Below, in pieces: positions 1 through 64,000 of a DNA stretch of 64,000 bases. Each line of letters starts with the position of its first letter. Positions within the stretch are counted from its first letter, which is position 1. The stretch is from assembly GCA_944319885.1 (NCBI GenBank), contig CALUFC010000003.1, positions 1 through 64,000 of the forward strand, given 5' to 3'. Position numbers and translations under genes: made by a program. The stretch is from an uncultured Coriobacteriaceae bacterium (GTDB lineage Bacteria; Actinomycetota; Coriobacteriia; Coriobacteriales; Coriobacteriaceae). Below the pieces are notes generated by a model. It saw only the letters and a list, made by a program, of their open reading frames with translations, did not search any database and was not told the origin of the DNA.

Positions 1-30
1 CCGGTGGACGGCACCGGCCGAGAGCCGGAG

Positions 31-54
31 GGGCCCCCGAGAGGGGGCCCTTTT
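31..54 (+). terminator. Intrinsic terminator of an upstream gene
   Basis: A perfect 8-bp stem (GGGCCCCC / GGGGGCCC) with a GAGA loop is followed by TTTT. It ends a transcript that starts outside the window and separates it from acpS. Confidence 0.75.
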
Positions 55-154
55 GGTATCTATCCGGCGTGATAGATTGTGGGTTTCCTCCCGTACTTCG
101 ATTGATTACCATGGTGTGCAGGTATGTTGGTTCTGCACGCGTTGGAGGTGGCCT

Positions 155-718
155 GTGTCTCGCGCTCGTATCGGCGTCGATATCGTCGAGATCCCTCGTA
201 TGAAACGCATCTTGGAGCGCACGCCATCGTTTGCTTCGCGCGTCTTCACCGATGAGGAGCGTTCGTACTGCGACGCCACCACGCGTCCCTATGCCCATTA
301 TGCAACGCGATTTGCGGCCCGGGAGGCCGTGCTCAAGGCACTTGGTACTGGGTTTTCCTGCGGCGTTGGTAGAAAAGACGTGTCGGTCACGCGCGATGCG
401 CTCGGGCGTCCTCACGTTCTTTTGGCTGGACGCGCCCGTGAGATAGCGGAAGAGCTCGGCGTTGTTGAGATCGCCTTGTCGCTTTCCCTCACCTCAGATC
501 TTGCCGTCGCGAATGCGATGGCGATTACCGAGCTTGCTCGGCCGCATGCTGATGCTAAACCAGAAGATGAACGCGCGCGCTTGGCGCGGTCGTTTAAAGA
601 GGCTCGTTCGATTCTCGACGAGCTTGAACGCGTTCAAGACGATGAGCTTCTTGCCGTATCGAGCGATGCGGCGTCCGTAGATCATGGGGGTGCACATGAG
701 ACCGGTTCTCAATTGTGA
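155..718 (+). CDS. acpS: Holo-[acyl-carrier-protein] synthase
   Basis: AcpS transfers 4'-phosphopantetheine from CoA to acyl carrier protein. The N-terminal IGVDIVEI motif (metal ligand Asp9) and the RFAAREAVLKALG motif (Glu57, Lys61) are both present. I chose the GTG start because GGAGG lies six bases upstream and the family motif begins five residues later; an upstream in-frame ATG at 53 would add an unrelated stretch. At 187 residues it is clearly longer than the usual 120-130, with a charged Arg/Glu-rich C-terminal extension of about 60 residues that ends inside the next gene. The 3' end overlaps the start of nnrE/nnrD, so the two are translationally coupled. The enzyme assignment is firm; the role of the tail is unknown. 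Confidence 0.9.
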   Translation: MSRARIGVDIVEIPRMKRILERTPSFASRVFTDEERSYCDATTRPYAHYATRFAAREAVLKALGTGFSCGVGRKDVSVTRDALGRPHVLLAGRAREIAEELGVVEIALSLSLTSDLAVANAMAITELARPHADAKPEDERARLARSFKEARSILDELERVQDDELLAVSSDAASVDHGGAHETGSQL

Positions 719-2312
719 GCAGGTGTCCCAGCTCGAGGATTGCATTGAGAAGGAGGGCACATCCAAGGCTGAGCTTATGGAGCTGGCGGGCGAGTTCGTT
801 GCGTCCGAAGCGGAGAAGCTCGGCGCCAAGCGCGTGGTGGTGCTCACCGGATTTGGCAATAACGGCGGTGACGGCTGGGTGGCTGCCGACATTCTCTCAC
901 ATAAGGTCTCGCACGTCGATGTAGTTTCGCCCGTTGAGCCGGACGAGATTCCCGCTACGCTGGCGCGCCATGTGGCACGTCGCACCGCTGGGCGTGAGGT
1001 CACCATCACGGTCGGTCCATCGCGCGATGAGCTTGCCGAGCTCATCGAGTCGGCAGATCTCGTGATCGATGCCATCCTAGGGACGGGATTCCACGGCTCG
1101 CTGCGGCCGCCGTTTTCTATTTGGATTCCGCTCGTCAACGAAATGGGCAAGAAGGTGCTCTCTGTCGATGTCCCTTCCGGCCTCAATGCCGAGACGGGTG
1201 TTGTCGAGGACGCGAGCATTCGCGCCGACCGCACGGCTACGATGCTGACGCCGAAGATCGGCCTGTATAGCGCCGATGGCCCGGAGTATGTGGGCGAGCT
1301 GGTGTGCGGTGAGCTCTATGACAAGCTCAACGAGGTGATCGGCGATGTTGAGCATGCCGCTGAGATCGTCGAAGGCGGCGACTACATCGATTACTTAGAG
1401 CCGCTCTCAACCAACATCAATAAGTACACGCGCGGGTCGGTGCTCGTGGTTGCCGGGTCGTCGCAGTATCCCGGTGCCGCCATCATGGCCGCGAAGTCGG
1501 CGGCTCGCGCTGGTGCCGGCTATGTGGCCGTTGCCGCACCCGATGCCGTGGCGAATCTGATTCGCATAGCGCTGCCCTCGGTGCCGGTGTTCGGCATGCC
1601 GTCGGACTCGCGCGGCTCGTTTGGCGCTGCCGCGCGCTTGGACGTGTGCGACCTTGCCAAGAAATACAGCTGCGTTCTCTGCGGGCCGGGGCTCACGACG
1701 TCCGCAGGTTCGATTGATGTGGTGCAGGGGCTGCTCAAGACCGATGTTCCGCTCATTCTCGACGCCGATGCGCTCAACTGCCTCGCGAAGCTCTCGATTG
1801 GCGGCATCGATAAGACGCCCGAGCTGTATCGTCGCGATGCGCCGCTCGTCTTCACACCTCACTATGGCGAGCTGGAGCGTCTGGTGGAAGGAAGCTCCAT
1901 CGAGAACCTCGATAGCGCGATCACGGCCGCGCAGACGCTTGCCTGGGCCGTTGGCTCGGATGATTTCGTTGTCGTTGCGAAGGGCCCTACGACGGCCATC
2001 GTGGGTGTCGAGAAGGTGCTGTTGCCCATGTCGGGTCCGGCTGCACTGGCAACCGCTGGTTCGGGGGATGTGCTCGCCGGCATCATGGCGGGCAGCGCCG
2101 CCCTGGCGATGCCGAACATTGAGCGCTGGGAGCTGTTGTGCGCCTATGCGGTGGCGATTCATTCGTATACGGGTTTCATCGCCGCTTCGCAGATGGGCGA
2201 GAAGAGCGTGATCGCCACCGACCTGATCGATGTGATCGGCGAGGCCATGCAGCTCGCTACCGACGAGGCGCTGCGCGGCTTAGGGGTACAACCGGAAGCC
2301 GGGGAGGCGTAG
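696..2312 (+). CDS. nnr: Bifunctional NAD(P)HX epimerase / ADP-dependent dehydratase
   Basis: Repairs hydrated NAD(P)H. The N-terminal epimerase half (about residues 1-215) has the GNNGGDGW motif and a GTGFHGSLR loop. The C-terminal dehydratase half (about 230-520) has a ribokinase-like fold, with DADALN and the TAGSGDVLAG motif carrying the catalytic Asp. Its total length (538 aa) matches fused YjeF proteins. Two ATG starts are possible, at 684 and 696. I prefer 696, which has a G-rich stretch just before it and begins the conserved MRPVL segment. It overlaps the end of acpS and is followed within six bases by alr, so the genes probably form one operon. Confidence in the function is high; the exact start is less sure. 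Confidence 0.92.
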   Translation: MRPVLNCEQVSQLEDCIEKEGTSKAELMELAGEFVASEAEKLGAKRVVVLTGFGNNGGDGWVAADILSHKVSHVDVVSPVEPDEIPATLARHVARRTAGREVTITVGPSRDELAELIESADLVIDAILGTGFHGSLRPPFSIWIPLVNEMGKKVLSVDVPSGLNAETGVVEDASIRADRTATMLTPKIGLYSADGPEYVGELVCGELYDKLNEVIGDVEHAAEIVEGGDYIDYLEPLSTNINKYTRGSVLVVAGSSQYPGAAIMAAKSAARAGAGYVAVAAPDAVANLIRIALPSVPVFGMPSDSRGSFGAAARLDVCDLAKKYSCVLCGPGLTTSAGSIDVVQGLLKTDVPLILDADALNCLAKLSIGGIDKTPELYRRDAPLVFTPHYGELERLVEGSSIENLDSAITAAQTLAWAVGSDDFVVVAKGPTTAIVGVEKVLLPMSGPAALATAGSGDVLAGIMAGSAALAMPNIERWELLCAYAVAIHSYTGFIAASQMGEKSVIATDLIDVIGEAMQLATDEALRGLGVQPEAGEA

Positions 2313-2317
2313 GCACG

Positions 2318-3469
2318 ATGATGGGGAGCAAGCAGCCGGCAACACGCTGGGCGTGGGTCGAGATCGATCGCGGCGCGCTGCGGCGCAACGTGCGCGCGTT
2401 CAAGGCGCTTCTCGCCCCGCGGCAGAAGATGTGTTGCGTGGTGAAGGCCGATGCCTATGGGCACGGTGCGGTGGAATGCGCTCGCGTCATGAACTCGATG
2501 GGCGTCGACATGTTTGCCGTCGCCACGGTAGCAGAGGGCGTCGAGCTGCGCGAGGCCGGCATCCCGGCTCCTATCCTCATGCTCTCGGAGCCGCCCATCA
2601 GCGCCATTCCCGAACTCATCGCGCATGAGATCATGCCGTCGATCTACACCACCGAGTTCGCGCTTGCCTATGGTGAATGCGCGGTTCAAGCGGGTACGGT
2701 CGGCAAATACCATCTGGCAATCGAGACGGGCATGAATCGCATCGGTGTGCACTATACCGAGGCGGTGGAGTTCATGCGCGGGATCGATTTCCATCGCGGT
2801 ATCGAATGCGATGGCGTGTTTACGCACTTCGCGACCGCCGACGATCCAGACGGCTGGGACTATAAGCTGCAGTGCCGCCGGTTCGACGAGGCGGTTGCCG
2901 CGCTCGCCGACGCCGGCCTCTCATACGGCACGGTTCATTGCGACAATACGCCAGCGACCATCCTCGATGCTTCGACGCACTATGATATGGTGCGTGTGGG
3001 CGTGGGGCTGTACGGGCTGCAGCCCTGCGAGGCAACGCGCCCGCGCATTGCGCTGGAGCCGGTCATGAGCGTGCGTGCGCGGGTCACGCGGACGGCGCAT
3101 CCCGCGATGGGCGAGGGCGTGGGGTATGGGTTTACCTACCGCGTGCCCCGGACCGCGGTGCAGATCTGCACGCTGCCGATCGGGTACGCCGACGGTCTGT
3201 CCCGTACGCTCTCCAACCGCATGGAGGTGCTCTATCGGGGCGAGCGCGTGCGGCAGGTGGGTAACATCTGCATGGACCAATGCATGGTCGCCATCCACGC
3301 TACACCCATCCACCAGATTCCCGAGGCGGAGTACGGCGATATCATGACGATCATCGGCCGCGACGGCCATGAGGAGATCACGATGGACGAGATGGCGGAG
3401 CTGCGCGGCACCATCAACTACGAGGTCGCGTGCAACTTCGGCATGCGGCTTGAAAAAGTGTATCTGTAG
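2318..3469 (+). CDS. alr: Alanine racemase
   Basis: PLP-dependent interconversion of L- and D-alanine for peptidoglycan synthesis in the cytoplasm. The PLP lysine is Lys43 in VVKADAYGHG and the second catalytic base is Tyr270 in GVGYGFTY. The protein is 383 residues, typical of the family. Translation starts at one of two adjacent ATGs (2318/2321), preceded by GGGGAGG about ten bases upstream. A much longer open frame begins at 2138 inside the preceding gene, but its extra N-terminus is low-complexity shadow sequence and I excluded it. It lies in the housekeeping run after the NAD(P)HX repair gene. Confidence 0.95.
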   Translation: MMGSKQPATRWAWVEIDRGALRRNVRAFKALLAPRQKMCCVVKADAYGHGAVECARVMNSMGVDMFAVATVAEGVELREAGIPAPILMLSEPPISAIPELIAHEIMPSIYTTEFALAYGECAVQAGTVGKYHLAIETGMNRIGVHYTEAVEFMRGIDFHRGIECDGVFTHFATADDPDGWDYKLQCRRFDEAVAALADAGLSYGTVHCDNTPATILDASTHYDMVRVGVGLYGLQPCEATRPRIALEPVMSVRARVTRTAHPAMGEGVGYGFTYRVPRTAVQICTLPIGYADGLSRTLSNRMEVLYRGERVRQVGNICMDQCMVAIHATPIHQIPEAEYGDIMTIIGRDGHEEITMDEMAELRGTINYEVACNFGMRLEKVYL

Positions 3470-3481
3470 AAGGAGCGGGCC

Positions 3482-4159
3482 ATGGGCGTCATGCATATTC
3501 CCGGACACGAGCATCAGGCTCCGCGCGAGGTGACTCTCGAGGAGATCCGCGCGGTGCTGGGCGATTGTCGGCTGTGCGAGCTCGCGCAGACGCGCACGAA
3601 CATCGTGTTCGGCGTGGGCAACCCGCGTGCCCGCGTCATGTTCGTGGGCGAGGCACCTGGCCGCAACGAAGACCTTCAGGGCGAGCCGTTCGTGGGGCGC
3701 GCGGGCGAGAACCTCAACGGCATCCTTTCGCTTGCAGGATTGCGCCGCGAGGATATCTACATCGCCAACGTACTCAAATGCCGGCCCCCAGGAAATCGCG
3801 ATCCCAAAGCAGATGAGGTGCTTGCCTGCTCGCCGTTTCTTCGCGAGCAGATTCGCAGCATCTGGCCCGATGTGATCGTGACGCTCGGCAATCCTGCAAC
3901 GCACTTCGTGCTCAAAACCGAGATTGGCATCACGCGCCTGCGCGGTCGTTTCCACCAAATGGGCCATTTCGTGGTCATGCCGACATTCCACCCCGCGGCG
4001 GCGCTGCGCAACCCGGCATGGCAGGAGCTGCTCGAGGCTGATTTCAAGATGCTGGGCGACTGGCTTGAGCGTCATCCGGCACAGGCGGTTCCCGCGGCGG
4101 GCGCCACCGAGCCTGCGGCGGGTGCAGCGGCCGACCATCTGCCGCAGGTTGGTGAGTAG
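3482..4159 (+). CDS. Type-4 (Fe-S) uracil-DNA glycosylase
   Basis: Removes uracil from DNA in base-excision repair. Family-4 features are visible: four cysteines (Cys29, Cys32, Cys100, Cys116) spaced to bind a [4Fe-4S] cluster, the GEAPGRNED motif (residues 57-65) with FVGRAG just after, and the FHPAAALRN motif near the C-terminus. The 225 residues include an Ala/Pro-rich tail of about 25 residues that is unlikely to be catalytic. AGGAGCGGGCC precedes the ATG. It sits between alr and tsaE, closely spaced, so it is likely co-transcribed with them. Confidence 0.92.
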
Positions 4160-4160
4160 C

Positions 4161-4664
4161 GTGTCGCTCGAGCGCGAGGGGCGCGGCGTATATACGAGCG
4201 CGTCCCAGGCAGATACCGAGCGGTTCGGCGAGCTCGTTGCCCCGCACCTTGCCGAAGGTGACGTGCTCATCCTCACGGGCGGTCTCGGTGTGGGCAAGAC
4301 GCACTTCACCAAAGGGGTTGCCCGGGCGCTGGGCGATACGCATCCGGTGACGAGCCCCACCTTCGCATTGATGGCGGTGCACGACGGTGGCCGCATCCCG
4401 CTCTTTCATTTCGACCTCTATCGGCTCGAGCACGCGTTCGAGCTCGAGGATACGGGCATATACGACGTGCTGGGCTATGAGGGGGTGTGCCTGCTCGAAT
4501 GGGGCGAGCAGTTCCAAGATGAGCTCACCGACGAATATCTTTCGGTGCGCATCGAGCGCACCAGCGATCATACGCGTCGCATAGCGCTCGAGCCGTTTGG
4601 CGCCCGCGCGGAAGAGCTTCGCGACGCCATTGACGCGGGCGTTATTGCCGCGAGCAACATGTAG
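4161..4664 (+). CDS. tsaE: tRNA t6A synthesis ATPase TsaE
   Basis: P-loop ATPase that cycles with the TsaB-TsaD complex to place threonylcarbamoyl on A37 of ANN-decoding tRNAs. The Walker A motif GGLGVGKTHF and the segments TSPTFALM, FDLYRLE and LLEWGEQF are characteristic of the family. GTG at 4161 is used here, with GGTGAG upstream. GTG at 4152, overlapping the stop of the preceding gene, is an alternative that adds three residues. The longer open frame reaching back to 3924 is a shadow of the glycosylase gene. It ends eight bases before the tsaB-rimI-tsaD fusion, its functional partner. Confidence 0.9.
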   Translation: MSLEREGRGVYTSASQADTERFGELVAPHLAEGDVLILTGGLGVGKTHFTKGVARALGDTHPVTSPTFALMAVHDGGRIPLFHFDLYRLEHAFELEDTGIYDVLGYEGVCLLEWGEQFQDELTDEYLSVRIERTSDHTRRIALEPFGARAEELRDAIDAGVIAASNM

Positions 4665-4672
4665 GGGACACC

Positions 4673-7120
4673 ATGGATACAGATCCGATGAAGCGCGAAG
4701 CCGCGAGTATCGTGGTTGCGCTCGACACTTCTTCCGACATGCTGGCGTGCGCCGTGGCGCGCGTCGCCGGCGATATGCGCGCTGCAGACGCCAAGACATC
4801 CTGCGCGTGCGACGTTCTGGCAGCGGGCGACCATATGTGTCGCCGTCATGCCAACGTCGAGCTGGTGAACACCGTGGATGCCACGATTGCGGCAGCGGGG
4901 TTTGCCCGCGAGGACGTCGACGCCTATCTCGTGGGGCGCGGTCCGGGATCGTTCACGGGAGTGCGCATCGGGATCTCGACGGCAAAGGGGCTGGCATGCG
5001 GCGGCGTGAAGCCGCTCTTCGGCGCCTCGACGCTCGACGCATATGCCTGGACCGCATGGAAGGCGGGCGTGCGCGGCCTTGTGGGCGTTGCCGCCGATGC
5101 CATGCGCGGCGAGGTGTATCCGGCGCTCTACGAGCTTGACGATTGCGGTGCGCGACGGCTCTTCGAGCGCGAGCGCGTGGTGAAGGCCGCCGCTGCGGCG
5201 GATGAGTGGGCTGCGCACCCCGATGTCGATGCGCTGCAGCTCACGGGTGATGGCTTGGTGCGGTATGGCGCACGCTTCGAAGCGGCGGGCTTGATGCGCC
5301 ACGCGCTGCCGCGCGAGCTGTGGTGGCCCACGGGCGAGGGGCTGCTCCTCGCCGCCTGTGCGCCCGAGGGGCGCGCCGTACAGGGGTCGGGCGATCCCGC
5401 GCTCGTGCTGCCCATCTACACCAGGCTCTCCGATGCCGAGGAGAACGAGCGCCGCCGCCTGGGCAGGGCGGAGAGCGTGCGCGATGGCCTGACCGGCGTG
5501 GCGGAGGAGCTCGCCGGCAGGCATCTGCAGTTCCGCCCGATGGGTGCCTCCGATGCCGAGCCCGCTGCTGCGCTCGAGCGCATATGCTTCGAGGGGGCGG
5601 CGCATACGCCCTGGACGGCATCGCAGTTCCTCGCGGAATTTGCCGCCGATGCGGCGGTGCCGCGAAGCTGGTGGGTCGCGCACGACGATGGCGAGCTCGT
5701 GGGCTTCGCCGGCGGCATGGTGGTCGATCAGGACATCCAGATTCTCGATGTGGCGACCTTGCCCGCACGGCGTCGCACGGGTATTGCGCGCACGCTGTTG
5801 GGACGCGTGAGCTACGACGCGCAGATGCTCGGGTGCACCACGGCGTCGCTCGAGGTCGAGGCGGATAACGCCGCCGCCATCGCGCTCTACAAGTCGCTGG
5901 GCTTTGCGCAGGCCGGCTGCAGGCGCAACTATTACGGGCCCGGATGCGACGCACTCGTTATGACCGCGCAGCTGCCGCTCGCGCTTCCCGTGAGCGCCGC
6001 GTCGCCCGAGCCCACAGCGGCTGCGTCTCGTCCGTGGCCCCCCGAGGCGCCCATCCGGAGCGAGGAGGACCGGCAGCGCCTTGCCGAGGCGCGGCTCGTG
6101 CTTGCCATCGAGAGCTCATGCGACGAGACCGCCGTTGCCATCATGGATGCCAACGGCACGTTGCTTGCCAACCAGGTATCGACCCAGATCGATTTTCACG
6201 CGCGGTTTGGCGGCGTGGTGCCCGAGATTGCCTCGCGCAAGCACGTCGAGGTGATCGCAAGCGTGGTCGATGCCGCGCTCGGGGAGGCAACGGCCGCGCT
6301 CGGTCTTGCCGGCGGGGTGCTGGCGCCGAGCGAGCTCGCCGCTATCGCCGTTACCCAGGGACCCGGATTGGTGGGCGCGCTCGTGGTGGGCGTGGCGTTT
6401 GCCAAGGGCTTCGCCTATGCCGCAGGCGTGCCGCTCATCTGCGTCAATCATCTCGAGGGGCACCTGTTCGCCAACCTGCTCACCACGCCCGATCTTGAGC
6501 CGCCGTTCATCTTCACGCTCGTCTCGGGTGGCCATACCATGTTGGTGCATGTGCGGGCATGGGGCGATTACGAGGTGCTGGGCGAGACGCTCGATGACGC
6601 GGTGGGCGAGGCGTTCGACAAGGTTGCCAAGGCGCTTGGCCTCGGCTATCCGGGCGGCCCGGTTATCTCGCGTCTTGCCGAGACGGGCAACCCCCATGCC
6701 ATCGAGTTTCCGCGTGCGCTCAATCGCAAGGGTGACTATCGCTTTTCGCTCTCCGGCCTCAAGACGGCGGTGGTTACCTATATCGAGCATGAGACGCAGG
6801 CGGGCCGTCCCATCCATCTGCCCGATCTGGCGGCATCGTTCGAGGCGGCGGTGTTCGATGTGCAATACAAGAAGGCATGGGCAGCGCTGCGCCAAACCGG
6901 AGCCCGCGAGTACTGCATCGGCGGCGGGGTGGCGGCCAACCCGCATCTCCGCGAGATGATGATCCACAAACTGGGTCGTCAGGGCGTGCGCGTGACGGTG
7001 CCGCCTCAGGGCGCCTGCACCGATAACGCCGCCATGATCGCCGAGGTGGCGCGCCGCAAGCTTGCGCGCGGCGAGTTTGCCTCGCTCGATGCGGACGCCG
7101 ATCCAAATATGACGCTGTAG
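4673..7120 (+). CDS. tsaBD-rimI: TsaB-RimI-TsaD triple fusion protein
   Basis: One 815-residue chain combines three proteins. Residues about 12-250 are TsaB, with VVALDTSSD and GRGPGSFTGVRIG. Residues about 284-430 are a RimI-type GNAT acetyltransferase, with VATLPARRRTGIARTLL as the acetyl-CoA loop and EADNAAAIALYKSLGF. Residues about 475-815 are TsaD, with AIESSCDETAVA, the metal-binding NHLEGH motif and SGGHT. TsaB and TsaD make the t6A modification with TsaE, encoded just upstream; RimI acetylates the N-terminus of ribosomal protein S18. No stop or frameshift interrupts the joints. The linker between RimI and TsaD is Ala/Pro rich. Separate copies are usual in other bacteria; the fusion itself is directly seen. 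Confidence 0.95.
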   Translation: MDTDPMKREAASIVVALDTSSDMLACAVARVAGDMRAADAKTSCACDVLAAGDHMCRRHANVELVNTVDATIAAAGFAREDVDAYLVGRGPGSFTGVRIGISTAKGLACGGVKPLFGASTLDAYAWTAWKAGVRGLVGVAADAMRGEVYPALYELDDCGARRLFERERVVKAAAAADEWAAHPDVDALQLTGDGLVRYGARFEAAGLMRHALPRELWWPTGEGLLLAACAPEGRAVQGSGDPALVLPIYTRLSDAEENERRRLGRAESVRDGLTGVAEELAGRHLQFRPMGASDAEPAAALERICFEGAAHTPWTASQFLAEFAADAAVPRSWWVAHDDGELVGFAGGMVVDQDIQILDVATLPARRRTGIARTLLGRVSYDAQMLGCTTASLEVEADNAAAIALYKSLGFAQAGCRRNYYGPGCDALVMTAQLPLALPVSAASPEPTAAASRPWPPEAPIRSEEDRQRLAEARLVLAIESSCDETAVAIMDANGTLLANQVSTQIDFHARFGGVVPEIASRKHVEVIASVVDAALGEATAALGLAGGVLAPSELAAIAVTQGPGLVGALVVGVAFAKGFAYAAGVPLICVNHLEGHLFANLLTTPDLEPPFIFTLVSGGHTMLVHVRAWGDYEVLGETLDDAVGEAFDKVAKALGLGYPGGPVISRLAETGNPHAIEFPRALNRKGDYRFSLSGLKTAVVTYIEHETQAGRPIHLPDLAASFEAAVFDVQYKKAWAALRQTGAREYCIGGGVAANPHLREMMIHKLGRQGVRVTVPPQGACTDNAAMIAEVARRKLARGEFASLDADADPNMTL

Positions 7121-7156
7121 GCGCTAACACCGCCGCTGCGCTCGCAGGCGGAAAAC

Positions 7157-7194
7157 ACATGCTGCAACAATACGGCAACGTGTTGGTAACATGT
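7157..7194. promoter_or_regulatory. Interrupted dyad upstream of the cstA promoter
   Basis: Nested inverted half-sites (ACATG..CAACA and TGTTG..CATGT) flank an 11-bp centre and end 12 bases before the -35 box at 7206. It looks like a repressor or activator operator, but no protein can be assigned to it. Confidence 0.3.
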
Positions 7195-7205
7195 GCCCGC
7201 ATCAT

Positions 7206-7234
7206 TTGACGAGGCGGCCGCGTAGGCCGATACT
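7206..7234 (+). promoter_or_regulatory. Promoter of the cstA leader transcript
   Basis: TTGACG and GATACT are separated by 17 bases, a good sigma70-type match (5/6 and 4/6). Initiation near 7241 would give a transcript that begins before the leader peptide and its terminator. Confidence 0.5.
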
Positions 7235-7294
7235 ACGTTCAGCCCAAACGGGCAGCGCGGGAACCCGCGTACATCCATGAGAGAGCGTGAAGAC

Positions 7295-7339
7295 ATGACC
7301 ATCCGTCAGCTAGCCATTATCAACGCGATTATTATCTAA
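7295..7339 (+). CDS. Isoleucine-rich leader peptide of cstA
   Basis: A 14-residue open frame, MTIRQLAIINAIII, contains six isoleucine codons, three of them in a row just before the stop. An in-frame ATG at 7277 would give a 20-residue form. A GA-rich GAGAGAG stretch about nine bases upstream can act as the ribosome binding site. The frame lies between a good promoter and an intrinsic terminator, ahead of the CstA-type transporter gene. That is the layout of amino-acid attenuators such as the ilv leaders. Translation is inferred from this layout; the peptide is far too short for homology. Confidence 0.6.
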   Translation: MTIRQLAIINAIII

Positions 7340-7343
7340 CAGC

Positions 7344-7427
7344 GCGGGCTGGCATGCGTCGCCCGCATCACGCGGGCGGCTGAAGGATGAAGCTGAGGCC
7401 GTCGAGCAAATCGACGGCCTCTTTTTT
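7344..7427 (+). promoter_or_regulatory. Attenuator with terminator hairpin before cstA
   Basis: A perfect 11-bp stem (GAGGCCGTCGA / TCGACGGCCTC, 7395-7421) is followed by six T residues, a textbook intrinsic terminator 33 bases before the cstA start. Upstream lies a 9-bp stem (7358-7366 with 7372-7380). Its left arm can instead pair with 7344-7349, and its right arm (7375-7380) can pair with 7398-7403, which would break the terminator. Mutually exclusive pairings of this kind suggest attenuation coupled to the Ile-rich leader peptide. The direction of the response cannot be read from the sequence. Confidence 0.65.
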
Positions 7428-7459
7428 GTAACAGCGCTCAATCGAAGGGGGACTTTTGT

Positions 7460-9304
7460 ATGAACGGTTTGGTTGTAGTGGCGGTGTCGGCGGTGGTGCT
7501 TGCCGCCGGATACCTGGTATACGGGCGCTGGCTCGCCCGCACCTGGGGCATCGATGCGAAGGCGCTGACGCCGGCAAAGCGCATGGAGGACGGGCGCAAC
7601 TTCTCGCCGGCTTCGTGCTTCACGGCGTTTTCGCACCAGTTCAGCTCCATTTGCGGCGCAGGCCCGGTGACGGGTACCATCGCGGCCATGATGTTCGGCT
7701 GGCTGCCGGTGCTGCTCTGGGTGCTCGTGGGCGGCATCTTCTTCGGAGCGGTGCACGATTTTGGCGCCCTGTATGCCAGCGTGAAGAATAACGGCAAGTC
7801 GCTCGCGCAGCTCATCGAGAAGTACATCGGGCGCACGGGCCGCAAGCTATTCTTGCTGTTCAGCTGGCTGTTCACCATCATCGTGATCGCGGCGTTCGTC
7901 GACATGGTTGCCGGAACCTTCCAGGCGACATTCACCGATGCCGGTGCCGTCGACGTTGCCGCCTCCTATGCCGGTGGGGCTGCGGGCACCATCTCGATCC
8001 TGTTCACGTTCGTGGCAATCGCGTTTGGCTGGATCAACCGCCGCTTCGGTTTGAGCGGCTGGCGCGAGCTCGCGCTCGCCGTCGTGCTCTTCGTGGCGAT
8101 GTTCGCGGTGGGTATGCAATTCCCCGTGTATCTCGATAAGCTGGGCTGGTTCGCTGTCATCACGGTGTACCTGCTGTTTGCAGCCGCCATGCCCATCCAG
8201 ACGCTCAAGCAACCGCGCGACTACCTGACGAGCATCATGATGATCCTCATGATCGTGTGCGCCGTGGTGGGCATCTTCGTGCTCGGCGTGCGTGACGAGG
8301 CACAGATCACCGCGCCCGTGGTGGCCGATTTCTCCGCTCTCGCAGCCAACGGCAGCTACGTGTTCCCGCTGCTCTTCGTGTCCGTCGCGTGCGGCGCGCT
8401 CTCCGGCTTCCACAGCCTTGTCTCCACGAACACCTCCTCCAAGCAGGTGGAGAAGGAGCAGGACATGCTCCCCGTGGGCTACGGCGCGATGGTCGTCGAG
8501 AGCTTCGTGGGCGTGCTCGCCATCGTGGTCGCGGGCATCATGTTCACCACGATGAACACCGGTGGCACGGGCGGCGCGGCCGCCGGCACGCCCTTCGCGA
8601 TCTTCTCCACGGGCGTGGCGAACGGCATGGCGGCCTTCGGCGTGGACGCGACGCTCGCGAAGGTCTTCATGACCATGTGCGTCTCCGCGCTCGCGTTGAC
8701 CTCGGTCGACGCCGTGGCGCGCATCGGGCGCCTTTCCTTCCAGGAGTTCTTCGCCACGAGCAACGACGCGGCGGAGGATGTGAGCGCTGCTGCGAACGCG
8801 ACCGGCGCGGCGAAGGTCTTCGGCAACACGTGGGTCGCGACCGTGCTCACGCTGGCGCTAGGCCTTGCGCTCGCTTTCGGTGGCTACAACAACATCTGGC
8901 CACTCTTCGGCGCGTCGAACCAGCTGCTCGGCGGCATGACGATGATTACACTCGCGGTGTTCTGCAAGTGCACCGGCCGCAAGGGCTTCATGCTTTACGT
9001 GCCGGTTGCCTTTTTGCTGTGCTCTACGTTCACGTCGCTTGTGCAGAGCACGCTTGGCTGCATTGCCGCGCTTCAGGCGAGTGGCACCGCAGTGATCGCT
9101 ACATCGGGCCTGCAGCTGGTGTTCGCGATCCTGCTCATGGTGCTCGGTGTGATCGTGGCGTACAACTGCCTGAAGGAGCTGTTCACCAAGGATGCTGGAT
9201 CCATCCCCGACGAAGAGCCCGAATGGTCGCAGATGGGTCGTGCGCACTATGGGCATGGTGACGTTCGCGAGGAGCCTGCGCAGGGGGAGCGCGCAAAGGC
9301 ATAG
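7460..9304 (+). CDS. cstA: CstA family carbon-starvation / peptide or pyruvate transporter
   Basis: A 614-residue polytopic membrane protein with many hydrophobic spans and family motifs: GRNFSPASCFTAF, FSSICGAGPVTGT and FGAVHDFGALY in the N-terminal half, GALSGFHSLVSTNTSSKQ in the middle, and FGASNQLLGG near the C-terminus. CstA proteins take up peptides under carbon starvation or import pyruvate by proton symport; the substrate here cannot be told from sequence. AAGGGGGAC precedes the ATG. It is the only gene after the Ile-rich attenuator and is followed by a strong hairpin, so it is probably monocistronic and controlled by transcription read-through. Confidence 0.92.
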   Translation: MNGLVVVAVSAVVLAAGYLVYGRWLARTWGIDAKALTPAKRMEDGRNFSPASCFTAFSHQFSSICGAGPVTGTIAAMMFGWLPVLLWVLVGGIFFGAVHDFGALYASVKNNGKSLAQLIEKYIGRTGRKLFLLFSWLFTIIVIAAFVDMVAGTFQATFTDAGAVDVAASYAGGAAGTISILFTFVAIAFGWINRRFGLSGWRELALAVVLFVAMFAVGMQFPVYLDKLGWFAVITVYLLFAAAMPIQTLKQPRDYLTSIMMILMIVCAVVGIFVLGVRDEAQITAPVVADFSALAANGSYVFPLLFVSVACGALSGFHSLVSTNTSSKQVEKEQDMLPVGYGAMVVESFVGVLAIVVAGIMFTTMNTGGTGGAAAGTPFAIFSTGVANGMAAFGVDATLAKVFMTMCVSALALTSVDAVARIGRLSFQEFFATSNDAAEDVSAAANATGAAKVFGNTWVATVLTLALGLALAFGGYNNIWPLFGASNQLLGGMTMITLAVFCKCTGRKGFMLYVPVAFLLCSTFTSLVQSTLGCIAALQASGTAVIATSGLQLVFAILLMVLGVIVAYNCLKELFTKDAGSIPDEEPEWSQMGRAHYGHGDVREEPAQGERAKA

Positions 9305-9342
9305 CGTGCGCGCATAGTGCGGCTACGAATCCAACGAAGAGA

Positions 9343-9372
9343 GGGCGGGTGCAGCGTGCGCTGCACCCGCCC
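9343..9372 (+). terminator. Hairpin after cstA
   Basis: A perfect 13-bp stem (GGGCGGGTGCAGC and its complement) with a GTGC loop starts 38 bases after the cstA stop. The following tract TGTCGCTTTC is only moderately T-rich, so termination may be partial. Confidence 0.55.
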
Positions 9373-9434
9373 TGTCGCTTTCGGGGTGAATTATCCCCAA
9401 ACCAAGGGGCCGGTATCGTCGTTTTTCACCTATT

Positions 9435-9555
9435 CAATGGTTATGGTTCGTCCTATTGAGTAGCCAGCAAAACATGCGCGTCATGACAATCAACCTACCT
9501 GCGACGATGTGAAACGCTCTGCGTGGCTACTCCAGGGTCTGGCATCGAACCATTG
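9435..9555. ncRNA. Nested inverted repeats, possible structured RNA or element remnant
   Basis: In the 360-base gap between cstA and tRNA-Gln an outer pair CAATGGTT / AACCATTG (9435-9442, 9548-9555) encloses an inner perfect 9-bp pair GAGTAGCCA / TGGCTACTC (9458-9466, 9524-9532). The enclosed 57 bases show no convincing reading frame. The region is less GC-rich than the neighbouring genes. It may be a small structured RNA or the remains of an inserted element; I cannot decide. Confidence 0.3.
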
Positions 9556-9645
9556 CATATCTGCATTTTTTGCACGCAGCCCCCGCCGGCGGTCCGATGG
9601 AGCTCCTGCTCCGCTCCGTGCTATAGAAGGGCATGGGGATGAGGG

Positions 9646-9689
9646 TTTGGCGCGCATCGAGCCAACGATTTGGCCCGATGCGCGCCAAA
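9646..9689. repeat. Long near-perfect hairpin downstream of tRNA-Gln
   Basis: TTTGGCGCGCATCG pairs perfectly with its complement 14 bp away. After one mismatch GCCAA pairs with TTGGC around a CGAT tetraloop, giving about 19 paired positions. It lies just beyond the tRNA terminator and could be a second terminator or a protein-binding site. Confidence 0.5.
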
Positions 9690-9693
9690 AGAA

Positions 9694-9727
9694 AGCAGCT
9701 CAGTTGCTTTTAAGCAACTGAGCTGCT
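9694..9727 (-). terminator. Terminator of tRNA-Gln
   Basis: A perfect 16-bp stem with a two-base loop, seven bases after the tRNA CCA end. On the minus strand it is followed by TTTCTTTT, and on the plus strand by GTTTTTCT, so it could act in both directions. Confidence 0.7.
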
Positions 9728-9734
9728 GTTTTTC

Positions 9735-9808
9735 TGGCTGGGGCAGAGGGATTCGAACCCCCGTAACCGGCACCAAAAACCGGGGTCCTGCCGCTGGACG
9801 ATGCCCCA
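9735..9808 (-). tRNA. tRNA-Gln (anticodon TTG)
   Basis: Read on the minus strand, the 74 bases form a complete cloverleaf. The acceptor stem TGGGGCA pairs with TGCCCCA, the D stem is GTCC/GGAC, and the anticodon loop TTTTGGT carries TTG at positions 34-36. The T loop is GGTTCGAATCC and the 3' end is an encoded GCCA. It decodes CAA glutamine codons. A strong hairpin terminator follows. The reading frames that overlap it are spurious. Confidence 0.95.
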
Positions 9809-9853
9809 CTGTTGCTGCCGCCCGCAATCGTCGGGGCAGCGGAACAAGTGTAC

Positions 9854-10756
9854 CTAATCGCTGAGCGCATCGCAAACGCCGTCAAGAAGCTGTACGGCGA
9901 GGGATTGCGCGTCGCTTGCGGTGAACGAGCCCATGCGGGAAAGGCCGGTGAGCTCGATGCGCAAATGCGCAGGATGCTCATCAGAGGCCGCGATTGCCGT
10001 GCGAATGCGCTGGCTAGGGTCGAGGCATTCGGCAAGCACGATGGTTGCCTGCGGCTCCGCCTGCTCGGGAAGCTCATCCGAGGCGACTTCCAAAATGATG
10101 TCCATGCCCGCGGGCGGCTCGGCGTCACACAGCACGAGCTTGCTGTCGTCGGTGGTGGCGGTGGCGATATTCCACATGCGCGACGCAACATTGCGTGCGA
10201 TGGGGTCGTCGCCCACCAGCGCGATATGGTAGCGCTCGAGCACCGATGCGGCACGGGCAAAGCCGGCGCGCTCGTCGGCCTCGCTCACCGAGGGCTTGCC
10301 CGCCCAGATATGCTTAAGGCGGTTGATGTAGTTAAACGTATCCTGAAACGCCATGCCGTCGGCAAAGAGCCCGACGTTTTCCTGGAACTGCTGCAGGGCG
10401 GCTTCGGTGTGCGGGCCAAAGTATCCGTCGGTCTCGCCGCACGAAAAGCCAAGCGCGTTGAGCGCGTTTTGCAGCGCCTGGACATCGGCGCCATGGAAGT
10501 TGGGGAGACGCAGGTACAGCGTGCGATCGCCCAGTCGGTACGAGGCGTCGACGAGCGTGCTCCAGCACGGCGTGTCGACGCTCTCGCCGGCATCGAGGCC
10601 GTTACTCATGCGGAACATATTGACGGCCATGGCGGTCGAGGCGCCGAAATCATGGGCGGCAAGCTCGTCCTGCTCGATGCTGTAGCCGAGAGCAGAAAGA
10701 CGTGTCTGCACGTCTTCTACCGCGGGACCCTGCATTCCTCGGGTAATCGGCTCCAT
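9854..10756 (-). CDS. Peptidoglycan-binding domain protein
   Basis: A 300-residue protein with two copies of the PG_binding_1 fold in its N-terminal half. The first is near residues 8-65 (AVEDVQTRLSALGYSI). The second is near residues 85-140 (VQALQNALNALGFSCGETDG, then FGPHTEAALQQFQ). The C-terminal half (about 160-300) has no family I recognise. No signal peptide or membrane span is visible, so export is unclear. The ATG at 10756 has AAGGAG upstream; a start seven codons earlier is less likely. It is divergent from the two-component genes and may be monocistronic. A wall-remodelling function is inferred from the domain only. Confidence 0.75.
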   Translation of the reverse strand: MEPITRGMQGPAVEDVQTRLSALGYSIEQDELAAHDFGASTAMAVNMFRMSNGLDAGESVDTPCWSTLVDASYRLGDRTLYLRLPNFHGADVQALQNALNALGFSCGETDGYFGPHTEAALQQFQENVGLFADGMAFQDTFNYINRLKHIWAGKPSVSEADERAGFARAASVLERYHIALVGDDPIARNVASRMWNIATATTDDSKLVLCDAEPPAGMDIILEVASDELPEQAEPQATIVLAECLDPSQRIRTAIAASDEHPAHLRIELTGLSRMGSFTASDAQSLAVQLLDGVCDALSD

Positions 10757-11037
10757 GGGGCTCCTTCTATACAACATCGGTGCCGACGACTTCGTGTTCG
10801 CGGCAGACCGAGGGCATGGTGATGAACCCTATCAATATACGACATGCGCCGCGCTCCAACGACCTGTCGCTGCAGGTTCGAAAAAGTTTCCATGGTATAC
10901 GGGCCAAATCATGAGGAGGGGGTACCGCCTGCCGCTGTGTCGGGGTGCGTCATCAATGTGCGCCCTTGTAGATAAACCGTAGACAAATGCGTGTCATGAT
11001 GGTTGCCATACGGTACATGCGATACGGGGGCTTGGAT

Positions 11038-11762
11038 ATGGTGAACGTCCGCAGGATGCTCATCGTAGATGATGAGCAGGCGATAGCCGCTATGTTGGAG
11101 GAGTATTTCGAGCTTCAGGGCTATACGACCATTGTCACGAACAGCGCACGGGAAGCGCTTGTGGCTGTCGACGCGAGTCTCAGGAGCGCTGCAGCGCGCA
11201 TCGATATCGTGCTGCTGGACGTCAATATGCCGGGCATGGACGGTTTCAGCTCTGCCGGCGCATGAGAAGCCTGCTGTCGTGCCCCATCATATTCCTCACC
11301 GCCCGCGTGGAGGACGCCGACCAGATCGACGGGTTTACAGCGGGCGGGGACGATTACGTGATAAAGCCCTTCTCGCTCGATGTGCTAGGGGAACGCGTCC
11401 GGGCGCACTTGATGCGCGAGGATCGCCGGGCGACGCCGGTTGCGGCGCAAGCGCGCATCTATGCCGATATTACGATCGACTTCGGTAGACGGTGCGTCGA
11501 GGTGGCGAGCCCGAAGGGCACCCAGGAGGTTGCGCTCACCAAAACGGAGTTCGACATCGTGGAGCTGCTGAGCAAGGCTCCGGGGCATGTGTTCGATCGC
11601 GATGTGATCTACGAGCGCGTATGGGGGTGGGGCGCCGAGGGCGACCCGTCGATCGTGCGCGAGCACATCAGGCGCATCCGGAAGAAGCTTGCGCAGGCGG
11701 GGGCGCGGCAAGACCATATCGAGACCGTGTGGGGAGTGGGGTACCGATGGGCGGCACGCTGA
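11038..11762 (+). pseudogene. OmpR-family response regulator, frameshifted in the receiver domain
   Basis: The first frame (from ATG 11038, with GGGGG upstream) encodes the start of a receiver domain, with MLIVDDEQ, the phospho-acceptor Asp61 in LLDVNMPGMDG, then a premature stop at 11263-11265. From about 11250 another frame continues with LCRRMRSLLSCPIIFLTAR, KPF and a complete winged-helix DNA-binding domain ending at 11762. Restoring one G between 11247 and 11248 would join them as GMDGFELCRRMRS, the expected family sequence. This is therefore a single-base deletion, real or a sequencing error. The cognate kinase follows with an overlap and is intact. If real, the second fragment could still be translated from ATG 11262. 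Confidence 0.85.
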
Positions 11763-13426
11763 TGGGGCGCATGCGGGCATGGTGGCGCGGGCTGCCACTG
11801 ATGCGCGCCTTTCTCTGCTACACGGTGTTGTGGGCATGCGCCGTGCTCGGGGTGTCGGTGCTGGTCCTCATACCGCTCACGGCCGTTTACGAGGGCGTTC
11901 GCTACGGCGCGCTCGCAGATGCCGTTGAGATCAACCCCGGTCCGTATCTCTATGATGCGGCGCGTGCCGAGCTGGTGCCTGCCGTCACGATCGATCTCGG
12001 CGGAGATACCAGCCGCTTGGCGTTTTTAAGCGCCGCGGGTCTTGTCGAGCAGACGCCTGAGCCTTCTGCCGGGGCCGAGGGGCAGCAAAGCCATCGGAGC
12101 GTGTACGCGACCCTCGATATGCTCACCGATGATCCCGAGCTTGAGCTGTTCGATTGGGGCGGCAACTATACCGAGGCGGACTATCGGGCGGCGGGCGGCA
12201 ACCCCTACAGCCCGGAGCCAATCGCCGTCTCCGAGCTCGCGGCGTACGACGAGCAGGCCCGCGCATCGCGCGCGCCGGCCGACGAGGGCGTCGCGGATGT
12301 CCTCGGGACGGGTGGCCGGCTGCTCGTTTCGAACATCGGCTACTACGTCTCGCAGCCCGCGTCGCAGCTCGAGGGCGCAGCCATGGCGGTGCGGCTCGCT
12401 ATGGTGCTCACGCCGTTTGTCGTGGGGGCATTGCTTGCCATCCTGCTGTTCCGGCGCTTCTATGCCCGTCGGATGCGCGCACCGCTTGGCACGCTGCGTG
12501 ACGCGGCGGATCATATCGCGCGACAAGATCTCGATTTCGTGACCGGAGACGTTGCCGGCAGGGAGTTCGGGGCGCTTGCGCAGGCATTCGAATCGATGCG
12601 TATCTCGCTTCATGCGGCGCAGCGCGCGCTCTGGGAAACTGCGGAAGAGCGCCGGCGGCTCAACGCGGCGTTCGCGCACGATCTGCGCACGCCCCTCACG
12701 GTGCTCAAAGGAACCGTCGAGATGATGCGGCTGCGTGCGGAACGTGCGGCGCTGCCCGCCGCAGGACAACGCGACGCGGCATCGCCGGCGGCATCTGGGG
12801 ACGCGGAAGACGATCTGCATGAGAAGATGCTGGCGTCAATCAATGTTCTCGCGGGCCAGGTCACGCGGCTCGAGGACTATTGCCGGGCCATGACGAGCGT
12901 GACCAAGCTCGAGGACCGCACTGTTGATCGTCGGGAAACGGGCTATGTGCAGCTTGCCGAGAACCTCGCGCGCTTCGCCCGCGCCCTCGTCGAGGCGTCC
13001 GGGCTCGCATGCAGCTTTGCCGCCTCGAGCGAGCATCCGCTGCCCATCGACGACCCCGGTCGCGTGCGCGTGTTTGTTGATGAGGCGCTTGTCGAAGAGG
13101 CGTTGGGCAATCTCATTGCCAACGCATGTCGCTTTGCGGTGCAAACCGTAGGCATCGAGGTCACGCTGATCCATCTGGCCGAGCGGGGGCAGCAGCGCAT
13201 GTGCCTGCAGGTGAAAGTTGCCGACGACGGCCCAGGCTTCTCGGCGGATGCGCTGCGCCACGGATGCGAGGCGTTTTTCAGCGAGCAGAAATCTGCAGAG
13301 CACTTCGGGTTGGGCCTGTCGATCGCAAGCATGCTGGCGCGGCTTCACGGCGGCGGCATAACGCTTGCCAACGCAGACGGCGGCGCGGTTGCGACCGTGC
13401 TCATCGACGTGTCCCGCCAACCTTAA
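11747..13426 (+). CDS. Sensor histidine kinase
   Basis: A 559-residue membrane kinase. A first transmembrane span lies near residues 21-45. An extracytoplasmic region of about 160 residues, rich in Glu/Asp, Ala and Pro, follows; a second span near residues 213-235 leads into a HAMP segment. Next come the HisKA H-box FAHDLRTPLTVLKG with His311 and a HATPase domain, with N-box ALGNLIANACRF, G1 ADDGPGF and G2 FGLGLSIASMLARLHGG. The ATG at 11747 has GGGGAG upstream; ATG 11762, overlapping the regulator's stop, is an alternative. It pairs with the frameshifted regulator just before it. The signal is unknown; the kinase itself looks intact. Confidence 0.9.
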   Translation: MGGTLMGRMRAWWRGLPLMRAFLCYTVLWACAVLGVSVLVLIPLTAVYEGVRYGALADAVEINPGPYLYDAARAELVPAVTIDLGGDTSRLAFLSAAGLVEQTPEPSAGAEGQQSHRSVYATLDMLTDDPELELFDWGGNYTEADYRAAGGNPYSPEPIAVSELAAYDEQARASRAPADEGVADVLGTGGRLLVSNIGYYVSQPASQLEGAAMAVRLAMVLTPFVVGALLAILLFRRFYARRMRAPLGTLRDAADHIARQDLDFVTGDVAGREFGALAQAFESMRISLHAAQRALWETAEERRRLNAAFAHDLRTPLTVLKGTVEMMRLRAERAALPAAGQRDAASPAASGDAEDDLHEKMLASINVLAGQVTRLEDYCRAMTSVTKLEDRTVDRRETGYVQLAENLARFARALVEASGLACSFAASSEHPLPIDDPGRVRVFVDEALVEEALGNLIANACRFAVQTVGIEVTLIHLAERGQQRMCLQVKVADDGPGFSADALRHGCEAFFSEQKSAEHFGLGLSIASMLARLHGGGITLANADGGAVATVLIDVSRQP

Positions 13427-13534
13427 CAAAACGTTAGCTGCTTCTTCAGTTCTCATGAACGGGCTCCCCGATACACTCGCTGCAGAGCGGCGAGCAGATA
13501 CAGCATGGCTCCGCACAGAATGGCAGGGTGAAAC

Positions 13535-14302
13535 ATGATGGACGAACGCGATCATGATGCAGCACGGCAGGCAGTTCCCGCCCCGTCGGCGGCCGACAGC
13601 GCAAGGAGCCGCACGTCGCGAGGCGGGCGCCGCGCGGCCCTCGCCGTGGTCATAGCGCTCGCGGTGCTGTGCACGATGTATGCCGGATGGCGCTACCTGC
13701 CCGATGTCTACACGTGGCTCATGAATGCCGAGGCGGTGCGCGCCTATGTGGCCGAGCATGCGGTTTTGAGTCGCCTGGTGCTGATTGGCATCAATGTGGC
13801 GCAGGTGCTGCTTGCCTTCTTGCCGGGAGAACCGGTCGAGCTGGCGAGCGGCTATGCGTTCGGCTGCATCGAGGGGACCGTGCTGTGCCTCGTGGCGAGC
13901 GCGATGGGCACGACGATCATCTACGGGGCGGTGAGACGGTGGGGACGGCGGGCTGTCGAGCTGTTGTTCGCGCGGGATATGTTCGAGCGCTATGCGTGGC
14001 TGCACGACGCGCGGAAGCTCGAGCTCATGATGCTCATCGTCTTTCTGATCCCCGGAACACCCAAGGACTTTCTCACCTACTTCGCCGGCCTGTCGGCGAT
14101 GCGCTTTCCGGCGGTGCTGCTCATCGCCACGTTGGGGAGACTCCCCTCTATCGTGACATCAACGATCGCCGCCTCGGCATTCGGCGACGGCAACTACCTT
14201 GCCGCGGTCGTGGCGGTTGTGGTGGCGGGCGTGCTGCTTGCCGCTGGCGCCATTGTCTATCGCGCGCTCGAGCGCCACGCGGCTAGCTCGCGCGCTCGAT
14301 AA
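13535..14302 (+). CDS. TVP38/TMEM64 (DedA-like) family membrane protein
   Basis: A 255-residue integral membrane protein. After a 33-residue hydrophilic N-terminus come about five hydrophobic spans. The VTT/SNARE-associated domain signature is visible in LAFLPGEPVELASGYAFG (near residues 96-113) and in FLIPGTPKDFLTYFAGL. Such proteins act in lipid scrambling or membrane homeostasis, but the exact role here is unknown. It follows the two-component genes on the same strand, 108 bases after the kinase, so it could be part of that regulon. Its 3' end overlaps the convergent polyprenyl synthase gene by 20 bases. Confidence 0.8.
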   Translation: MMDERDHDAARQAVPAPSAADSARSRTSRGGRRAALAVVIALAVLCTMYAGWRYLPDVYTWLMNAEAVRAYVAEHAVLSRLVLIGINVAQVLLAFLPGEPVELASGYAFGCIEGTVLCLVASAMGTTIIYGAVRRWGRRAVELLFARDMFERYAWLHDARKLELMMLIVFLIPGTPKDFLTYFAGLSAMRFPAVLLIATLGRLPSIVTSTIAASAFGDGNYLAAVVAVVVAGVLLAAGAIVYRALERHAASSRAR

Positions 14303-15380
14303 AGAAGCGCACCATCGAGCAGATGAGCTGGCAGGCCTCGGTGGTCACGGCACCGGAGCGCGCAAGGTGCTCGGTGCGCGCGATCGCGGTGTGCGCGAGC
14401 TCCTCTGCGCGTTCGCGGCAATGGGCGATGCCGCCGCCCGCTTCGATGAGTTCGACGGCGCGTCCGAGCTTGTCGGGGTTGGTGGTCCTTGCCTCAAGAA
14501 TTGCGACGAGCTCTGCGCGCTGCTCTTCTGGCAGGTGCTCGAGTGCGGTGACAACGGCAAGCGTGCGCTTGCCCTCGGTGATGTCGGATCGGAAATCTTT
14601 GCCCTGGGCATCTGCGTCGCCCACTAGGTTGAGCAGGTCGTCTTGAATCTGGAACGCGATGCCCGCGGGTCGCCCGATTTCGATGAGGGCGTGGACGACC
14701 TCATCATCCGCGCCGCCGGCGAGCGCACCCAAGGCGAGGGGGAGCGCCGCGGAATACCATGCGGTTTTATCCTCGACCATGTCGAGGTATGCGTCGCTGG
14801 TGATATCCCAGCGCGCATCGCGCGCCCAGCCAAGGTCGAGCGCCTGGCCCTCGAGCGTATAGCGCTCCATGCGTGCGAGCCCTTCAAGGAGGCGCAGGCG
14901 ACGCTCCGCTGGTAGCGTCTCGTCTACCAGCACGACCTCGAACACGCGCGTGAGCGCAAGATCGCCGGCGTTGATCGCGAGCCCCGTGCCCTCGGTGCGA
15001 TGCAGGCAGGGCTCGCCGCGCCTCAGCTCGCTTTCATCGGCGATGTCGTCGTGGATGAGCGCGGCGCTCTGAAAGAGCTCGATGGCGATGCCGCACGACA
15101 GCGCCAGCTCGGCGGGTGCGCCCACCGCCTCGGCGCCCAGAAGGGCGAGCACGGGGCGTACGCGCTTGCCGCCCGATGCCGTGAAGCGGGAGAGCGGCGT
15201 ATAGAGGTAACGGTCGAGGTCGTCTGCAACGTCTGCCCGGTGCTCGGGCATGATGCGCGGCGCGGTGCGCGCGAGCGCGTCTTCGACCAGCGGGAGCTTG
15301 CTGGCGAGGTAGGTCGTGAAGTCCGATTCGCCCGCGTGCGCCTGATGCGCGGCGGCGGTCGGGTTGATTGCATGGGCCAT
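14283..15380 (-). CDS. Polyprenyl diphosphate synthase
   Basis: Trans-prenyltransferase that condenses isopentenyl diphosphate onto an allylic primer. Family motifs are present: GGKRVRPVL for substrate binding, the first Asp-rich motif in LIHDDIADE and the second in IQDDLLNLVGD, as well as the DKTAWY segment. At 365 residues it matches long-chain or geranylgeranyl synthases, but product length cannot be judged. The likely product is a precursor for menaquinone or the undecaprenyl carrier. AGGAGCTT lies upstream of the ATG. The first 35 residues are variable. It overlaps the convergent TVP38 gene at its 3' end. Confidence 0.88.
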   Translation of the reverse strand: MAHAINPTAAAHQAHAGESDFTTYLASKLPLVEDALARTAPRIMPEHRADVADDLDRYLYTPLSRFTASGGKRVRPVLALLGAEAVGAPAELALSCGIAIELFQSAALIHDDIADESELRRGEPCLHRTEGTGLAINAGDLALTRVFEVVLVDETLPAERRLRLLEGLARMERYTLEGQALDLGWARDARWDITSDAYLDMVEDKTAWYSAALPLALGALAGGADDEVVHALIEIGRPAGIAFQIQDDLLNLVGDADAQGKDFRSDITEGKRTLAVVTALEHLPEEQRAELVAILEARTTNPDKLGRAVELIEAGGGIAHCRERAEELAHTAIARTEHLARSGAVTTEACQLICSMVRFFIERAS

Positions 15381-15577
15381 GTCAAGCTCCTCAAGACGTA
15401 TTCAGGCTGGTGCGGGCGATGCTGCTCTGTGGAGGCCGGCCCGCTCCTTAGATTCTAGCCGGTCGCGGCCCGCAGGGCATCTATGTTGAACGTCCTTTTG
15501 GCATGCAAGCGCGTTGACGTGCGGGAACGCGCTGCCGATGAGCTCTCGTTGCCGCCTTGCGCGGCACCTATATACGA

Positions 15578-15605
15578 CGTGCGCGCCCCACATGAGGCGC
15601 GCACG
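15578..15605 (-). terminator. Hairpin downstream of galE
   Basis: A perfect 10-bp stem CGTGCGCGCC / GGCGCGCACG lies 45 bases after the galE stop on the minus strand. There is no T tract, so it may stabilise the 3' end rather than terminate. The rest of the 15381-15649 gap shows nothing I can name. Confidence 0.35.
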
Positions 15606-15649
15606 GCATGGCATGCTGTGTGATTGGGGCGAGAAAGCCGCTCGCTAGC

Positions 15650-16714
15650 CTAGGCCTGCGCGCTGGCGAAACCGTCCGGGTTCTTCGACTGCCAGTTCCA
15701 GGAGTCGCGGCACATGTCGGCGATGTCGAACTGCGCCTTCCAACCCATCATGCGCTCCGCCTTCGAGGCGTCGCACCAGTTGGCAGCGATGTCGCCGGCG
15801 CGGCGCGGGCAGATCTTGTAGGGCAGCTCATGGCCGCATGCCTGCTCGAACGCGTGGATGACGTCGAGTACGCTGGAGCCGGTGCCGGTGCCCAGGTTGA
15901 AGATCTCGACCCCGGTGCGGCCGTTCATCCACTCGAGCGCCGACACATGGCCGCGGGCAAGGTCGACCACATGGATGTAGTCGCGCACGCCGGTGCCGTC
16001 GGGGGTGGGGTAGTCGTTGCCAAACACCTGCACGGCCTCGCGCTTGCCCACCGCAACCTGCGCCACGTAGGGCACGAGGTTGTTGGGGATGCCCTTGGGA
16101 TCCTCGCCGATCAGGCCGGAGGGATGCGCGCCGATGGGGTTGAAGTAGCGCAGCAGCACCACGTTCCACGCGGGATCGGCGGTGTGCAGGTCCATAAGCA
16201 TTTGCTCGATCATCCATTTGGTCCAGCCGTACGGGTTGGTGGCCGGCTTCTTGGGATCCTCCTCGGTTACGGGCGGGTTGTCCGGATCGCCGTAGACGGT
16301 CGAGGAGCTCGAGAAGATGATCGACGTGCAGCCGTGCTCGCGCATGACGTCGCACAGGGTGAGCGTGCTGCCGATGTTGTTGCTGTAGTACTCGAGCGGC
16401 TTGCTCACGCTCTCACCCACGGCCTTGAAACCGGCAAAGTGGATCACGCGGTCGGGGTGGTGGGTGTCGAAGATGCGCGTGAGCGCCGCGCGGTCGAGGA
16501 TGTTGTGCTCGTAAAACGTAAGGTTCTGAGCGGCGTCGTCGCCCACGATCTCTTTGATGCGGTCGATGGCGACGGGACTCGAGTTGGAAAGGTCGTCGAC
16601 GACTACGACGTGATAGCCGCGCTCGAGGAGCTCGACGGTGGTGTGCGAGCCGATGAACCCGGCACCGCCGGTAACGAGGACGCAGGTTTCGGATGGTGCG
16701 AGCGAGCAGGACAT
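15650..16714 (-). CDS. galE: UDP-glucose 4-epimerase
   Basis: Interconverts UDP-glucose and UDP-galactose in the Leloir pathway and supplies sugars for the cell envelope. The extended SDR pattern is clear: NAD-binding TGGAGFIGSH near residue 15, VVVDDLSNSS, the catalytic Ser-x-Tyr-xxx-Lys set as SSSSTVYG and NPYGWTKWMIE, and LRYFNPIGAHPSG. Length is 354 residues, slightly longer than the E. coli enzyme. I chose the ATG at 16714 because GGAGG lies just upstream; a start 20 codons earlier encodes a non-family extension. It is transcribed alone on the minus strand, divergent from a secreted wall hydrolase. Confidence 0.95.
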   Translation of the reverse strand: MSCSLAPSETCVLVTGGAGFIGSHTTVELLERGYHVVVVDDLSNSSPVAIDRIKEIVGDDAAQNLTFYEHNILDRAALTRIFDTHHPDRVIHFAGFKAVGESVSKPLEYYSNNIGSTLTLCDVMREHGCTSIIFSSSSTVYGDPDNPPVTEEDPKKPATNPYGWTKWMIEQMLMDLHTADPAWNVVLLRYFNPIGAHPSGLIGEDPKGIPNNLVPYVAQVAVGKREAVQVFGNDYPTPDGTGVRDYIHVVDLARGHVSALEWMNGRTGVEIFNLGTGTGSSVLDVIHAFEQACGHELPYKICPRRAGDIAANWCDASKAERMMGWKAQFDIADMCRDSWNWQSKNPDGFASAQA

Positions 16715-16907
16715 AGAAGTCCCTCCTTCCATGGTGGACGTGGCTTGAGTATAGCGCAGGAGCGGGGGTATCACGTGTGCACCTCAGGGTTTCATGTGCG
16801 ATCCCGCGGCGTGAGTCTATGAATGTTTCGCAAGGGCGTTCCCTTGCGTTATCCTTATACCTACAACGGTCACGCGACATATACACACGATCATAAATGG
16901 AGCACGT

Positions 16908-18203
16908 ATGTCACAGAACGTTTCACGCAACGATGAGCGGGAGCAGCAGGCTGCGCTCAAAAACAAGTTTCTCAGCATTGCATACCAGGCGGAGTTCTCG
17001 CGTCGCGACGCGCTGAAGGGCCTGTTCGGCGTTGCCGCAGCCGCCGTGTTGTTTGGCGGCCCGGCGCGTGCGCTCGCCGAGCCCCAGGCCTCGCAGGAGA
17101 CGCTCGACGCGCTGAGTGAGGCACAGGAGGAGTACAACGCCGTCCAATCGCAGCTCGATAGCATCTCCGCGCAGTTCCAGGAGCTGAGCATCCAGCAGAG
17201 CGACACGCTGCAGCAGATCGAGGATGTTCAGACGCAAATCGACGACACCCAGGCGCAGATCGAGCAGAAGCAAGAGGAGCTCGAGGAGAAGCAGAGCGGT
17301 CTTGCCGAGCGCGTTGCCTCGAGCTACAAGAGCGGTGACGGCGGTGCGTTGGCCCTGCTGCTCTCCTCGACATCGTTCGACGAGCTCATCTCCAACGCAT
17401 ATTACCTCGACAAGGTGAACGAGAGCGATCAGCAGGCCATCGAGGAGGTTCAGGAGATCCAGGAGGAGCTTGCTGCCCAGAAGCAGGAGCTCGAGGAGCA
17501 GAAGAGCGATCTCGAGGAGCTCAAGGAGCAGCAGACCCAGCAGCTCAGCGATATGCAGGCGAAGCAAACCGAGGTGCAGAACCTCTTGAGCGGCCTTTCG
17601 GGCGAGGTGCAGCAGCTCATGGAGCAGCGCGACGCCGAGATCATGGAGGCCGCCGCAGCCGAGGCTGCCGCGGCCGAGGAAGCGCGCCGCCAGGCCGAGG
17701 AAGAGGCGCGCCGCGCCCAGGCGCAGCAAAGCGGCAATTCGGGCGGCAGCTCGAGCTCCGGGGAGAGCGCCTATATTCCCGAGAAGGGCAGCGGCCAGGA
17801 TTATGACGCTGCGAGCGGCGCCCAGAAGCGCATCGTGAACTCGTGCTACGCTACGCCTTCGCCCGGCCGCGGCTATTGCGCGGCGTGGGTGTCGCGCGTG
17901 TTCCAGCGCGCCGGCTTTGGGTATCCGGGCGGCAACGCGTGCGACATGTACTCGCGGTGGTGCAGCTACTCCAAAAAGGCCGACCTCCAGGTGGGCATGA
18001 TCGTGGCGGTCTCCACGCACGGGCACACCTCTGCCGGCCGCATCTGGGGTCATGTGGGCATCTATATTGGCGACAACCGCGTGATGGAGAACATCGGCGC
18101 CATCAACACCAACAGCCTCGATAGCTGGTGCAGCTACTATGGCGACATCGTGACGCCGCGCTGGGGTTGGGCATCGGGCATCAACCTCGCCGCGCGCGAC
18201 TAG
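16908..18203 (+). CDS. Secreted coiled-coil NlpC/P60- or CHAP-like peptidoglycan hydrolase
   Basis: A 431-residue exported protein. The N-terminus has a Tat-like signal, SRRDALKGLFG then a hydrophobic Ala-rich stretch to about residue 56. Residues 60-265 form long coiled coils rich in Gln and Glu, in the style of PcsB and of RipC. A Ser/Gly linker (about 275-290) leads to the catalytic domain, with nucleophile Cys324 in GYCAAWVSRVF and His382 in WGHVGIYIGD. Coiled-coil hydrolases of this type are commonly held inactive until FtsEX or a similar partner engages them; that is inferred for this protein. An embedded terminator lies just after the gene. Confidence 0.82.
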   Translation: MSQNVSRNDEREQQAALKNKFLSIAYQAEFSRRDALKGLFGVAAAAVLFGGPARALAEPQASQETLDALSEAQEEYNAVQSQLDSISAQFQELSIQQSDTLQQIEDVQTQIDDTQAQIEQKQEELEEKQSGLAERVASSYKSGDGGALALLLSSTSFDELISNAYYLDKVNESDQQAIEEVQEIQEELAAQKQELEEQKSDLEELKEQQTQQLSDMQAKQTEVQNLLSGLSGEVQQLMEQRDAEIMEAAAAEAAAAEEARRQAEEEARRAQAQQSGNSGGSSSSGESAYIPEKGSGQDYDAASGAQKRIVNSCYATPSPGRGYCAAWVSRVFQRAGFGYPGGNACDMYSRWCSYSKKADLQVGMIVAVSTHGHTSAGRIWGHVGIYIGDNRVMENIGAINTNSLDSWCSYYGDIVTPRWGWASGINLAARD

Positions 18204-18217
18204 CTTTCGGGCGGCGC

Positions 18218-19024
18218 TTACGCAAACAGGGCAAGCGCTGCGATGCCAAGCAGGTAGACGACGGTCCCCGCAATGAGGGGGCCGTCTTTTTTCATACTGA
18301 TTTTGAGCGGCCGATAGTGCGTTCGTCCGGCGCCCCCGGTGTAGCAGCGCGCCTCCAGCGCGATGCCGAGCGCCTCGGCGTGGCGCAGCGCGCTGGAGAA
18401 CAAAGGCGCCAGCATGGGTACGCACAGGCGCGCGTAGGTTGCCAGGCGGTTGGCTCCCAGCGTGGCCCCGCGGGCAATCTGCGCGTCCACCACATCGCGC
18501 GCCTCCTGCGCGAGGATGGGCACAAAGCGAAGCGCGATCGAGATGGTGAGCGCGATCTCGGAGCTCGAGGCGCCCAGGCGGTCGAGCGGTGCGAGCAGCC
18601 GCTCGATGCCGTCGGTGAGCGCGGTGGGCGCGGTTGAGAACAGCAGCAGCGATCCCACCGCGAGCATGAGCACAAAGCGCAGCGTGTAGAGCACGGCGGC
18701 CGAGACGCCTCCCTCGTGGATCACGAGGGGCCCGAGGGCGGCAACGGGTGCTCCGTCGTGCACGAAGAACAGGTTGACGAGCGATGTTACCGCGAAGAAC
18801 ACGGCGAGCGGGCGCATCTGCGCCGCGAAGCGCGCCAGCGGAATATGGGCGAGGCGCACGGCTGCGCCCGCCGCGGCGAAGGCGAGGATAAGCTGGGGCG
18901 GCGTTGCGATGAACGGGCAGCTCAGCATGAAGATGAGCGCGCAGGCGATCTTGGCGCGGGGATCCGCCCGATGGAGCGGGGAGTCTGCCGAGTAATACTG
19001 TCCCAAGCTAGCCTTGAGCGCCAC
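18218..19024 (-). CDS. ecfT: ECF transporter transmembrane component EcfT
   Basis: Membrane scaffold of an energy-coupling-factor vitamin/metal importer. It has about five hydrophobic spans and the two coupling-helix Ala-Arg motifs, in QIARGATLGAN and in ALEARCYTGG. I chose the GTG at 19024 because GGAGGAGGTG lies seven bases upstream and the conserved start LGQYYSADSPLHRADPR follows; the longer open frame covers the end of the ATPase gene in another frame. It overlaps the fused EcfA gene by 17 bases, so the two are translationally coupled. No S component is adjacent, as in group II ECF systems whose substrate subunits are encoded elsewhere. Confidence 0.88.
   Translation of the reverse strand: MALKASLGQYYSADSPLHRADPRAKIACALIFMLSCPFIATPPQLILAFAAAGAAVRLAHIPLARFAAQMRPLAVFFAVTSLVNLFFVHDGAPVAALGPLVIHEGGVSAAVLYTLRFVLMLAVGSLLLFSTAPTALTDGIERLLAPLDRLGASSSEIALTISIALRFVPILAQEARDVVDAQIARGATLGANRLATYARLCVPMLAPLFSSALRHAEALGIALEARCYTGGAGRTHYRPLKISMKKDGPLIAGTVVYLLGIAALALFA
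18260..18292 (+). terminator. Plus-strand terminator inside the convergent ecfT gene
   Basis: GACGGTCCCC pairs with GGGGGCCGTC and is followed by TTTTTT on the plus strand. It lies 57 bases after the stop of the secreted hydrolase gene but within the last 25 codons of ecfT on the other strand. Confidence 0.65.
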
Positions 19025-20912
19025 GGGCCACCTCCTCCACAAGTTCGTCGAGCGTGAGCGCATCGGGCCGGCACGCCGCGCCGGCGCTTGCCAGCAGACG
19101 CGAGAACGCGAGCGCCTGCGGGATGCCGGGAAGCGCGGTGCCGGCGTCGGGTGCGGTGAACACCGCGCGCGGGGTGCCGCGTGCGACGATGCGCCCGTCG
19201 GAGAGCACGAGCACCTGGTCTGCGAGCATGGCCGCATCGTCCATGTCGTGCGTGACGAACACGATCGCCGTTCCCGCGCGCTTCAGGGCTGCAAGGAGCG
19301 TGCGCATGCGGGCCCTGCCGGCGGGGTCGAGGCCCGCCATGGGCTCATCGAGCACGAGCGTCTGGCAGTCCATGGCGATGATGCCCGCGAGGGCGACGGC
19401 GCGCTGCTGGCCGCCCGAGAGGTCGTGCGGCGCGCGGTCGAGCAGCAGCCGGCTCTGTGCGAGCCCGACTACCTCGAGCGCGTGCGCAACGCGCTGGGAG
19501 ACCGCGGGTTCGGGGAGACCGAGGTTGCGCGGGCCGAACGCGATGTCGTCGAAGACCGTTGCGGCGAAGAGCTGGCGCTCGGGAAACTGGGCTACGTAAC
19601 CCACGCGTGCGCGCAGCTCATGCCGGCGGGTTGCATCAGCGGTGTCGATGCCCGCGATGCGCACCGAGCCGGCATGGGGCACGATGAGGCCGCAGGCGAG
19701 CTTCGCGGTCGTCGTCTTCCCCGATCCGGTATGGCCAACGAGCGCAGTGATCGTTCCCGGTTCCGCGGAGAAGCTCAGGCGGTGCACGGCGTCGTGTGCA
19801 GGGTGCTGGTCGCGATGCCGCCGAACGTGACGGCGATGTGCCGGCGCGCTCGCATAGCTGAACGAGACATCGTCAAACGCGATGGCAGGCGCGATGCCGG
19901 CGGCGCCGGGGGAGCGAGGTGCCGCGGTGTGCGCTGTGGCTGGCGCCGGAGCTTCCGCGGCGCACGCGCGCGGCGATGCAACTCGGTGCCCTACCTCGAG
20001 ACGCACGGCGACGGCGTGTGCAAGCTCGTGCATGTTACGGCACGCGGGCAGATCGGCGCAGCGAGGCACGCGGGTCTTGAGTGCCGCGCGCAGCCGGAAG
20101 GGAAACGGTGCCTCGAGACGCAGCTGGCTGCACAGATCGCCCTGCTCGAACAGGGCATCCGGCGCACCATCGAAGGCGATGCGGCCCGCATCGAGCGCGA
20201 TTACGCGGTCCGCATGCAGGGCTTCGTCCATGTGCTGCGTGGTGTAGACGATCGTGACGCTCTGCTCGTGCAGCTGCGCCATGATCTCGAGAACGTCGCG
20301 TCGCCCCTGCTCGTCGAGCATGGAGGTCGCCTCGTCGAGGAGTAGGAGCTCGGGCTGCAGGGCGAGTGCCCCCGCTATGGCCGCACGCTGCCGCTGGCCG
20401 CCCGAGAGATCCGAGGGATCCATCGCGGCGCAGTCGCTCATGCCGGTGCGCGCAAGCGCCGCATCGACGCGGCGTGCGATTTCAATGTGCGGGAGTCCCA
20501 GGTTCTCGGGTCCAAAGGCCACATCGTCTGCAACGATGCTGGTGACCATCTGATCATCGGGATTCTGGAACACCATGGCGCAGCGGCGATGGACCTCCGC
20601 CGCCAGCGCAGGGCTGCATGCGCCATCTGTCGCAACGCCCGCAATCGTCGTACACCCGCGCTGGGGGTGCACCAGGGCATCCATGACGCGCATGAGGGTC
20701 GATTTGCCCGAACCGTTGGCGCCCACGACGCACACCAGCTCGCCCTGCTCGATGCGCAGCGAGATATCGCGGAGCGCCCAGAGCTCCTTTTCGGCGCCGC
20801 GTGCGTCTTGGGTGCCCGTCCCGTAGGCATACCAGACGCCCTCGAGCTGCACCGTGGGCGTCGTGCGCGCGCCGCGGGGGCGCTGGGGCGTGCGGGGCGG
20901 GCGCGGGCTCAT
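19008..20912 (-). CDS. ecfA: Fused ECF transporter ATPase (EcfA-EcfA')
   Basis: A 634-residue chain with two complete ABC ATPase domains. The first (about residues 20-270) has Walker A GANGSGKST, signature LSGGQRQR and Walker B LLLLDEATS. The second (about 345-600) has GHTGSGKTTT, LSGGQQRAVALAG and LVLDEPMAG. Both keep the catalytic Glu. An Ala/Pro-rich linker joins them. In most bacteria these are two genes. With EcfT, encoded immediately downstream with overlap, it forms the energising module for vitamin or metal uptake. ATG 20912 is used; a TTG nine bases earlier with AAGGG upstream is an alternative. Confidence 0.92.
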   Translation of the reverse strand: MSPRPPRTPQRPRGARTTPTVQLEGVWYAYGTGTQDARGAEKELWALRDISLRIEQGELVCVVGANGSGKSTLMRVMDALVHPQRGCTTIAGVATDGACSPALAAEVHRRCAMVFQNPDDQMVTSIVADDVAFGPENLGLPHIEIARRVDAALARTGMSDCAAMDPSDLSGGQRQRAAIAGALALQPELLLLDEATSMLDEQGRRDVLEIMAQLHEQSVTIVYTTQHMDEALHADRVIALDAGRIAFDGAPDALFEQGDLCSQLRLEAPFPFRLRAALKTRVPRCADLPACRNMHELAHAVAVRLEVGHRVASPRACAAEAPAPATAHTAAPRSPGAAGIAPAIAFDDVSFSYASAPAHRRHVRRHRDQHPAHDAVHRLSFSAEPGTITALVGHTGSGKTTTAKLACGLIVPHAGSVRIAGIDTADATRRHELRARVGYVAQFPERQLFAATVFDDIAFGPRNLGLPEPAVSQRVAHALEVVGLAQSRLLLDRAPHDLSGGQQRAVALAGIIAMDCQTLVLDEPMAGLDPAGRARMRTLLAALKRAGTAIVFVTHDMDDAAMLADQVLVLSDGRIVARGTPRAVFTAPDAGTALPGIPQALAFSRLLASAGAACRPDALTLDELVEEVARGAQG

Positions 20913-20973
20913 GCGGGGCAATTCCCTTCAGGCGTGATTGGCGGGGCATCGTGAGTGCAACTATAGTTCTGGG

Positions 20974-20979
20974 TACAAT
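20974..20979 (+). promoter_or_regulatory. Probable -10 box of murB
   Basis: TACAAT (5/6) preceded by GGG lies 42 bases before the murB start in the divergent gap. The -35 position holds only a weak GTGAGT at 17-bp spacing. Confidence 0.35.
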
Positions 20980-21020
20980 GCAAAGCAAGTTGGTCAGGCA
21001 CACCCGGCAAGGCGGTTACC

Positions 21021-21980
21021 ATGCACGAATACAGCTATCTATCAGACGAAGTCATCTGCGCATTTGCCGAGGCGTGCGGAGAGGACGCCGTCGCGCTCAC
21101 CGAGCCGATGGCGCAGCACACGACGTTTCAGATTGGCGGTCCGGCCGACGTGGTGATCTCCCCGCGCACGCCCCAGGCGGTCGAGCGGGTGCTCGATATC
21201 TGCGCGATCGCAGGCGTTCCGGTAACCGTGGTGGGTAACGGCAGCGACATTCTCGTGGGCGATCGCGGGATTCGTGGCGCGGTGGTGCTGCTGCGCGATA
21301 ACTACGCCGATGTCGAGGTCGCGGGCACGCGCGTGCATGCGCAGGCGGGGGCGCTCTTGCGCGACGTGGCACTCGCCGCGGCCGATGCGGGCCTTACCGG
21401 GATGGAGGCGCTCTGGGGCATCCCCGCGAGCGTGGGCGGTGCCTGCTTCATGAACGCCGGTGCGTACGATGCCACAACAGCCGATGTGCTCGAGTCGGTC
21501 GAGGTGTACATACCAGGGCCCATGTGCCCCGACGGTACGCACGAAAAAGGCACGGTCAAGCGTTTCGGTGTGGACGAGCTCGCCATGGGGTATCGCAAGA
21601 GCCGCGTTGCCGAAGAGGGGCTCATCGTGTTGTCTGCCACGTTCGCGCTTGCTCCCGGCAACGAGGCGCAGATCCGTGCCAGCATGGACGACTACCAGCG
21701 TCGTCGCGAGGAGAAGCAGCCGCTCGAACTGCCCTCGGCCGGATCGACCTTCAAGCGGCCGCAGGGCTATTTCGCCGGCAAGCTCATCATGGATGCTGGT
21801 CTGGCGGGTACGCGCGTGGGCGGGGCGCAGGTATCCGAGAAGCACTGCGGGTTCGTGGTGAATACCGGGGCGGCCACGGCATCGGATGTCTGCCGCCTGA
21901 TCGAACGCGTGCAAAGCGAGGTGCGCAAGCAGTTCGGCGTGAATCTCGAACCGGAGGTTCGCCGCATCGGCGAATTCTAA
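21021..21980 (+). CDS. murB: UDP-N-acetylenolpyruvoylglucosamine reductase
   Basis: FAD-dependent reductase that makes UDP-MurNAc for peptidoglycan. Motifs in order: TTFQIGGPADVV and the FAD-binding GNGSDILVGDRG; GMEALWGIPASVGGACFMNAGAYD; the YRKSR segment with the catalytic Tyr/Arg region; and LPSAGSTFKRPQGYFAGKLI with the catalytic Ser. The final Glu region is near NLEPEVRRIGEF. Length 319 fits the type II enzymes. AAGGCGG precedes the ATG. It stands alone on the plus strand between divergent ECF genes and the convergent apbE gene, whose 3' end is two bases away. Confidence 0.95.
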   Translation: MHEYSYLSDEVICAFAEACGEDAVALTEPMAQHTTFQIGGPADVVISPRTPQAVERVLDICAIAGVPVTVVGNGSDILVGDRGIRGAVVLLRDNYADVEVAGTRVHAQAGALLRDVALAAADAGLTGMEALWGIPASVGGACFMNAGAYDATTADVLESVEVYIPGPMCPDGTHEKGTVKRFGVDELAMGYRKSRVAEEGLIVLSATFALAPGNEAQIRASMDDYQRRREEKQPLELPSAGSTFKRPQGYFAGKLIMDAGLAGTRVGGAQVSEKHCGFVVNTGAATASDVCRLIERVQSEVRKQFGVNLEPEVRRIGEF

Positions 21981-21982
21981 GG

Positions 21983-23068
21983 TCAGCCCGCGCTCGTGAG
22001 CTCATCCCAGCGACTGCTCGTGCGCACTGCGCCGGACGTGGTGATAAAGTAGGCCGCCGTGTCGCTGTAGGCGTCAACGAGGTTCGCCCCCGCCTCGCTT
22101 CCGGCGATGAAGAGCGTGGTTGAGAGCGCGTCGGCGCGTGTGGAGGATGGCGAGAGAACGGTAACGCTCACGGTGTCGGTTACCACCGGCATGCCGGTTG
22201 CCGGGTCGAGGATGTGCCAGTACGTGACATCATCGAGCGTGAAAGTGCGCTCGTAGAGGCCGCTCGTGACGAGCGAGCAGGCGCGTGTGCTCACGGTGTC
22301 GACCACCGTGCTGCCGCCGGGGTCGTTCGGATCGCGGATGCCGGTTTCCCATGGCGAACCATCGGGTTTCTCGCCCAGGTAGACCACATTGCTGCCGAGT
22401 GAGATGGCGGCGGCGGTTGCCGCGGTCTCGTCGCGCAGCAGCTCGCAGAGCTTATCGGCGATGTAGCCCTTGGCGATGCCGCCCAAATCGAGCTTCGCTG
22501 CCGGGTCGGTGAGGGTGACCGTGGGTGCATCCGGGTCGGACTCGTCCACGGTCACGCAGGTCCAATTGACATGCGGCAGCGCGCGGGCGATCTCGGCGTC
22601 GGTGGGGCGCACGCCCTTCACGAAATCCCAAAGGGTCGACACGGCGCCGATCGTGATATCGAAGCGCCCGTTCGCTTCTTCGCAGTATACGAGCGCCTGC
22701 TTGATGATGTCGGCGGTTGCAGGATCCACCGTGGTGGGGGCGCCCGCCGCCGCGTTGATGCGCGCGATGTCGCTCGCATCGTCGTAGAGGTCGAAGAGCG
22801 CGTCGTAGCGGGCGCAGGCACGCGCCAAGAGCGCCGGCGCGGCATCGTCGCCGTAGACCGTGAAGGTGCAGTAGGTGTCGAACGCAAAGGTCGAGCTGGT
22901 AGCGGGCTCTGTCATCGTGTCGCTGGCGCCCTGCTTGGCCTGAGGGGTCGTCGCGCAGCCGGTGAGACCGCCTGCGCCCAGGGCGGCGCCCATACCGAGG
23001 GCGCCCGTTCCAACGAGCAGGCGAAGCGCCTGGCGACGGGAGATGGTGCGCGTGCGAACATCAGGCAT
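21983..23068 (-). CDS. apbE: FAD:protein FMN transferase (ApbE), exported lipoprotein
   Basis: Transfers FMN from FAD covalently onto a Thr or Ser of extracytoplasmic redox proteins. The N-terminus carries a Tat-type motif SRRQALRLL and a lipobox LTGC near residue 38, so the protein is probably anchored outside the membrane. Catalytic-domain hallmarks are FDTYCTFTVYG, KLDLGGIAKGYIADK, SLGSNVVYLG and WHILDPATGMP. Length 361 is normal. It overlaps the small membrane protein gene upstream by eight bases. No FMN-binding-domain substrate protein is encoded in this window, so its target must be elsewhere. Confidence 0.92.
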   Translation of the reverse strand: MPDVRTRTISRRQALRLLVGTGALGMGAALGAGGLTGCATTPQAKQGASDTMTEPATSSTFAFDTYCTFTVYGDDAAPALLARACARYDALFDLYDDASDIARINAAAGAPTTVDPATADIIKQALVYCEEANGRFDITIGAVSTLWDFVKGVRPTDAEIARALPHVNWTCVTVDESDPDAPTVTLTDPAAKLDLGGIAKGYIADKLCELLRDETAATAAAISLGSNVVYLGEKPDGSPWETGIRDPNDPGGSTVVDTVSTRACSLVTSGLYERTFTLDDVTYWHILDPATGMPVVTDTVSVTVLSPSSTRADALSTTLFIAGSEAGANLVDAYSDTAAYFITTSGAVRTSSRWDELTSAG

Positions 23069-23612
23069 GCGGATCTGCCCCCCTCGGGCTTTCAGCGGTG
23101 TCGCTGGATGTGGCGAGTACCGCCCGCACGATCAGGCCGATGATCGCGCCGGCAACCACGCCCGAGATGGCGAGTACGGGGGCGTTGACAAGCGCCACCT
23201 GCGGTGAGAGCAGCAGGGCGACCACAAGGAGCTGTCCTGCGTTATGCGCTACGCCGCCCAGCACGGATGCGGCGATCACCGAGAAGAGGCGGCTGCGCAC
23301 CGCCGCTGCCATAACGAGCCAGGAAAGCATGCCGCCGGCGAGGCTGAACATGAGCGTCTGCATGTTGGCAAAGAGCAGCGTGGAGCAGATGACTTTGGCC
23401 AGCATGAGCAAGCCCGCCGGATTCGGCCCCAGGCGCACGAGGGCGAAGAGCACCACGGCGTTGCCCAGCCCCAGCTTGACGCCCGGCACGGTGACGGGCA
23501 GGGGTATCAGCACCTCGAGATAGCCTGCAATGAGGGCGAGCGCGCACAGCACGCCGAGCAGCGCGCAGCGGCGGGCGGGGGAGAGTTCGCGTATGGGGGT
23601 TCGATTCGTCAT
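23061..23612 (-). CDS. Gx transporter / heptaprenyl diphosphate synthase component I family membrane protein
   Basis: A 183-residue hydrophobic protein with about five spans and the segments PVTVPGVKLGLGNAVVLFAL and LGGVAHNAGQLLVVALLL, typical of the Hpre_diP_synt_I (Gx transporter) family. The old enzyme name is doubtful; members resemble small substrate-binding membrane subunits and are often next to ApbE genes. The overlap with apbE suggests joint action, for example in supplying flavin for protein flavinylation. The nearby EcfA/EcfT genes could in principle energise it; that is speculation. Confidence 0.75.
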   Translation of the reverse strand: MTNRTPIRELSPARRCALLGVLCALALIAGYLEVLIPLPVTVPGVKLGLGNAVVLFALVRLGPNPAGLLMLAKVICSTLLFANMQTLMFSLAGGMLSWLVMAAAVRSRLFSVIAASVLGGVAHNAGQLLVVALLLSPQVALVNAPVLAISGVVAGAIIGLIVRAVLATSSDTAESPRGADPHA

Positions 23613-23640
23613 GGGTCACAGTATACGCGATACACGGCAA

Positions 23641-23675
23641 CGGGGCGGCACGCGAACCAATCGCGTGCCGCCCCG
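23641..23675 (-). terminator. Hairpin after the ABC exporter operon
   Basis: A perfect 15-bp GC-rich stem with an ACCAA loop, 34 bases after the exporter's stop and 29 before the next gene on the minus strand. No T tract follows, so it may be a weak terminator or mRNA 3' stabiliser. Confidence 0.5.
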
Positions 23676-23708
23676 GCATACAAGAGAGCGGATAGCGTAT
23701 CGCGCTCG

Positions 23709-25670
23709 CTACTCGAGCTCGAACGCTCCCGTGTAGAGCTGGTAGTACACGCCCTTCTTGGCGATGAGCTCGTCGTGGCTACCGCGCTCGATGATGCGGC
23801 CGTGGTCGAGCACGATGATCGCATCGGAGTTGCGCACCGTGGAGAGGCGATGCGCGATGACGAACGTGGTACGCCCGTTCATGAGGGCGTCCATGCCTTT
23901 CTGCACGATGGCCTCGGTGCGCGTGTCGATGGAGGAGGTTGCCTCGTCCAAGATCATGACCGGCGGATCGGCCACGGCGGCGCGGCTGATGGAGAGCAGC
24001 TGGCGCTGGCCCTGGGAGAGGTTGGAGCCGTTGTCGGTGAGCATCGTCTGGTAGCCCTCAGGCAGGCGCTCGATGAAGCCGTGCGCGCCGGCGAGCTTGG
24101 CTGCGGCGATACACTCCTCGTCCGAGGCGTCGAGCCGGCCGTAGCGGATGTTATCCATGACGGTGCCGGTAAACAGGTTCACGTCCTGGAGCACCATGCC
24201 GAGCGAGTGGCGCAGGTCGTCCTTCTTGATCTTCTCGATATTGATGCCGTCGTAGCGAATCTTGCCGCTTTGGATGTCGTAGAAGCGGTTGATGAGGTTC
24301 GTGATGGTGGTCTTGCCGGCACCGGTTGCGCCCACGAAGGCGATCTTCTGGCCGGGTTTTGCCCAGACGGAGATGTCGTGCAAGACGGTGTGGCCGGGCG
24401 TGTACCCAAAGTCGACGTCGTAGAGGCGCACGTCTCCCTCAAGTGGGGTGAGCGTCGTCGTGCCGTCGGCATGCGGGTGTTTCCAGGCCCAGCGGCCGGA
24501 GTGCTCCTGGCACTCGACAAGCTCGCCGTTGGCCATCTTGGTGTTCACGAGCGTGACATAGCCCTCGTCGTGTTCGGGCTCCTCGTCCATGAGCTCGAAG
24601 ATGCGCTCGGCGCCCGCAAGGCCCATGACCACGGCGTTGATCTGCTGCGAGATCTGGCCGATCTGGCCGGCGAACTGCTTGGTCATGTTGAGGAACGGCA
24701 CGGTCACGGCGATGGAGAAGCCCAGGCCGGAGATGGAGAAGTTCGGCACGCCGAGCTCGATGAACACGCCACCCATAAGCGCCACGATAACGTACATGAG
24801 GTTGCCGAGGTTCATGAGGATGGGGCCGAGCGTGTTGGAGTACATGTTCGCCGCGCGCGCTGCCCGGAAGAGCGCCTCATTGCGCACGTCGAAGTCGTCC
24901 TGTGCGGCGTCTTCGTGACAGAAGACCTTCACGACGCGCTGGCCGTTCATGATCTCTTCCACGTGGCCCTCGACGATGCCGATCTCGCGCTGTTGCGCCA
25001 CGAAGTTCTTCGCGGAGCGGCCGCCGAGCTGCTTGGTCACATACGTCATGAACAGCACGCCCAGCACCACGATGAGGCACATCCACACGCTGTAGTACAG
25101 CATGATGCACACCACGGAGATGCAGGTCACGGTGGTAAGCACGATATTCGGCAGCGACTGGCCGATCATCTGGCGCAGCGCGTCGATATCGTTGGTGAAG
25201 TGGCTCATGATGTCGCCGCGCTGATGCTGGTCGAAGAAGCGGATGGGCAGGTCCTGCATATGGTCAAAGACCCTCTCACGGAACTTCTCGAGCGAGCCCT
25301 GCGTGACGACGGCCATGACGCGGTTCCACGTGAAGCTGAGCGTGAGCGATGCCGCATAGATGCAGACGAGCGTGAGCGTGAGCGATCCGATGGGGCCGGA
25401 CGCGCTTGCCCAGTCGCCGGACTGCCACATGTCGGTCACGACTTCGAGGGCACGCTGCATGAAGGTTGCGGGCAGCGCCATGAGAATGGAGTTGGCTATG
25501 AGGCAGCAGACCACGAGGGGCAAAAGCTTGGGATAGAACGAGAACAGGGTCTTGATGAGGCGGGCGAGCGTCTTGCCGCGGCCGCCCTTGGGCTTCGCCT
25601 GCGGCTTGGTGCGGCCGGCGACGTTCTGGCGGTTGGCCTCGTATTGTTCGCGTGCGTCGTTAGCGGGCAT
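23709..25670 (-). CDS. ABC exporter half-transporter (canonical site subunit)
   Basis: A 653-residue fused membrane-ATPase subunit of the multidrug/lipid exporter type. Six hydrophobic spans fill about residues 45-330. The C-terminal ATPase has Walker A GATGAGKTT, signature LSQGQRQL and Walker B VMILDEATSS with the catalytic Glu. I chose ATG 25670 because AAGGAGGTG lies seven bases upstream. It overlaps the end of the partner subunit gene by 11 bases and is the third gene of the marR operon. The pair forms a heterodimer with one full catalytic site; the substrate is unknown. Confidence 0.9.
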   Translation of the reverse strand: MPANDAREQYEANRQNVAGRTKPQAKPKGGRGKTLARLIKTLFSFYPKLLPLVVCCLIANSILMALPATFMQRALEVVTDMWQSGDWASASGPIGSLTLTLVCIYAASLTLSFTWNRVMAVVTQGSLEKFRERVFDHMQDLPIRFFDQHQRGDIMSHFTNDIDALRQMIGQSLPNIVLTTVTCISVVCIMLYYSVWMCLIVVLGVLFMTYVTKQLGGRSAKNFVAQQREIGIVEGHVEEIMNGQRVVKVFCHEDAAQDDFDVRNEALFRAARAANMYSNTLGPILMNLGNLMYVIVALMGGVFIELGVPNFSISGLGFSIAVTVPFLNMTKQFAGQIGQISQQINAVVMGLAGAERIFELMDEEPEHDEGYVTLVNTKMANGELVECQEHSGRWAWKHPHADGTTTLTPLEGDVRLYDVDFGYTPGHTVLHDISVWAKPGQKIAFVGATGAGKTTITNLINRFYDIQSGKIRYDGINIEKIKKDDLRHSLGMVLQDVNLFTGTVMDNIRYGRLDASDEECIAAAKLAGAHGFIERLPEGYQTMLTDNGSNLSQGQRQLLSISRAAVADPPVMILDEATSSIDTRTEAIVQKGMDALMNGRTTFVIAHRLSTVRNSDAIIVLDHGRIIERGSHDELIAKKGVYYQLYTGAFELE

Positions 25671-27444
25671 CGGCGGCACCTCCTTCCTGGGCTGTGGCAT
25701 CTGCGGCGGTCTCCTCGCTGGTGCGGTTCTGGCTCTCGTAGGTATCGCGGTAGATGTCGCAGGTCTTCATGAGCTCATCGTGCGTACCGAGACCGGCGAT
25801 GTGGCCGTTGTCGAGCACGAGGATGCGGTCGGCGTGCTCCACGGAGCTCGTACGCTGCGCGATGATGATCTTGGTAGTCTCGGGCAGATAGCTGGCGAGG
25901 CCTTCGCGGATGAGCGCGTCGGTCTTGGTATCGACGGCGCTCGTGGAATCGTCGAGGATGAGCACCTTGGGGTGCTTCAGGAGCGCGCGGGCGATGCACA
26001 GGCGCTGCTTCTGGCCGCCGGAAACGTTGGTGCCGCCCTGCTCGATGTAGGTGTCGTACTTCTTGGGGAAGCCCTGGACGAACTCGTCGGCCTGCGCGAG
26101 CTCGCAGACCTCCTTGATCTCGTCGTCGGTGGCGTCCTCCTTGCCCCAGCGCAGGTTCTCCTTGATGGTGCCGGAGAACAGCACGTTCTTCTGCAGCACC
26201 ACGGCGACGTTGTTGCGCAGGAACTCGAGGTCGTAGTCGCGCACGTCGACGCCGCCCACCTTGACCGAGCCCTCGGTCACGTCATAGAGACGGCTGATAA
26301 GGTTTACGAGCGAGGTCTTGGCAGAGCCGGTGCCGCCCATGATGCCGAGCGTCTCACCGCTCTTGATGTGCAGGTCGATATCGGCGAGCGCACGGTGCTC
26401 GGCCTTCTCGGAATACTTGAACGTCACGTGATCGAAGTCGATGGAGCCGTCCTCCATCTTGATGACGGGGTGCTCGGGGTTCTCGATCGTCGGCTCGGTC
26501 TCGATGACCTCGACGATACGCTCGGCGCTCTCCTGCGCCATGGTGATCATGGCGAAGACCATCGACACCATCATGAGCGCCATGAGGATCATGAAGCCGT
26601 AGGTGGTGAGGGCGCTGAGCTGGCCAACATTCATGACGGTGCCCCGGCTCGAGATGATGAGGTAGCTGCCGAACTGGATGACGATGACAAACACCGCGTT
26701 CACAGAGAAGTTCATCATGGGGTTGTTGAGCGCGAGGATCTTCTCGGCGCGGGTGAAGTCGCGGCACACGTCCTGAGCGGCGAGGCCGAACTTCTTCTTC
26801 TCGTACTCCTGACGCACGTAGCTCTTCACGTCGCGCATGCCGGTGATGTTCTCCTCGACGGACTCGTTCAGGGCGTCGTACTTATGGAACACGGAGCGGA
26901 AGATGGGGTGCACGGTGCGGATGACCTTGAAGAGACCAAAGCCCAACAGCGGGACGATGATCACGAATACGATCGCCAGGGGGCCCGCCAAGACGAATGC
27001 CATAACGATGCCGCAGAGGAGCAGCATCGGGCAGCGCACGGCGGTGCGGATGACCATCATGTAGGCGAGCTGCACGTTCGTGACATCGGTGGTGAGACGC
27101 GTGACGAGCGACGAGCTTGAGAACTGGTCGATATTGGCGAAGCTGAAGCGCTGCACCGCGGCGAATACATCGTGGCGCAGGTTCTTCGCGAAACCGCAGC
27201 TTGCATCGCTGCAGGTGATGCCTGCGCCGATGCCAAAGGCGAGCGAGGCAAGTGCCATGGCAACGAGCGTGCCAGCATAGGGCACGAGCTCATCGAGCGT
27301 CGCACCAGCCTGGATGGTGTTGATGAGCTGCGCGGTGACAAAGGGGATGGCAACCTCCATGACGACCTCGCCGAGCACGATGATCGGCGTGGCGATGGCC
27401 GCTTTTCTATATTCGCGGATGCTTGCCATGAGCGTTTTAAGCAT
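25660..27444 (-). CDS. ABC exporter half-transporter (degenerate site subunit)
   Basis: A 594-residue half-transporter with six spans in the first 310 residues. Its ATPase domain has Walker A GGTGSAKTS, where Ala replaces the usual Gly before Lys, signature VSGGQKQR, and Walker B VLILDDSTSAVD, where Asp replaces the catalytic Glu. Such substitutions mark the non-catalytic side of heterodimeric exporters. The ATG at 27444 has GGAGG six bases upstream and overlaps the end of marR by eight bases; the longer open frame shadows marR. The next gene encodes the partner with a canonical site. Confidence 0.9.
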   Translation of the reverse strand: MLKTLMASIREYRKAAIATPIIVLGEVVMEVAIPFVTAQLINTIQAGATLDELVPYAGTLVAMALASLAFGIGAGITCSDASCGFAKNLRHDVFAAVQRFSFANIDQFSSSSLVTRLTTDVTNVQLAYMMVIRTAVRCPMLLLCGIVMAFVLAGPLAIVFVIIVPLLGFGLFKVIRTVHPIFRSVFHKYDALNESVEENITGMRDVKSYVRQEYEKKKFGLAAQDVCRDFTRAEKILALNNPMMNFSVNAVFVIVIQFGSYLIISSRGTVMNVGQLSALTTYGFMILMALMMVSMVFAMITMAQESAERIVEVIETEPTIENPEHPVIKMEDGSIDFDHVTFKYSEKAEHRALADIDLHIKSGETLGIMGGTGSAKTSLVNLISRLYDVTEGSVKVGGVDVRDYDLEFLRNNVAVVLQKNVLFSGTIKENLRWGKEDATDDEIKEVCELAQADEFVQGFPKKYDTYIEQGGTNVSGGQKQRLCIARALLKHPKVLILDDSTSAVDTKTDALIREGLASYLPETTKIIIAQRTSSVEHADRILVLDNGHIAGLGTHDELMKTCDIYRDTYESQNRTSEETAADATAQEGGAADAR

Positions 27445-27916
27445 CGAGTTCCTCCCATCTTGTGCGGATCTTCTTGAGCATGATTGCAAGCGACTCCTGC
27501 TCTTCGGGCGTGAGGCAGGTAAATGCCTGGCTGCGGAACCGCTCTCGCGCCGCTTGGTCGAGCGCGGCTTCCCGGGCGCCTTCGTCGGTGAGCTGAATGA
27601 TGAGCTGCCGGCGGTCTTCCGGGTTGCGCGTGCGCTCGATGAGCCCGGCTGCCTCGAGTTTGGCGAGCACCTCGGAAAGCGATCCCGGCTTGAGTTCGAA
27701 CAGCCCCCCGAGCTCCTGCTGGGAAATCTGGCCGCCGCGTTTGGCGATGAGGCAGATGATCGGCGCCTTGCCCGAGCGCCCGCCGCCATGAAAGTGCATG
27801 TAGTGGCCGCAGAAACCCAGTCCAGCAAGCAGTTCGCGCGCCCGCTCGTCGGCCTCGTTGAGCGGGGCGTCCGTGGTACCGCGGGAGCTGTCGTCAATGG
27901 CTTCGCACATGTTCAT
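27437..27916 (-). CDS. MarR family transcriptional regulator
   Basis: A 159-residue winged-helix regulator. Its DNA-binding region covers about residues 50-115, with ISQQELGGLFELKPGSLSEVLAKLE as recognition area and the wing RTRNPEDRRQLIIQLTDEG. Helices at both ends would form the dimer interface. It is the first gene of the operon with both exporter subunits, and overlaps the next gene, so it very likely controls drug or lipid export and its own synthesis. A promoter and an imperfect palindrome lie just upstream. GGGAGGAT precedes the ATG. The inducer is unknown. Confidence 0.88.
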   Translation of the reverse strand: MNMCEAIDDSSRGTTDAPLNEADERARELLAGLGFCGHYMHFHGGGRSGKAPIICLIAKRGGQISQQELGGLFELKPGSLSEVLAKLEAAGLIERTRNPEDRRQLIIQLTDEGAREAALDQAARERFRSQAFTCLTPEEQESLAIMLKKIRTRWEELDA

Positions 27917-27956
27917 CCTCCCTTCGGTCGTGTGGCTGCATTTGTTGGACCAAAGA

Positions 27957-27984
27957 AGATTACTACGGTGCGCCGAATAGTCAA
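27957..27984 (-). promoter_or_regulatory. Promoter of the marR-exporter operon
   Basis: On the minus strand TTGACT and TAATCT are 16 bases apart (5/6 and 5/6 consensus), with the marR ATG about 40 bases further on. Confidence 0.6.
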
Positions 27985-27987
27985 GGT

Positions 27988-28002
27988 ACCAAATGATTAG
28001 GT
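27988..28002. promoter_or_regulatory. Candidate MarR operator
   Basis: ACCAAATGATTAGGT is a 15-bp palindrome with one mismatched pair, typical in size for MarR sites. It lies immediately upstream of the -35 box of the marR promoter. Confidence 0.4.
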
Positions 28003-28076
28003 TGCAAAATGTTGACGTATCAACGACAAATGGGGGCTGCCCTCACGAGGTTCCAGCCCGTTTCCGCCTTGCGATT

Positions 28077-28529
28077 TTATGCCGTGAGATGCGCTAACAA
28101 GCCTTCGCACCCAGCGAGCACGTCACGGTAGGCGGCATCGAAGTTGCCGGTATACCAGGGGTCGGCTACGTCGCCGGGATGGTCGGTCCAGTCGAGCAGG
28201 CGGCTTATCTTGCCCGCGGGGTCGCGGTGCAAGATGCGCTTGAGGCCCCGGCGGTTTTCTGCATCCATATATATGATGTAGTCCCACCTGGCGTACTCCT
28301 CGCGCGTGATGATGCGCGCGCGATGCGGCACTACCGGGATGCCCACCTCATGCAGTTTGGCAACGGTTCCATGGTGCGGGGGATTGCCGATCTCCTCATA
28401 GCTCGTTGCTGCAGAGTCGATTTCGAATTCCTCCTTGAGGTCGGCACGGCGCACGAGCTCGGTCATGACAGACTCCGCCATGGTCGAGCGGCAGATGTTG
28501 CCGTGGCATATGAACAGTACGCGATGCAT
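28077..28529 (-). CDS. Low-molecular-weight protein-tyrosine phosphatase
   Basis: A 150-residue cytoplasmic phosphatase. The P-loop CHGNICRS starts the chain (nucleophile Cys8, Arg14), and the general-acid loop DVADPWYTGNFD lies near residue 120. The DP of this loop and the conserved IIYMD support an active enzyme. The ATG at 28529 is preceded by GGGGAGGG; the longer open frame shadows the divergent zinc-ribbon gene. In Gram-positive bacteria such enzymes often act on tyrosine kinases of capsule synthesis or on arginine phosphate. No kinase is nearby, so the substrate is open. Confidence 0.92.
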   Translation of the reverse strand: MHRVLFICHGNICRSTMAESVMTELVRRADLKEEFEIDSAATSYEEIGNPPHHGTVAKLHEVGIPVVPHRARIITREEYARWDYIIYMDAENRRGLKRILHRDPAGKISRLLDWTDHPGDVADPWYTGNFDAAYRDVLAGCEGLLAHLTA

Positions 28530-28544
28530 GGGCCCTCCCCAATA

Positions 28545-28573
28545 GTTCAACAACTCACTCGGCATTCTATAAT
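28545..28573 (+). promoter_or_regulatory. Promoter of the zinc-ribbon protein gene
   Basis: A perfect TATAAT (28568-28573) lies 53 bases before the start codon. A weak -35 (GTTCAA) is 17 bases further upstream. Confidence 0.5.
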
Positions 28574-28626
28574 GGCGAGTAAGGTATGTGCGCGGGCAAT
28601 CCGCGCCAAACGCGAAGGGGGACGCC

Positions 28627-29823
28627 GTGATTTGCCCAAACTGCCACACCCCAATGGCCGATGATGCTCGCTTTTGCACGCAGTGCGGCACGAAGCTCGA
28701 GCAGTCCGACGTGGACGCCGCTCCGCACGGCAAGAAGACCGCCCGCATCGTCGTCATCGCGCTCGCTGTCTGCGCGGTCGTTATCGCGGTGGTGGTTGGT
28801 TGCTGGTCGCGGCAGGAGCAGCAACGCCAAGAGGAGCTGGCGCAACAGGCGGCGTACCAGGAAGAACATCGCGTGATAGAGATTGCCGTGCTGCTGGATG
28901 TGCCGGGTTGGGATACGGCTGCCGGCGCCTCGCGTCTTCCGATTCACGTCACCGGCACCGATCTCGATGGCAACGAGGTCGATGAGGTGCAATACGTTGA
29001 CGCGCGGGGAGCGGGTCTCGCGTTGCTCCAGGGGTCCTACGAGCTCACGGTGGCGGCATCGCCCATCGGGGCCGATGGAACGATCTGGACGGTGCCGGAT
29101 GCGGCGCTTGCCATCGAGGTGACGCTCGACGGCGCAACAACCAGCGACGGCAGCCAGCCGGCCTTCCAGCTCGCGCCCATCGAGGCGCAGGAGGTGACCG
29201 ACGAGGAGATCGACGCTGCAGCTTCGTGCGCGGCGGAAGATGCCGCGCCCGATGCGCCCGATGCCAACGCACTGCGCGGCGCCGCCGTCACTCGCCGCGA
29301 CGAGGCGATTGCGGCCGGGCAGGCGCGGCAGCAGGAGCAGCTCGAACAGCAACAGCGCGCGGCACGGCATGTCGTGGCGGCGAGCTATGAGCTCGATCTG
29401 CCGGCATATTGGGACGGACGGGTGGATGTCGAGGTTTCCGGCGACAACGTGACCATCTATTCCCGCGCGTACCCGCGGCTCGAGGTGTGCCGCATCTTCG
29501 TGCAGAACGGCCCCACCGACGCCATGGGCGATATCGGCAATGCGAGCATGGGCGACGTCTCGTTGGGCGGCGGGCGCTATGCATGCGTGTGGGCGACGCG
29601 CTGCGGATGGATCATCGCCGACGCATACCGTCGCAATTCGACCGATCCCGCCGACTACTACAGCCAGGCGGAGGCAGACGAGATCGTCGATCTGCAGACG
29701 GGCGGAGCTACCAGCTACGACGCCATTCGCCAAGAGGTTGTCGAGTCGGGCACGGGCTCTGCGGTGTTTCTCGTCGACGATTTCATACGCGGAAACGTGA
29801 CCTCCACGATCCGCGCTCGCTAA
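28627..29823 (+). CDS. Zinc-ribbon membrane protein of unknown function
   Basis: A 398-residue protein. Residues 3-20 form a zinc ribbon, CPNCHTP then CTQCGTK. A single transmembrane span lies near residues 39-60. The rest, likely outside the cell, contains an Ala/Asp-rich middle with a short Gln/Arg coiled stretch (about 230-250). It ends in a domain with GRVDVEVSGDNVTIYSRAYP and a C-terminal segment around DDFIRGNVTS. I recognise no enzyme motif. GTG is the start, with AAGGGGG seven bases upstream. It is divergent from the phosphatase gene. Similar zinc-ribbon/single-span proteins are common in gut actinobacteria and firmicutes, generally without known function. Confidence 0.75.
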   Translation: MICPNCHTPMADDARFCTQCGTKLEQSDVDAAPHGKKTARIVVIALAVCAVVIAVVVGCWSRQEQQRQEELAQQAAYQEEHRVIEIAVLLDVPGWDTAAGASRLPIHVTGTDLDGNEVDEVQYVDARGAGLALLQGSYELTVAASPIGADGTIWTVPDAALAIEVTLDGATTSDGSQPAFQLAPIEAQEVTDEEIDAAASCAAEDAAPDAPDANALRGAAVTRRDEAIAAGQARQQEQLEQQQRAARHVVAASYELDLPAYWDGRVDVEVSGDNVTIYSRAYPRLEVCRIFVQNGPTDAMGDIGNASMGDVSLGGGRYACVWATRCGWIIADAYRRNSTDPADYYSQAEADEIVDLQTGGATSYDAIRQEVVESGTGSAVFLVDDFIRGNVTSTIRAR

Positions 29824-29832
29824 TGGGTTGCA

Positions 29833-29863
29833 TGGGGACGGGTTCGATCTGTCCCATCTTTTC
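29833..29863. repeat. Dispersed intergenic repeat, copy 1
   Basis: TGGGGACGGGTTC begins ten bases after the stop codon at 29823 and is followed by a related tail ending in GTCCCAT. The same 13-base core with a similar tail occurs at 63393, also just after a gene. GGGAC and GTCCC can form a small hairpin followed by a T-rich stretch. Confidence 0.5.
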
Positions 29864-30030
29864 ATACGTGTTTCCTCTGCGCAGAAGCTGGCAAAGCGCG
29901 CGCGTGCGCGGTAAGCTAGCCGATTGTGCACGTAACTTTCTCGCATTAAGTTGCAAGGGGGAGGGAAATGGGTTCCCTCCGGTTGCGGCGCACGGAAGGG
30001 GATATCAGCAAAACATCGGAAGGATCGATC

Positions 30031-30969
30031 ATGACGAGACCCACTTCAGCTGCACAACATCAACACCAGGCGCGCCTCACGCGCCGCGATTTCCTCAAGC
30101 TCTCCGGTTGCGCTGCGGGCGTGGGCGGTCTCATGATTCTTTCGGGCTGCGGTCCCGCCGCGCAGGACGCCGGCACCGATACCGGTTCTGCCGCCGACGA
30201 TGCCGCGTCGTCTGCCGTGCTCGGCGATGGCAAGACCCTGCGCGTGGGCATGGAGGCTGCCTACCCTCCGTACAACTGGCAGGTCCAGGAAGAGTCCGAG
30301 TACACCATTCCGATCGAGGGCATCGACGGCGCCTATGCAGACGGCTATGACGTTCAGGCCGCCAAGATTATCGCCGAGGGCCTGGGCATGGAGGCCGTGG
30401 CCGTGAAGCTCTCCTTCGACGGCCTCATCGACGCGCTCAACAACGGCAAGATCGATATCGTCTGCGCCGGTATGTCCGTCACGCCCGACCGCGAGGATTC
30501 CGCGGACTTCTCCGACTCCTACATCGACGACGACATCGTCATGATCACCAAGTCCGACTCCGAGTGGGCTGGCGCGAAGACCTTCGCCGATCTGGCGGGC
30601 GCCGCGATCATGGGCCAGGCAGCCACGATGTACGACGACGTCATCGAGCAAATCGTGGAGGCGGAGCCCAGCGTCACGCACCTCACGCCCGCCGAGACCG
30701 TCCCGATGGTCGTCGAGAACCTGAACAGCGGCGCCGCGGACATCATCACCTACTCGATGCTCTCCGTGCCCAAGCTGTTGGAGACCCACCCCGAGTTCGT
30801 GGAGCTCGAGATGGACGACAAGTTCGAGGGCTCCGTCATGCCCGACAACGCCGCCATCGCGAAGGGCCAGGATGCCGTGCTCGACAAGATCAACGAGATC
30901 ATCGCCGACATCCCCGAAGACGAGCGCCAGGAGATGTGGAACGCCTGCATGGACCGTCAGCCGGCGTAG
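30031..30969 (+). CDS. Amino acid ABC transporter substrate-binding lipoprotein
   Basis: A 312-residue family-3 solute-binding protein for polar amino acids. The N-terminus shows TRRDFLKLSG, a Tat-like motif, and a lipobox LSGC near residue 40, so it is tethered outside the membrane. The mature part starts with TLRVGMEAAYPPYNW and has YDVQAAKIIAEGLGMEA, INNGKID-type and GKIDIVCAGMSVTPDRE segments characteristic of the family. ATG 30031 has AAGGA eight bases upstream. The permease and ATPase genes follow in order, giving a full importer. The particular ligand (Gln, Glu, Arg, cystine or another) cannot be told. Confidence 0.92.
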   Translation: MTRPTSAAQHQHQARLTRRDFLKLSGCAAGVGGLMILSGCGPAAQDAGTDTGSAADDAASSAVLGDGKTLRVGMEAAYPPYNWQVQEESEYTIPIEGIDGAYADGYDVQAAKIIAEGLGMEAVAVKLSFDGLIDALNNGKIDIVCAGMSVTPDREDSADFSDSYIDDDIVMITKSDSEWAGAKTFADLAGAAIMGQAATMYDDVIEQIVEAEPSVTHLTPAETVPMVVENLNSGAADIITYSMLSVPKLLETHPEFVELEMDDKFEGSVMPDNAAIAKGQDAVLDKINEIIADIPEDERQEMWNACMDRQPA

Positions 30970-31015
30970 GCGATGCAGGGGAGCCATCCCCGCACCCCAT
31001 CATCACGTAAGACAG

Positions 31016-31046
31016 GGGCGCGTGCCGCGAGATTCGGCGCGCGCCC
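31016..31046 (+). promoter_or_regulatory. Intercistronic stem-loop between binding protein and permease genes
   Basis: A 12-bp stem (GGGCGCGTGCCG / CGGCGCGCGCCC, one G-T pair) with a 7-base loop and no T tract. Such stems commonly raise the level of binding-protein mRNA over the downstream permease by blocking 3' decay. Confidence 0.5.
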
Positions 31047-31074
31047 GCACGCATGAAATATGAAGGAGATCAAG

Positions 31075-32283
31075 ATGAGCTCTGCCCCCTCCGGAGAGCA
31101 GGCGATGCGCAGGCCGCGCGGACGCATGGCGTCGTTTATCTTGGACGACCATCGCTACGTGCTGCTCGGCACGAGCGCCATCGCGCTCATCGGCATGCTG
31201 CTCTCGAGCTCGCCGCGTCCGGCGATGAGCTTTTTGGCGCAGGCGTTCACCGTCGAGCTGGTGATGTACTACGTGCTCGTAGCCTGGCTTGTCGTGAGCG
31301 TCCTCGCGCTCGTGTTCAAGCTCACGCACTGGAAGAACTACGCGGAGACCTCGCCGCTCGTGAAGCCGGCCGCGCGCTGCGTGCTGCGCTACGCATCGTA
31401 CGTCATCTGGGCGATCACGCTCGTGCTCGTGATCGATCGCGTGGTCTTGGGCTTCGCCTCGGCGTGGACGGCCGCCGTCTCCGCCACCGATCGCCCGGCC
31501 GACGACTTCCTCCAGAACATCCTCTGGATGTTCTGGGTGAGCCGCAGCACCTATATCACCGGCATCACCACCACGATCGCGCTCGCGGTGTTCGGCACCG
31601 TCATCGCGTTTTTCCTGGCGCTGCTGCTCGTTTTCTGCCGCATCCAGGCGGTCGATCGCCCCGACAACGACTTCATCCGCTTCTGGAAGGTTGTGGGCAC
31701 CGGCTTCGCGAAGGTCTACTCCACGGTGGTGCGCGGCACGCCGATGATGGTCCAGGCGATGATCGTCTACTACGGCATCCTGGGCATCGTCCAGGCGACG
31801 GGCGATTTCAGCGGTGCGGAGCTCAACCAGATCTGGTCGCCCTTCAACGCGGGCCTGGTGACCGTATCGCTCAACTCCACCGCCTACATGATGGAGGTGC
31901 TGCGCGGCGGCATCGCGGCTGTGGACAAGGGCCAGATGGAGGCTGCGCGCTCGCTCGGCCTCTCCCAGTGGCAGGCGATGCTCAAGGTGGTCTTCCCCCA
32001 GGGTATCAAGAACTCCATCCCCGGCCTTTCCAACGAGCTGGTCATCAACATCAAGGACTCCTCGGTCCTCTCGATCATCAGCGTGTTCGACCTCACCTTC
32101 GCCGCGCGCACCATCGGCGGCAACTACTATGACTACTTCCCCGCGTTCCTCATCGCCGCAGCCGTCTACCTCGTGCTCACGATGGTGGCCACGTGGCTGC
32201 TCGGCCGCTTTGCGGGCCGCTTCGATGTCAAGATGGAGGCCGTCGGCAGCACGTCCGACCAGCCCGTGAAGGTGGAGGAGTAA
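31075..32283 (+). CDS. Amino acid ABC transporter permease with extended N-terminus
   Basis: A 402-residue permease. The C-terminal 240 residues match the HisM/GlnP family, with the TTTIALAVFGTVIAFFLALL entry segment, VVRGTPMMVQ, and the ATPase-contact loop EAARSLGLSQWQAMLKVVFPQG. Unlike typical 220-residue members it has about 150 extra N-terminal residues with three predicted spans separated by a basic loop. ATG 31075 has AAGGAG six bases upstream; ATG 31060 would overlap that site. It sits between the binding protein and ATPase genes. It may act as a homodimer, since only one permease gene is present. Confidence 0.9.
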   Translation: MSSAPSGEQAMRRPRGRMASFILDDHRYVLLGTSAIALIGMLLSSSPRPAMSFLAQAFTVELVMYYVLVAWLVVSVLALVFKLTHWKNYAETSPLVKPAARCVLRYASYVIWAITLVLVIDRVVLGFASAWTAAVSATDRPADDFLQNILWMFWVSRSTYITGITTTIALAVFGTVIAFFLALLLVFCRIQAVDRPDNDFIRFWKVVGTGFAKVYSTVVRGTPMMVQAMIVYYGILGIVQATGDFSGAELNQIWSPFNAGLVTVSLNSTAYMMEVLRGGIAAVDKGQMEAARSLGLSQWQAMLKVVFPQGIKNSIPGLSNELVINIKDSSVLSIISVFDLTFAARTIGGNYYDYFPAFLIAAAVYLVLTMVATWLLGRFAGRFDVKMEAVGSTSDQPVKVEE

Positions 32284-32286
32284 GCC

Positions 32287-33066
32287 ATGAGCGAGAAGAA
32301 CGCCACACGTGCCGCTACCGCCGGCACCGCCGAGCCCATGGTGCGGATCGAAGGCCTGCGCAAGAGCTTCGGCGACCTTGAGGTGCTGCGCGACATCAAC
32401 CTCGACATCATGCCCGGGCAGGTGGTCACCATCATCGGTGCCTCCGGTTCCGGCAAATCGACGCTTTTGCGCTGCATCAACCTGCTGGAGACCCCCGATG
32501 CCGGCCACGTGTGGTTCCATGGTGCCGATCTGGCGGCCGAGCATGTGGATGTGAACCGCCTGCGCGAGAAGATCGGCATGGTCTTCCAGGGCTTCAACCT
32601 GTTCAACAATATGAACGTGCTCGATAACTGCACGCTCGCGCCGGTGACCCTTAAGAAGTGCGCTAAGGCCGAGGCCGAGCAGATCGCGCTCGGGCACCTC
32701 GAGTCAGTGGGGCTCGGCGGTTTCGCTCACGCCGATGTGAACACGCTCTCGGGTGGTCAGAAGCAGCGCGTAGCCATTGCGCGGGCGCTCTGCATGCAGC
32801 CCGATCTCATGCTCTTCGACGAGCCCACCTCGGCGCTCGACCCGGAGATCGTGGGCGAGGTGCTGGAGGTCATGCGGCGCCTTGCGGCCGAGGGCATGAC
32901 GATGGTCGTGGTCACGCACGAGATGGCCTTTGCAAAGAACGTGTCGGACCGCGTGGTCTTCATGGACAAGGGTGTTATCGCCGAGCAGGGTTCGCCGGCG
33001 AAGATGTTCTCCGCGCCCGAGCAGCCGCGCACGCGCGAGTTTTTGTCGCGGTACCTCGAAGACTAG
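32287..33066 (+). CDS. Amino acid ABC transporter ATP-binding protein
   Basis: A 259-residue ATPase of the GlnQ/HisP type. Walker A is [11 protein letters not shown], then Q-loop [10 protein letters not shown], signature [12 protein letters not shown], Walker [13 protein letters not shown] and the switch His in [10 protein letters not shown]. It drives the permease encoded three bases upstream. GGAGGAG near the end of the permease gene serves as ribosome binding site. The first 15 residues are Ala/Thr-rich and unconserved. A GC-rich inverted repeat follows the gene, ending the three-gene importer operon. Confidence 0.95.
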
Positions 33067-33111
33067 CGGCCGCCTCCGGCATGGTGCCGGCTGCGAAATA
33101 TGCAGTGCCCG

Positions 33112-33147
33112 CATGCGGCGGATCCGGGGTTCCGGGTCCGCCGCATG
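33112..33147 (+). terminator. Hairpin after the amino acid ABC operon
   Basis: CATGCGGCGGA pairs with TCCGCCGCATG around a smaller CCGG/CCGG stem, 45 bases after the ATPase stop. The following sequence is TTCATG, not a full T tract. Confidence 0.5.
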
Positions 33148-33245
33148 TTCATGTGGTCCCGTCGCCGCGTCCCTTGCGCGATAATGGGTGCATGGGACGC
33201 AGCGCATCGTGCTGCGGCGACATCCATATCAGGGAAGGGGCAGCC

Positions 33246-34130
33246 ATGTCCGATATCGTAACCATCGCCTCCGGCGACCTCGCGGCGCGTATCGATCCCG
33301 CGGGCGCACAGCTTACGAGCCTCGTGAAAGACGGTGTCGAGTATCTCTGGCAGGCAGATCCTCGTTGGTGGAATCGCCATGCGCCGGTGCTCTTCCCCAT
33401 CGTGGGCGTTTTGCGCAACAACGAGGCGACATCGGCTCAGGGGCCGGTCAAGCTCGCGCGCCACGGCCTTGCCCGCAACTACGAGCACAAGATCGTGTCT
33501 GAGGCGGATGACGCGGTGACCTTCGAGCTTGTCGACTCGCCTGCGACGCGCGAGGCGTACCCGTACGCGTTCAAGCTCAACATGTCCTATACGCTTACCG
33601 GTGCGCAAACGCTCAGGCAGGCGTTTCGCGTTGAGAACACCGGCGATGTCGACCTGCCCTTCTCGGTGGGCGGGCATCCTGCGTTCAATGTGCCTGTTCC
33701 GGGGTGCGATGAGACCTGGGAAGACTATGAGCTTGTGTTTGCCGAGCCCTGGACCTACGATTCGCCCACCATTGCGGGGCCCGGTCTGCTTACCTACGAC
33801 GTGTTGAACCCCATCGTGCGCAACTCCGATCGCATGCCGCTTACCCGAGAGGCGTTCCGCTTCGATACCATCATGCTCGAGAACGTGCCCGGCAACACCG
33901 TGACGCTGCGCGGTCGTACAAGCGGCAGCGGCGTACGCGTCGATTTCGAGGGCTTCCCGTATCTCGGCGTGTGGGCAGGCGAGGGCGATGCGCCGTTCGT
34001 TGCGCTCGAGCCCTGGACCGGCCACGCGACGCTCGATACCGAAGACGATGTGCTCGAGCACAAGCGCAACATCACCATCCTCGCCCCGGGCGAAGTCTTC
34101 GAGCGCGCCTTCACGGTCACCCTGCTGTAG
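33246..34130 (+). CDS. Aldose 1-epimerase family protein (LacX/YphB-like)
   Basis: A 294-residue galactose-mutarotase-fold protein. Features are the start ASGDLAARIDPAGAQLTSL, RHAPVLFPIVG, KLARHGLARN with a conserved His, SVGGHPAFNVPV with the second His, and LGVWAGEGDAPFVALEPWTG. These fit the LacX/YihR-type branch, which interconverts sugar anomers or acts on sugar derivatives. I chose ATG 33246 with GGGAAGGGG upstream; the longer open frame is non-coding. It stands alone between the amino acid importer and prfA, so the genomic context does not reveal its sugar. Confidence 0.85.
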   Translation: MSDIVTIASGDLAARIDPAGAQLTSLVKDGVEYLWQADPRWWNRHAPVLFPIVGVLRNNEATSAQGPVKLARHGLARNYEHKIVSEADDAVTFELVDSPATREAYPYAFKLNMSYTLTGAQTLRQAFRVENTGDVDLPFSVGGHPAFNVPVPGCDETWEDYELVFAEPWTYDSPTIAGPGLLTYDVLNPIVRNSDRMPLTREAFRFDTIMLENVPGNTVTLRGRTSGSGVRVDFEGFPYLGVWAGEGDAPFVALEPWTGHATLDTEDDVLEHKRNITILAPGEVFERAFTVTLL

Positions 34131-34319
34131 GTTTCCGGTTCCGCTGCCAGCCGCCGCTCCCTGCCCACTCGCCGGCCACGGCGTACGCGTCGTCGTTCAC
34201 GTTGTTTGTGCAGTCGACAGCAGTTGTATGTGCAGCAAAAGCATGTTACGAAGCAGAAAACTGCCTTTTAGTGCACACAACAGCGTTGTTCGCTGCACAT
34301 TCAAGGCTGGGCAAGGGTG

Positions 34320-34352
34320 GGCAAGGCCCGGGCGGGGGCAGGCAAGGCCCGG
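34320..34352 (+). repeat. Short direct repeat in the prfA upstream gap
   Basis: GGCAAGGCCCGG occurs twice with a 21-base period, and a diverged GGGCAAGGGTGG precedes it. The gap 34131-34440 otherwise holds an AT-richer patch (34190-34300) with several GTGCA motifs but no gene I can support. Confidence 0.4.
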
Positions 34353-34443
34353 ACAAGAGCGAGCGTGCGGCGGAAACGGGCGCGCGGTGCGGGGACGGCC
34401 GAAGCGCACCTGGCGGAGATAATCTGTTCGCGCGGGCGTGCTC

Positions 34444-34471
34444 TTGCCCCGCGTCTTCGAGCGGGTATTAT
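34444..34471 (+). promoter_or_regulatory. Promoter of prfA
   Basis: TTGCCC and TATTAT are separated by 16 bases, with GG before the -10. Initiation near 34478 would give a leader of about 147 bases containing the small frame at 34496. Confidence 0.45.
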
Positions 34472-34495
34472 GGATGGACGAGAGAAAGGGAGCGC

Positions 34496-34522
34496 ATGTA
34501 TCTCAAATTCGACATGTTCTAG
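34496..34522 (+). promoter_or_regulatory. Possible upstream ORF (MYLKFDMF) in the prfA leader
   Basis: An eight-codon frame with AAAGGGAG four bases before its ATG lies between the probable promoter and prfA. Its ribosome site is better than that of many genes here. Whether it is translated, and whether it regulates RF1 synthesis, is unknown. Confidence 0.3.
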
Positions 34523-34624
34523 CTGGGTGATATGCACCTCGGCCGCCACGTGCGGTCGCCCCTCTGCCGTCGAATTGCATCCGCGGGCATGCGCCCGTCC
34601 GGAAATGAGAGATAAGGAATCATC

Positions 34625-35692
34625 ATGCGCGACAAGCTGGAAAAACTCATCGCTGCCTACGAAGAGCTCGAGAAGAAGCTCGCGGATCCTTCCGTGGCGT
34701 CCGACATCAAGGAATACACACGGCTCAACAAGGAGTACGCGCATCAGACCCCGCTGGTGACGGCGGCGCGCGAGTACCTGGCCGCCCTCGATGACATCGA
34801 GGCAGCCAAGGAGATGCAGCACGACACGAGCGACCCCGATGAGAAGGCGATGCTCCAGGAGGATATCGCCGCGAACGAGGCAAAGCTCCCCAAGCTCGAG
34901 GAAGACATCAAGTTCATGCTCATCCCGGGCGATCCCAACGATGAGAAGAACACCATCGTGGAGATTCGCTCCGCCGCCGGCGGCGACGAGGCTGCCATCT
35001 TCGCGGGCGACCTCTTCAAGATGTACGAGCGCTTCTGCGCGGCGCAGGGCTGGAAGCTCGAGGTGCTCGACGCGAGCCCCAGCGAAGCCGGCGGCTTCAA
35101 GAGCATCGAGTTCAAGGTGAACGGCGACAAGGTCTACTCCGTTATGAAGTACGAGAGCGGCGTGCACCGCGTGCAGCGCGTTCCCAAGACCGAGAGCCAG
35201 GGTCGTATCCAGACCTCCACGGCGACGGTGGCCGTGTTGCCCGAGGCAGACGAGATTGACATCCACATCGAGCAGTCCGACCTGCGCATCGATACCTACT
35301 GCGCGAGCGGCCCCGGCGGTCAGTGCGTCAACACCACGTACTCCGCGGTGCGCATCACGCACTTGCCCACCAACACCGTGGTGCAGTCGCAGGAGCAGCG
35401 CAGCCAGATTCAAAACCGCGAGGTCTGCATGCAGATGCTGCGCGCCCGTCTGTACGAGATGGAGCTCCAGAAGCAGCAAGCCGAGCTCGGCGCCGAGCGC
35501 CAGAGCCAGATTGGCCACGGTAACCGTTCCGAGAAGATTCGCACCTACAACCAGCCGCAGGACCGCGTGACCGACCATCGAATCGGCTTTAATTCCACGT
35601 ACAACGGCGTACTTCTGGGCGATCAGCTGGGCACGGTGATTGACGCCCTCGCCGCAGCCGATCGTGCTGAGAAGCTCGCACAGGCGGTATAG
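34625..35692 (+). CDS. prfA: Peptide chain release factor 1
   Basis: Releases nascent chains at UAG and UAA. Motifs include GDEAAIFAGDLFKMY, the RVPKTESQGRIQTSTATVAV region with the stop-codon-reading tripeptide, and GPGGQCVNTTYSAVRITH with the catalytic GGQ. Length 355 is standard. Pro and Cys flank the GGQ where many RF1 proteins have Ala and His, a mild variation. AAGGAA precedes the ATG. The usual partner gene prmC, whose product methylates the GGQ glutamine, does not follow; instead a DUF362 gene is downstream after a GC hairpin. Confidence 0.96.
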   Translation: MRDKLEKLIAAYEELEKKLADPSVASDIKEYTRLNKEYAHQTPLVTAAREYLAALDDIEAAKEMQHDTSDPDEKAMLQEDIAANEAKLPKLEEDIKFMLIPGDPNDEKNTIVEIRSAAGGDEAAIFAGDLFKMYERFCAAQGWKLEVLDASPSEAGGFKSIEFKVNGDKVYSVMKYESGVHRVQRVPKTESQGRIQTSTATVAVLPEADEIDIHIEQSDLRIDTYCASGPGGQCVNTTYSAVRITHLPTNTVVQSQEQRSQIQNREVCMQMLRARLYEMELQKQQAELGAERQSQIGHGNRSEKIRTYNQPQDRVTDHRIGFNSTYNGVLLGDQLGTVIDALAAADRAEKLAQAV

Positions 35693-35702
35693 TCCGAACT
35701 AA

Positions 35703-35723
35703 GCCGGCGTCGCCTGCGCCGGC
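35703..35723 (+). terminator. Hairpin between prfA and the DUF362 gene
   Basis: A perfect 7-bp stem GCCGGCG / CGCCGGC lies 11 bases after the prfA stop, without a T tract. It may be a weak terminator. Confidence 0.35.
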
Positions 35724-35759
35724 CTGCGTTATACGACTTACAATCGAGAGGGGAAGCTC

Positions 35760-36944
35760 ATGGGGCCCGCCAAGGTCTATTTCACGAACCTCCGTACCTA
35801 CGCCAAGGAAAGTCAGCTCGACAAGCTGAAGCGGCTCATCAAGAAGGCCGGCATTGGCGAGATCGACTTCGAGAACAAGTTTGTCGCCATCAAGATTCAC
35901 TTCGGCGAGCTGGGCAATTTGAGCTTTTTGCGCCCCAACTATGCGCGCGCCGTGGCGGATGTGGTGAAAGAGCTGGGCGGCAAGCCCTTCCTTACGGACT
36001 GCAACACGCTCTACGTGGGCAGCCGTAAAAACGCGCTTGAGCACATCGACTGCGCCTATCAGAACGGCTTCACGCCATATGCCACCGGTTGCCACGTCAT
36101 CATCGCCGACGGTCTCAAGGGTACCGATGAGGCGCTCGTGCCGGTGAAGAACGGCGAGTACGTGCAGGAGGCCAAGATCGGCCGTGCTCTCATGGATGCC
36201 GACATCGTGATCTCGCTCACGCACTTCAAAGGTCATGAGCAGGCTGGCTTCGGCGGCTGCATGAAGAATCTCGGCATGGGCGGCGGTAGTCGCGCCGGCA
36301 AGATGGAGCAGCACGCCGCCGGCAAGCCGAGCGTTGCGCCCGAGCAGTGCATCGGCTGCCGCGCATGCGAGCGCATCTGTGCACATGGAGCCATCTCGTT
36401 CGAGCAGACGCGCGAGCGCGAGCTTGCGAACGGCCAGGTGCGCACGGTGCCCGTGGCCTCGATTGACCACGATCGTTGCGTGGGCTGCGGCCGCTGCATC
36501 GGCGCGTGCAACCAGGATGCCATCGAGCCCGATTACGATGCCGCAGTCGACGTTCTCAACTACAAGATCGCCGAGTACACGCAGGCCGTGGTGCAGGATC
36601 GTCCGAGCTTCCATATCTCGCTTGCGCTCGATATCTCGCCCAACTGCGATTGCCATGCCGAGAACGACACGCCCATCGTGCCCGATCTGGGCATGTTCGC
36701 GAGCTTCGATCCCGTGGCCATCGACCAGGCGGCCATCGACATGGCACTCGCCGCGCCCACGCTGCCTAACTCTGAACTCACCGACATGAAGGCCAAGCTC
36801 GAGGCGGGGGGCGGTATTCCCGAGCGCTGCCAGCACGACCACTTCAACCTCACCCATCCCGACACCAACTGGCGAAGCATGATCGAGCATGGCGAGAAGA
36901 TCGGCCTCGGCACAAGCAGCTACGAGCTCATCGAGGTTAAGTAA
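35760..36944 (+). CDS. DUF362 domain protein with two [4Fe-4S] ferredoxin motifs
   Basis: A 394-residue cytoplasmic protein. The DUF362 region surrounds a ferredoxin insert with two cluster motifs, CIGCRACERIC (near residue 197) and CVGCGRCIGAC (near residue 240). Conserved DUF362 parts include VAIKIHFGELGN, the FGGCMKNLGMGGGSRAGKMEQH stretch and, near the end, FASFDPVAIDQAAID. The family is assumed to act in redox reactions in anaerobes, but no substrate is established. GAGGGGAAG precedes the ATG. It fits an anaerobic, ferredoxin-rich metabolism together with the ferredoxin gene at the far end of the window. Confidence 0.85.
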   Translation: MGPAKVYFTNLRTYAKESQLDKLKRLIKKAGIGEIDFENKFVAIKIHFGELGNLSFLRPNYARAVADVVKELGGKPFLTDCNTLYVGSRKNALEHIDCAYQNGFTPYATGCHVIIADGLKGTDEALVPVKNGEYVQEAKIGRALMDADIVISLTHFKGHEQAGFGGCMKNLGMGGGSRAGKMEQHAAGKPSVAPEQCIGCRACERICAHGAISFEQTRERELANGQVRTVPVASIDHDRCVGCGRCIGACNQDAIEPDYDAAVDVLNYKIAEYTQAVVQDRPSFHISLALDISPNCDCHAENDTPIVPDLGMFASFDPVAIDQAAIDMALAAPTLPNSELTDMKAKLEAGGGIPERCQHDHFNLTHPDTNWRSMIEHGEKIGLGTSSYELIEVK

Positions 36945-37000
36945 CGGGCAGCCCTGTCACCGTTCAGGCTTCTGTTCAAACATACCCCCTCCCACATGAC

Positions 37001-37033
37001 TTGACGCGCGAGCAGGGAGGGGGGGGGTATTGT
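37001..37033 (+). promoter_or_regulatory. Promoter with a G9 tract in its spacer
   Basis: TTGACG (37001-37006) and TATTGT (37028-37033) are 21 bases apart, four more than optimal, and the spacer contains nine consecutive G (37019-37027). The tract is also the right arm of an imperfect inverted repeat with 36982-36993; the left arm has only five C. Loss of four G would give both a perfect repeat and 17-bp spacing. This is a plausible slipped-strand switch for the surface protein gene. Confidence 0.5.
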
Positions 37034-37074
37034 CTTGAATATATGGTTGAATGAGTAATGAAAAGGCTGGTTGC

Positions 37075-39309
37075 ATGTTGCGTGAAGTTCGAGGCGTGCA
37101 CGTTCGCGTGTTTTGCGTTGCCATGTTCGCTGTTTCCCTCGTTGTCGCTTTCGCGGCACCGGTAGCGGCGTTTGCCTCAGATGATGCCGGCAATGATACC
37201 GGTGCGTTTACCGTTTCGGACGGGACGTACGGGACGGATTACACATATGCCGACGGCGTGTTGTCCATCACGGGCGGATCGGTGCAGGTTGCCAACACTG
37301 ATCCTGCGCAGGCAACATCGAACCGTATCGAGATCAGCGGACGCGCCACGGTCACTTTCAGGGGGCTCAATATCGAGACCGCAGGCTCCGAGTCACCCGT
37401 GACGGTGGACGATACGACGGCGACCAATGCCGAGATTCGCCTCGCGGGAGAAAACCACCTCAAAGCGACGGGCGAGGCCGCAGCGCTCCGCAAGAGCAGG
37501 GGACAGTCGGGCGGCAACGACACGAGCGCGCTCAAGATCACGAGCGCCGCAGGCGATGGAAGCATCTCGGGCTCTTTGACGGCCGAGGCGACTAATTGGC
37601 GAGCCGCCGGTATCGGTGCCTATGGTTATCATGGCGATGTTGCCAATCTCGAGATCGCGGGCGGCACGGTTGCGGCGAGCGGCGGCAGCGATGCCGCCGG
37701 CATTGGGTCGAGCGACGGTGGCTCGGTGTGGAACGTCGTGGTGAGCGGCGGGGTCGTTACCTCCATCGGTGGATACGGCTTTGGCGCCGGCGGCTGGTCC
37801 AGCGGCGCGGGTTCGCGCGACGCCAAAATCACGGGCGGTATCGTGCTCACCAACGCCTATGCGGGTAACGAGCTCGCGGGCGGCATGGTAAGTACCGACA
37901 ACGGCGCTACATGGACGGTCTCTGCCTCCATGGAGCTTCCGGCGGATTTCGGGCTCGCGGAGGGATCAAAGCTCATCATCCCGCAAGGCGTCGAACTCAC
38001 CGTGCCCGAGGATGTGACGCTCGCCAGCAACGGGTCCGTTGAGTGCATGGGCTCGATCGCCGGCAGCCTGCAGAATAACGGCGACCTGTGGTGCGGCAGC
38101 GGCGTCGAAGACAGCCAGCTTGCCGGCGAGGGTGCGGTTCACCGCTATGAGGTCGAGGTCACGGGCGGCACCGGCTCGGGTGCCTACGACCCGGGCGATC
38201 CGGTTGCCATCAGCGTCGATGCGCCAACTGACGGCGTGAGAGTTTTTGACCATTGGAGCGTCGTCGGCGGTACAGCTGAGCTCGATGACGCGCAGGCCGC
38301 AGAGACCACCTTCATCATGTCCGACGGCTTTGCCCGCATCGAGGCGGTGTACCGCTATGTGTGGGGCACCATCACCACGGCGGATGGCGTGACGATTCAG
38401 CTCACGACTGATCAGGCGGACGGGGGCAGAGCATACTTCGATACGTTTGATTGGCGTAGGCATCCTAACAGCACGCTCACACTCAACTCCGCCTACTACG
38501 ACGGCGTGTGGAATATGCATATGCTCGTGTTTCCGTATGAGGGCGGAATTTTGGACTTGGATGGCGCGACGGTCGAGACGGACTATCCGGCCGTGTCTGG
38601 GGACGGCACCTATACGATCAAGAACGGTGTTGCACGGTGGTTCCGCGACTTTGGCGTCATGCGCGGGACGCTCACGGCGCAGGACGTGCGCTTCGAGCCG
38701 ATTAGCCCCGATGATGTTGCTTATATCCAGGTTGGATCGGGTGCAACCTTCATCAACACCGGTGGCGTGTCGTTCGGCGAGGGTGTGAGTTTCCAAAACG
38801 ACGGCACGGTGCACACCGTCTGCAACGACACATACGACTACGGCGGCGTCGTGATTAAGGATCCACACGTCTTTGACCAAGCGGTAGCGACCGATGCGTA
38901 TCTTGCGAGCAAGGCAACCTGCACGGAGGCAGCGCAGTATTACTACTCCTGCACGTGCGGCGCGGTCGGCACGGAGACCTTCTTGTCGGGCGACCCCTTG
39001 GGACACAGTTGGACGGCGACCGAGACCATCCAGCCCACCGCGACCGAGCAAGGCTATACCCTCTACACATGTGAGCGCTGCGGCGTGACCGAGCAGCGCG
39101 ACTTCGTGCCCGCCACGGGCACGGGCGAGGCCGACTCCGGCCAAGGCGGCACGGGTACGAACGGCGCCCCGGGTGCCTCGAGTTCCGCGCAACGGCCAAC
39201 GAGCAGCGCAATCCCTGCTACGGGCGATAGTTCGGCAGCGTGGGTGGCTTTGGCTGTTGCGGGTACGGCAATCCTTGTGCTCGGCATGCGCTGCCGCAAG
39301 GCGGCATAG
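37075..39309 (+). CDS. Sortase-anchored cell-surface protein
   Basis: A 744-residue exported protein. The signal peptide covers about residues 1-34 (hydrophobic core FCVAMFAVSLVVAFAAP). The middle is repetitive and rich in Gly, Thr and Asp with beta-type repeats such as LEIAGGTVAASGGSDAAGIG. Next come segments with YEVEVTGGTGSGAYDPGD, and then Cys-rich units (CTCG, GHSWTATETI, CERCG) of a kind found in surface proteins of gut Gram-positives. It ends in IPATGD, a variant LPxTG motif, then a hydrophobic span and RCRKAA. AAAAGG precedes ATG 37075; ATG 37051 would add eight residues. Expression may vary through the upstream G tract. Its ligand is unknown. Confidence 0.82.
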   Translation: MLREVRGVHVRVFCVAMFAVSLVVAFAAPVAAFASDDAGNDTGAFTVSDGTYGTDYTYADGVLSITGGSVQVANTDPAQATSNRIEISGRATVTFRGLNIETAGSESPVTVDDTTATNAEIRLAGENHLKATGEAAALRKSRGQSGGNDTSALKITSAAGDGSISGSLTAEATNWRAAGIGAYGYHGDVANLEIAGGTVAASGGSDAAGIGSSDGGSVWNVVVSGGVVTSIGGYGFGAGGWSSGAGSRDAKITGGIVLTNAYAGNELAGGMVSTDNGATWTVSASMELPADFGLAEGSKLIIPQGVELTVPEDVTLASNGSVECMGSIAGSLQNNGDLWCGSGVEDSQLAGEGAVHRYEVEVTGGTGSGAYDPGDPVAISVDAPTDGVRVFDHWSVVGGTAELDDAQAAETTFIMSDGFARIEAVYRYVWGTITTADGVTIQLTTDQADGGRAYFDTFDWRRHPNSTLTLNSAYYDGVWNMHMLVFPYEGGILDLDGATVETDYPAVSGDGTYTIKNGVARWFRDFGVMRGTLTAQDVRFEPISPDDVAYIQVGSGATFINTGGVSFGEGVSFQNDGTVHTVCNDTYDYGGVVIKDPHVFDQAVATDAYLASKATCTEAAQYYYSCTCGAVGTETFLSGDPLGHSWTATETIQPTATEQGYTLYTCERCGVTEQRDFVPATGTGEADSGQGGTGTNGAPGASSSAQRPTSSAIPATGDSSAAWVALAVAGTAILVLGMRCRKAA

Positions 39310-39452
39310 TGTGCCTCGTCGCATGTCGCGATGTGATGAGGCAGCCGCGCAAACGGGGCGTATTCATGTTACGTCCGAGCGCGGCCCTGTTGCGGTGCAT
39401 TTTAATTTGCTATGATTCTGAGCGGTCTATCTTTGGAGGATTGCTTTAGCAG

Positions 39453-40259
39453 ATGTCCGCATCGAGCGACAGTTCAACATCTCGAAGTACGTCGGGCGCA
39501 CCGGATGCGCCCGATCCTGCCGCTATGCAGGAAGACGTTTGCGCAACATGCCGCAAACGCCGCCGGTCCTGCCCCAAATACCCCCGCGAACAACAGCATG
39601 ACGCCCAAGGCCACGATGCAGAGCAGCCGCTCTACACCTTAGGCGAGGAGATCGCCAATGCCATCACGCATGGCATCGGCGTGCTATTGGCCATCGCCGG
39701 ACTGGTGCTGCTCATCGTGAAGGCCGCGCTCGGCGGGGCGGAACCCACGCATGTCGCCTCGGCGATCGTGTTCGGCGTCACCCTCATCTTGGAATACCTC
39801 GCTTCGACGCTCTACCACGCCATCGCGGTGCCGGGGGCGAAACGCGTGTTCCGCATCATCGACCACAGCAGCATCTATCTGCTCATCGCCGGCAGCTATA
39901 CGCCGTTTTGCCTCATTACGCTTGCCGATGTGGGCGGTATCCCCATGTTCGTGGTGGTGTGGGCGCTTGCGTTCGCCGGCATCTCGTTCGAGATCATCTT
40001 CCGTCAGCGCCAGCCGCGCTGGGTTACCATCCTTATCTATCTCGCGATGGGGTGGCTCGTGGTCTTTCGCCTGTTCGAGCTCATCGCAGCGCTTGATCCG
40101 GTGGCGCTCGCCCTGCTCGTGGTGGGCGGGCTGTGCTATACCATCGGCACCGGCTTCTATGTCATGAAGCGCATTCGCTACATGCACAGCGTTTGGCATC
40201 TTTGGGTGCTTGCCGGAAGCATCTTCATCTTCATGGCGGTGATCCTGTACGTGATTTGA
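39453..40259 (+). CDS. Hemolysin III / TrhA family membrane protein
   Basis: A 268-residue protein. About 65 hydrophilic residues, including a CxxC-x8-C cluster (Cys30, Cys33, Cys42), precede a seven-span PAQR-like domain. This has the hallmarks EEIANAITHGIGVLLAI, STLYHAI, IDHSSIYLLIAGSYTPF and MHSVWHLWVLAGS, whose His and Asp residues form a metal-dependent hydrolase-like site. Members are linked to membrane-lipid homeostasis; true hemolysin activity is doubtful. The Cys-bearing N-terminus is unusual for the family. TTGGAGG lies about 16 bases before the ATG, rather distant. An extended -10 (TGCTATGAT) is at 39408-39416. Confidence 0.88.
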   Translation: MSASSDSSTSRSTSGAPDAPDPAAMQEDVCATCRKRRRSCPKYPREQQHDAQGHDAEQPLYTLGEEIANAITHGIGVLLAIAGLVLLIVKAALGGAEPTHVASAIVFGVTLILEYLASTLYHAIAVPGAKRVFRIIDHSSIYLLIAGSYTPFCLITLADVGGIPMFVVVWALAFAGISFEIIFRQRQPRWVTILIYLAMGWLVVFRLFELIAALDPVALALLVVGGLCYTIGTGFYVMKRIRYMHSVWHLWVLAGSIFIFMAVILYVI

Positions 40260-40350
40260 TGAAAGACTCCGCGCCGCGCCATCTGCGGCACCCCGTCGAT
40301 TCGCCCGTCAAGGGCACATGTACCAGGCATTTCAGGAGGTTTGACCTACA

Positions 40351-41721
40351 TTGGGTACGATCGTCTTTTCCCTTGTGGCGACGCTGCTGCTCACTGTTTT
40401 GAACGGCTTTTTCTCCATGTCGGAGATGGCGCTCACCACAGCCAAGCGCGCTTCTCTCGAACGCGACGCTGAGGAGGGTGATAAGCGCGCAGCCCAAGCG
40501 CTCGAGCTCGCCACCGACTCCACCGATTTCCTGGCCACCATCCAGGTGGCCATCACGCTCGTGGGCTTCTTCTCTGCCACGGTGTCGTCCAATACGCTCT
40601 CCGACCCGCTCGCCACGTGGATGGAATCCTTTGGGCTCGCGCCGCTCACCGCCATCGCGACGGTGATCGCGCCCATCGTCATCACGCTCATCGTTTCCTA
40701 TCTTTCCATCGTGGTCGGCGAGCTCGTGCCCAAGCGCATCGGTCTTTCCGACGCCGAGGGCATGGCAAAGTCTGTCGCCGGCACCATCATGGTGTTCCGC
40801 AAGATCGCCAAGCCGCTCGTGTGCCTCACGCAGGCGAGCGCCAACGGCATCTCCGCGCTGTTGGGCATCAAGAGCGCCGACGACCGCCAGAACGTCTCGG
40901 AGGAGGAGATCAAGTACATGGTTTCCGAGCAGGACACCCTGCTCGACGAGGAAAAGCGCATGATCCACGAGATCTTCGACCTTGGTGATGCCGTGGCGCG
41001 CGAGGTGATGGTCCCGCGCGTGGATGTCACCATGGCCGATGACAGCGACACCATCGAGCAGGTGCTCGACCTCATGCGCAGCACCGGTTTCTCGCGCATC
41101 CCGGTGTATCGCGAGGATCCCGACAACGTGGTGGGCATGGCGCACATCAAGGACCTCATCGAGCGGGCGCTTTCGAGCCGCGGCAAGGAGCTCGTGAGCA
41201 CCTGCCTGCGCGACGCCACCTTCGTGCCTGACACCAAGGACATCCTCCCGCTGCTTTCCGAGATGCAGACCGCGCACGAGCAGATGGTCGTGGTGGTCGA
41301 TGAATACGGCGGCACGGCGGGCATCATCACCATCGAGGACATCGTCGAGGAGATCGTGGGCGAGATCGAGGACGAGTTCGATCCCGACAACAAGTACCTC
41401 ACCCGTCTTTCGCGCCGCGAGTGGCTGGTCGACGGGCGCTTCCCGTGCGACGACGCCGAAGAGCTCGGCTGGCCCATCGAGGAGAGCGACGATTACGAGA
41501 CCATCGCCGGCTGGATTCTGGACACCTGCGACGGCGTGCCCAATATCGGTGAGGTGTTCGAGCAAGAAGGGTACAAGTTCAAGGTGCAGTCCATGCGCGG
41601 CCAGCGCATCTCGCTGGTTCGGGTAACCGCGCCCGAGGAGGAAACCGATGTCGAGGCGGCGGAGGGGACCGAGGAGCATGAGGCTGCTGACGATGAGACG
41701 TCTCGCAACGAGGCCGAGTAG
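40351..41721 (+). CDS. CNNM/CBS/CorC-HlyC domain transporter
   Basis: A 456-residue membrane protein of the HlyC/CorC family linked to Mg2+ or Co2+ export. The CNNM domain with about four spans (residues 1-190) starts FFSMSEMALTTAKRASLER. A CBS pair (about 210-335) contains MVPRVDVTMADDSD and VVVVDEYGGTAGIITIEDI. The CorC_HlyC domain (about 350-430) contains RREWLVDGRFPCDDAEELG. A Glu-rich tail ends it. The start is TTG, with AGGAGGT ten bases upstream. It is close to the HlyIII gene and to further envelope genes. Ion specificity is inferred from the family. Confidence 0.9.
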   Translation: MGTIVFSLVATLLLTVLNGFFSMSEMALTTAKRASLERDAEEGDKRAAQALELATDSTDFLATIQVAITLVGFFSATVSSNTLSDPLATWMESFGLAPLTAIATVIAPIVITLIVSYLSIVVGELVPKRIGLSDAEGMAKSVAGTIMVFRKIAKPLVCLTQASANGISALLGIKSADDRQNVSEEEIKYMVSEQDTLLDEEKRMIHEIFDLGDAVAREVMVPRVDVTMADDSDTIEQVLDLMRSTGFSRIPVYREDPDNVVGMAHIKDLIERALSSRGKELVSTCLRDATFVPDTKDILPLLSEMQTAHEQMVVVVDEYGGTAGIITIEDIVEEIVGEIEDEFDPDNKYLTRLSRREWLVDGRFPCDDAEELGWPIEESDDYETIAGWILDTCDGVPNIGEVFEQEGYKFKVQSMRGQRISLVRVTAPEEETDVEAAEGTEEHEAADDETSRNEAE

Positions 41722-41754
41722 GCGCGGGACGACACACATAAGGACGGTGACGTT

Positions 41755-42327
41755 ATGGCCGAATTGATGAGCATCACCAGCGTGCGCGTGGGCGCCGACA
41801 AGCTGCGTGCGCGCGTGGTCGTGAACCCCGGCATGCCGCTTTCGACCGCCGAGGACATCGAGGCGACGGCGCGCGTATACTATCTGGCGCCCGCGATCGC
41901 CACGCACGCCTGCCTGGGCGATGCCGGCGAGAAGTTTCAGGATTGCATGGGCGATACCGAGATCGCGCACCTGCTCGAGCACCTGACCGTCGAGATCATG
42001 AACCAGACCGGCCTCGCCGGCGATATCTCCTGCGGCCGCACGCGTCGCGCGCCCGGCGAAGACCGTGCGTTCGATATCGAGCTGAGCTGCCCCGACGATG
42101 CCCTCACCATCGGCGCGCTCTCGTCTGCCCTCTTCATGATGCAGTGGGCGTTCGTGAACCCCGATACGCCGGCGCCGGATTTCGAGGGCACGGTTCGCGG
42201 CCTGCGCCAGCTGGTGGAGAGCCTGCGCGGGGAGCGCGGCGAGTCTCGCGACGCGAGCCCCGAGCCTGCGGCAGCGCCTGAGGGCGACGCGGTATTTGGC
42301 GGCGCCGCCGCGGCGCACGAGCGCTAA
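41755..42327 (+). CDS. Stand-alone protein resembling the cyanophycin synthetase N domain
   Basis: A 190-residue protein. The core IAHLLEHLTVEIMNQTG has an HxxEH motif (His72, Glu75, His76) followed by CGRTR (residues 93-97) and a segment rich in hydrophobic residues. That order and the GRTR match resemble the N-terminal domain of cyanophycin synthetase (CphA), which in CphA1 holds a metallopeptidase-like site that cuts the polymer into primers. No ligase or polymerase domain follows, and no cphA is in the window. The last 40 residues are Ala/Glu-rich. GGACGGTGACG precedes the ATG. The match is from memory of motifs; the function is unknown. Confidence 0.6.
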   Translation: MAELMSITSVRVGADKLRARVVVNPGMPLSTAEDIEATARVYYLAPAIATHACLGDAGEKFQDCMGDTEIAHLLEHLTVEIMNQTGLAGDISCGRTRRAPGEDRAFDIELSCPDDALTIGALSSALFMMQWAFVNPDTPAPDFEGTVRGLRQLVESLRGERGESRDASPEPAAAPEGDAVFGGAAAAHER

Positions 42328-42438
42328 ACCCGTCCGTCTGCGGGAGTCATGGCCCCTTTGCGCGTCCAGCGGGTATAATTGGTCCACATCTGGAATTCAT
42401 CCGCCCGATTCGCATATGTTCGATTTGGAGGGAACGAC

Positions 42439-42819
42439 ATGGGAAAGACCTTCAGCTTCATGGTCGGTGCGACCATCGGTGCCGCTGCGGGTGCCATTAT
42501 CGGCATCCTTGCAGCCCCTCGTTCGGGTGCTGAGACCCGCGCCATGGCAGCCGACATGGCCAACGACGCATGGGATAACGCCCGCGACATGTATGAGCAG
42601 GGTGCCGAGCAGGCCCGTGCCGCGGTGAGCGACTTTGGCCCCATGATGGACGCCAAGACCGACGAGCTGCGTGCCAAGGTCGACCTTGCCCGCGAGCGCA
42701 TGGATCAGCTTCGCGAGACCCTCAACCAGGCCGTTGCCTCGGGCAACGTGACGCCCGCTGTGGACGTTGAGGTCGAGGTCGCCCCCGAGGCCGCTGCCGA
42801 GGTTGCCCCCGAGGCATAA
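42439..42819 (+). CDS. YtxH-like small membrane protein
   Basis: A 126-residue protein. A Gly/Ala-rich span, FMVGATIGAAAGAIIGILAAP (residues about 6-26), is followed by RSGAETR, the classic YtxH/gas-vesicle-type pattern. Next is an amphipathic helical region (about 35-100) and an acidic Val/Glu/Ala tail. Such proteins are associated with stress responses and the membrane, without known biochemistry. TTGGAGGG precedes the ATG. Its stop overlaps the start of the next gene as TAATG, so the two are translated together. Confidence 0.8.
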   Translation: MGKTFSFMVGATIGAAAGAIIGILAAPRSGAETRAMAADMANDAWDNARDMYEQGAEQARAAVSDFGPMMDAKTDELRAKVDLARERMDQLRETLNQAVASGNVTPAVDVEVEVAPEAAAEVAPEA

Positions 42820-43580
42820 TGCGCGTTCGAGATTTCCAGGGCGTCAAGGTATACCGCGCGCCCGCTCCCGATAAGCGCACCAACAAGGACGGATCGCCCA
42901 AAGAGCCGCGCCGCCTGGGGAAGATACACTTTCCGGTGTTTGAGCCACACGGCAGGCGCGTGGTGGGCTTTATGGTGAGCCTGCCCGATGTCGCCGGCAT
43001 GATCAAGCAGCCCGACCGCTTCGTGGCGCGCGATGCCCTCCACATCTATGAGGGTGTGCTCTGCGTGGCAGATGAGAAGGCGAATTTCGACAAGGCCGCG
43101 GCAAAGCGCCTGGGTATCGATCTCGATACGTGCGTCATCTGGACGGGCATGGATGTCCGTACGGAGTCGGGGCAGGCGCTTGGGTACTGCAGCGACGCCG
43201 TCTTCGATTTCAAGACCGGCGCCGTCGAGACGCTCTCGCTTACGCGCGGTGCCACGGCGAGCGCGCTTCTGGGCGATGTCGAGATGCCCGTCGAGATGCT
43301 CAAGGGCTATGCGCAGGGCGCCATGGTGGTGCGCGACGACGCCGCCTCGCTCGATGTTTCGGGCGGTGCCGCCGCCAAGGCGGCCGAGGTGAGCGTTAAG
43401 GTGGGCACCAAGGTGAAACAGGGCGCCCAGGTGCTCGACGACAAGGGTTCCGTCGCGGTGGAGAAGGGAAGCCGGGCGCTCGGGCGTCAGCTGGGCAAGA
43501 CCAAAGGCATGTTCTCGGCATTTAAGAGCGAGTTCAAGAAGGCCGCGGGTCCCGCGCCCAAGAAGCGCAGCAAGCACTAA
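42819..43580 (+). CDS. PRC-barrel domain protein
   Basis: A 253-residue, mainly hydrophilic protein. The first 170 residues look like two PRC-barrel-type beta units (LGKIHFPVFEPHGRRVVGFMV; TESGQALGYCSDAVFDFKTG). The rest is Ala/Lys-rich and ends in basic residues KKRSKH. PRC barrels occur in ribosome maturation and photosynthetic proteins and as adaptor domains; which role applies is unknown. It overlaps the YtxH gene by one base. A PRC barrel also starts the MgtE-like protein 3 kb away, so these may be functionally related, which is only a suggestion. Confidence 0.65.
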   Translation: MRVRDFQGVKVYRAPAPDKRTNKDGSPKEPRRLGKIHFPVFEPHGRRVVGFMVSLPDVAGMIKQPDRFVARDALHIYEGVLCVADEKANFDKAAAKRLGIDLDTCVIWTGMDVRTESGQALGYCSDAVFDFKTGAVETLSLTRGATASALLGDVEMPVEMLKGYAQGAMVVRDDAASLDVSGGAAAKAAEVSVKVGTKVKQGAQVLDDKGSVAVEKGSRALGRQLGKTKGMFSAFKSEFKKAAGPAPKKRSKH

Positions 43581-43631
43581 GCATGCGGCGGCTGCGGTGG
43601 CGCGGCCGCCGGCCATCATATGGAGGAGACA

Positions 43632-45065
43632 TTGCTTAAACACACCACCTCCTATCAGATCAAGACGAAGCGTCCGTATCGCCGGCGTGGAACATCGGTG
43701 GGACGCCAGCTTCCTAGCGCGCGCTCGCGCGCGCATCGTCGGCGTGGTGCGACGTATCTCAATCATTCGCGCGGCCTCGGAACGCGCCGTAGAGGGTTCC
43801 GGGCGGGCGGCGGCAACGCGCGCAAGCCCTATGCGTTCATCGCGATTGGCTGCGCGCTGCTCTTCTTTGTGGCAAGCGTCATCTGGTATGCCAACCGCAG
43901 TGTCGACATCACCTTCAACGGCGAGACCACGGGCGTGCGCATCAACTCGACCATCGAGCAGTTCATCGAGGACAATGCGCTCGACGAGACATACGATGCC
44001 GGCAACCTTCTTGCGGTCGACGACAGCCTGCTCGAGCGCGGCGCCGGCGATCGCTACGCCATCACGCTCAATGGCGAGTCGCTTGCGCTCGACGCGCTGT
44101 CCTCAACGCATCTCGAGGGTGGCGAGGAGCTCACCATCGACGACGGCGCCGATGTCTACGAGGAGCACGACGTCCAGGCAACCGATATCGCCCCCACCAT
44201 CACCATCGAGGGGTCGGGCCCGGTGCAGTTCGTGGAAACCTGGGGCATTCCCGGGCGCTCGGAGGTGTGGACCGGCCACACGTCGGGCAAGACGCAGGAC
44301 CGCGGCATCGTGCAGGAGGTGCAGAACTGCGTGGTGCGGCGCACCTCGGTGCTGCCCAGCGACGAGGACGCCAAGTACATCGCCCTCACCTTCGATGAGG
44401 CGCCGAGCACCTATACGCAGCAAGTGCTCGACATTCTCGAGGAGAAGGGCGCCAAGGGGACCTTCTTCCTATCGGGCGATGCTGCCGAGGAAAACGTTTC
44501 GGCAGCGCAGGCCATTGCCGCCTCTGATAACGAGATGGGCTCGAACACCATGAGCGACGTGAACCTCACCGATCTCGATGGCGAGGACCTCCGCACCCAG
44601 ATCACGGCGGGCGCTGACGCGATCGAGGCAGCCTCTGGCACGCGTCCCGCGCTGCTGCGCGCACCCTACGGCGAGTTTTCGGAGCAAAACTGGACCGAGG
44701 CCATGGATCTGGTGAGCGCGGTGATCTCATGGAGCGTCGATTCGGGTGACTGGCTGCTCAACGGATCCGATGACGTGGTGGACACCGTGGTGGGCTCGGT
44801 GAAGAACGGCAGCATCGTGCTGCTCACCGATAACGAAGCCTGCGGTGAACAGTTGGTTGAAGCCCTGCCGCGCATCATTGACCAATTGCAGGATGAAGGT
44901 TACAAGTTTGTGACGCTCTCCGAGCTCATCGCAACCGATGACGACCTGGTAGATATGGTTGATCTCACCAAGGTTTCGATGCCCGAGGGAGCGGTGCTGC
45001 CCGTGATTCCGGATAAAAACGCTGCTGCTGCTGATGGGGCATCTGAGGATACCTCGGAGGAATAG
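43632..45065 (+). CDS. Degenerate polysaccharide deacetylase (probable pseudoenzyme)
   Basis: A membrane-anchored paralogue of the next gene. A basic N-terminus, one span (about residues 70-90), a YabE/DUF348-like region (NGETTGVRINSTIEQFIED) and a NodB fold (about 245-430) are present. The catalytic pattern is broken. TFDDGPS reads TFDEAPS (Asp255, Glu256), the two metal-binding His of HTxxxH are Asn305 and Asp309, and the His of the final LMHD motif is Thr. RAPYG and the DxxDW-like VDSGDW remain. The fold is intact with no stop, so it is probably expressed but inactive. TTG 43632 has GGAGG five bases upstream; ATG 43620 lacks a site. Confidence 0.82.
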   Translation: MLKHTTSYQIKTKRPYRRRGTSVGRQLPSARSRAHRRRGATYLNHSRGLGTRRRGFRAGGGNARKPYAFIAIGCALLFFVASVIWYANRSVDITFNGETTGVRINSTIEQFIEDNALDETYDAGNLLAVDDSLLERGAGDRYAITLNGESLALDALSSTHLEGGEELTIDDGADVYEEHDVQATDIAPTITIEGSGPVQFVETWGIPGRSEVWTGHTSGKTQDRGIVQEVQNCVVRRTSVLPSDEDAKYIALTFDEAPSTYTQQVLDILEEKGAKGTFFLSGDAAEENVSAAQAIAASDNEMGSNTMSDVNLTDLDGEDLRTQITAGADAIEAASGTRPALLRAPYGEFSEQNWTEAMDLVSAVISWSVDSGDWLLNGSDDVVDTVVGSVKNGSIVLLTDNEACGEQLVEALPRIIDQLQDEGYKFVTLSELIATDDDLVDMVDLTKVSMPEGAVLPVIPDKNAAAADGASEDTSEE

Positions 45066-45133
45066 GCTCCGTGTCCGCGCATCACGGTATGATGCAGCGT
45101 ACTGAGGTTGTTTGGCTTATAAAGGATTGGGTC

Positions 45134-46546
45134 ATGGACTCAAAGATCAAATACGTACACACCGGCAAGGCGGGCGGCCGCCGGTATTCGGCAACGGGCG
45201 GCAGGTCATCGGCGGGCCATGCGACATCCGGCGCAGCGCATCCGCCGCGCGCAACGAAGAGCTCCCATACCGCGCAGGGGTCGCGAGGGACCCGCACTGC
45301 CGCGCACCAGCCGCATCCGGCGCGCGGCAACGCCTACGTTCCGCATCGCCCGCGTCGCAGGCGCTCGCTCAAGCCCGTGCTCGCGGTGCTCGTGGTGATC
45401 GCGCTCGCGGCGGGCGTTGGCTGCTGGTACTTCAAGTTCCGCAACATCACGGTTGCGGTGAACGGGCAGTCGGTGACCACGCGCGTGAACTCCACCATCG
45501 AGACGCTGCTTGCCGATAACGATAACTTCGGGGTTGCGCCGGGGCGCCTGCTCTCGGTGGGCGGCAACGTGCTCGACGAGCAGGGCGGCGATGCCTGCGC
45601 CGTCAAGCGCGGCGACGAGGCGGTTGCCGCCAAGGATTTCGCGACCACGACGGTGTCCGAAGGCGACACCCTCACCGTTGAGAACGGCGCCGATGCAACC
45701 GAGCCTGCTCACGATGAGGAGGTCGAGCTGCCCTGCACCATCCAATCCGAGGGTCATGGTGCCGTGCAGTACGTCTCGCAGTGGGGCAAGCCCGGCAAGA
45801 AGATCGTTACCGTGGGTGAGACCTCGGGGGAGACGATCGATAAGGAGATCGTCGAGGAGGCAACCAACATGGTGGTCACCTCGAAGAACCTGAGCCCCAA
45901 GGGCGGCAAGTACGTGGCGATCACCTTCGACGACGGTCCGAGCGACTACACCCAGCAGATCCTCGATATCCTGGAAGAGAAGGGCGCCAAGGCGACGTTT
46001 TACAACTTGGGCGAGAACGCTCAGAACAAGCCCAAGCTCACCAAGGCGGTGATAGACGGCGGTCACGAGCTGGCGAGCCACACCATGGCGCACCAGAACC
46101 TCCCCAAGCTCGATCGCGACAGCCTGCGCAACGAGATCACGACCGCGTTCGACGCGCTCAAGGAGGCATCGGGCGAGAGCACGCAGATGATCCGGGCACC
46201 CTATGGCGCCTTCACCGCAACCGAGTGGGCGCGCAGCGGCGATATCGTCTCATGCAACGTGCTGTGGAACATCGATACGCTCGACTGGAAGCGCCCCGGT
46301 GCCGATGCGATCACGGCCGCCGCGCTCGATGGCGTGAAGAACGGCTCGATCATCCTCATGCACGATGGCGGCGGCAACCGCGAGCAGGATGTCGAGGCGC
46401 TGCCCGCCATCATCGACGAGCTGCACAACCAGGGCTACGAGCTGGTCACGGTGAGCAAGCTCATGGAGCTCGATGGCTCGATCCCTGACGAGGTTATCGA
46501 GAACAAGGTCAAGCTGCCCAAAGACAGCGTGCTTCCCGAGGCGTAG
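45134..46546 (+). CDS. Membrane-anchored polysaccharide deacetylase
   Basis: A 470-residue NodB-type deacetylase, likely acting on N-acetylglucosamine in peptidoglycan outside the cell. It has a long basic, Gly/Ser/Arg-rich cytoplasmic N-terminus, a span near residues 79-96, and a DUF348-like domain (NGQSVTTRVNSTIETLLAD). The catalytic domain (about 255-440) is complete: TFDDGPS (Asp266, Asp267), HTMAH (His316, His320), RAPYGAF, NIDTLDW and ILMHDGGG. AAAGGA lies eight bases before the ATG. It directly follows the inactive paralogue. Deacetylation of this kind gives lysozyme resistance in other bacteria; here that is inferred. Confidence 0.9.
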   Translation: MDSKIKYVHTGKAGGRRYSATGGRSSAGHATSGAAHPPRATKSSHTAQGSRGTRTAAHQPHPARGNAYVPHRPRRRRSLKPVLAVLVVIALAAGVGCWYFKFRNITVAVNGQSVTTRVNSTIETLLADNDNFGVAPGRLLSVGGNVLDEQGGDACAVKRGDEAVAAKDFATTTVSEGDTLTVENGADATEPAHDEEVELPCTIQSEGHGAVQYVSQWGKPGKKIVTVGETSGETIDKEIVEEATNMVVTSKNLSPKGGKYVAITFDDGPSDYTQQILDILEEKGAKATFYNLGENAQNKPKLTKAVIDGGHELASHTMAHQNLPKLDRDSLRNEITTAFDALKEASGESTQMIRAPYGAFTATEWARSGDIVSCNVLWNIDTLDWKRPGADAITAAALDGVKNGSIILMHDGGGNREQDVEALPAIIDELHNQGYELVTVSKLMELDGSIPDEVIENKVKLPKDSVLPEA

Positions 46547-46617
46547 CGGCCGGACGCGCCTGCGGCGGGTGCGGTCTCGGGGCGGGCGTTGGTGCGCGGC
46601 ACCGGCGAGAGAAAAGA

Positions 46618-46626
46618 TGGTATAGT
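46618..46626 (+). promoter_or_regulatory. Extended -10 promoter before the mgtE-like gene
   Basis: TGGTATAGT fits the extended -10 pattern TGnTATAAT in five of six -10 positions. No clear -35 is visible. It lies about 210 bases before the gene, implying a long leader RNA. Confidence 0.45.
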
Positions 46627-46628
46627 AG

Positions 46629-46674
46629 GTTGGCTGCGTGCGCTGCGTTGATGCGTACGGCAGCCAACGTTTTT
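46629..46674 (+). terminator. Hairpin with T tract before the mgtE-like leader
   Basis: GTTGGCTGC pairs with GCAGCCAAC across a 22-base loop and is followed by GTTTTT. It can end the deacetylase transcript or act within the leader of the next gene; its overlap with the probable start site makes both possible. Confidence 0.5.
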
Positions 46675-46837
46675 GCAGGGTCATGAGAAAGGCTACAGGT
46701 GAAATCGAAACCTCGACCTCACAGTCGCTGACCCCTGCGGGTGCTCTCGGCGCGCGCACGGGGTACTTCCCGGAGCGCGGGCCCATCTCGGCCGGCGCGC
46801 CGCGCGTCCATAGATCCGATAGGTTCAAAGGAGCACC
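46675..46837 (+). promoter_or_regulatory. Candidate structured leader RNA of the mgtE-like gene
   Basis: GCAGGGTCA (46675-46683) pairs with TGACCCCTGC (46729-46738, one bulged C) and encloses a smaller AGGT / ACCT stem. A GC-rich second half contains further hairpin potential before AAAGGAG at 46829. I could not match it to the M-box, yybP-ykoY or another riboswitch core that I know. A Mg2+-related function would fit the genes downstream but is not shown. Confidence 0.4.
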
Positions 46838-48721
46838 ATGAACTATCTATCCGAGATGCTCAAGCTCCCCGTGATCGATGTAGCGGGGGAAAAGCTCGGC
46901 GTGGTCAACGATCTGGGCATTGCCACGGGCGAGGTCTTCCCGCATGTCACGTCGCTCGCGTTCCAAGGGCCGGGCAAGACGCCCTTCATGATCTCGTGGC
47001 GCAAGTACGTCGACCATATCGACGATACGGGCGTGTACCTCAAGGCCACGGCTACCGACGTGCGCTTCTCCTACCTCCAGCCCGATGAGGTGCTGTTGGC
47101 GCGCGATATCCTGAACAAGCAGATCGTCGATACGCAGGGCATGAAGGTCGTGCGCGTGAACGACATCAAGCTCTCGGCAACGGGCGAGAACCAGCTGCGT
47201 CTGCTGGGCGCCGAGGTGGGTATGCGCGGCCTGCTGCGCGCGATGCACCCCGCGCTGGAGCGCTTGGCGATGCGCATCGGCAAGGCGGTGGGCAAGCCGC
47301 TTGCCGAGGAGATCATCGCGTGGTCGTACATGGACCTGCTTGAGCGCAGCACGCAGCAGATCAAGCTCTCCGTTTCGCACAAGACGCTCGATGAACTGCA
47401 TCCCGCCGACATCGCCGACATCATCGAGCAGCTCGATCCGCGGCTGCGCGGCCAGGTGTTCGCCCAGCTCGATACCGCCCAGGCGGCCGAGGCGCTCACG
47501 GAGCTCGATGATGACGACCTGGTTGCCGAGGTGATCGACGGCCTCTCAGATCGCGATGCGTCCTCGATGCTCGCCCTCATGGACCCCGATGACGCCGCCG
47601 CGCTCATCGAGGAGCTCGATTACGAGAAGGCCGAGAAGCTGCTGCGCATCATGGGCGTCAACGAGGAGAAGGCGATCCGCAACCTGCTCGGCTATGAGGA
47701 GAACACCGCGGGCCGTATCATGACCTCGGAGTTTGTGGCGCTGCCGGCCACCTCGACCGTTGCCGATGCAATCGACGCCATTCGCGAGCTCGATGAGGAT
47801 TTCGAGAGCGTGTACTACGTCTACACCACCGATGCCGCGGGCATGCTCACCGGTGTGCTGTCGCTGCGCACCCTCATTGTTGCCACGCATGACCAGCGGC
47901 TCGTCGATCTTGCCTATCGCGACGTGGTGTGGGTTGCTCCCGATCTCGACCAGGAGGACGTGGCCGAGGAGATGACCAAGTACAACCTCGTGGCCATTCC
48001 GGTGTGCGACGACGAGCGGCATATACTGGGCATCGTCACGGTTGACGACGCCCTCGATGTTATCGCCGAGGAGCACGAGGAGGACCTGCAGATTGCCGGC
48101 GTGGGCACCGGTGGCGAGGGCGCGGGCGAGTCGGCGCATGTGCTCTCGTGGTTTGCGGGCCGGTTCTACTGGGTGCTGGTATGGGCGGTTGCCTCGGGCA
48201 TCATCGCAGCGGCGCTCGCTTGGATGGGCGCGCCCTCGGAGCTGTTCGTGTACCCCATGTGCGCCATGCCGGTTGTGCTCATCGCGGCCTCGCGCGCCGT
48301 ATCGTTTGCGAAGAACTACTATCTCGAAGACGATGAGCACGATGAGGATACCCGTCCTTATCTGGCATTCTGGCTGCAGAGCACCGGTGTGGGCATCGTG
48401 TTGGCGCTCGTGGTCTATCTGTCGGGCCAGCTCGTGGCCGGCGCGGCCTTCCCCGACGACGTGCTGTCCCAGGCGGGCGGCTCCGCGGTGCTCGGGCAGC
48501 AGGCGCTCGCTGCGGCCGTGCTCACGCGCTCGTTTGCATGCGCGGCGGGCGTGGTGGTGCTCATGTGCGCCACGTCGGTAGGCTATCTCAAGCTGCTCGA
48601 TTGGCGCGACAGGCACGATCTCGATACATCGGGCACGGCGCTCAGCGCGTCGGCGGTCATCATCGCCTGCGCCATATTCTCCGTTGTCGCGACGCTTGCC
48701 GTCGTGCTTACGGTGGGGTAG
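46838..48721 (+). CDS. PRC-MgtE_N-CBS membrane protein, probable Mg2+ sensor partner
   Basis: A 627-residue protein. A PRC barrel (about residues 1-85) is followed by an MgtE N-like domain of short acidic helical repeats (about 190-305, LHPADIADIIEQLDP). Two CBS domains (about 305-430, RIMTSEFVALPATSTVADAID) come next, then about five transmembrane spans (about 440-627). In Mg2+ channel MgtE the N and CBS domains sense Mg2+. The membrane part here lacks the canonical MgtE pore signature (the GGNAGTQ-type motif), so it may not be a channel itself. It is 12 bases upstream of an NRMT-like transporter and probably regulates or assists it. AAAGGAG precedes the ATG. Confidence 0.78.
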   Translation: MNYLSEMLKLPVIDVAGEKLGVVNDLGIATGEVFPHVTSLAFQGPGKTPFMISWRKYVDHIDDTGVYLKATATDVRFSYLQPDEVLLARDILNKQIVDTQGMKVVRVNDIKLSATGENQLRLLGAEVGMRGLLRAMHPALERLAMRIGKAVGKPLAEEIIAWSYMDLLERSTQQIKLSVSHKTLDELHPADIADIIEQLDPRLRGQVFAQLDTAQAAEALTELDDDDLVAEVIDGLSDRDASSMLALMDPDDAAALIEELDYEKAEKLLRIMGVNEEKAIRNLLGYEENTAGRIMTSEFVALPATSTVADAIDAIRELDEDFESVYYVYTTDAAGMLTGVLSLRTLIVATHDQRLVDLAYRDVVWVAPDLDQEDVAEEMTKYNLVAIPVCDDERHILGIVTVDDALDVIAEEHEEDLQIAGVGTGGEGAGESAHVLSWFAGRFYWVLVWAVASGIIAAALAWMGAPSELFVYPMCAMPVVLIAASRAVSFAKNYYLEDDEHDEDTRPYLAFWLQSTGVGIVLALVVYLSGQLVAGAAFPDDVLSQAGGSAVLGQQALAAAVLTRSFACAAGVVVLMCATSVGYLKLLDWRDRHDLDTSGTALSASAVIIACAIFSVVATLAVVLTVG

Positions 48722-48733
48722 GGAGCGTTTATC

Positions 48734-50020
48734 GTGCCCCGCAGCTTCAAGCCAGACATACGCCGGCACGAGCCCGCGCCGCGCGATCCGGGCAGACGCC
48801 GGCTGACGCTCGCCGCCGTGCTCGGCGCCATGGGGCCCGGTCTTTTGGCGGCGCTCGCCGGCAACGACGCCGGCGGCATCGCCACCTATTCCAGCGCGGG
48901 TGCGCAGTTTGGGTATGGCACGCTCTGGATCCTGCCCGTGATGGCGGTGCTGCTCATCGTGGTGCAGGAGACGGCGGCCCGGTGCGGCTGCGTGACGGGC
49001 AAGGGCTTCGCCTCGCTCATCCGCGAGAAATACGGCGTGCGCAAAAGCTCGTTCGCCATGATGGCGCTGCTTATCGCGAACACCGCCGTTACCATTTCCG
49101 AGTTCGCGGGCCTGGCGAGCGGGCTTGCGCTCTTCGGTGTACCCAAGACCATCTCGATTCCGCTGATCGCGCTCATCATCTGGCTGCTCACCATGTCGGG
49201 GAGCTTTCGGCGCATCGAGAAGGTTCTGCTCCTGGTGAGCTGCGTGTTTCTCACTTATGTTGTCGCGGCGTTTATGGTGGGGCCCGATTGGGGCGAGGTC
49301 GCCCGCGCAACGATCGCCCCGCATGTGGAGAGCGATCCGTCGTATGTGTCGCTGCTCGTGGCGACCATCGGCACCACCATCGCCCCCTGGATGATCTTTC
49401 TCGCCCAGAACAACGTGGTCGACAAGAACGCCAACGAGGACGATCTGCCCCTGCAGCGCGTCGACGCCGTCTCGGGCTCGGTGATCGCCTGCGCCATCGC
49501 GTGGTTCATCGTGATTGCGACGGGCGCCGTGCTGTTCCCGGCGGGTATCGAGGTGGCCGACGCCGCCGATGCCGCGCTCGCCCTCGAGCCCATCGTGGGG
49601 CCGTGGTCCACGATCCTGTTCGCCGCCGGCCTGGTTGCCGCGAGCTTTCTCGCCGCCTGCGTGCTGCCCGGCGTGACCTCGAGCGCCATCTGCGAGGCTT
49701 TCGGCTGGGAGCGCGGTGCCGATCGCACGTGGGAGGAGGCCCCTGCCTATCGCGGCATCATCACCGGCATCATCCTCTTCTCGGCGCTGCTGGTGATTCT
49801 TCCCGGTATCAACCTCTTCGATATCATGATGAGCGCGCAGGTCATCAACGGCGTGCTGCTGCCGGTCCTGCTGGTGTTCCTCGTGTTCATTGCCGGCGAT
49901 AAGCTCATCATGGGCACCCATGCCAACGGGCGCGTGTGGAACGCGCTCACCTGGGCCACGATCGTGCTCGTGACGGTGCTCACGGTCGTTATGTTCGTGC
50001 TCCAGGCGCTAGGGTTCTAG
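48734..50020 (+). CDS. NRAMP-related Mg2+ transporter (NRMT type)
   Basis: A 428-residue protein of about eleven spans in the SLC11/Nramp superfamily. TM1 reads GNDAGGIATYSSAGAQFG (Asn44-Gly48) in place of the usual DPGN, and TM6 reads IAPWMIF (Ala217, Pro218, Trp219) in place of MPH. Loss of the Met and His that favour Mn2+/Fe2+ is the mark of the NRMT branch, of which a Mg2+-transporting member is known from Eggerthella lenta, also in Coriobacteriia. The start is GTG with GGGAG about eight bases upstream. Its partner is the MgtE-like protein just before it. Mg2+ as substrate is a well-based inference. Confidence 0.82.
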   Translation: MPRSFKPDIRRHEPAPRDPGRRRLTLAAVLGAMGPGLLAALAGNDAGGIATYSSAGAQFGYGTLWILPVMAVLLIVVQETAARCGCVTGKGFASLIREKYGVRKSSFAMMALLIANTAVTISEFAGLASGLALFGVPKTISIPLIALIIWLLTMSGSFRRIEKVLLLVSCVFLTYVVAAFMVGPDWGEVARATIAPHVESDPSYVSLLVATIGTTIAPWMIFLAQNNVVDKNANEDDLPLQRVDAVSGSVIACAIAWFIVIATGAVLFPAGIEVADAADAALALEPIVGPWSTILFAAGLVAASFLAACVLPGVTSSAICEAFGWERGADRTWEEAPAYRGIITGIILFSALLVILPGINLFDIMMSAQVINGVLLPVLLVFLVFIAGDKLIMGTHANGRVWNALTWATIVLVTVLTVVMFVLQALGF

Positions 50021-50069
50021 GCTCCACGCTGCGCCGCGCGCTTCCGACAAGCCGCGGATGCCCGCGCAC

Positions 50070-52286
50070 CTAGGCGGCGCTGCCCTCGGCCTGCGCACCG
50101 AGCGGGTGCGGGGCGAGTCCCGCTGAGAGCGCCTGCAGCAGCTTGTTCGCCGCATCGCGCGCCAGCGCGGGCTGCGGGTCGTCCACGTGGTCTTCAGGGT
50201 GGACGGGCAGCTCCGCGCGCACGGCCTCGTACACGAGCTGCACATACTCCTTGGCGCCCGAGGCCTTGAGGTGCGTGCCGTCGCCGTCGAAGAGGTCGTC
50301 GCGGCCCTCGCTGTAGCTGTACCAGTCGACCAGATGCGCGTTATCGTAGCGCTCGGTTGCCCGCTGCAGCGCCGCGTTGGTGTCGGCGAGCCATGGCTGC
50401 GGGTGGCGCGTGTTGACGAACACCACGTAGCGCTCGGTGCCGATATCGGCCATGAGGGTATCGATGAGCTCGTCGGTCACCAGGCCGTTCGTGCCGAGCG
50501 CGATCACAACGATCTTGCCCGAGAGGTTTTGCGAGAGATAGCCTTCGTATACCTCGATGCCTGCCTTGAACTGGCGGTTTTTGAGCGCGTCGATATGGCC
50601 GTGCGGGAAGAGCTGCTCAAAGGGCTCGACGCACATGAGCGAGACCGAATCGCCGATCCACAGGATGTCGTAGGATCCCTCGGGGAAATCCCCGCTGTCG
50701 GCTGCGGCGCTGCTGTCGGTCGCGCTGCCGCTTTCGCTGCCGTTAGCCGGTGTGTCGGGCGAGGTGCCCCCGTTCGCTTCGGCCGAGCTCGAGGCGGCGG
50801 CATCGCCCTGATTGAGCACGGCCGCGCCCTCCTCGCTCAGCGCCGAGGTATCGGGTACGAGCGCCAGACCGCCGAGCGCGATAGCGAGCACGAGGGCGAG
50901 TGCAACGGCGGGAACGGGTCGCGTGCGCACCGAGGCAACGGGGTGAAGCCCGCGCTCGCGCATACGGCGCACCGCCTTGCCGATGGCACCCTGGCGACAG
51001 GGCGTCTCGACAAAATGGTAGGAGAGCTCGGCGGCGCCTACCACCACGACAACCTGGATGATCATGAGCCACCACGGGGTCTGCGACACGCGGGAGACAG
51101 GGTTCATGAGCAGGAGCAGCGGATAATGCCAGAGGTAGATGCTGTACGAGCGCTTGCCGAGCCATACGAGTGGGGGCAGCGCGAGCAGCCGGGCAACGAG
51201 GCCGCCTTCCTGCACGCAACCGGCGATGACCAGCAGGGTGAGCAGGGTCGCGAGCAGCGTGCCGCCCTGATACTGAAACGAGGTGTAGCCGTTGGTGAAC
51301 GCCACCATGAGCGCCAGGCCCACGAGGCCTGCAACGGCCAGCAGGTCGGTCGAACGCGCCGGCGTGCTCGCGCGGCGCGCCGATGACTGCTGCCGGCGAG
51401 ACACTCCGCGGCGCGTTGCCGCGGCATAGCTGCTGGGGGTGGCGCCGTTGATCGCGGCGAGCTCGGAGTCGGTAGGCTCATCGCCGTCTCCGGGCAGGGT
51501 GGCGCGCACGCTTGCGGGGAGCACGCGGTCGAGACCGACTGCCTCGAGCAGGCGCGCGGGCGTCATCGAGCGCTCGGGGATGAACGCGAGCCACGCGCCG
51601 AGCAGCAGGGAGAACGCGCGCGTATCGGTGCCGTAGTACAGGCGGCTTGGATCGGCGGCGGGATCGTAGAGCACGGCCATGGCCACCGCCGACGCCGCCG
51701 CTGCGCCCAGCGCGATGCGGCGCACCCACGCGCGCTTCACGCCGCAGCGCAAAAGCACGAACAGCACGGGCGGCCAGACGAGGTAGAACTGCTCCTCGAT
51801 GGCGAGCGACCAGAAGTGCGTAAGCGGCGAGGGGTCGCCGAGCGCGTTGAAGTAGGAGACCTGGTTGATGATCTGCCACCAGTTGTTCACAAACAGGAGC
51901 GACGGGATGATATCGGGGCGCATCTTGGTGAGCATGACATGGTTGAAGCAGGTGCAGAGCACGACGGTGGCGAGGATGACCGTGCCGATGGCAGGCAGCA
52001 GGCGCCGTACGCGACGCACCCAGAAGCTCTTGAGGTCGATGGTGCCGGTGCGCTCGAATTCGCCGATGAGCAGGCGGGTGATGAGGTAGCCCGAGAGCGC
52101 GAAGAACACGGTGACGCCCAACAGGCCTCCCTGCGCCCAGGGCAGGTGGAGGTGATAGAGCACCACGGCTGCCACGGCGAGCGTGCGCAGGCCGTCGAGT
52201 GCCGGGATGTAGCGCATGCGTTTGCCGGCGTCGTTGGCGGGATGCGCGCTCGTGCGCGCACGCGGGGTATGGGTTCGTCTGGTCAT
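50070..52286 (-). CDS. Acyltransferase-3 / SGNH fusion (OatA/OafA-like)
   Basis: A 738-residue membrane enzyme that O-acetylates a cell-surface glycan. The acyltransferase-3 domain (about residues 25-440) has some ten spans and starts RYIPALDGLRTLAVAAVVLYH, with VTVFFALSGYLITRLL and EEQFYLVWPP. A Ser/Ala-rich linker (about 500-545) leads to an extracytoplasmic SGNH domain with GDSVS, GTNG and the DGTHLKASG block carrying Asp and His. This arrangement is that of peptidoglycan O-acetyltransferase OatA. ATG 52286 has AAAGGA five bases upstream. It is a single gene on the minus strand, convergent with the Mg transporter. The acceptor polymer cannot be determined. Confidence 0.88.
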   Translation of the reverse strand: MTRRTHTPRARTSAHPANDAGKRMRYIPALDGLRTLAVAAVVLYHLHLPWAQGGLLGVTVFFALSGYLITRLLIGEFERTGTIDLKSFWVRRVRRLLPAIGTVILATVVLCTCFNHVMLTKMRPDIIPSLLFVNNWWQIINQVSYFNALGDPSPLTHFWSLAIEEQFYLVWPPVLFVLLRCGVKRAWVRRIALGAAAASAVAMAVLYDPAADPSRLYYGTDTRAFSLLLGAWLAFIPERSMTPARLLEAVGLDRVLPASVRATLPGDGDEPTDSELAAINGATPSSYAAATRRGVSRRQQSSARRASTPARSTDLLAVAGLVGLALMVAFTNGYTSFQYQGGTLLATLLTLLVIAGCVQEGGLVARLLALPPLVWLGKRSYSIYLWHYPLLLLMNPVSRVSQTPWWLMIIQVVVVVGAAELSYHFVETPCRQGAIGKAVRRMRERGLHPVASVRTRPVPAVALALVLAIALGGLALVPDTSALSEEGAAVLNQGDAAASSSAEANGGTSPDTPANGSESGSATDSSAAADSGDFPEGSYDILWIGDSVSLMCVEPFEQLFPHGHIDALKNRQFKAGIEVYEGYLSQNLSGKIVVIALGTNGLVTDELIDTLMADIGTERYVVFVNTRHPQPWLADTNAALQRATERYDNAHLVDWYSYSEGRDDLFDGDGTHLKASGAKEYVQLVYEAVRAELPVHPEDHVDDPQPALARDAANKLLQALSAGLAPHPLGAQAEGSAA

Positions 52287-52492
52287 GGATATCCTTTGGC
52301 GGCGTGGCCCGACCTGCGCATTGCGCTGCTCGAGGTGCGGGCAGATGGACCACGCCGCACCGCATCGGTTGCTTGATCGTACAAATTGTAGCGTTGCGCA
52401 CACGCAAAGGCCACGCATCACGATGCAGCCACAGTCCGTGCGTCGCTGCGAGCGCCTGGGTACCATAGCGATAGCGAGCGGAAGGAGGCATC

Positions 52493-53464
52493 ATGGGCGG
52501 CGAACGGTCGGTCATCGTGTTCGGCAGCCTGAATATGGATCTCTCGGTATCCTGTACGCGCCTGCCGCGGGCGGGAGAGACGGTTTTGGGAGATGGGCTG
52601 GTTGCCAACCCCGGCGGCAAGGGCGCCAACCAGGCGGTCGCCGCCGCGCGTATGGGTGCGCGCACCTATATGATCGGCGCCGTGGGCGAGGACGCCTTCG
52701 GCAGCGAGCTCGTTGCATCGCTTGAGCGGGCAGGGGTGTCGTGTGCGCACGTTGCGCGCCGCGCCGATGCGCCCACGGGCACGGCGGTGATTATGCGCAA
52801 CGAAGGCGACAACCGCATCATCGTGGTGCCGGGCGCCAACACCGTGCTCACTCCCCGCGAGGTGGAGGCTGCCATCGACGCGCTGGTCGCCTCGGGCGCC
52901 GCGCCGGTTGGCAGCGTGCTGCTCGTGCAGGGGGAATGCGCCCGCGCGAGCACCGAGCGCGCGATCGTGCACGCGCATGAGCGCGGGCTCTACACGGTCC
53001 TCAACCCCGCACCGGCCTTCAGCGTTGCCGACAGCGTCTGGCCCGAGGTCGACCTCATCTGTCTCAACGAATCGGAATGCGAGATGATCTGCGGTATCAG
53101 GCCGCATGATGAAGCGTCGTGCACGCGCGCCCTTACGGCGCTCGAAGATCTCACGGGCGGCAGCGCCATCGTGACCCTCGGCGCCCACGGCTCGGCGATG
53201 CTGGGGGAGCACGGTCTGTTGCCGCTGCGCGCCGAGGCAACCGAGGTGGTGGATACCACGGCGGCGGGCGATACCTATATCGGCGCATTGGCTGCATCGC
53301 GCGTGCAGGGCATGACGCTTTCCGAGTGCATGATGGAGGCAACGCTGGCCGCTGCCGTGACGGTTTCGCGTGTGGGCGCGCAGCAATCGATTCCCACTTC
53401 CGAGGAGATCACGCAGTGGTTTCTCGAGCGCAACGGGCTCGACGAAGGCGGGGGCTGCCTCTAG
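52493..53464 (+). CDS. rbsK: Ribokinase
   Basis: A PfkB-family kinase of 323 residues that phosphorylates ribose, feeding the pentose phosphate pathway. The N-terminal [10 protein letters not shown], the substrate-binding [16 protein letters not shown] and the catalytic [13 protein letters not shown] (Asp as base, the GAGD-type anion hole) are all present. GGAAGGAGG lies just before the ATG. No ribose transporter or regulator lies beside it. deoC, whose product yields deoxyribose-phosphate breakdown, is 1.6 kb downstream, so this stretch has a weak pentose/nucleoside theme with pyrE. Confidence 0.9.
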
Positions 53465-53575
53465 GGCATTACGGCTGCCCGCCCCGCGCGCACGCCGGCT
53501 CTGCTATGCTCAATGCAGCGAACAGGCACGAGCGTGCGCCGCCCGCAGGCGGTCCGCACCGCGAAGGGAGGCCTC

Positions 53576-54259
53576 ATGGAGGCGTATAAGCAGGAGTTCA
53601 TCCAGTTCATGGTCGAGTCCGACGTGCTCAAATTCGGCGAGTTCACGCTCAAGAGCGGCCGCACCTCGCCGTTTTTCATGAATGCCGGCGCCTATGTGAC
53701 GGGAAGCCAGCTCAAGCGCCTGGGCGAGTACTACGCGCAGGCCATCCACGATAACTTCGGGCTCGATTTCGATGTCGTATTCGGTCCGGCGTACAAGGGC
53801 ATTCCGCTGGCGGTTGTGACGGCCATCGCGCTCGACGAGCTCTATGGCAAGGAGGTCCGCTACTGCTCCGACCGTAAGGAGGTCAAGGACCACGGCGCCG
53901 ATAAGGGCGGCATGCTGGGCTACGAGCTCAAGGATGGCGATCGCGTGGTCATGGTGGAGGACGTCACGACTTCGGGCAAGTCGATCGACGAGACCTATCC
54001 CAAGCTCAAAGCGGCCGCCGATGTCGAGGTGAAGGGCCTGATCGTGAGCCTCAACCGCATGGAGGTTGGCAAGGGCGGCGTGGTGACGGCCCAGCGCGAG
54101 ATCCAGGACAAGTACGGGTTCCCGGTGGCGTCGATCGTTACCATGGCCGAGGTGACCGAGGTGCTGTACAACCACGAGGTGGACGGGCGCGTGGTGATCG
54201 ACGACAAGATCAAGGCGGCGCTCGACGCCTATTACGAGCAGTACGGCGCGAAGGAGTAG
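53576..54259 (+). CDS. pyrE: Orotate phosphoribosyltransferase
   Basis: Joins orotate to PRPP to give OMP in pyrimidine synthesis. A 227-residue protein with the PRPP-binding signature VMVEDVTTSGKS near residue 123, the N-terminal KFGEFTLKSGRTSPFFMNAG and the FGPAYKGIPLAV loop. AGGGAGG lies six bases before ATG 53576; the longer open frame from 53513 is upstream noise. It is isolated from other pyr genes here. No pyrR or attenuator-like structure is obvious in the 111-base gap upstream. Confidence 0.95.
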   Translation: MEAYKQEFIQFMVESDVLKFGEFTLKSGRTSPFFMNAGAYVTGSQLKRLGEYYAQAIHDNFGLDFDVVFGPAYKGIPLAVVTAIALDELYGKEVRYCSDRKEVKDHGADKGGMLGYELKDGDRVVMVEDVTTSGKSIDETYPKLKAAADVEVKGLIVSLNRMEVGKGGVVTAQREIQDKYGFPVASIVTMAEVTEVLYNHEVDGRVVIDDKIKAALDAYYEQYGAKE

Positions 54260-54420
54260 GCGCGGGCGCATGGTGGCCGGTGGCTGCCGCGCCGTTGACC
54301 GATGCCCGCCCGCCTTCGGAAGCTGTTGCGAGGGAGGGCGGACAACTCGGATACAATGGTAGGACCTATCCAAGGGACGCTTTCGAGTTTGGACCGCGTC
54401 CCCGTCTGTTCGGGGGAATT

Positions 54421-54975
54421 ATGAAGAAGAAGCTGCTTGCACCCATCTTAGCGGTTGTTGCTCTGTGCCTCGTCGCGCTGACCGCCTGCGGCGGGCCGTC
54501 GGTCGAGGACCTGATTCGCGAGGACCTCACCACGCAGTTTGATGAGATCAAGGCTGGTAGCGAGGAGCTGGTCGACGATATCGAGTCGAACGCCGGCGCT
54601 GAGTTCGATCAGCTTGGTGTCGATCCCGCTGCGTTCACCGATTCCTATCTCGACGGGTTCGATTACGAGATCGGTGACATCACGGTCGAGGACGGCACCG
54701 CGACGGCGCACGTGACCGTCACCTGCAAGTCGATGGGCGACATCCTCACGAACTTCCAGACCAAGTTCACTGAGGAGCTCAACTCGGTCGATCTCACGAC
54801 GCTCGAGAGCGAGGACGACCTGTACAAGATGGCCGGCCAGACCATGATTGATGTCACGGCAGAAGCCGAGCCGCGCGATGTGGAGTGCGACTTCACCTAC
54901 ACGCGGGACGATGAGGGCACCTGGAGTGCCGACGCCAGCGCCGAGGACGAGATGATGAACGCGATGATGTCGTAG
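54421..54975 (+). CDS. Small secreted lipoprotein of unknown function
   Basis: A 184-residue lipoprotein. The N-terminus MKKKLLAPILAVVALCLVAL is a classic signal sequence and LTACGG gives the lipidated Cys near residue 23. The mature part is acidic and begins with helices (VEDLIREDLTTQFDEIKAGS). It then has beta-type sequence with DITVEDGTATAHVTVTCKS and ends EMMNAMMS. It resembles DUF5105-type lipoproteins of gut bacteria, but I cannot assign a family firmly. GGGGGA precedes the ATG and a TACAAT -10 box lies at 54352-54357. A monocistronic surface protein of unknown ligand. Confidence 0.8.
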   Translation: MKKKLLAPILAVVALCLVALTACGGPSVEDLIREDLTTQFDEIKAGSEELVDDIESNAGAEFDQLGVDPAAFTDSYLDGFDYEIGDITVEDGTATAHVTVTCKSMGDILTNFQTKFTEELNSVDLTTLESEDDLYKMAGQTMIDVTAEAEPRDVECDFTYTRDDEGTWSADASAEDEMMNAMMS

Positions 54976-55071
54976 CACGGCGCGGCATACAAGCATCACA
55001 TCATGCGGGGCCTGTCGAGTTGTCGGCGGGCCCTGTTGGAATACATGCACACTCGAACGAGGAGGGGCCGC

Positions 55072-55782
55072 ATGAAACGCTATACGCTCGACGATCTTGC
55101 CCGCTTGGTCGACCATACCAACCTGCATCCGGACGCCACGCGCGCCGATATGGAGCAGCTCTGTAACGAGGCGAAACGCTATCACTTCAAGATGGTGGCC
55201 ATCAATTCGGTGCAGTCGCGCCTGTGCTCGGAGCTGCTGGCGGGCACGGATATCGACACCGGTGCGGCGATTTCCTTCCCGCTGGGGCAGACCTCCATCG
55301 CCGCCAAGGTCTTCGAGACGCGCGATGCGCTGGCCAACGGCGCGAACGAGATCGACTACGTGGTGAACCTTACCGAGGTGAAGGCGGGCAACTGGGGCTA
55401 TGTCACGCGCGAGATGGCCGAGATCGTCGCCGTGTGCCGCGAGGCCGGTGCGCCCTCGAAGGTCATCTTCGAGAACTGCCTGCTCACCGATGACGAGAAG
55501 GTGCGCCTGTGCGGCATCGCGAGCGAGGTGAGGCCCGATTTCATCAAGACATCGACGGGCTTCTCAACAGGCGGTGCCACCGTGGCCGATGTGCGCCTCA
55601 TGCGCGAGCACGTTGCCCCGGAGGTCAAGGTCAAGGCGGCGGGCGGCATTCGCACAGCCGACGCCTTCCTCGACATGGTGCGGGCTGGCGCCGAGCGCAT
55701 CGGGTGCAGTGCGGGCATTCCCATCATCGAGGAGATCGGCCGGCGCATGGAGGCCGAAGGCGTAACCTATTACGAGCTGTAG
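55072..55782 (+). CDS. deoC: Deoxyribose-phosphate aldolase
   Basis: Splits 2-deoxyribose-5-phosphate into glyceraldehyde-3-phosphate and acetaldehyde in deoxynucleoside catabolism. 236 residues; [12 protein letters not shown] at the start, NEIDYVVN with the active Asp, [14 protein letters not shown] with the Schiff-base Lys, and [15 protein letters not shown] with the second catalytic Lys. GAGGAGG lies five bases before ATG 55072. Its end overlaps the convergent phosphatase gene by 13 bases. Other deo genes are absent from the window. Confidence 0.95.
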
Positions 55783-56438
55783 CTTGGCAGGATGCAGCTC
55801 GTGAGCTCGGCCGGTGTATCGACGATGATGTCGGCTCCGGCTGCTGTGAGTTCGTCATGGCCGCGAAAGCCCCAGGACACGCCCGCAACGCAGAGGCTGG
55901 CATTGTGCGCCGTGAGCACATCGACGTTGCTGTCGCCCACGTAGAGGACATCGTGCGGCGCGGCGTCGAGCTGGTCGAGCACATAGCGGGTGATGGGCGG
56001 GGCCGGCTTGGGCGGAAAGGCGTCGATGCGGCCTTGCACGCAGGCAAAGCGGTTGCCAAAGTAGTGCTGAACCAGCGGAACCACTGCGGCATGGTCTTTG
56101 TTCGAGAGCACGGCGAGCGTGACGCCGGCGGCGATGAGGGTATCGAGCATGTCGATCACGCCGGGGTACGGGCAGGTCGCGTCCTGCTTATGGACGGCGT
56201 AATACGCGGTGAACTCGGCAAAGGCCTGCTCAAAGACGCGCCCGTCGCCGGCGAATTCTGCCGGGATGATGCGCTCGATGAGCTTTGGGATGCCGTTGCC
56301 CACCTTGAAGCGATAGGCATCGGTAGAGAAGACGGGCCATCCGTGTGCTGCGCACACGTGGTTGCCGGCGGCGGCAAGATCATCGAGCGTGTTGAGGAGC
56401 GTGCCGTCAAGATCGAATATCACATGGGTGAACGCCAT
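55770..56438 (-). CDS. HAD-family hydrolase, phosphoglycolate phosphatase-like
   Basis: A 222-residue HAD phosphatase. Motif [11 protein letters not shown] (Asp nucleophile near residue 9), motif [11 protein letters not shown], motif III Lys in PPKPAPP and motif [11 protein letters not shown] are all present, with an alpha-helical cap between. It resembles Gph, which removes phosphate from 2-phosphoglycolate, but HAD substrates are hard to predict. AGGAGA precedes the ATG. It is the last gene of the hyp operon, 19 bases after hypE, so it may be co-transcribed with hydrogenase maturation without being part of it. Confidence 0.85.
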
Positions 56439-56457
56439 AGTGCGATGTCTCCTGAAC

Positions 56458-57486
56458 CTAGCAGATGCGGGGGAGCTGCTCGCCCACGAGCATGTCGAGT
56501 ATGCGCGTCGCGCCCCAGGGCGTGCGCACGCGCACGCTGGGGACGGCATCTTCTGCCAGCTCATGCACCGAGCCGATGATCGCCGCCTGCTCGCCGTAGC
56601 GCGCGTCGCGCATCGCGGCGAGCGCCGCATCCGCCTCGTTAGCGGGGACGACGGCGACCATCTTGCCCTCGTTGGCAACCTGCAGGGGGTCATAACCGAG
56701 CATCTCGCATGCCGCCTGCACGTTCGGGCGCACGGGCACGCGCTCCTCGTCGATCTCGATCATCACATGGCTCGCAGCGGCGAATTCGTTCAGCGTGCTT
56801 GCCAGGCCGCCGCGCGTGGGATCGCGGAAGCAGCGCGTGTGCGGCGCTGCATCGAGCACGGCGGCGATGAGATGGTTGAGCGGGGCGGCGTCGCTTTCGA
56901 TCGCGGTTGAGAAGGCAAGGCCCTCGCGCTGGCTCATGATGGCGATACCGTGGTCGCCCAGCGTGCCGGAGACCAAGACGACATCACCCGGGGCGCACGA
57001 GCTGCCGGAAAGCTCAACGCCCTCGGGCACCTCGCCCACGCCGGCGGTGTTGATGTAGATGCCGTCGGCGCTGCCGCGCTCGACGACCTTGGTGTCGCCG
57101 GTGATGATGGCGACGCCCGCTTCGCGAGCGGTCTCGGCCATGCTGGCGCAAATGTGGCGCAGGTCGTCCAGCGGGAAGCCCTCTTCGAGGATGAACCCGC
57201 AGGAGAGGTAGCGCACGTGCGCGCCCGAGGTGGCGACATCGTTAACGGTGCCGCAGACCGCGAGCCGGCCGATATCGCCGCCGGGGAAGGTGTGCGGCGT
57301 CACCACGAAGCTGTCGGTGGAAAGAGCGATGCGTCCCGTTGCCGGCAGCGCCGCCACGCCCGCGTCGTTGCCGGCGGCGAGCTCCGGCGTGCCGTAGGCG
57401 GCGAGGAAGACCTCGTCGATGATGCGCTTCATCATCTGTCCTCCCGAGCCATGGCCCAGAAGAACGGTTTCGGTCGATGCGGACAT
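56458..57486 (-). CDS. hypE: Hydrogenase maturation protein HypE
   Basis: Converts the carbamoyl group from HypF into thiocyanate on its C-terminal Cys and delivers cyanide to iron for [NiFe]-hydrogenase assembly. A 342-residue AIR-synthase-like fold with GHGSGGQMMKRII at the start, STDSFVVTPHTFPGGDIG, DTKVVERG and FRDPTRGGLASTLNE. The chain ends PRIC, giving the essential terminal Cys. It follows hypD by nine bases. All key parts appear intact. No hydrogenase structural gene is in this window. Confidence 0.96.
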   Translation of the reverse strand: MSASTETVLLGHGSGGQMMKRIIDEVFLAAYGTPELAAGNDAGVAALPATGRIALSTDSFVVTPHTFPGGDIGRLAVCGTVNDVATSGAHVRYLSCGFILEEGFPLDDLRHICASMAETAREAGVAIITGDTKVVERGSADGIYINTAGVGEVPEGVELSGSSCAPGDVVLVSGTLGDHGIAIMSQREGLAFSTAIESDAAPLNHLIAAVLDAAPHTRCFRDPTRGGLASTLNEFAAASHVMIEIDEERVPVRPNVQAACEMLGYDPLQVANEGKMVAVVPANEADAALAAMRDARYGEQAAIIGSVHELAEDAVPSVRVRTPWGATRILDMLVGEQLPRIC

Positions 57487-57495
57487 GGCTTCTCC

Positions 57496-58596
57496 TTAAT
57501 CGCGGTAGCGATAGTGCGCCGCGCAGCTTCCCTCGCTCGAGACCATGCAGGGGCCAATGGGGTTCTGCGGCGTGCATACGCGGCCGAAGAGCGGGCACGC
57601 GGAGGGCGCGATGCGCCCGCGCAGCACATCGCCGCAGCGGCAGCCGGCAGGCTCGATGGTGGGCTCAACCGCCACGTCGAGGCGACGGCGGGCATCGAAG
57701 CGCGCGTAGGCGGGGCGGATGGCAAGGCCGGATGCCGGCAGCTCGCCAAGGCCGCGCCAGGTGGCATCGGTCACCTCGAAAACCTGGTTGATGAGGGCGC
57801 GCGCATGGGGGTTGCCCTCATGGGCGACGCCGCGGGGATAGGCATTCTCGATGCGCGGGGTTCCAGCGACGATGAGCTCGACCAGGCGCTCGACGCCGGC
57901 GAGGATATCGACCGGCTCGAACCCGCATACCACGCCGGGAATCCGATGCTCGCGCACGAGGAACTCATAGGGCGCAAGGCCGATGATCGTCGAGACGTGC
58001 CCCGGCAGGATGAAGCCGTCGATGCGCGTCTCGGGGTCGGCGGCGATGGCGGCCAGCGCGGCGGGCGTGAGCTTATGCACGCAGAAGACCGAGAAGTTCG
58101 CCACATCGCGCGCCTCGGCCTCGAGGATGCACGCGGCGATCGCCGGCGCGGTCGTCTCGAACCCCACGCCCATGAAGACCACGTGGCGCTCGGGGTTTGC
58201 GGCGGCGATGTCGAGTGCATCGAGCGGAGAGTACACCACGCGCACGTCGTGCCCCTGCGCCTTCTCGGCAGCAAGCGAGGATGTCGAGCCGGGCACGCGC
58301 ACCATGTCGCCGAAGGTGGCGACGATGACTCCTTCCTGGCGCGCGAGCGCGACAGCGTAGTCGATATCGCGGTTCGCGGTCACGCACACCGGGCAGCCCG
58401 GACCCGAGAGCAGGTGCAGGTTGGGGGGCAGTATGGAGCGGAAGCCGTAGCGGCCGATGCTCATGGTATGGGTGCCGCAGACCTCCATGAGGTTGATGTC
58501 GCGCTCACCCGCAAGCCTTCCGATGCGCCCAACGAGCCCGCGTACGCGCTCGGGATCGCGGAAGACCGAGAAGTCGATGGCGGCGCTGCCGCTCAT
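57496..58596 (-). CDS. hypD: Hydrogenase maturation protein HypD
   Basis: A 366-residue Fe-S scaffold where Fe(CN)2CO is built with HypC. Hallmarks: MEVCGTHTMSIGRYG, LLSGPGCPVCVT, GVGFETTAPA, VHKLTPAA, the GFEPVDIL segment and a Cys-rich end (CRCGDVLRG, CPLFGRVCTP, GPCMVSSEGSC) for the [4Fe-4S] cluster. It overlaps hypC by four bases (ATGA), so the two are translationally coupled, in line with their direct interaction. Confidence 0.96.
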   Translation of the reverse strand: MSGSAAIDFSVFRDPERVRGLVGRIGRLAGERDINLMEVCGTHTMSIGRYGFRSILPPNLHLLSGPGCPVCVTANRDIDYAVALARQEGVIVATFGDMVRVPGSTSSLAAEKAQGHDVRVVYSPLDALDIAAANPERHVVFMGVGFETTAPAIAACILEAEARDVANFSVFCVHKLTPAALAAIAADPETRIDGFILPGHVSTIIGLAPYEFLVREHRIPGVVCGFEPVDILAGVERLVELIVAGTPRIENAYPRGVAHEGNPHARALINQVFEVTDATWRGLGELPASGLAIRPAYARFDARRRLDVAVEPTIEPAGCRCGDVLRGRIAPSACPLFGRVCTPQNPIGPCMVSSEGSCAAHYRYRD

Positions 58597-58844
58597 GCCG
58601 GCTCCCCGACAGCGAGCTCGTCCTCGGCGAGCTCATCGATCTCTTGGAAGAGCTCGATGGTCGCAGCCGCTTCTTCGGCATCGATGACCTGGATACTGAA
58701 TCCGGCATGCACGAGCACATAGTCGCCCACCTGCGCTTCGGGCGTAAGGCGCAGCGAGATGTCGCGCGTGACGCCCATCATGTCGATGGTTGCCTGCGCG
58801 TTATCGTGCAGCTCGGTGATTTTCCCCGGGACGGCTAGGCACAT
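58593..58844 (-). CDS. hypC: Hydrogenase maturation chaperone HypC
   Basis: An 83-residue HypC/HypG chaperone that carries the iron centre between HypD and the large subunit. The N-terminal MCLAVPGKI motif with Cys2, essential for binding, is intact, followed by the OB-fold region VTRDISLRLTPEAQVGDYVLV and HAGFSIQ. An acidic helical tail ends it. GGAGGAAGC lies before the ATG. It is 69 bases after hypF and overlaps hypD. Confidence 0.96.
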   Translation of the reverse strand: MCLAVPGKITELHDNAQATIDMMGVTRDISLRLTPEAQVGDYVLVHAGFSIQVIDAEEAAATIELFQEIDELAEDELAVGEPA

Positions 58845-58913
58845 GCTTCCTCCTTATCGCCAGCGCGTGCGCGCCGCGATGCGTATGGTCTGCGTTGGAT
58901 GGTACCGCTCTCA

Positions 58914-61472
58914 CTACCCGAGCGCAAACGAGGCGAGGCGCGCGCGAGCCACCGCCGCCTGCCCGTAGGCGATGCAGCCATCGTTGGCGGGGACGGTGTG
59001 CGCAAGCAGGGGTGTGAGCCCTCGGTCGCGCAAGCCGCGTTCGATGCGCGCGCACAGCAGGCGGTTCATGAAGACGCCGCCCGAGAGCGCGATCGTTTGT
59101 ATGCCGGTGCGCTCAGAGATGCGGGCCGCTGCCTCGCAGAGTGCGTCGGCGATAGCGATGTGGGCATGCAGGGCGATGGCCTCGGGGGCCATACCGGCGG
59201 CGAGGTCGTCGAGCACGCCGGCAAGCAGGGGCGCGGGGTCGATGACGAGCTCCTCGGGCGCTGCGGTCTCGCCGACGCGCGCTATGGCGTCGCGCGCCTC
59301 CGGCGAGGGCTGCTTGGCGGGGCGCCACGCGAGCGCGAGCCGGTACCGGGAGGTGCGCGGCAGATGTGCGGCATTGCCGCCGAGACTTCGCCACGCCGCC
59401 GCCTCGAACTCGATCGCAGGTTCGCCTTCGTAGGTTGCCCGCAGGCAGGCGCCGGTTATGGCGGCGAGTGCGTCGAGCAAGCGCCCCATGCTCGAGGTGG
59501 CAGGGCTCGCGATGTCGCGCTCGACCATGGAATGGGTGATGGCGAACTCGTTGGCGGTCAGCGCATCCCGGAGGCGCGTGGCGCCCGCATGGTCGGTAAG
59601 CTCGCAGGTCATGAGGAGAGAGAGGGCACAGCGGCGCGCATCGCGCACGGAGGCGGCGCCGCCCGGTAACCGCCAGCTACGGAGATGCCCCACGCGTGTG
59701 TAGCCTGCAAGGGTCGCCACCATGAGCTCGCCGCCCCAGACGCTGCCGTCGGTTCCGGCACCGGTGCCGTCGAGCGCGATACCGATCACGGGTGCTTCCG
59801 CTTCAAGGACGCCTGCCGCTGCCGCCTCGGCGATCACGCTTGCGATGTGGGCATGGTGGTGCTGTACCTCGATGAGCGGCATGTCGCTGCGCGCGGCCTC
59901 GCTCCGTGCCCATTGGCTGGTGAGGTAGGCGGGATGCAGGTCGCAGGCAAGGGCGGTGGGTTCGAGGTCGAAGAGCTGCTCCATGCGGCGGCGCGCCTCG
60001 TGCCAGGCGTCGAGCACCGCGGCGTGCTCAATATCTCCAATGTGCTGGGAGAGCAGGCATTGCGCCGCGTTGGAAGCGGCTTCGCGCGTGAGGGCGAGCG
60101 TCGCCTTTTGCTCGGCACCGCAGGCGAGCACCGCCGGTGCGGCGCTCGTTTCGGGCATGTTCGCAATGCCGGAGCAGCCGGGCAGGTCGAGCGGGCGGGG
60201 CGCATGGCCGCGGGCGCGGCGTACGAGCATCGGCGCATCGCCCGCCACGCGCACCACCGAGTCGTCGAAGCGCGTGAGAATGGCGCGGTCGTTGCCCAGG
60301 AGGGCGTCGGCAAGGCCGCCCGCAACGAGGTGCTGCCAGGCAAGCTCGTCATCGATCTCGATGGGTTCCTCGGAGATGTTGCCGCTCGTCATAACCAGGG
60401 CATGCACGCCCTGCTCGCGGCAGGCGGCGAGCAGCAGGTGCTGCAGTGGCGTATAGGGCAGCATGACGCCCAGCTCGGGCAGGTCGAACGCGACGCTGCG
60501 CGCAAGCTCGAGCGCCGGTGCGGCGCCCTCGGTGGCGAGGGTGCCGGCCGTCTCGCCCATGCGGCGGCGCAACAGCACGATGGGGCGTATGGTTCCGGCG
60601 AGCAGCGCGCGTTCGGCATCGCTCACCAGGCACAGGTGCTCGGCATCCTCCACATCGGCGACCATGATGGCCAGCGGCTTGTTGCTCCGCCGCTTGCGCC
60701 GCCTCAGCTCGCGCACCGCGTGTTCGCTTGCGGAATCGCATGCGAGATGAAACCCGCCGAGGCCCTTGGTGGCCACGATGCCGCCCGCGGCGAGCAGCTG
60801 GGCGCACCGCGCGATGATGGCGTCGCTTGTCGCGCGCGTTGCGCCCACGCGCGGGGTATCTCCGCCTGCACGCTCGCGCCAAGTGATATGGGGCCCGCAG
60901 GCAAAGCAGGCGTCGGGTTGCGCGTGGAAGCGCCGGTCGAGCGGGTTGGCGTATTCGGCAGCGCAGGTGGGGCACATGGGGAACGCGCGCATCGAGGTGT
61001 TTGCGCGGTCGTAGGGGAGCGCGTCGATGATGGTGAAGCGCGGCCCGCAGTTGGTGCAGTTGATGAAGGGGTAGTGGTAGCGCCGGTCGCGGGGATCGAA
61101 GAGCTCGCGCAGGCAGTCGGGACAGGTGGCGATATCAGGCGAGACGAGCGTGGTGCGCGCGCCCTCGCGCTCGGAGGACACGATGCGAAAGCGCCGCTCG
61201 ACGTCGGGTCCAGCGGAATTGGCAGTGCTCGAGGTCACCTCGATACCGGTGATTTTCGATGCCGCCGGCGCGTGCGCGCGCAGCGCGCTTGTGAAGGCGT
61301 CGAGCACCTCTGCCTCGGCAGCCGCTTCGATATGCACGCCGTCGCCCGCGTTGAGCACCCAGCCCGCGATGCCGTGCTCGACCGCCTCGCGGTAGACGAA
61401 CGGCCTGAAGCCCACGCCCTGGACGATGCCCGTGATGTGGATGTGCCTGTGTTCGACGACGCCCTCAGCCAC
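58914..61472 (-). CDS. hypF: Carbamoyltransferase HypF
   Basis: Makes the carbamoyl group for the cyanide ligands from carbamoyl phosphate and ATP. An 852-residue protein with its usual four parts: an acylphosphatase-like start (HIHITGIVQGVGFRPFVYRE, about residues 10-95), zinc-finger motifs (CPDCLRELFDP, CTNCGPRFT, CPTCAAEY, CFACGPH), a YrdC-like domain (about 210-400, LAAGGIVATKGLGGFHLACD), and a Kae1-like C-terminal domain with VQHHHAHIASVIAE and SGGVFMNRLL. GTG is the start, with AGGGA upstream. It lies nine bases after nikR in the operon. Confidence 0.96.
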   Translation of the reverse strand: MAEGVVEHRHIHITGIVQGVGFRPFVYREAVEHGIAGWVLNAGDGVHIEAAAEAEVLDAFTSALRAHAPAASKITGIEVTSSTANSAGPDVERRFRIVSSEREGARTTLVSPDIATCPDCLRELFDPRDRRYHYPFINCTNCGPRFTIIDALPYDRANTSMRAFPMCPTCAAEYANPLDRRFHAQPDACFACGPHITWRERAGGDTPRVGATRATSDAIIARCAQLLAAGGIVATKGLGGFHLACDSASEHAVRELRRRKRRSNKPLAIMVADVEDAEHLCLVSDAERALLAGTIRPIVLLRRRMGETAGTLATEGAAPALELARSVAFDLPELGVMLPYTPLQHLLLAACREQGVHALVMTSGNISEEPIEIDDELAWQHLVAGGLADALLGNDRAILTRFDDSVVRVAGDAPMLVRRARGHAPRPLDLPGCSGIANMPETSAAPAVLACGAEQKATLALTREAASNAAQCLLSQHIGDIEHAAVLDAWHEARRRMEQLFDLEPTALACDLHPAYLTSQWARSEAARSDMPLIEVQHHHAHIASVIAEAAAAGVLEAEAPVIGIALDGTGAGTDGSVWGGELMVATLAGYTRVGHLRSWRLPGGAASVRDARRCALSLLMTCELTDHAGATRLRDALTANEFAITHSMVERDIASPATSSMGRLLDALAAITGACLRATYEGEPAIEFEAAAWRSLGGNAAHLPRTSRYRLALAWRPAKQPSPEARDAIARVGETAAPEELVIDPAPLLAGVLDDLAAGMAPEAIALHAHIAIADALCEAAARISERTGIQTIALSGGVFMNRLLCARIERGLRDRGLTPLLAHTVPANDGCIAYGQAAVARARLASFALG

Positions 61473-61481
61473 GTTGAATCC

Positions 61482-61922
61482 CTAGAGGTCGAGGCTTGCG
61501 TTTGTGGCCGCGCAGGACAGCTTGCCGTGATGCACGCCGCGAAGTCCCAGCAACCGGTTGGCGAGCTCGTGCACGCGCGCGCCGGTGCCGCGCACGGCTA
61601 GGATTTCCAGGCAGTTGTGGTGATCGAGGTGCACGTGCATCGTCGACACGATCTCGGCGGTGTAATCGTGCTGGATTTCGTCGAGCTTGCGGGTGAGGTC
61701 GCCGGTGTGGTGGTCGTAGATCATCGTGAGCGAACCGATGACCTGCGCCTCGGGCTCCGTTGCGTCGTCGCGCACGAGTGACGCGCGCATGAGGTCGCGA
61801 ATTGCCTCAGAGCGGTTGATGCCGTCGCCGCGTTGGGCGATTTGCGCATCGAAGGCGCGCAGGAGCTCTTCGGGGACCGCGATGGAGAACCGTACGAGGT
61901 CGCCCGTACCGATGCCGTCCAT
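61482..61922 (-). CDS. nikR: NikR-like nickel-responsive regulator
   Basis: A 146-residue regulator. The N-terminal ribbon-helix-helix (about residues 8-50) has LVRFSIAVPEELLRAFD and GDGINRSEAIRDLMR. The C-terminal ACT-like Ni-binding domain has MIYDHHTGDL, HVHLDHHNCLEILAVRG, where the His and Cys residues are the square-planar Ni ligands, and a further HGKLSC. It starts the operon after a small gene and precedes hypF, so it probably adjusts hydrogenase maturation to nickel supply. I did not find a convincing NikR palindrome near the operon start. Confidence 0.9.
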   Translation of the reverse strand: MDGIGTGDLVRFSIAVPEELLRAFDAQIAQRGDGINRSEAIRDLMRASLVRDDATEPEAQVIGSLTMIYDHHTGDLTRKLDEIQHDYTAEIVSTMHVHLDHHNCLEILAVRGTGARVHELANRLLGLRGVHHGKLSCAATNASLDL

Positions 61923-61925
61923 GAG

Positions 61926-62174
61926 CTAGACCAGCGTGACCGAGCCCACGGCGTTGTGGTCGGCCTCGATTGCGTCTTCATAGCCCGCGAGCGCGCGGCG
62001 CGCCTCGTCGAGCGACGCCATGGCGGCGGCGAGCTTCTCGTTGGTGCGCTCCATGTCGAACGCCTCGGTTGCGTGGAACAGATCGTGGCTCCAGCTGCGC
62101 GCGAGCGCGATGGTATCGTCGATCTGCTTGACGCTCATGGCGAGCTGGCTCATGTTCATACCGACGTCGTGCAT
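61926..62174 (-). CDS. Small helical protein of unknown function upstream of nikR
   Basis: An 82-residue, mostly alpha-helical protein (MSQLAMSVKQIDDTIALARS; TNEKLAAAMASLDEARRAL). It has three His residues spread along the chain and no Cys, signal peptide or span. GGAGGAG lies just before the ATG. It ends three bases before nikR, so it heads the nikR-hypFCDE operon. hypA and hypB, the nickel-insertion genes, are absent, and this protein occupies their usual genetic neighbourhood. It shows no CxxC or GTPase motif, so it is not a HypA or HypB. Function unknown. Confidence 0.7.
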   Translation of the reverse strand: MHDVGMNMSQLAMSVKQIDDTIALARSWSHDLFHATEAFDMERTNEKLAAAMASLDEARRALAGYEDAIEADHNAVGSVTLV

Positions 62175-62244
62175 GGCTCCTCCTTGTGATTGCTGTGTTC
62201 GGGGTTAGTGTACTACGCGGAACGGGCAAGCCCCGGCATAAATA

Positions 62245-62274
62245 AGCGGCACCCGGAGCAACCCGGATGCCGCT
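62245..62274 (-). terminator. Terminator of trxA
   Basis: AGCGGCA-C-CCGG pairs with CCGG-A-TGCCGCT (one mismatch) around a six-base loop, 27 bases after the trxA stop on the minus strand, followed by TATTTAT. Confidence 0.6.
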
Positions 62275-62300
62275 GCTGTGCGCTGGCTCTGTGCGATGCG

Positions 62301-62621
62301 CTACAGGTACTTCTGCAGCTCCGCGGCGAGCTTTGCCTTGGGCATGGCGCCTACGATGCGGCCAGCTTCCTTGCCCGCCTTCAAGATGACGAGCGTGGGG
62401 ATCGACATGACGCCGTACTGCATGGCGATCTCCTGGTTCTCGTCTACGTTGCACTTGGCAACCTTGAGCGAGGAGGCCATCTCGTCTGCCAGCTCGTCGA
62501 CAACGGGTGAAAGCATGCGGCACGGGCCGCACCATGGTGCCCAGAAGTCGATGAGGACGGGAAGCTCTTCAGTCATCAGGGCGGGAAGCGACCCTGCGGT
62601 AACCTCGGTGATGTTTGCCAT
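62301..62621 (-). CDS. trxA: Thioredoxin
   Basis: A 106-residue cytoplasmic disulfide reductase. The active site WCGPC (Cys31, Cys34) lies after the strand VLIDFWAP, and the cis-Pro loop reads MSIPTLVIL. The C-terminal helix is KAKLAAELQKYL. Length and motifs fit classical TrxA. GAGGAA lies before ATG 62621; an ATG eight codons earlier is less likely. A terminator follows, so it is monocistronic. Thioredoxin reductase is not in the window. Confidence 0.95.
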   Translation of the reverse strand: MANITEVTAGSLPALMTEELPVLIDFWAPWCGPCRMLSPVVDELADEMASSLKVAKCNVDENQEIAMQYGVMSIPTLVILKAGKEAGRIVGAMPKAKLAAELQKYL

Positions 62622-62797
62622 TTGTTCCTCCACATGGGTGTGCATAAGCTTGAGCGGTCGGTACGGTGAGGTTATACCCAGTTGCAGCGGGGGATTGCAG
62701 CTTGTTTGGTGGCAGTTCGCGCAAGGTGCGTAGAATAGTAGATGCGCCGCATGTGCACGCGGCCTTTGAGCCGCTGGCCTGTTCGAGGAGGGACGCC

Positions 62798-63385
62798 ATG
62801 ACGATTTCCGTGCGAACGATTCGAGACGCCTATCAGGCGGCGGTTCAGCAGGAGCTCGATGCGCTTGCGCAGCGCGGTGTGCTCATGGCTGGCGATGCTT
62901 CGTCGGACATCGTGCTGGTGAAGGGCGTGCTCAACGAGCGCGAGCAAGCGGGTGCGGAGCTGCTGTCCGGCTCCGACGGCGATGCGGTGCGCGCTGCGCT
63001 GCTTCGCCTGGGGTATCCGCCCGAGGCGTTCTGCGCGCTCGGCGCGGTGTACGGCGAGGGCGATGCGGGCGTTGTGCCGGTGCGGCCCGCGGGGACGCCG
63101 CTCGAGCCCGCGCTGTTTCGCGAGGCGCTCGAGGCGCTCGATCCCGAGGCCGTGGTGCTGCTCGACGATGTCGCCGCGGGCGCGATGCGGGAGGCCTATG
63201 CCGAGAGCCTGGCGCAGATTGAGCAGTTCGAAGTTGCCATGCTCGAGCCCGGGCTGGTGGCGCATGTGCTGGGCCGGCGCGTGCTGGCGCTCGACGGATT
63301 CGAGGCGGCTTTGGCCGACCCGGCGGCCAAGCAGCGCATGTGGGCCTACCTCAAGCAGCTCCCGCCAGCAGGCGCTCCCTATTAG
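62798..63385 (+). CDS. Conserved-looking protein of unknown function
   Basis: A 195-residue hydrophilic protein, rich in Ala, Glu and Leu, without signal peptide or spans. Recognisable stretches are VRTIRDAYQAAVQQELDALA at the start and MWAYLKQLPPAGAPY at the end. It has one Cys and no obvious catalytic motif. Codon use is like its neighbours, so it is very probably real. GAGGAGG lies six bases before the ATG. It is divergent from trxA and followed by a dispersed repeat. I recognise no family; the pattern of short alpha/beta elements would suit a small cytoplasmic protein. Confidence 0.7.
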   Translation: MTISVRTIRDAYQAAVQQELDALAQRGVLMAGDASSDIVLVKGVLNEREQAGAELLSGSDGDAVRAALLRLGYPPEAFCALGAVYGEGDAGVVPVRPAGTPLEPALFREALEALDPEAVVLLDDVAAGAMREAYAESLAQIEQFEVAMLEPGLVAHVLGRRVLALDGFEAALADPAAKQRMWAYLKQLPPAGAPY

Positions 63386-63392
63386 GGTTGGT

Positions 63393-63423
63393 TGGGGACG
63401 GGTTCCACCTGACCCATTTCGTC
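63393..63423. repeat. Dispersed intergenic repeat, copy 2
   Basis: The TGGGGACGGGTTC core lies eight bases after the stop at 63385, with a tail ending GACCCAT. By eye about 25 of 31 positions match the copy at 29833. Both copies follow a gene end on the plus strand. Confidence 0.5.
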
Positions 63424-63453
63424 AAAAGAAAAAGGCTCCCCGAAGGGAGCCTT
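63424..63453 (-). terminator. Terminator of the ferredoxin gene
   Basis: On the minus strand a 9-bp stem (AAGGCTCCC / GGGAGCCTT, loop CGAA or TTCG) is followed by TTTTCTTTT. It lies 40 bases after the ferredoxin stop and may also stop plus-strand transcripts. Confidence 0.75.
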
Positions 63454-63492
63454 GCGAGCGAGTGCTCAACGCGCCGTATGGGCTAGATGATG

Positions 63493-63678
63493 CTAGTCCT
63501 CAGCGATCTCGGTGATCGCGCCGGCGGGGCAGGAATCCTGGCAAACGCCGCAGGCGATGCAGGAATCCTCGTCAACCACGGTCGCAACGTCCTGGATCTC
63601 CAGAACGCCCTGGGGGCAGTCGTCAACACAGACGCCGCAGGCGATGCACTCATCGGCATCAATAACTGGATGTGCCAT
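63493..63678 (-). CDS. 2[4Fe-4S] ferredoxin
   Basis: A 61-residue electron carrier with two complete cluster motifs, CIACGVCVDDCPQG and CIACGVCQDSCPAG, in an otherwise acidic protein, as in clostridial ferredoxins. It would serve low-potential electron transfer in an anaerobe, for example with pyruvate:ferredoxin oxidoreductase or hydrogenases; partners are not encoded nearby. AGGAGGACC precedes the ATG, so the short start MAHPVI is preferred to the longer upstream frame. The terminator follows directly. Confidence 0.95.
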   Translation of the reverse strand: MAHPVIDADECIACGVCVDDCPQGVLEIQDVATVVDEDSCIACGVCQDSCPAGAITEIAED

Positions 63679-64000
63679 AGTGGTCCTCCTCTGGTCGTGC
63701 CCGATGCCGTAGGCGAGTGACATCGAGTCGTGTGGCTTCATTATGCCCCCAGAAGCGTTCAATGCAACCCCTTGCACAACTCTTTTCCTACCGTTCGCCG
63801 AGTCAGCTCAAGCGAACTTGGCGGTTAGGTGTCCAGAGGGGGGGCATGTCCACGCGCGGGCTGCGGTGACGGGGCATGCTCATGAACCCTGGAATCGCAC
63901 GGTGAAGCGCGTTCGGCAACCCTAGTTTGAGGCCGCGCAAAAAATCTTATATATGTTGACTTAGATTTTGTGCATCGCAGCGTATAGATTGCAAAGAAAG
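63679..64000. other. Intergenic end of window
   Basis: No gene is supported here. It includes the ferredoxin upstream region, a run of seven G (63838-63844) and an AT-rich end where TTGACT (63956) and TATAGA (63983) are 21 bases apart, too far for a normal promoter. A gene may begin beyond the window. Confidence 0.5.

Follow-up and report, generated by a model that had tools for sequence, protein, structure and literature searches.

The window, meaning the whole stretch of DNA that was analysed, is 64,000 nucleotides long and comes from the 2.02 Mb genome of an uncultured Coriobacteriaceae bacterium, here called G000. On its plus strand, a gene for a DUF362/4Fe-4S protein that is conserved in relatives (35760-36944) is followed by a gene for a 744-amino-acid surface protein (37075-39309), and then by a gene for a haemolysin III family protein (39453-40259). 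The listed open reading frame of the surface protein is 37051-39309. The ATG at 37075 is a likelier start than the one at 37051 because a Shine-Dalgarno-like AAAAGG, read from the sequence at 37061-37066 on the plus strand, lies 8 nt upstream of it and the signal peptide MLREVRGVHVRVFCVAMFAVSLVVAFAAPVAAFA follows directly after it. Behind the signal peptide is a beta-rich body, and the C-terminus is IPATGDSSAAWVALAVAGTAILVLGMRCRKAA, whose IPATG ending we take to be a sortase-type sorting signal.

Comparing the window protein with Pfam, NCBIfam and PDB sequences gave nothing useful. Its homologues in three other genomes (G294, G374 and G020), which share 41-42% identity with it, carry a divergent InlB B-repeat domain above the Pfam cut-off, and that of G020 likewise has a sorting-like signal, LASTGD, at its end. 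The predicted structure of the window protein is beta-rich with a mean pLDDT of 65, and its structure matches, to beta-helix adhesins and to the polysaccharide-lyase-like Cthe_2159, are weak, none having E < 0.001. The signal peptide, the IPATG sorting signal and the domains of the homologues agree with the original prediction that this gene encodes a sortase-anchored surface protein. In a close relative (G003) the DUF362 gene adjoins the haemolysin III gene, the surface gene is missing, and a hairpin follows DUF362. Judged from sequence, the surface gene is an insertion between those two neighbours. The window promoter region was found in no other of the 67 family genomes, and promoter and gene together are absent from all other genomes compared, which leaves the site itself without conservation. 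A comparison with a phage collection gave no match.

The best hexamer pair between DUF362 and the surface gene consists of a -35-like TTGACG (37001-37006, plus strand, five of six letters of TTGACA) and a -10-like TATTGT (37028-37033, plus strand, four of six letters of TATAAT), a score of 9/12 for the two as read from the sequence. The spacer between them (37007-37027) is 21 bp long, and it contains a tract of nine G's at 37019-37027 on the plus strand, which directly abuts the -10 and which the sequence and the class-wide motif described below mark as the proposed slippage element. The coordinates and letters of the hexamers, G9 and spacer, and of the left arm of an inverted repeat, had all been given before and were correct on re-reading. 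Between the promoter and the likely ATG are 41 bp. A scan for standard sigma-70-like promoters with 16-18 bp spacers found none in 36600-39500, and apart from TTGACG-21-TATTGT no plausible hexamer pair precedes the surface gene; we infer that this pair is used as a sigma-70-type promoter. A coding G-tract switch of the Bifidobacterium pilus type, which acts on the frame, was rejected for the window site: the tract is not inside a reading frame, and it ends 47 nt before the ATG at 37075 and also before the ATG at 37051.

The G9 at 37019-37027 is the sole run of G or C of at least 8 in the window, and it is one of eight tracts of G9 or longer in the genome. Bare G8 runs were neither rarer nor commoner than dinucleotide shuffles predict (2 matches, shuffle mean 2.45), so any significance must come from context, that is from the position in a promoter spacer, the recurrence in relatives and the class of gene downstream.

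The tract is also part of an inverted repeat, which is longer than first described. The left arm, originally given as ATACCCCCTCCC (36982-36993), extends to TTCAAACATACCCCCTCCC (36975-36993), and only one position is left unpaired when it is aligned, using two gaps, with 37019-37039. The right arm as a whole (37015-37039) contains both the G tract and the -10. Removing four G's from G9 would bring the spacer to 17 bp and make GGGAGGGGGTAT a perfect partner of the originally described left arm, which is arithmetic and not evidence. The repeat had been proposed as part of the switch. This was not borne out: at the other poly-G promoters the inverted repeat is weaker or absent, and it was ruled out as a general component of a poly-G switch. 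It is peculiar to the window site, where it may function as a terminator or operator. Tract and repeat together might then be the operator of a regulator, a G-rich, hairpin-forming DNA-structure element or the terminator of DUF362, with length not the regulatory variable. An extended repeat of this score is improbable by chance (7/5000 shuffles and 4/4568 other window stretches score as high), the hairpin would be strong if transcribed (-41 kcal/mol, z -2.15), and the hairpin after DUF362 in the relative points the same way. Such a role for the tract is nevertheless quite unlikely, since the repeat does not accompany the other poly-G promoters and the one-G length differences found elsewhere would be left unexplained. 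The intrinsic terminator in particular was rejected, since the stem is not followed by a run of T's and the scan called no terminator. An invertible promoter was also rejected: the arms are separated by 21-25 nt, and the -10 falls inside the right one, so the whole promoter is not flanked. The idea that the hairpin belongs to a mobile or repeated element was dropped as well, the 129-bp region having only short, chance-level matches in the 67 family genomes.

Whole genomes were then scanned with the pattern TTGAC-N5..14-G8-N0..6-TAnnnT, and with the pattern reversed or with C8 in place of G8 as controls. The 67 genomes of the family held 9 sites, compared with 0 for the reversed pattern. Of the 398 genomes of the class, 41 held sites, 52 distinct ones in all; the reversed pattern gave 5 and the poly-C pattern 16. 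In a phylum-wide sample, sites occurred in 8 of about 358 genomes outside the class and in 41 of 398 inside it (Fisher p ~5e-6). About 70% of sites have the tract directly against the -10 (35-36 of 51-52; p ~1e-18 against even placement), and 33 of 35 abutting sites have a spacer of 15-20 bp. The commonest sister-site spacer is 19 bp; this mode was dropped as proof on its own because the range that the search pattern permits centres near 19.5. The informative features are the abutment to the -10 and the restriction to 15-20 bp, not the spacer mode. The 21-bp spacer of the window site is longer than that of nearly all sister sites.

These counts bear on whether, in GC-rich DNA, a G run simply came to lie between two hexamers that resemble promoter boxes. 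G8 runs at the frequency expected from shuffles and an atypical spacer would fit such a coincidence, which is nonetheless very improbable given the near-empty reversed-pattern control, the presence of two such sites in G000, the bias toward surface genes downstream, and hexamers that are conserved around tracts of variable length.

Some genomes carry several such promoters. Three near-identical ones, with G13, G13 and G14, lie on separate contigs of G385 (C42, C118 and C192; L128, L129 and L130), and they are apparently a repeated promoter cassette. G334 has two poly-G spacer promoters on one strand, separated by about 5 kb (C1:2550090 and 2555198; L088 and L121). Both precede a secreted protein, one of which resembles the window protein at its N-terminus.

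The second poly-G spacer promoter of G000 (C1:511512-511542; L053, about 1013-1043) lies upstream of a DUF6020 gene whose product has multiple transmembrane segments, and its tract has one G more in G003. Other tracts in the same genome are in coding sequence. An in-frame G9 (G000:C1:133714) follows closely on the start of a giant secreted protein (L061:986-7999) in which nine FctA isopeptide domains are combined with a VWA domain, which suggests a pilus-like gene with a candidate translational switch. An in-frame G11 (G000:C3:134764-134774; L062:5904-6800, minus strand) sits just after the GTG start of brxA, and the ORFs that follow resemble brxB, brxC and pglX; BrxA was assigned by HMM and the other three by size, order and reading. 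This tract at the head of a BREX-like operon suggests a phage defence that may be switched by slippage. Elsewhere in the genome (C11:49425; L065, about 1426), a G9 stands beside an inverted repeat, ATACCCTG/CAGGGTAT, with no clear gene downstream.

The genes behind the sister sites are biased toward the cell envelope. By a crude rule for signal or transmembrane segments, applied identically to sister ORFs and to the window background, a hydrophobic N-terminus was called in the downstream ORF at 39 of 56 sites (~70%) compared with 5 of 41 long window ORFs (12%; p ~1e-8). The 56 are the sites with downstream sequence; four of them lie outside the class, and some form near-identical pairs between related species. 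Four sister genes that were completed carry a sorting signal at their end: IPQTG (G015), LAATG (G020), LPKTG (G014, whose product also has BspA-type LRR and Cna_B domains) and LPPTG (G198). Other products are DUF6020 membrane proteins (G000, G003 and G081), a DcuA/DcuB transporter (G284 and G298) and CWB2 cell-wall proteins. Signal-peptide-like starts were also seen in the ORFs behind the few poly-G spacer promoters outside the class (L142-L145).

Homologous promoters differ in tract length by one G with their hexamers unchanged: G8 in G015 and G9 in G086, with almost identical flanks; G9 in G000, at its second spacer promoter, and G10 in G003; and G10 in G284 and G9 in G298. These comparisons are between species, with one genome per species, and come from assemblies of which some are incomplete, so that as read from assembled sequence they show length instability over evolution and not switching within a culture. 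The G9 length at the window site may itself be an assembly error. In G294 and G374 the window protein has distant homologues whose tracts are of another kind, G7 and G10 respectively, and lie inside the region coding for the signal peptide (L091 and L092, near 1477-1501). Neither tract is in frame with the start codon to which the Shine-Dalgarno sequence belongs. The same surface protein family thus has G tracts in two different control positions.

Altogether, the G9 of the window is probably a contingency (phase-variation) element that switches transcription of the surface protein. This explanation rests directly on the promoter layout, which recurs more often than the control patterns, on the kind of gene that follows it and on the one-G differences at homologous promoters. 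Weighing against it are a spacer beyond the range of nearly all sister sites, a -10 that matches at four of six letters and the absence of the site from other genomes. Slipped-strand mispairing at replication would add G's to the tract or remove them, and each gain or loss would change how far apart TTGACG and TATTGT lie, which would switch transcription of the surface gene. A spacer of 21 bp points to low expression in the clone that was sequenced, where the surface protein would probably be weak or off, while cells that have lost one to a few G's would express it. The original prediction of a porA-like poly-G switch is strengthened by the class-wide recurrence, the one-G differences, the bias toward secreted and membrane proteins and the coding tracts of the homologues, but it loses the role of the inverted repeat and the specificity of G5. 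Singling out G5 as the active allele is not supported by the sister spacers, and since these are 15-20 bp, most often 19, loss of one to three G's could suffice.

A former switch that has drifted to 21 bp and no longer fires, leaving the gene silent or read from elsewhere, would account for a spacer exceeding nearly all sister sites and for the lack of another good promoter nearby. We regard such a relic as unlikely, for no break interrupts the 744 codons of the ORF, the signal peptide and the sorting signal are both present, and the G9 is uninterrupted and long enough to slip back. Returning to a working switch, there is good reason to see the window promoter as one member of a promoter type that recurs in the class, and as one of several G-tract switches in its genome. 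More broadly, and with somewhat less confidence, we lean toward the view that a whole class (probably Coriobacteriia) shares a stereotyped promoter, TTGAC(A)-N-poly(G)-TAnnnT with the tract directly against the -10, as a phase-variation module. It would serve sortase-anchored proteins and others of the envelope, and together with the coding-tract switches of pili and BREX it would form a multi-locus phasome. The class name was derived from gene content, GC and genome size; the ATO291 16S probe sequence did not occur in the assembly, which either lacks the 16S gene or is one to which this probe does not apply. If so, the class diversifies its surface (adhesins and pili), and perhaps its phage defence, by stochastic poly-G slippage, and both population averages and single assemblies would misreport the state of the surface. 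Candidate loci could be listed by a simple motif scan. The open-licence literature yielded nothing that connects phase variation and homopolymers with Coriobacteriia, or phase variation and slippage with Eggerthella. The mechanism is already known; the class-wide pattern may be new.

The closest known system is porA of Neisseria meningitidis (van der Ende et al. 1995), in which, according to PMC7864442, a poly-G tract lies between the -35 and -10 and a change of spacing alters transcription. Like porA, the window site has a poly-G tract separating the two boxes of a promoter that serves a surface protein. It differs in that the effect of length is inferred for the window, the spacer is 21 bp, the host is of high-GC Gram-positive type, and the product is sortase-anchored, whereas porA encodes an outer-membrane porin. 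In opc of Neisseria and the tpr genes of Treponema pallidum, the length of a promoter homopolymer likewise alters transcription of a surface gene, but in those genes the homopolymer overlaps with one of the promoter boxes and does not act through spacing (PMC7864442), whereas the window tract lies wholly in the spacer. In the sortase-pilus genes of Bifidobacterium breve, coding G tracts switch frame via replication slippage, and further G tracts in promoter spacers are mentioned without data (PMC9187656). That system resembles the window site in phylum, in G-tract length, in its sortase-dependent surface proteins and in replication slippage, which is proposed for the window site. Its studied tracts are in coding sequence, whereas the window tract is in a promoter spacer, and it is the homologues in G294 and G374 that have the coding type.
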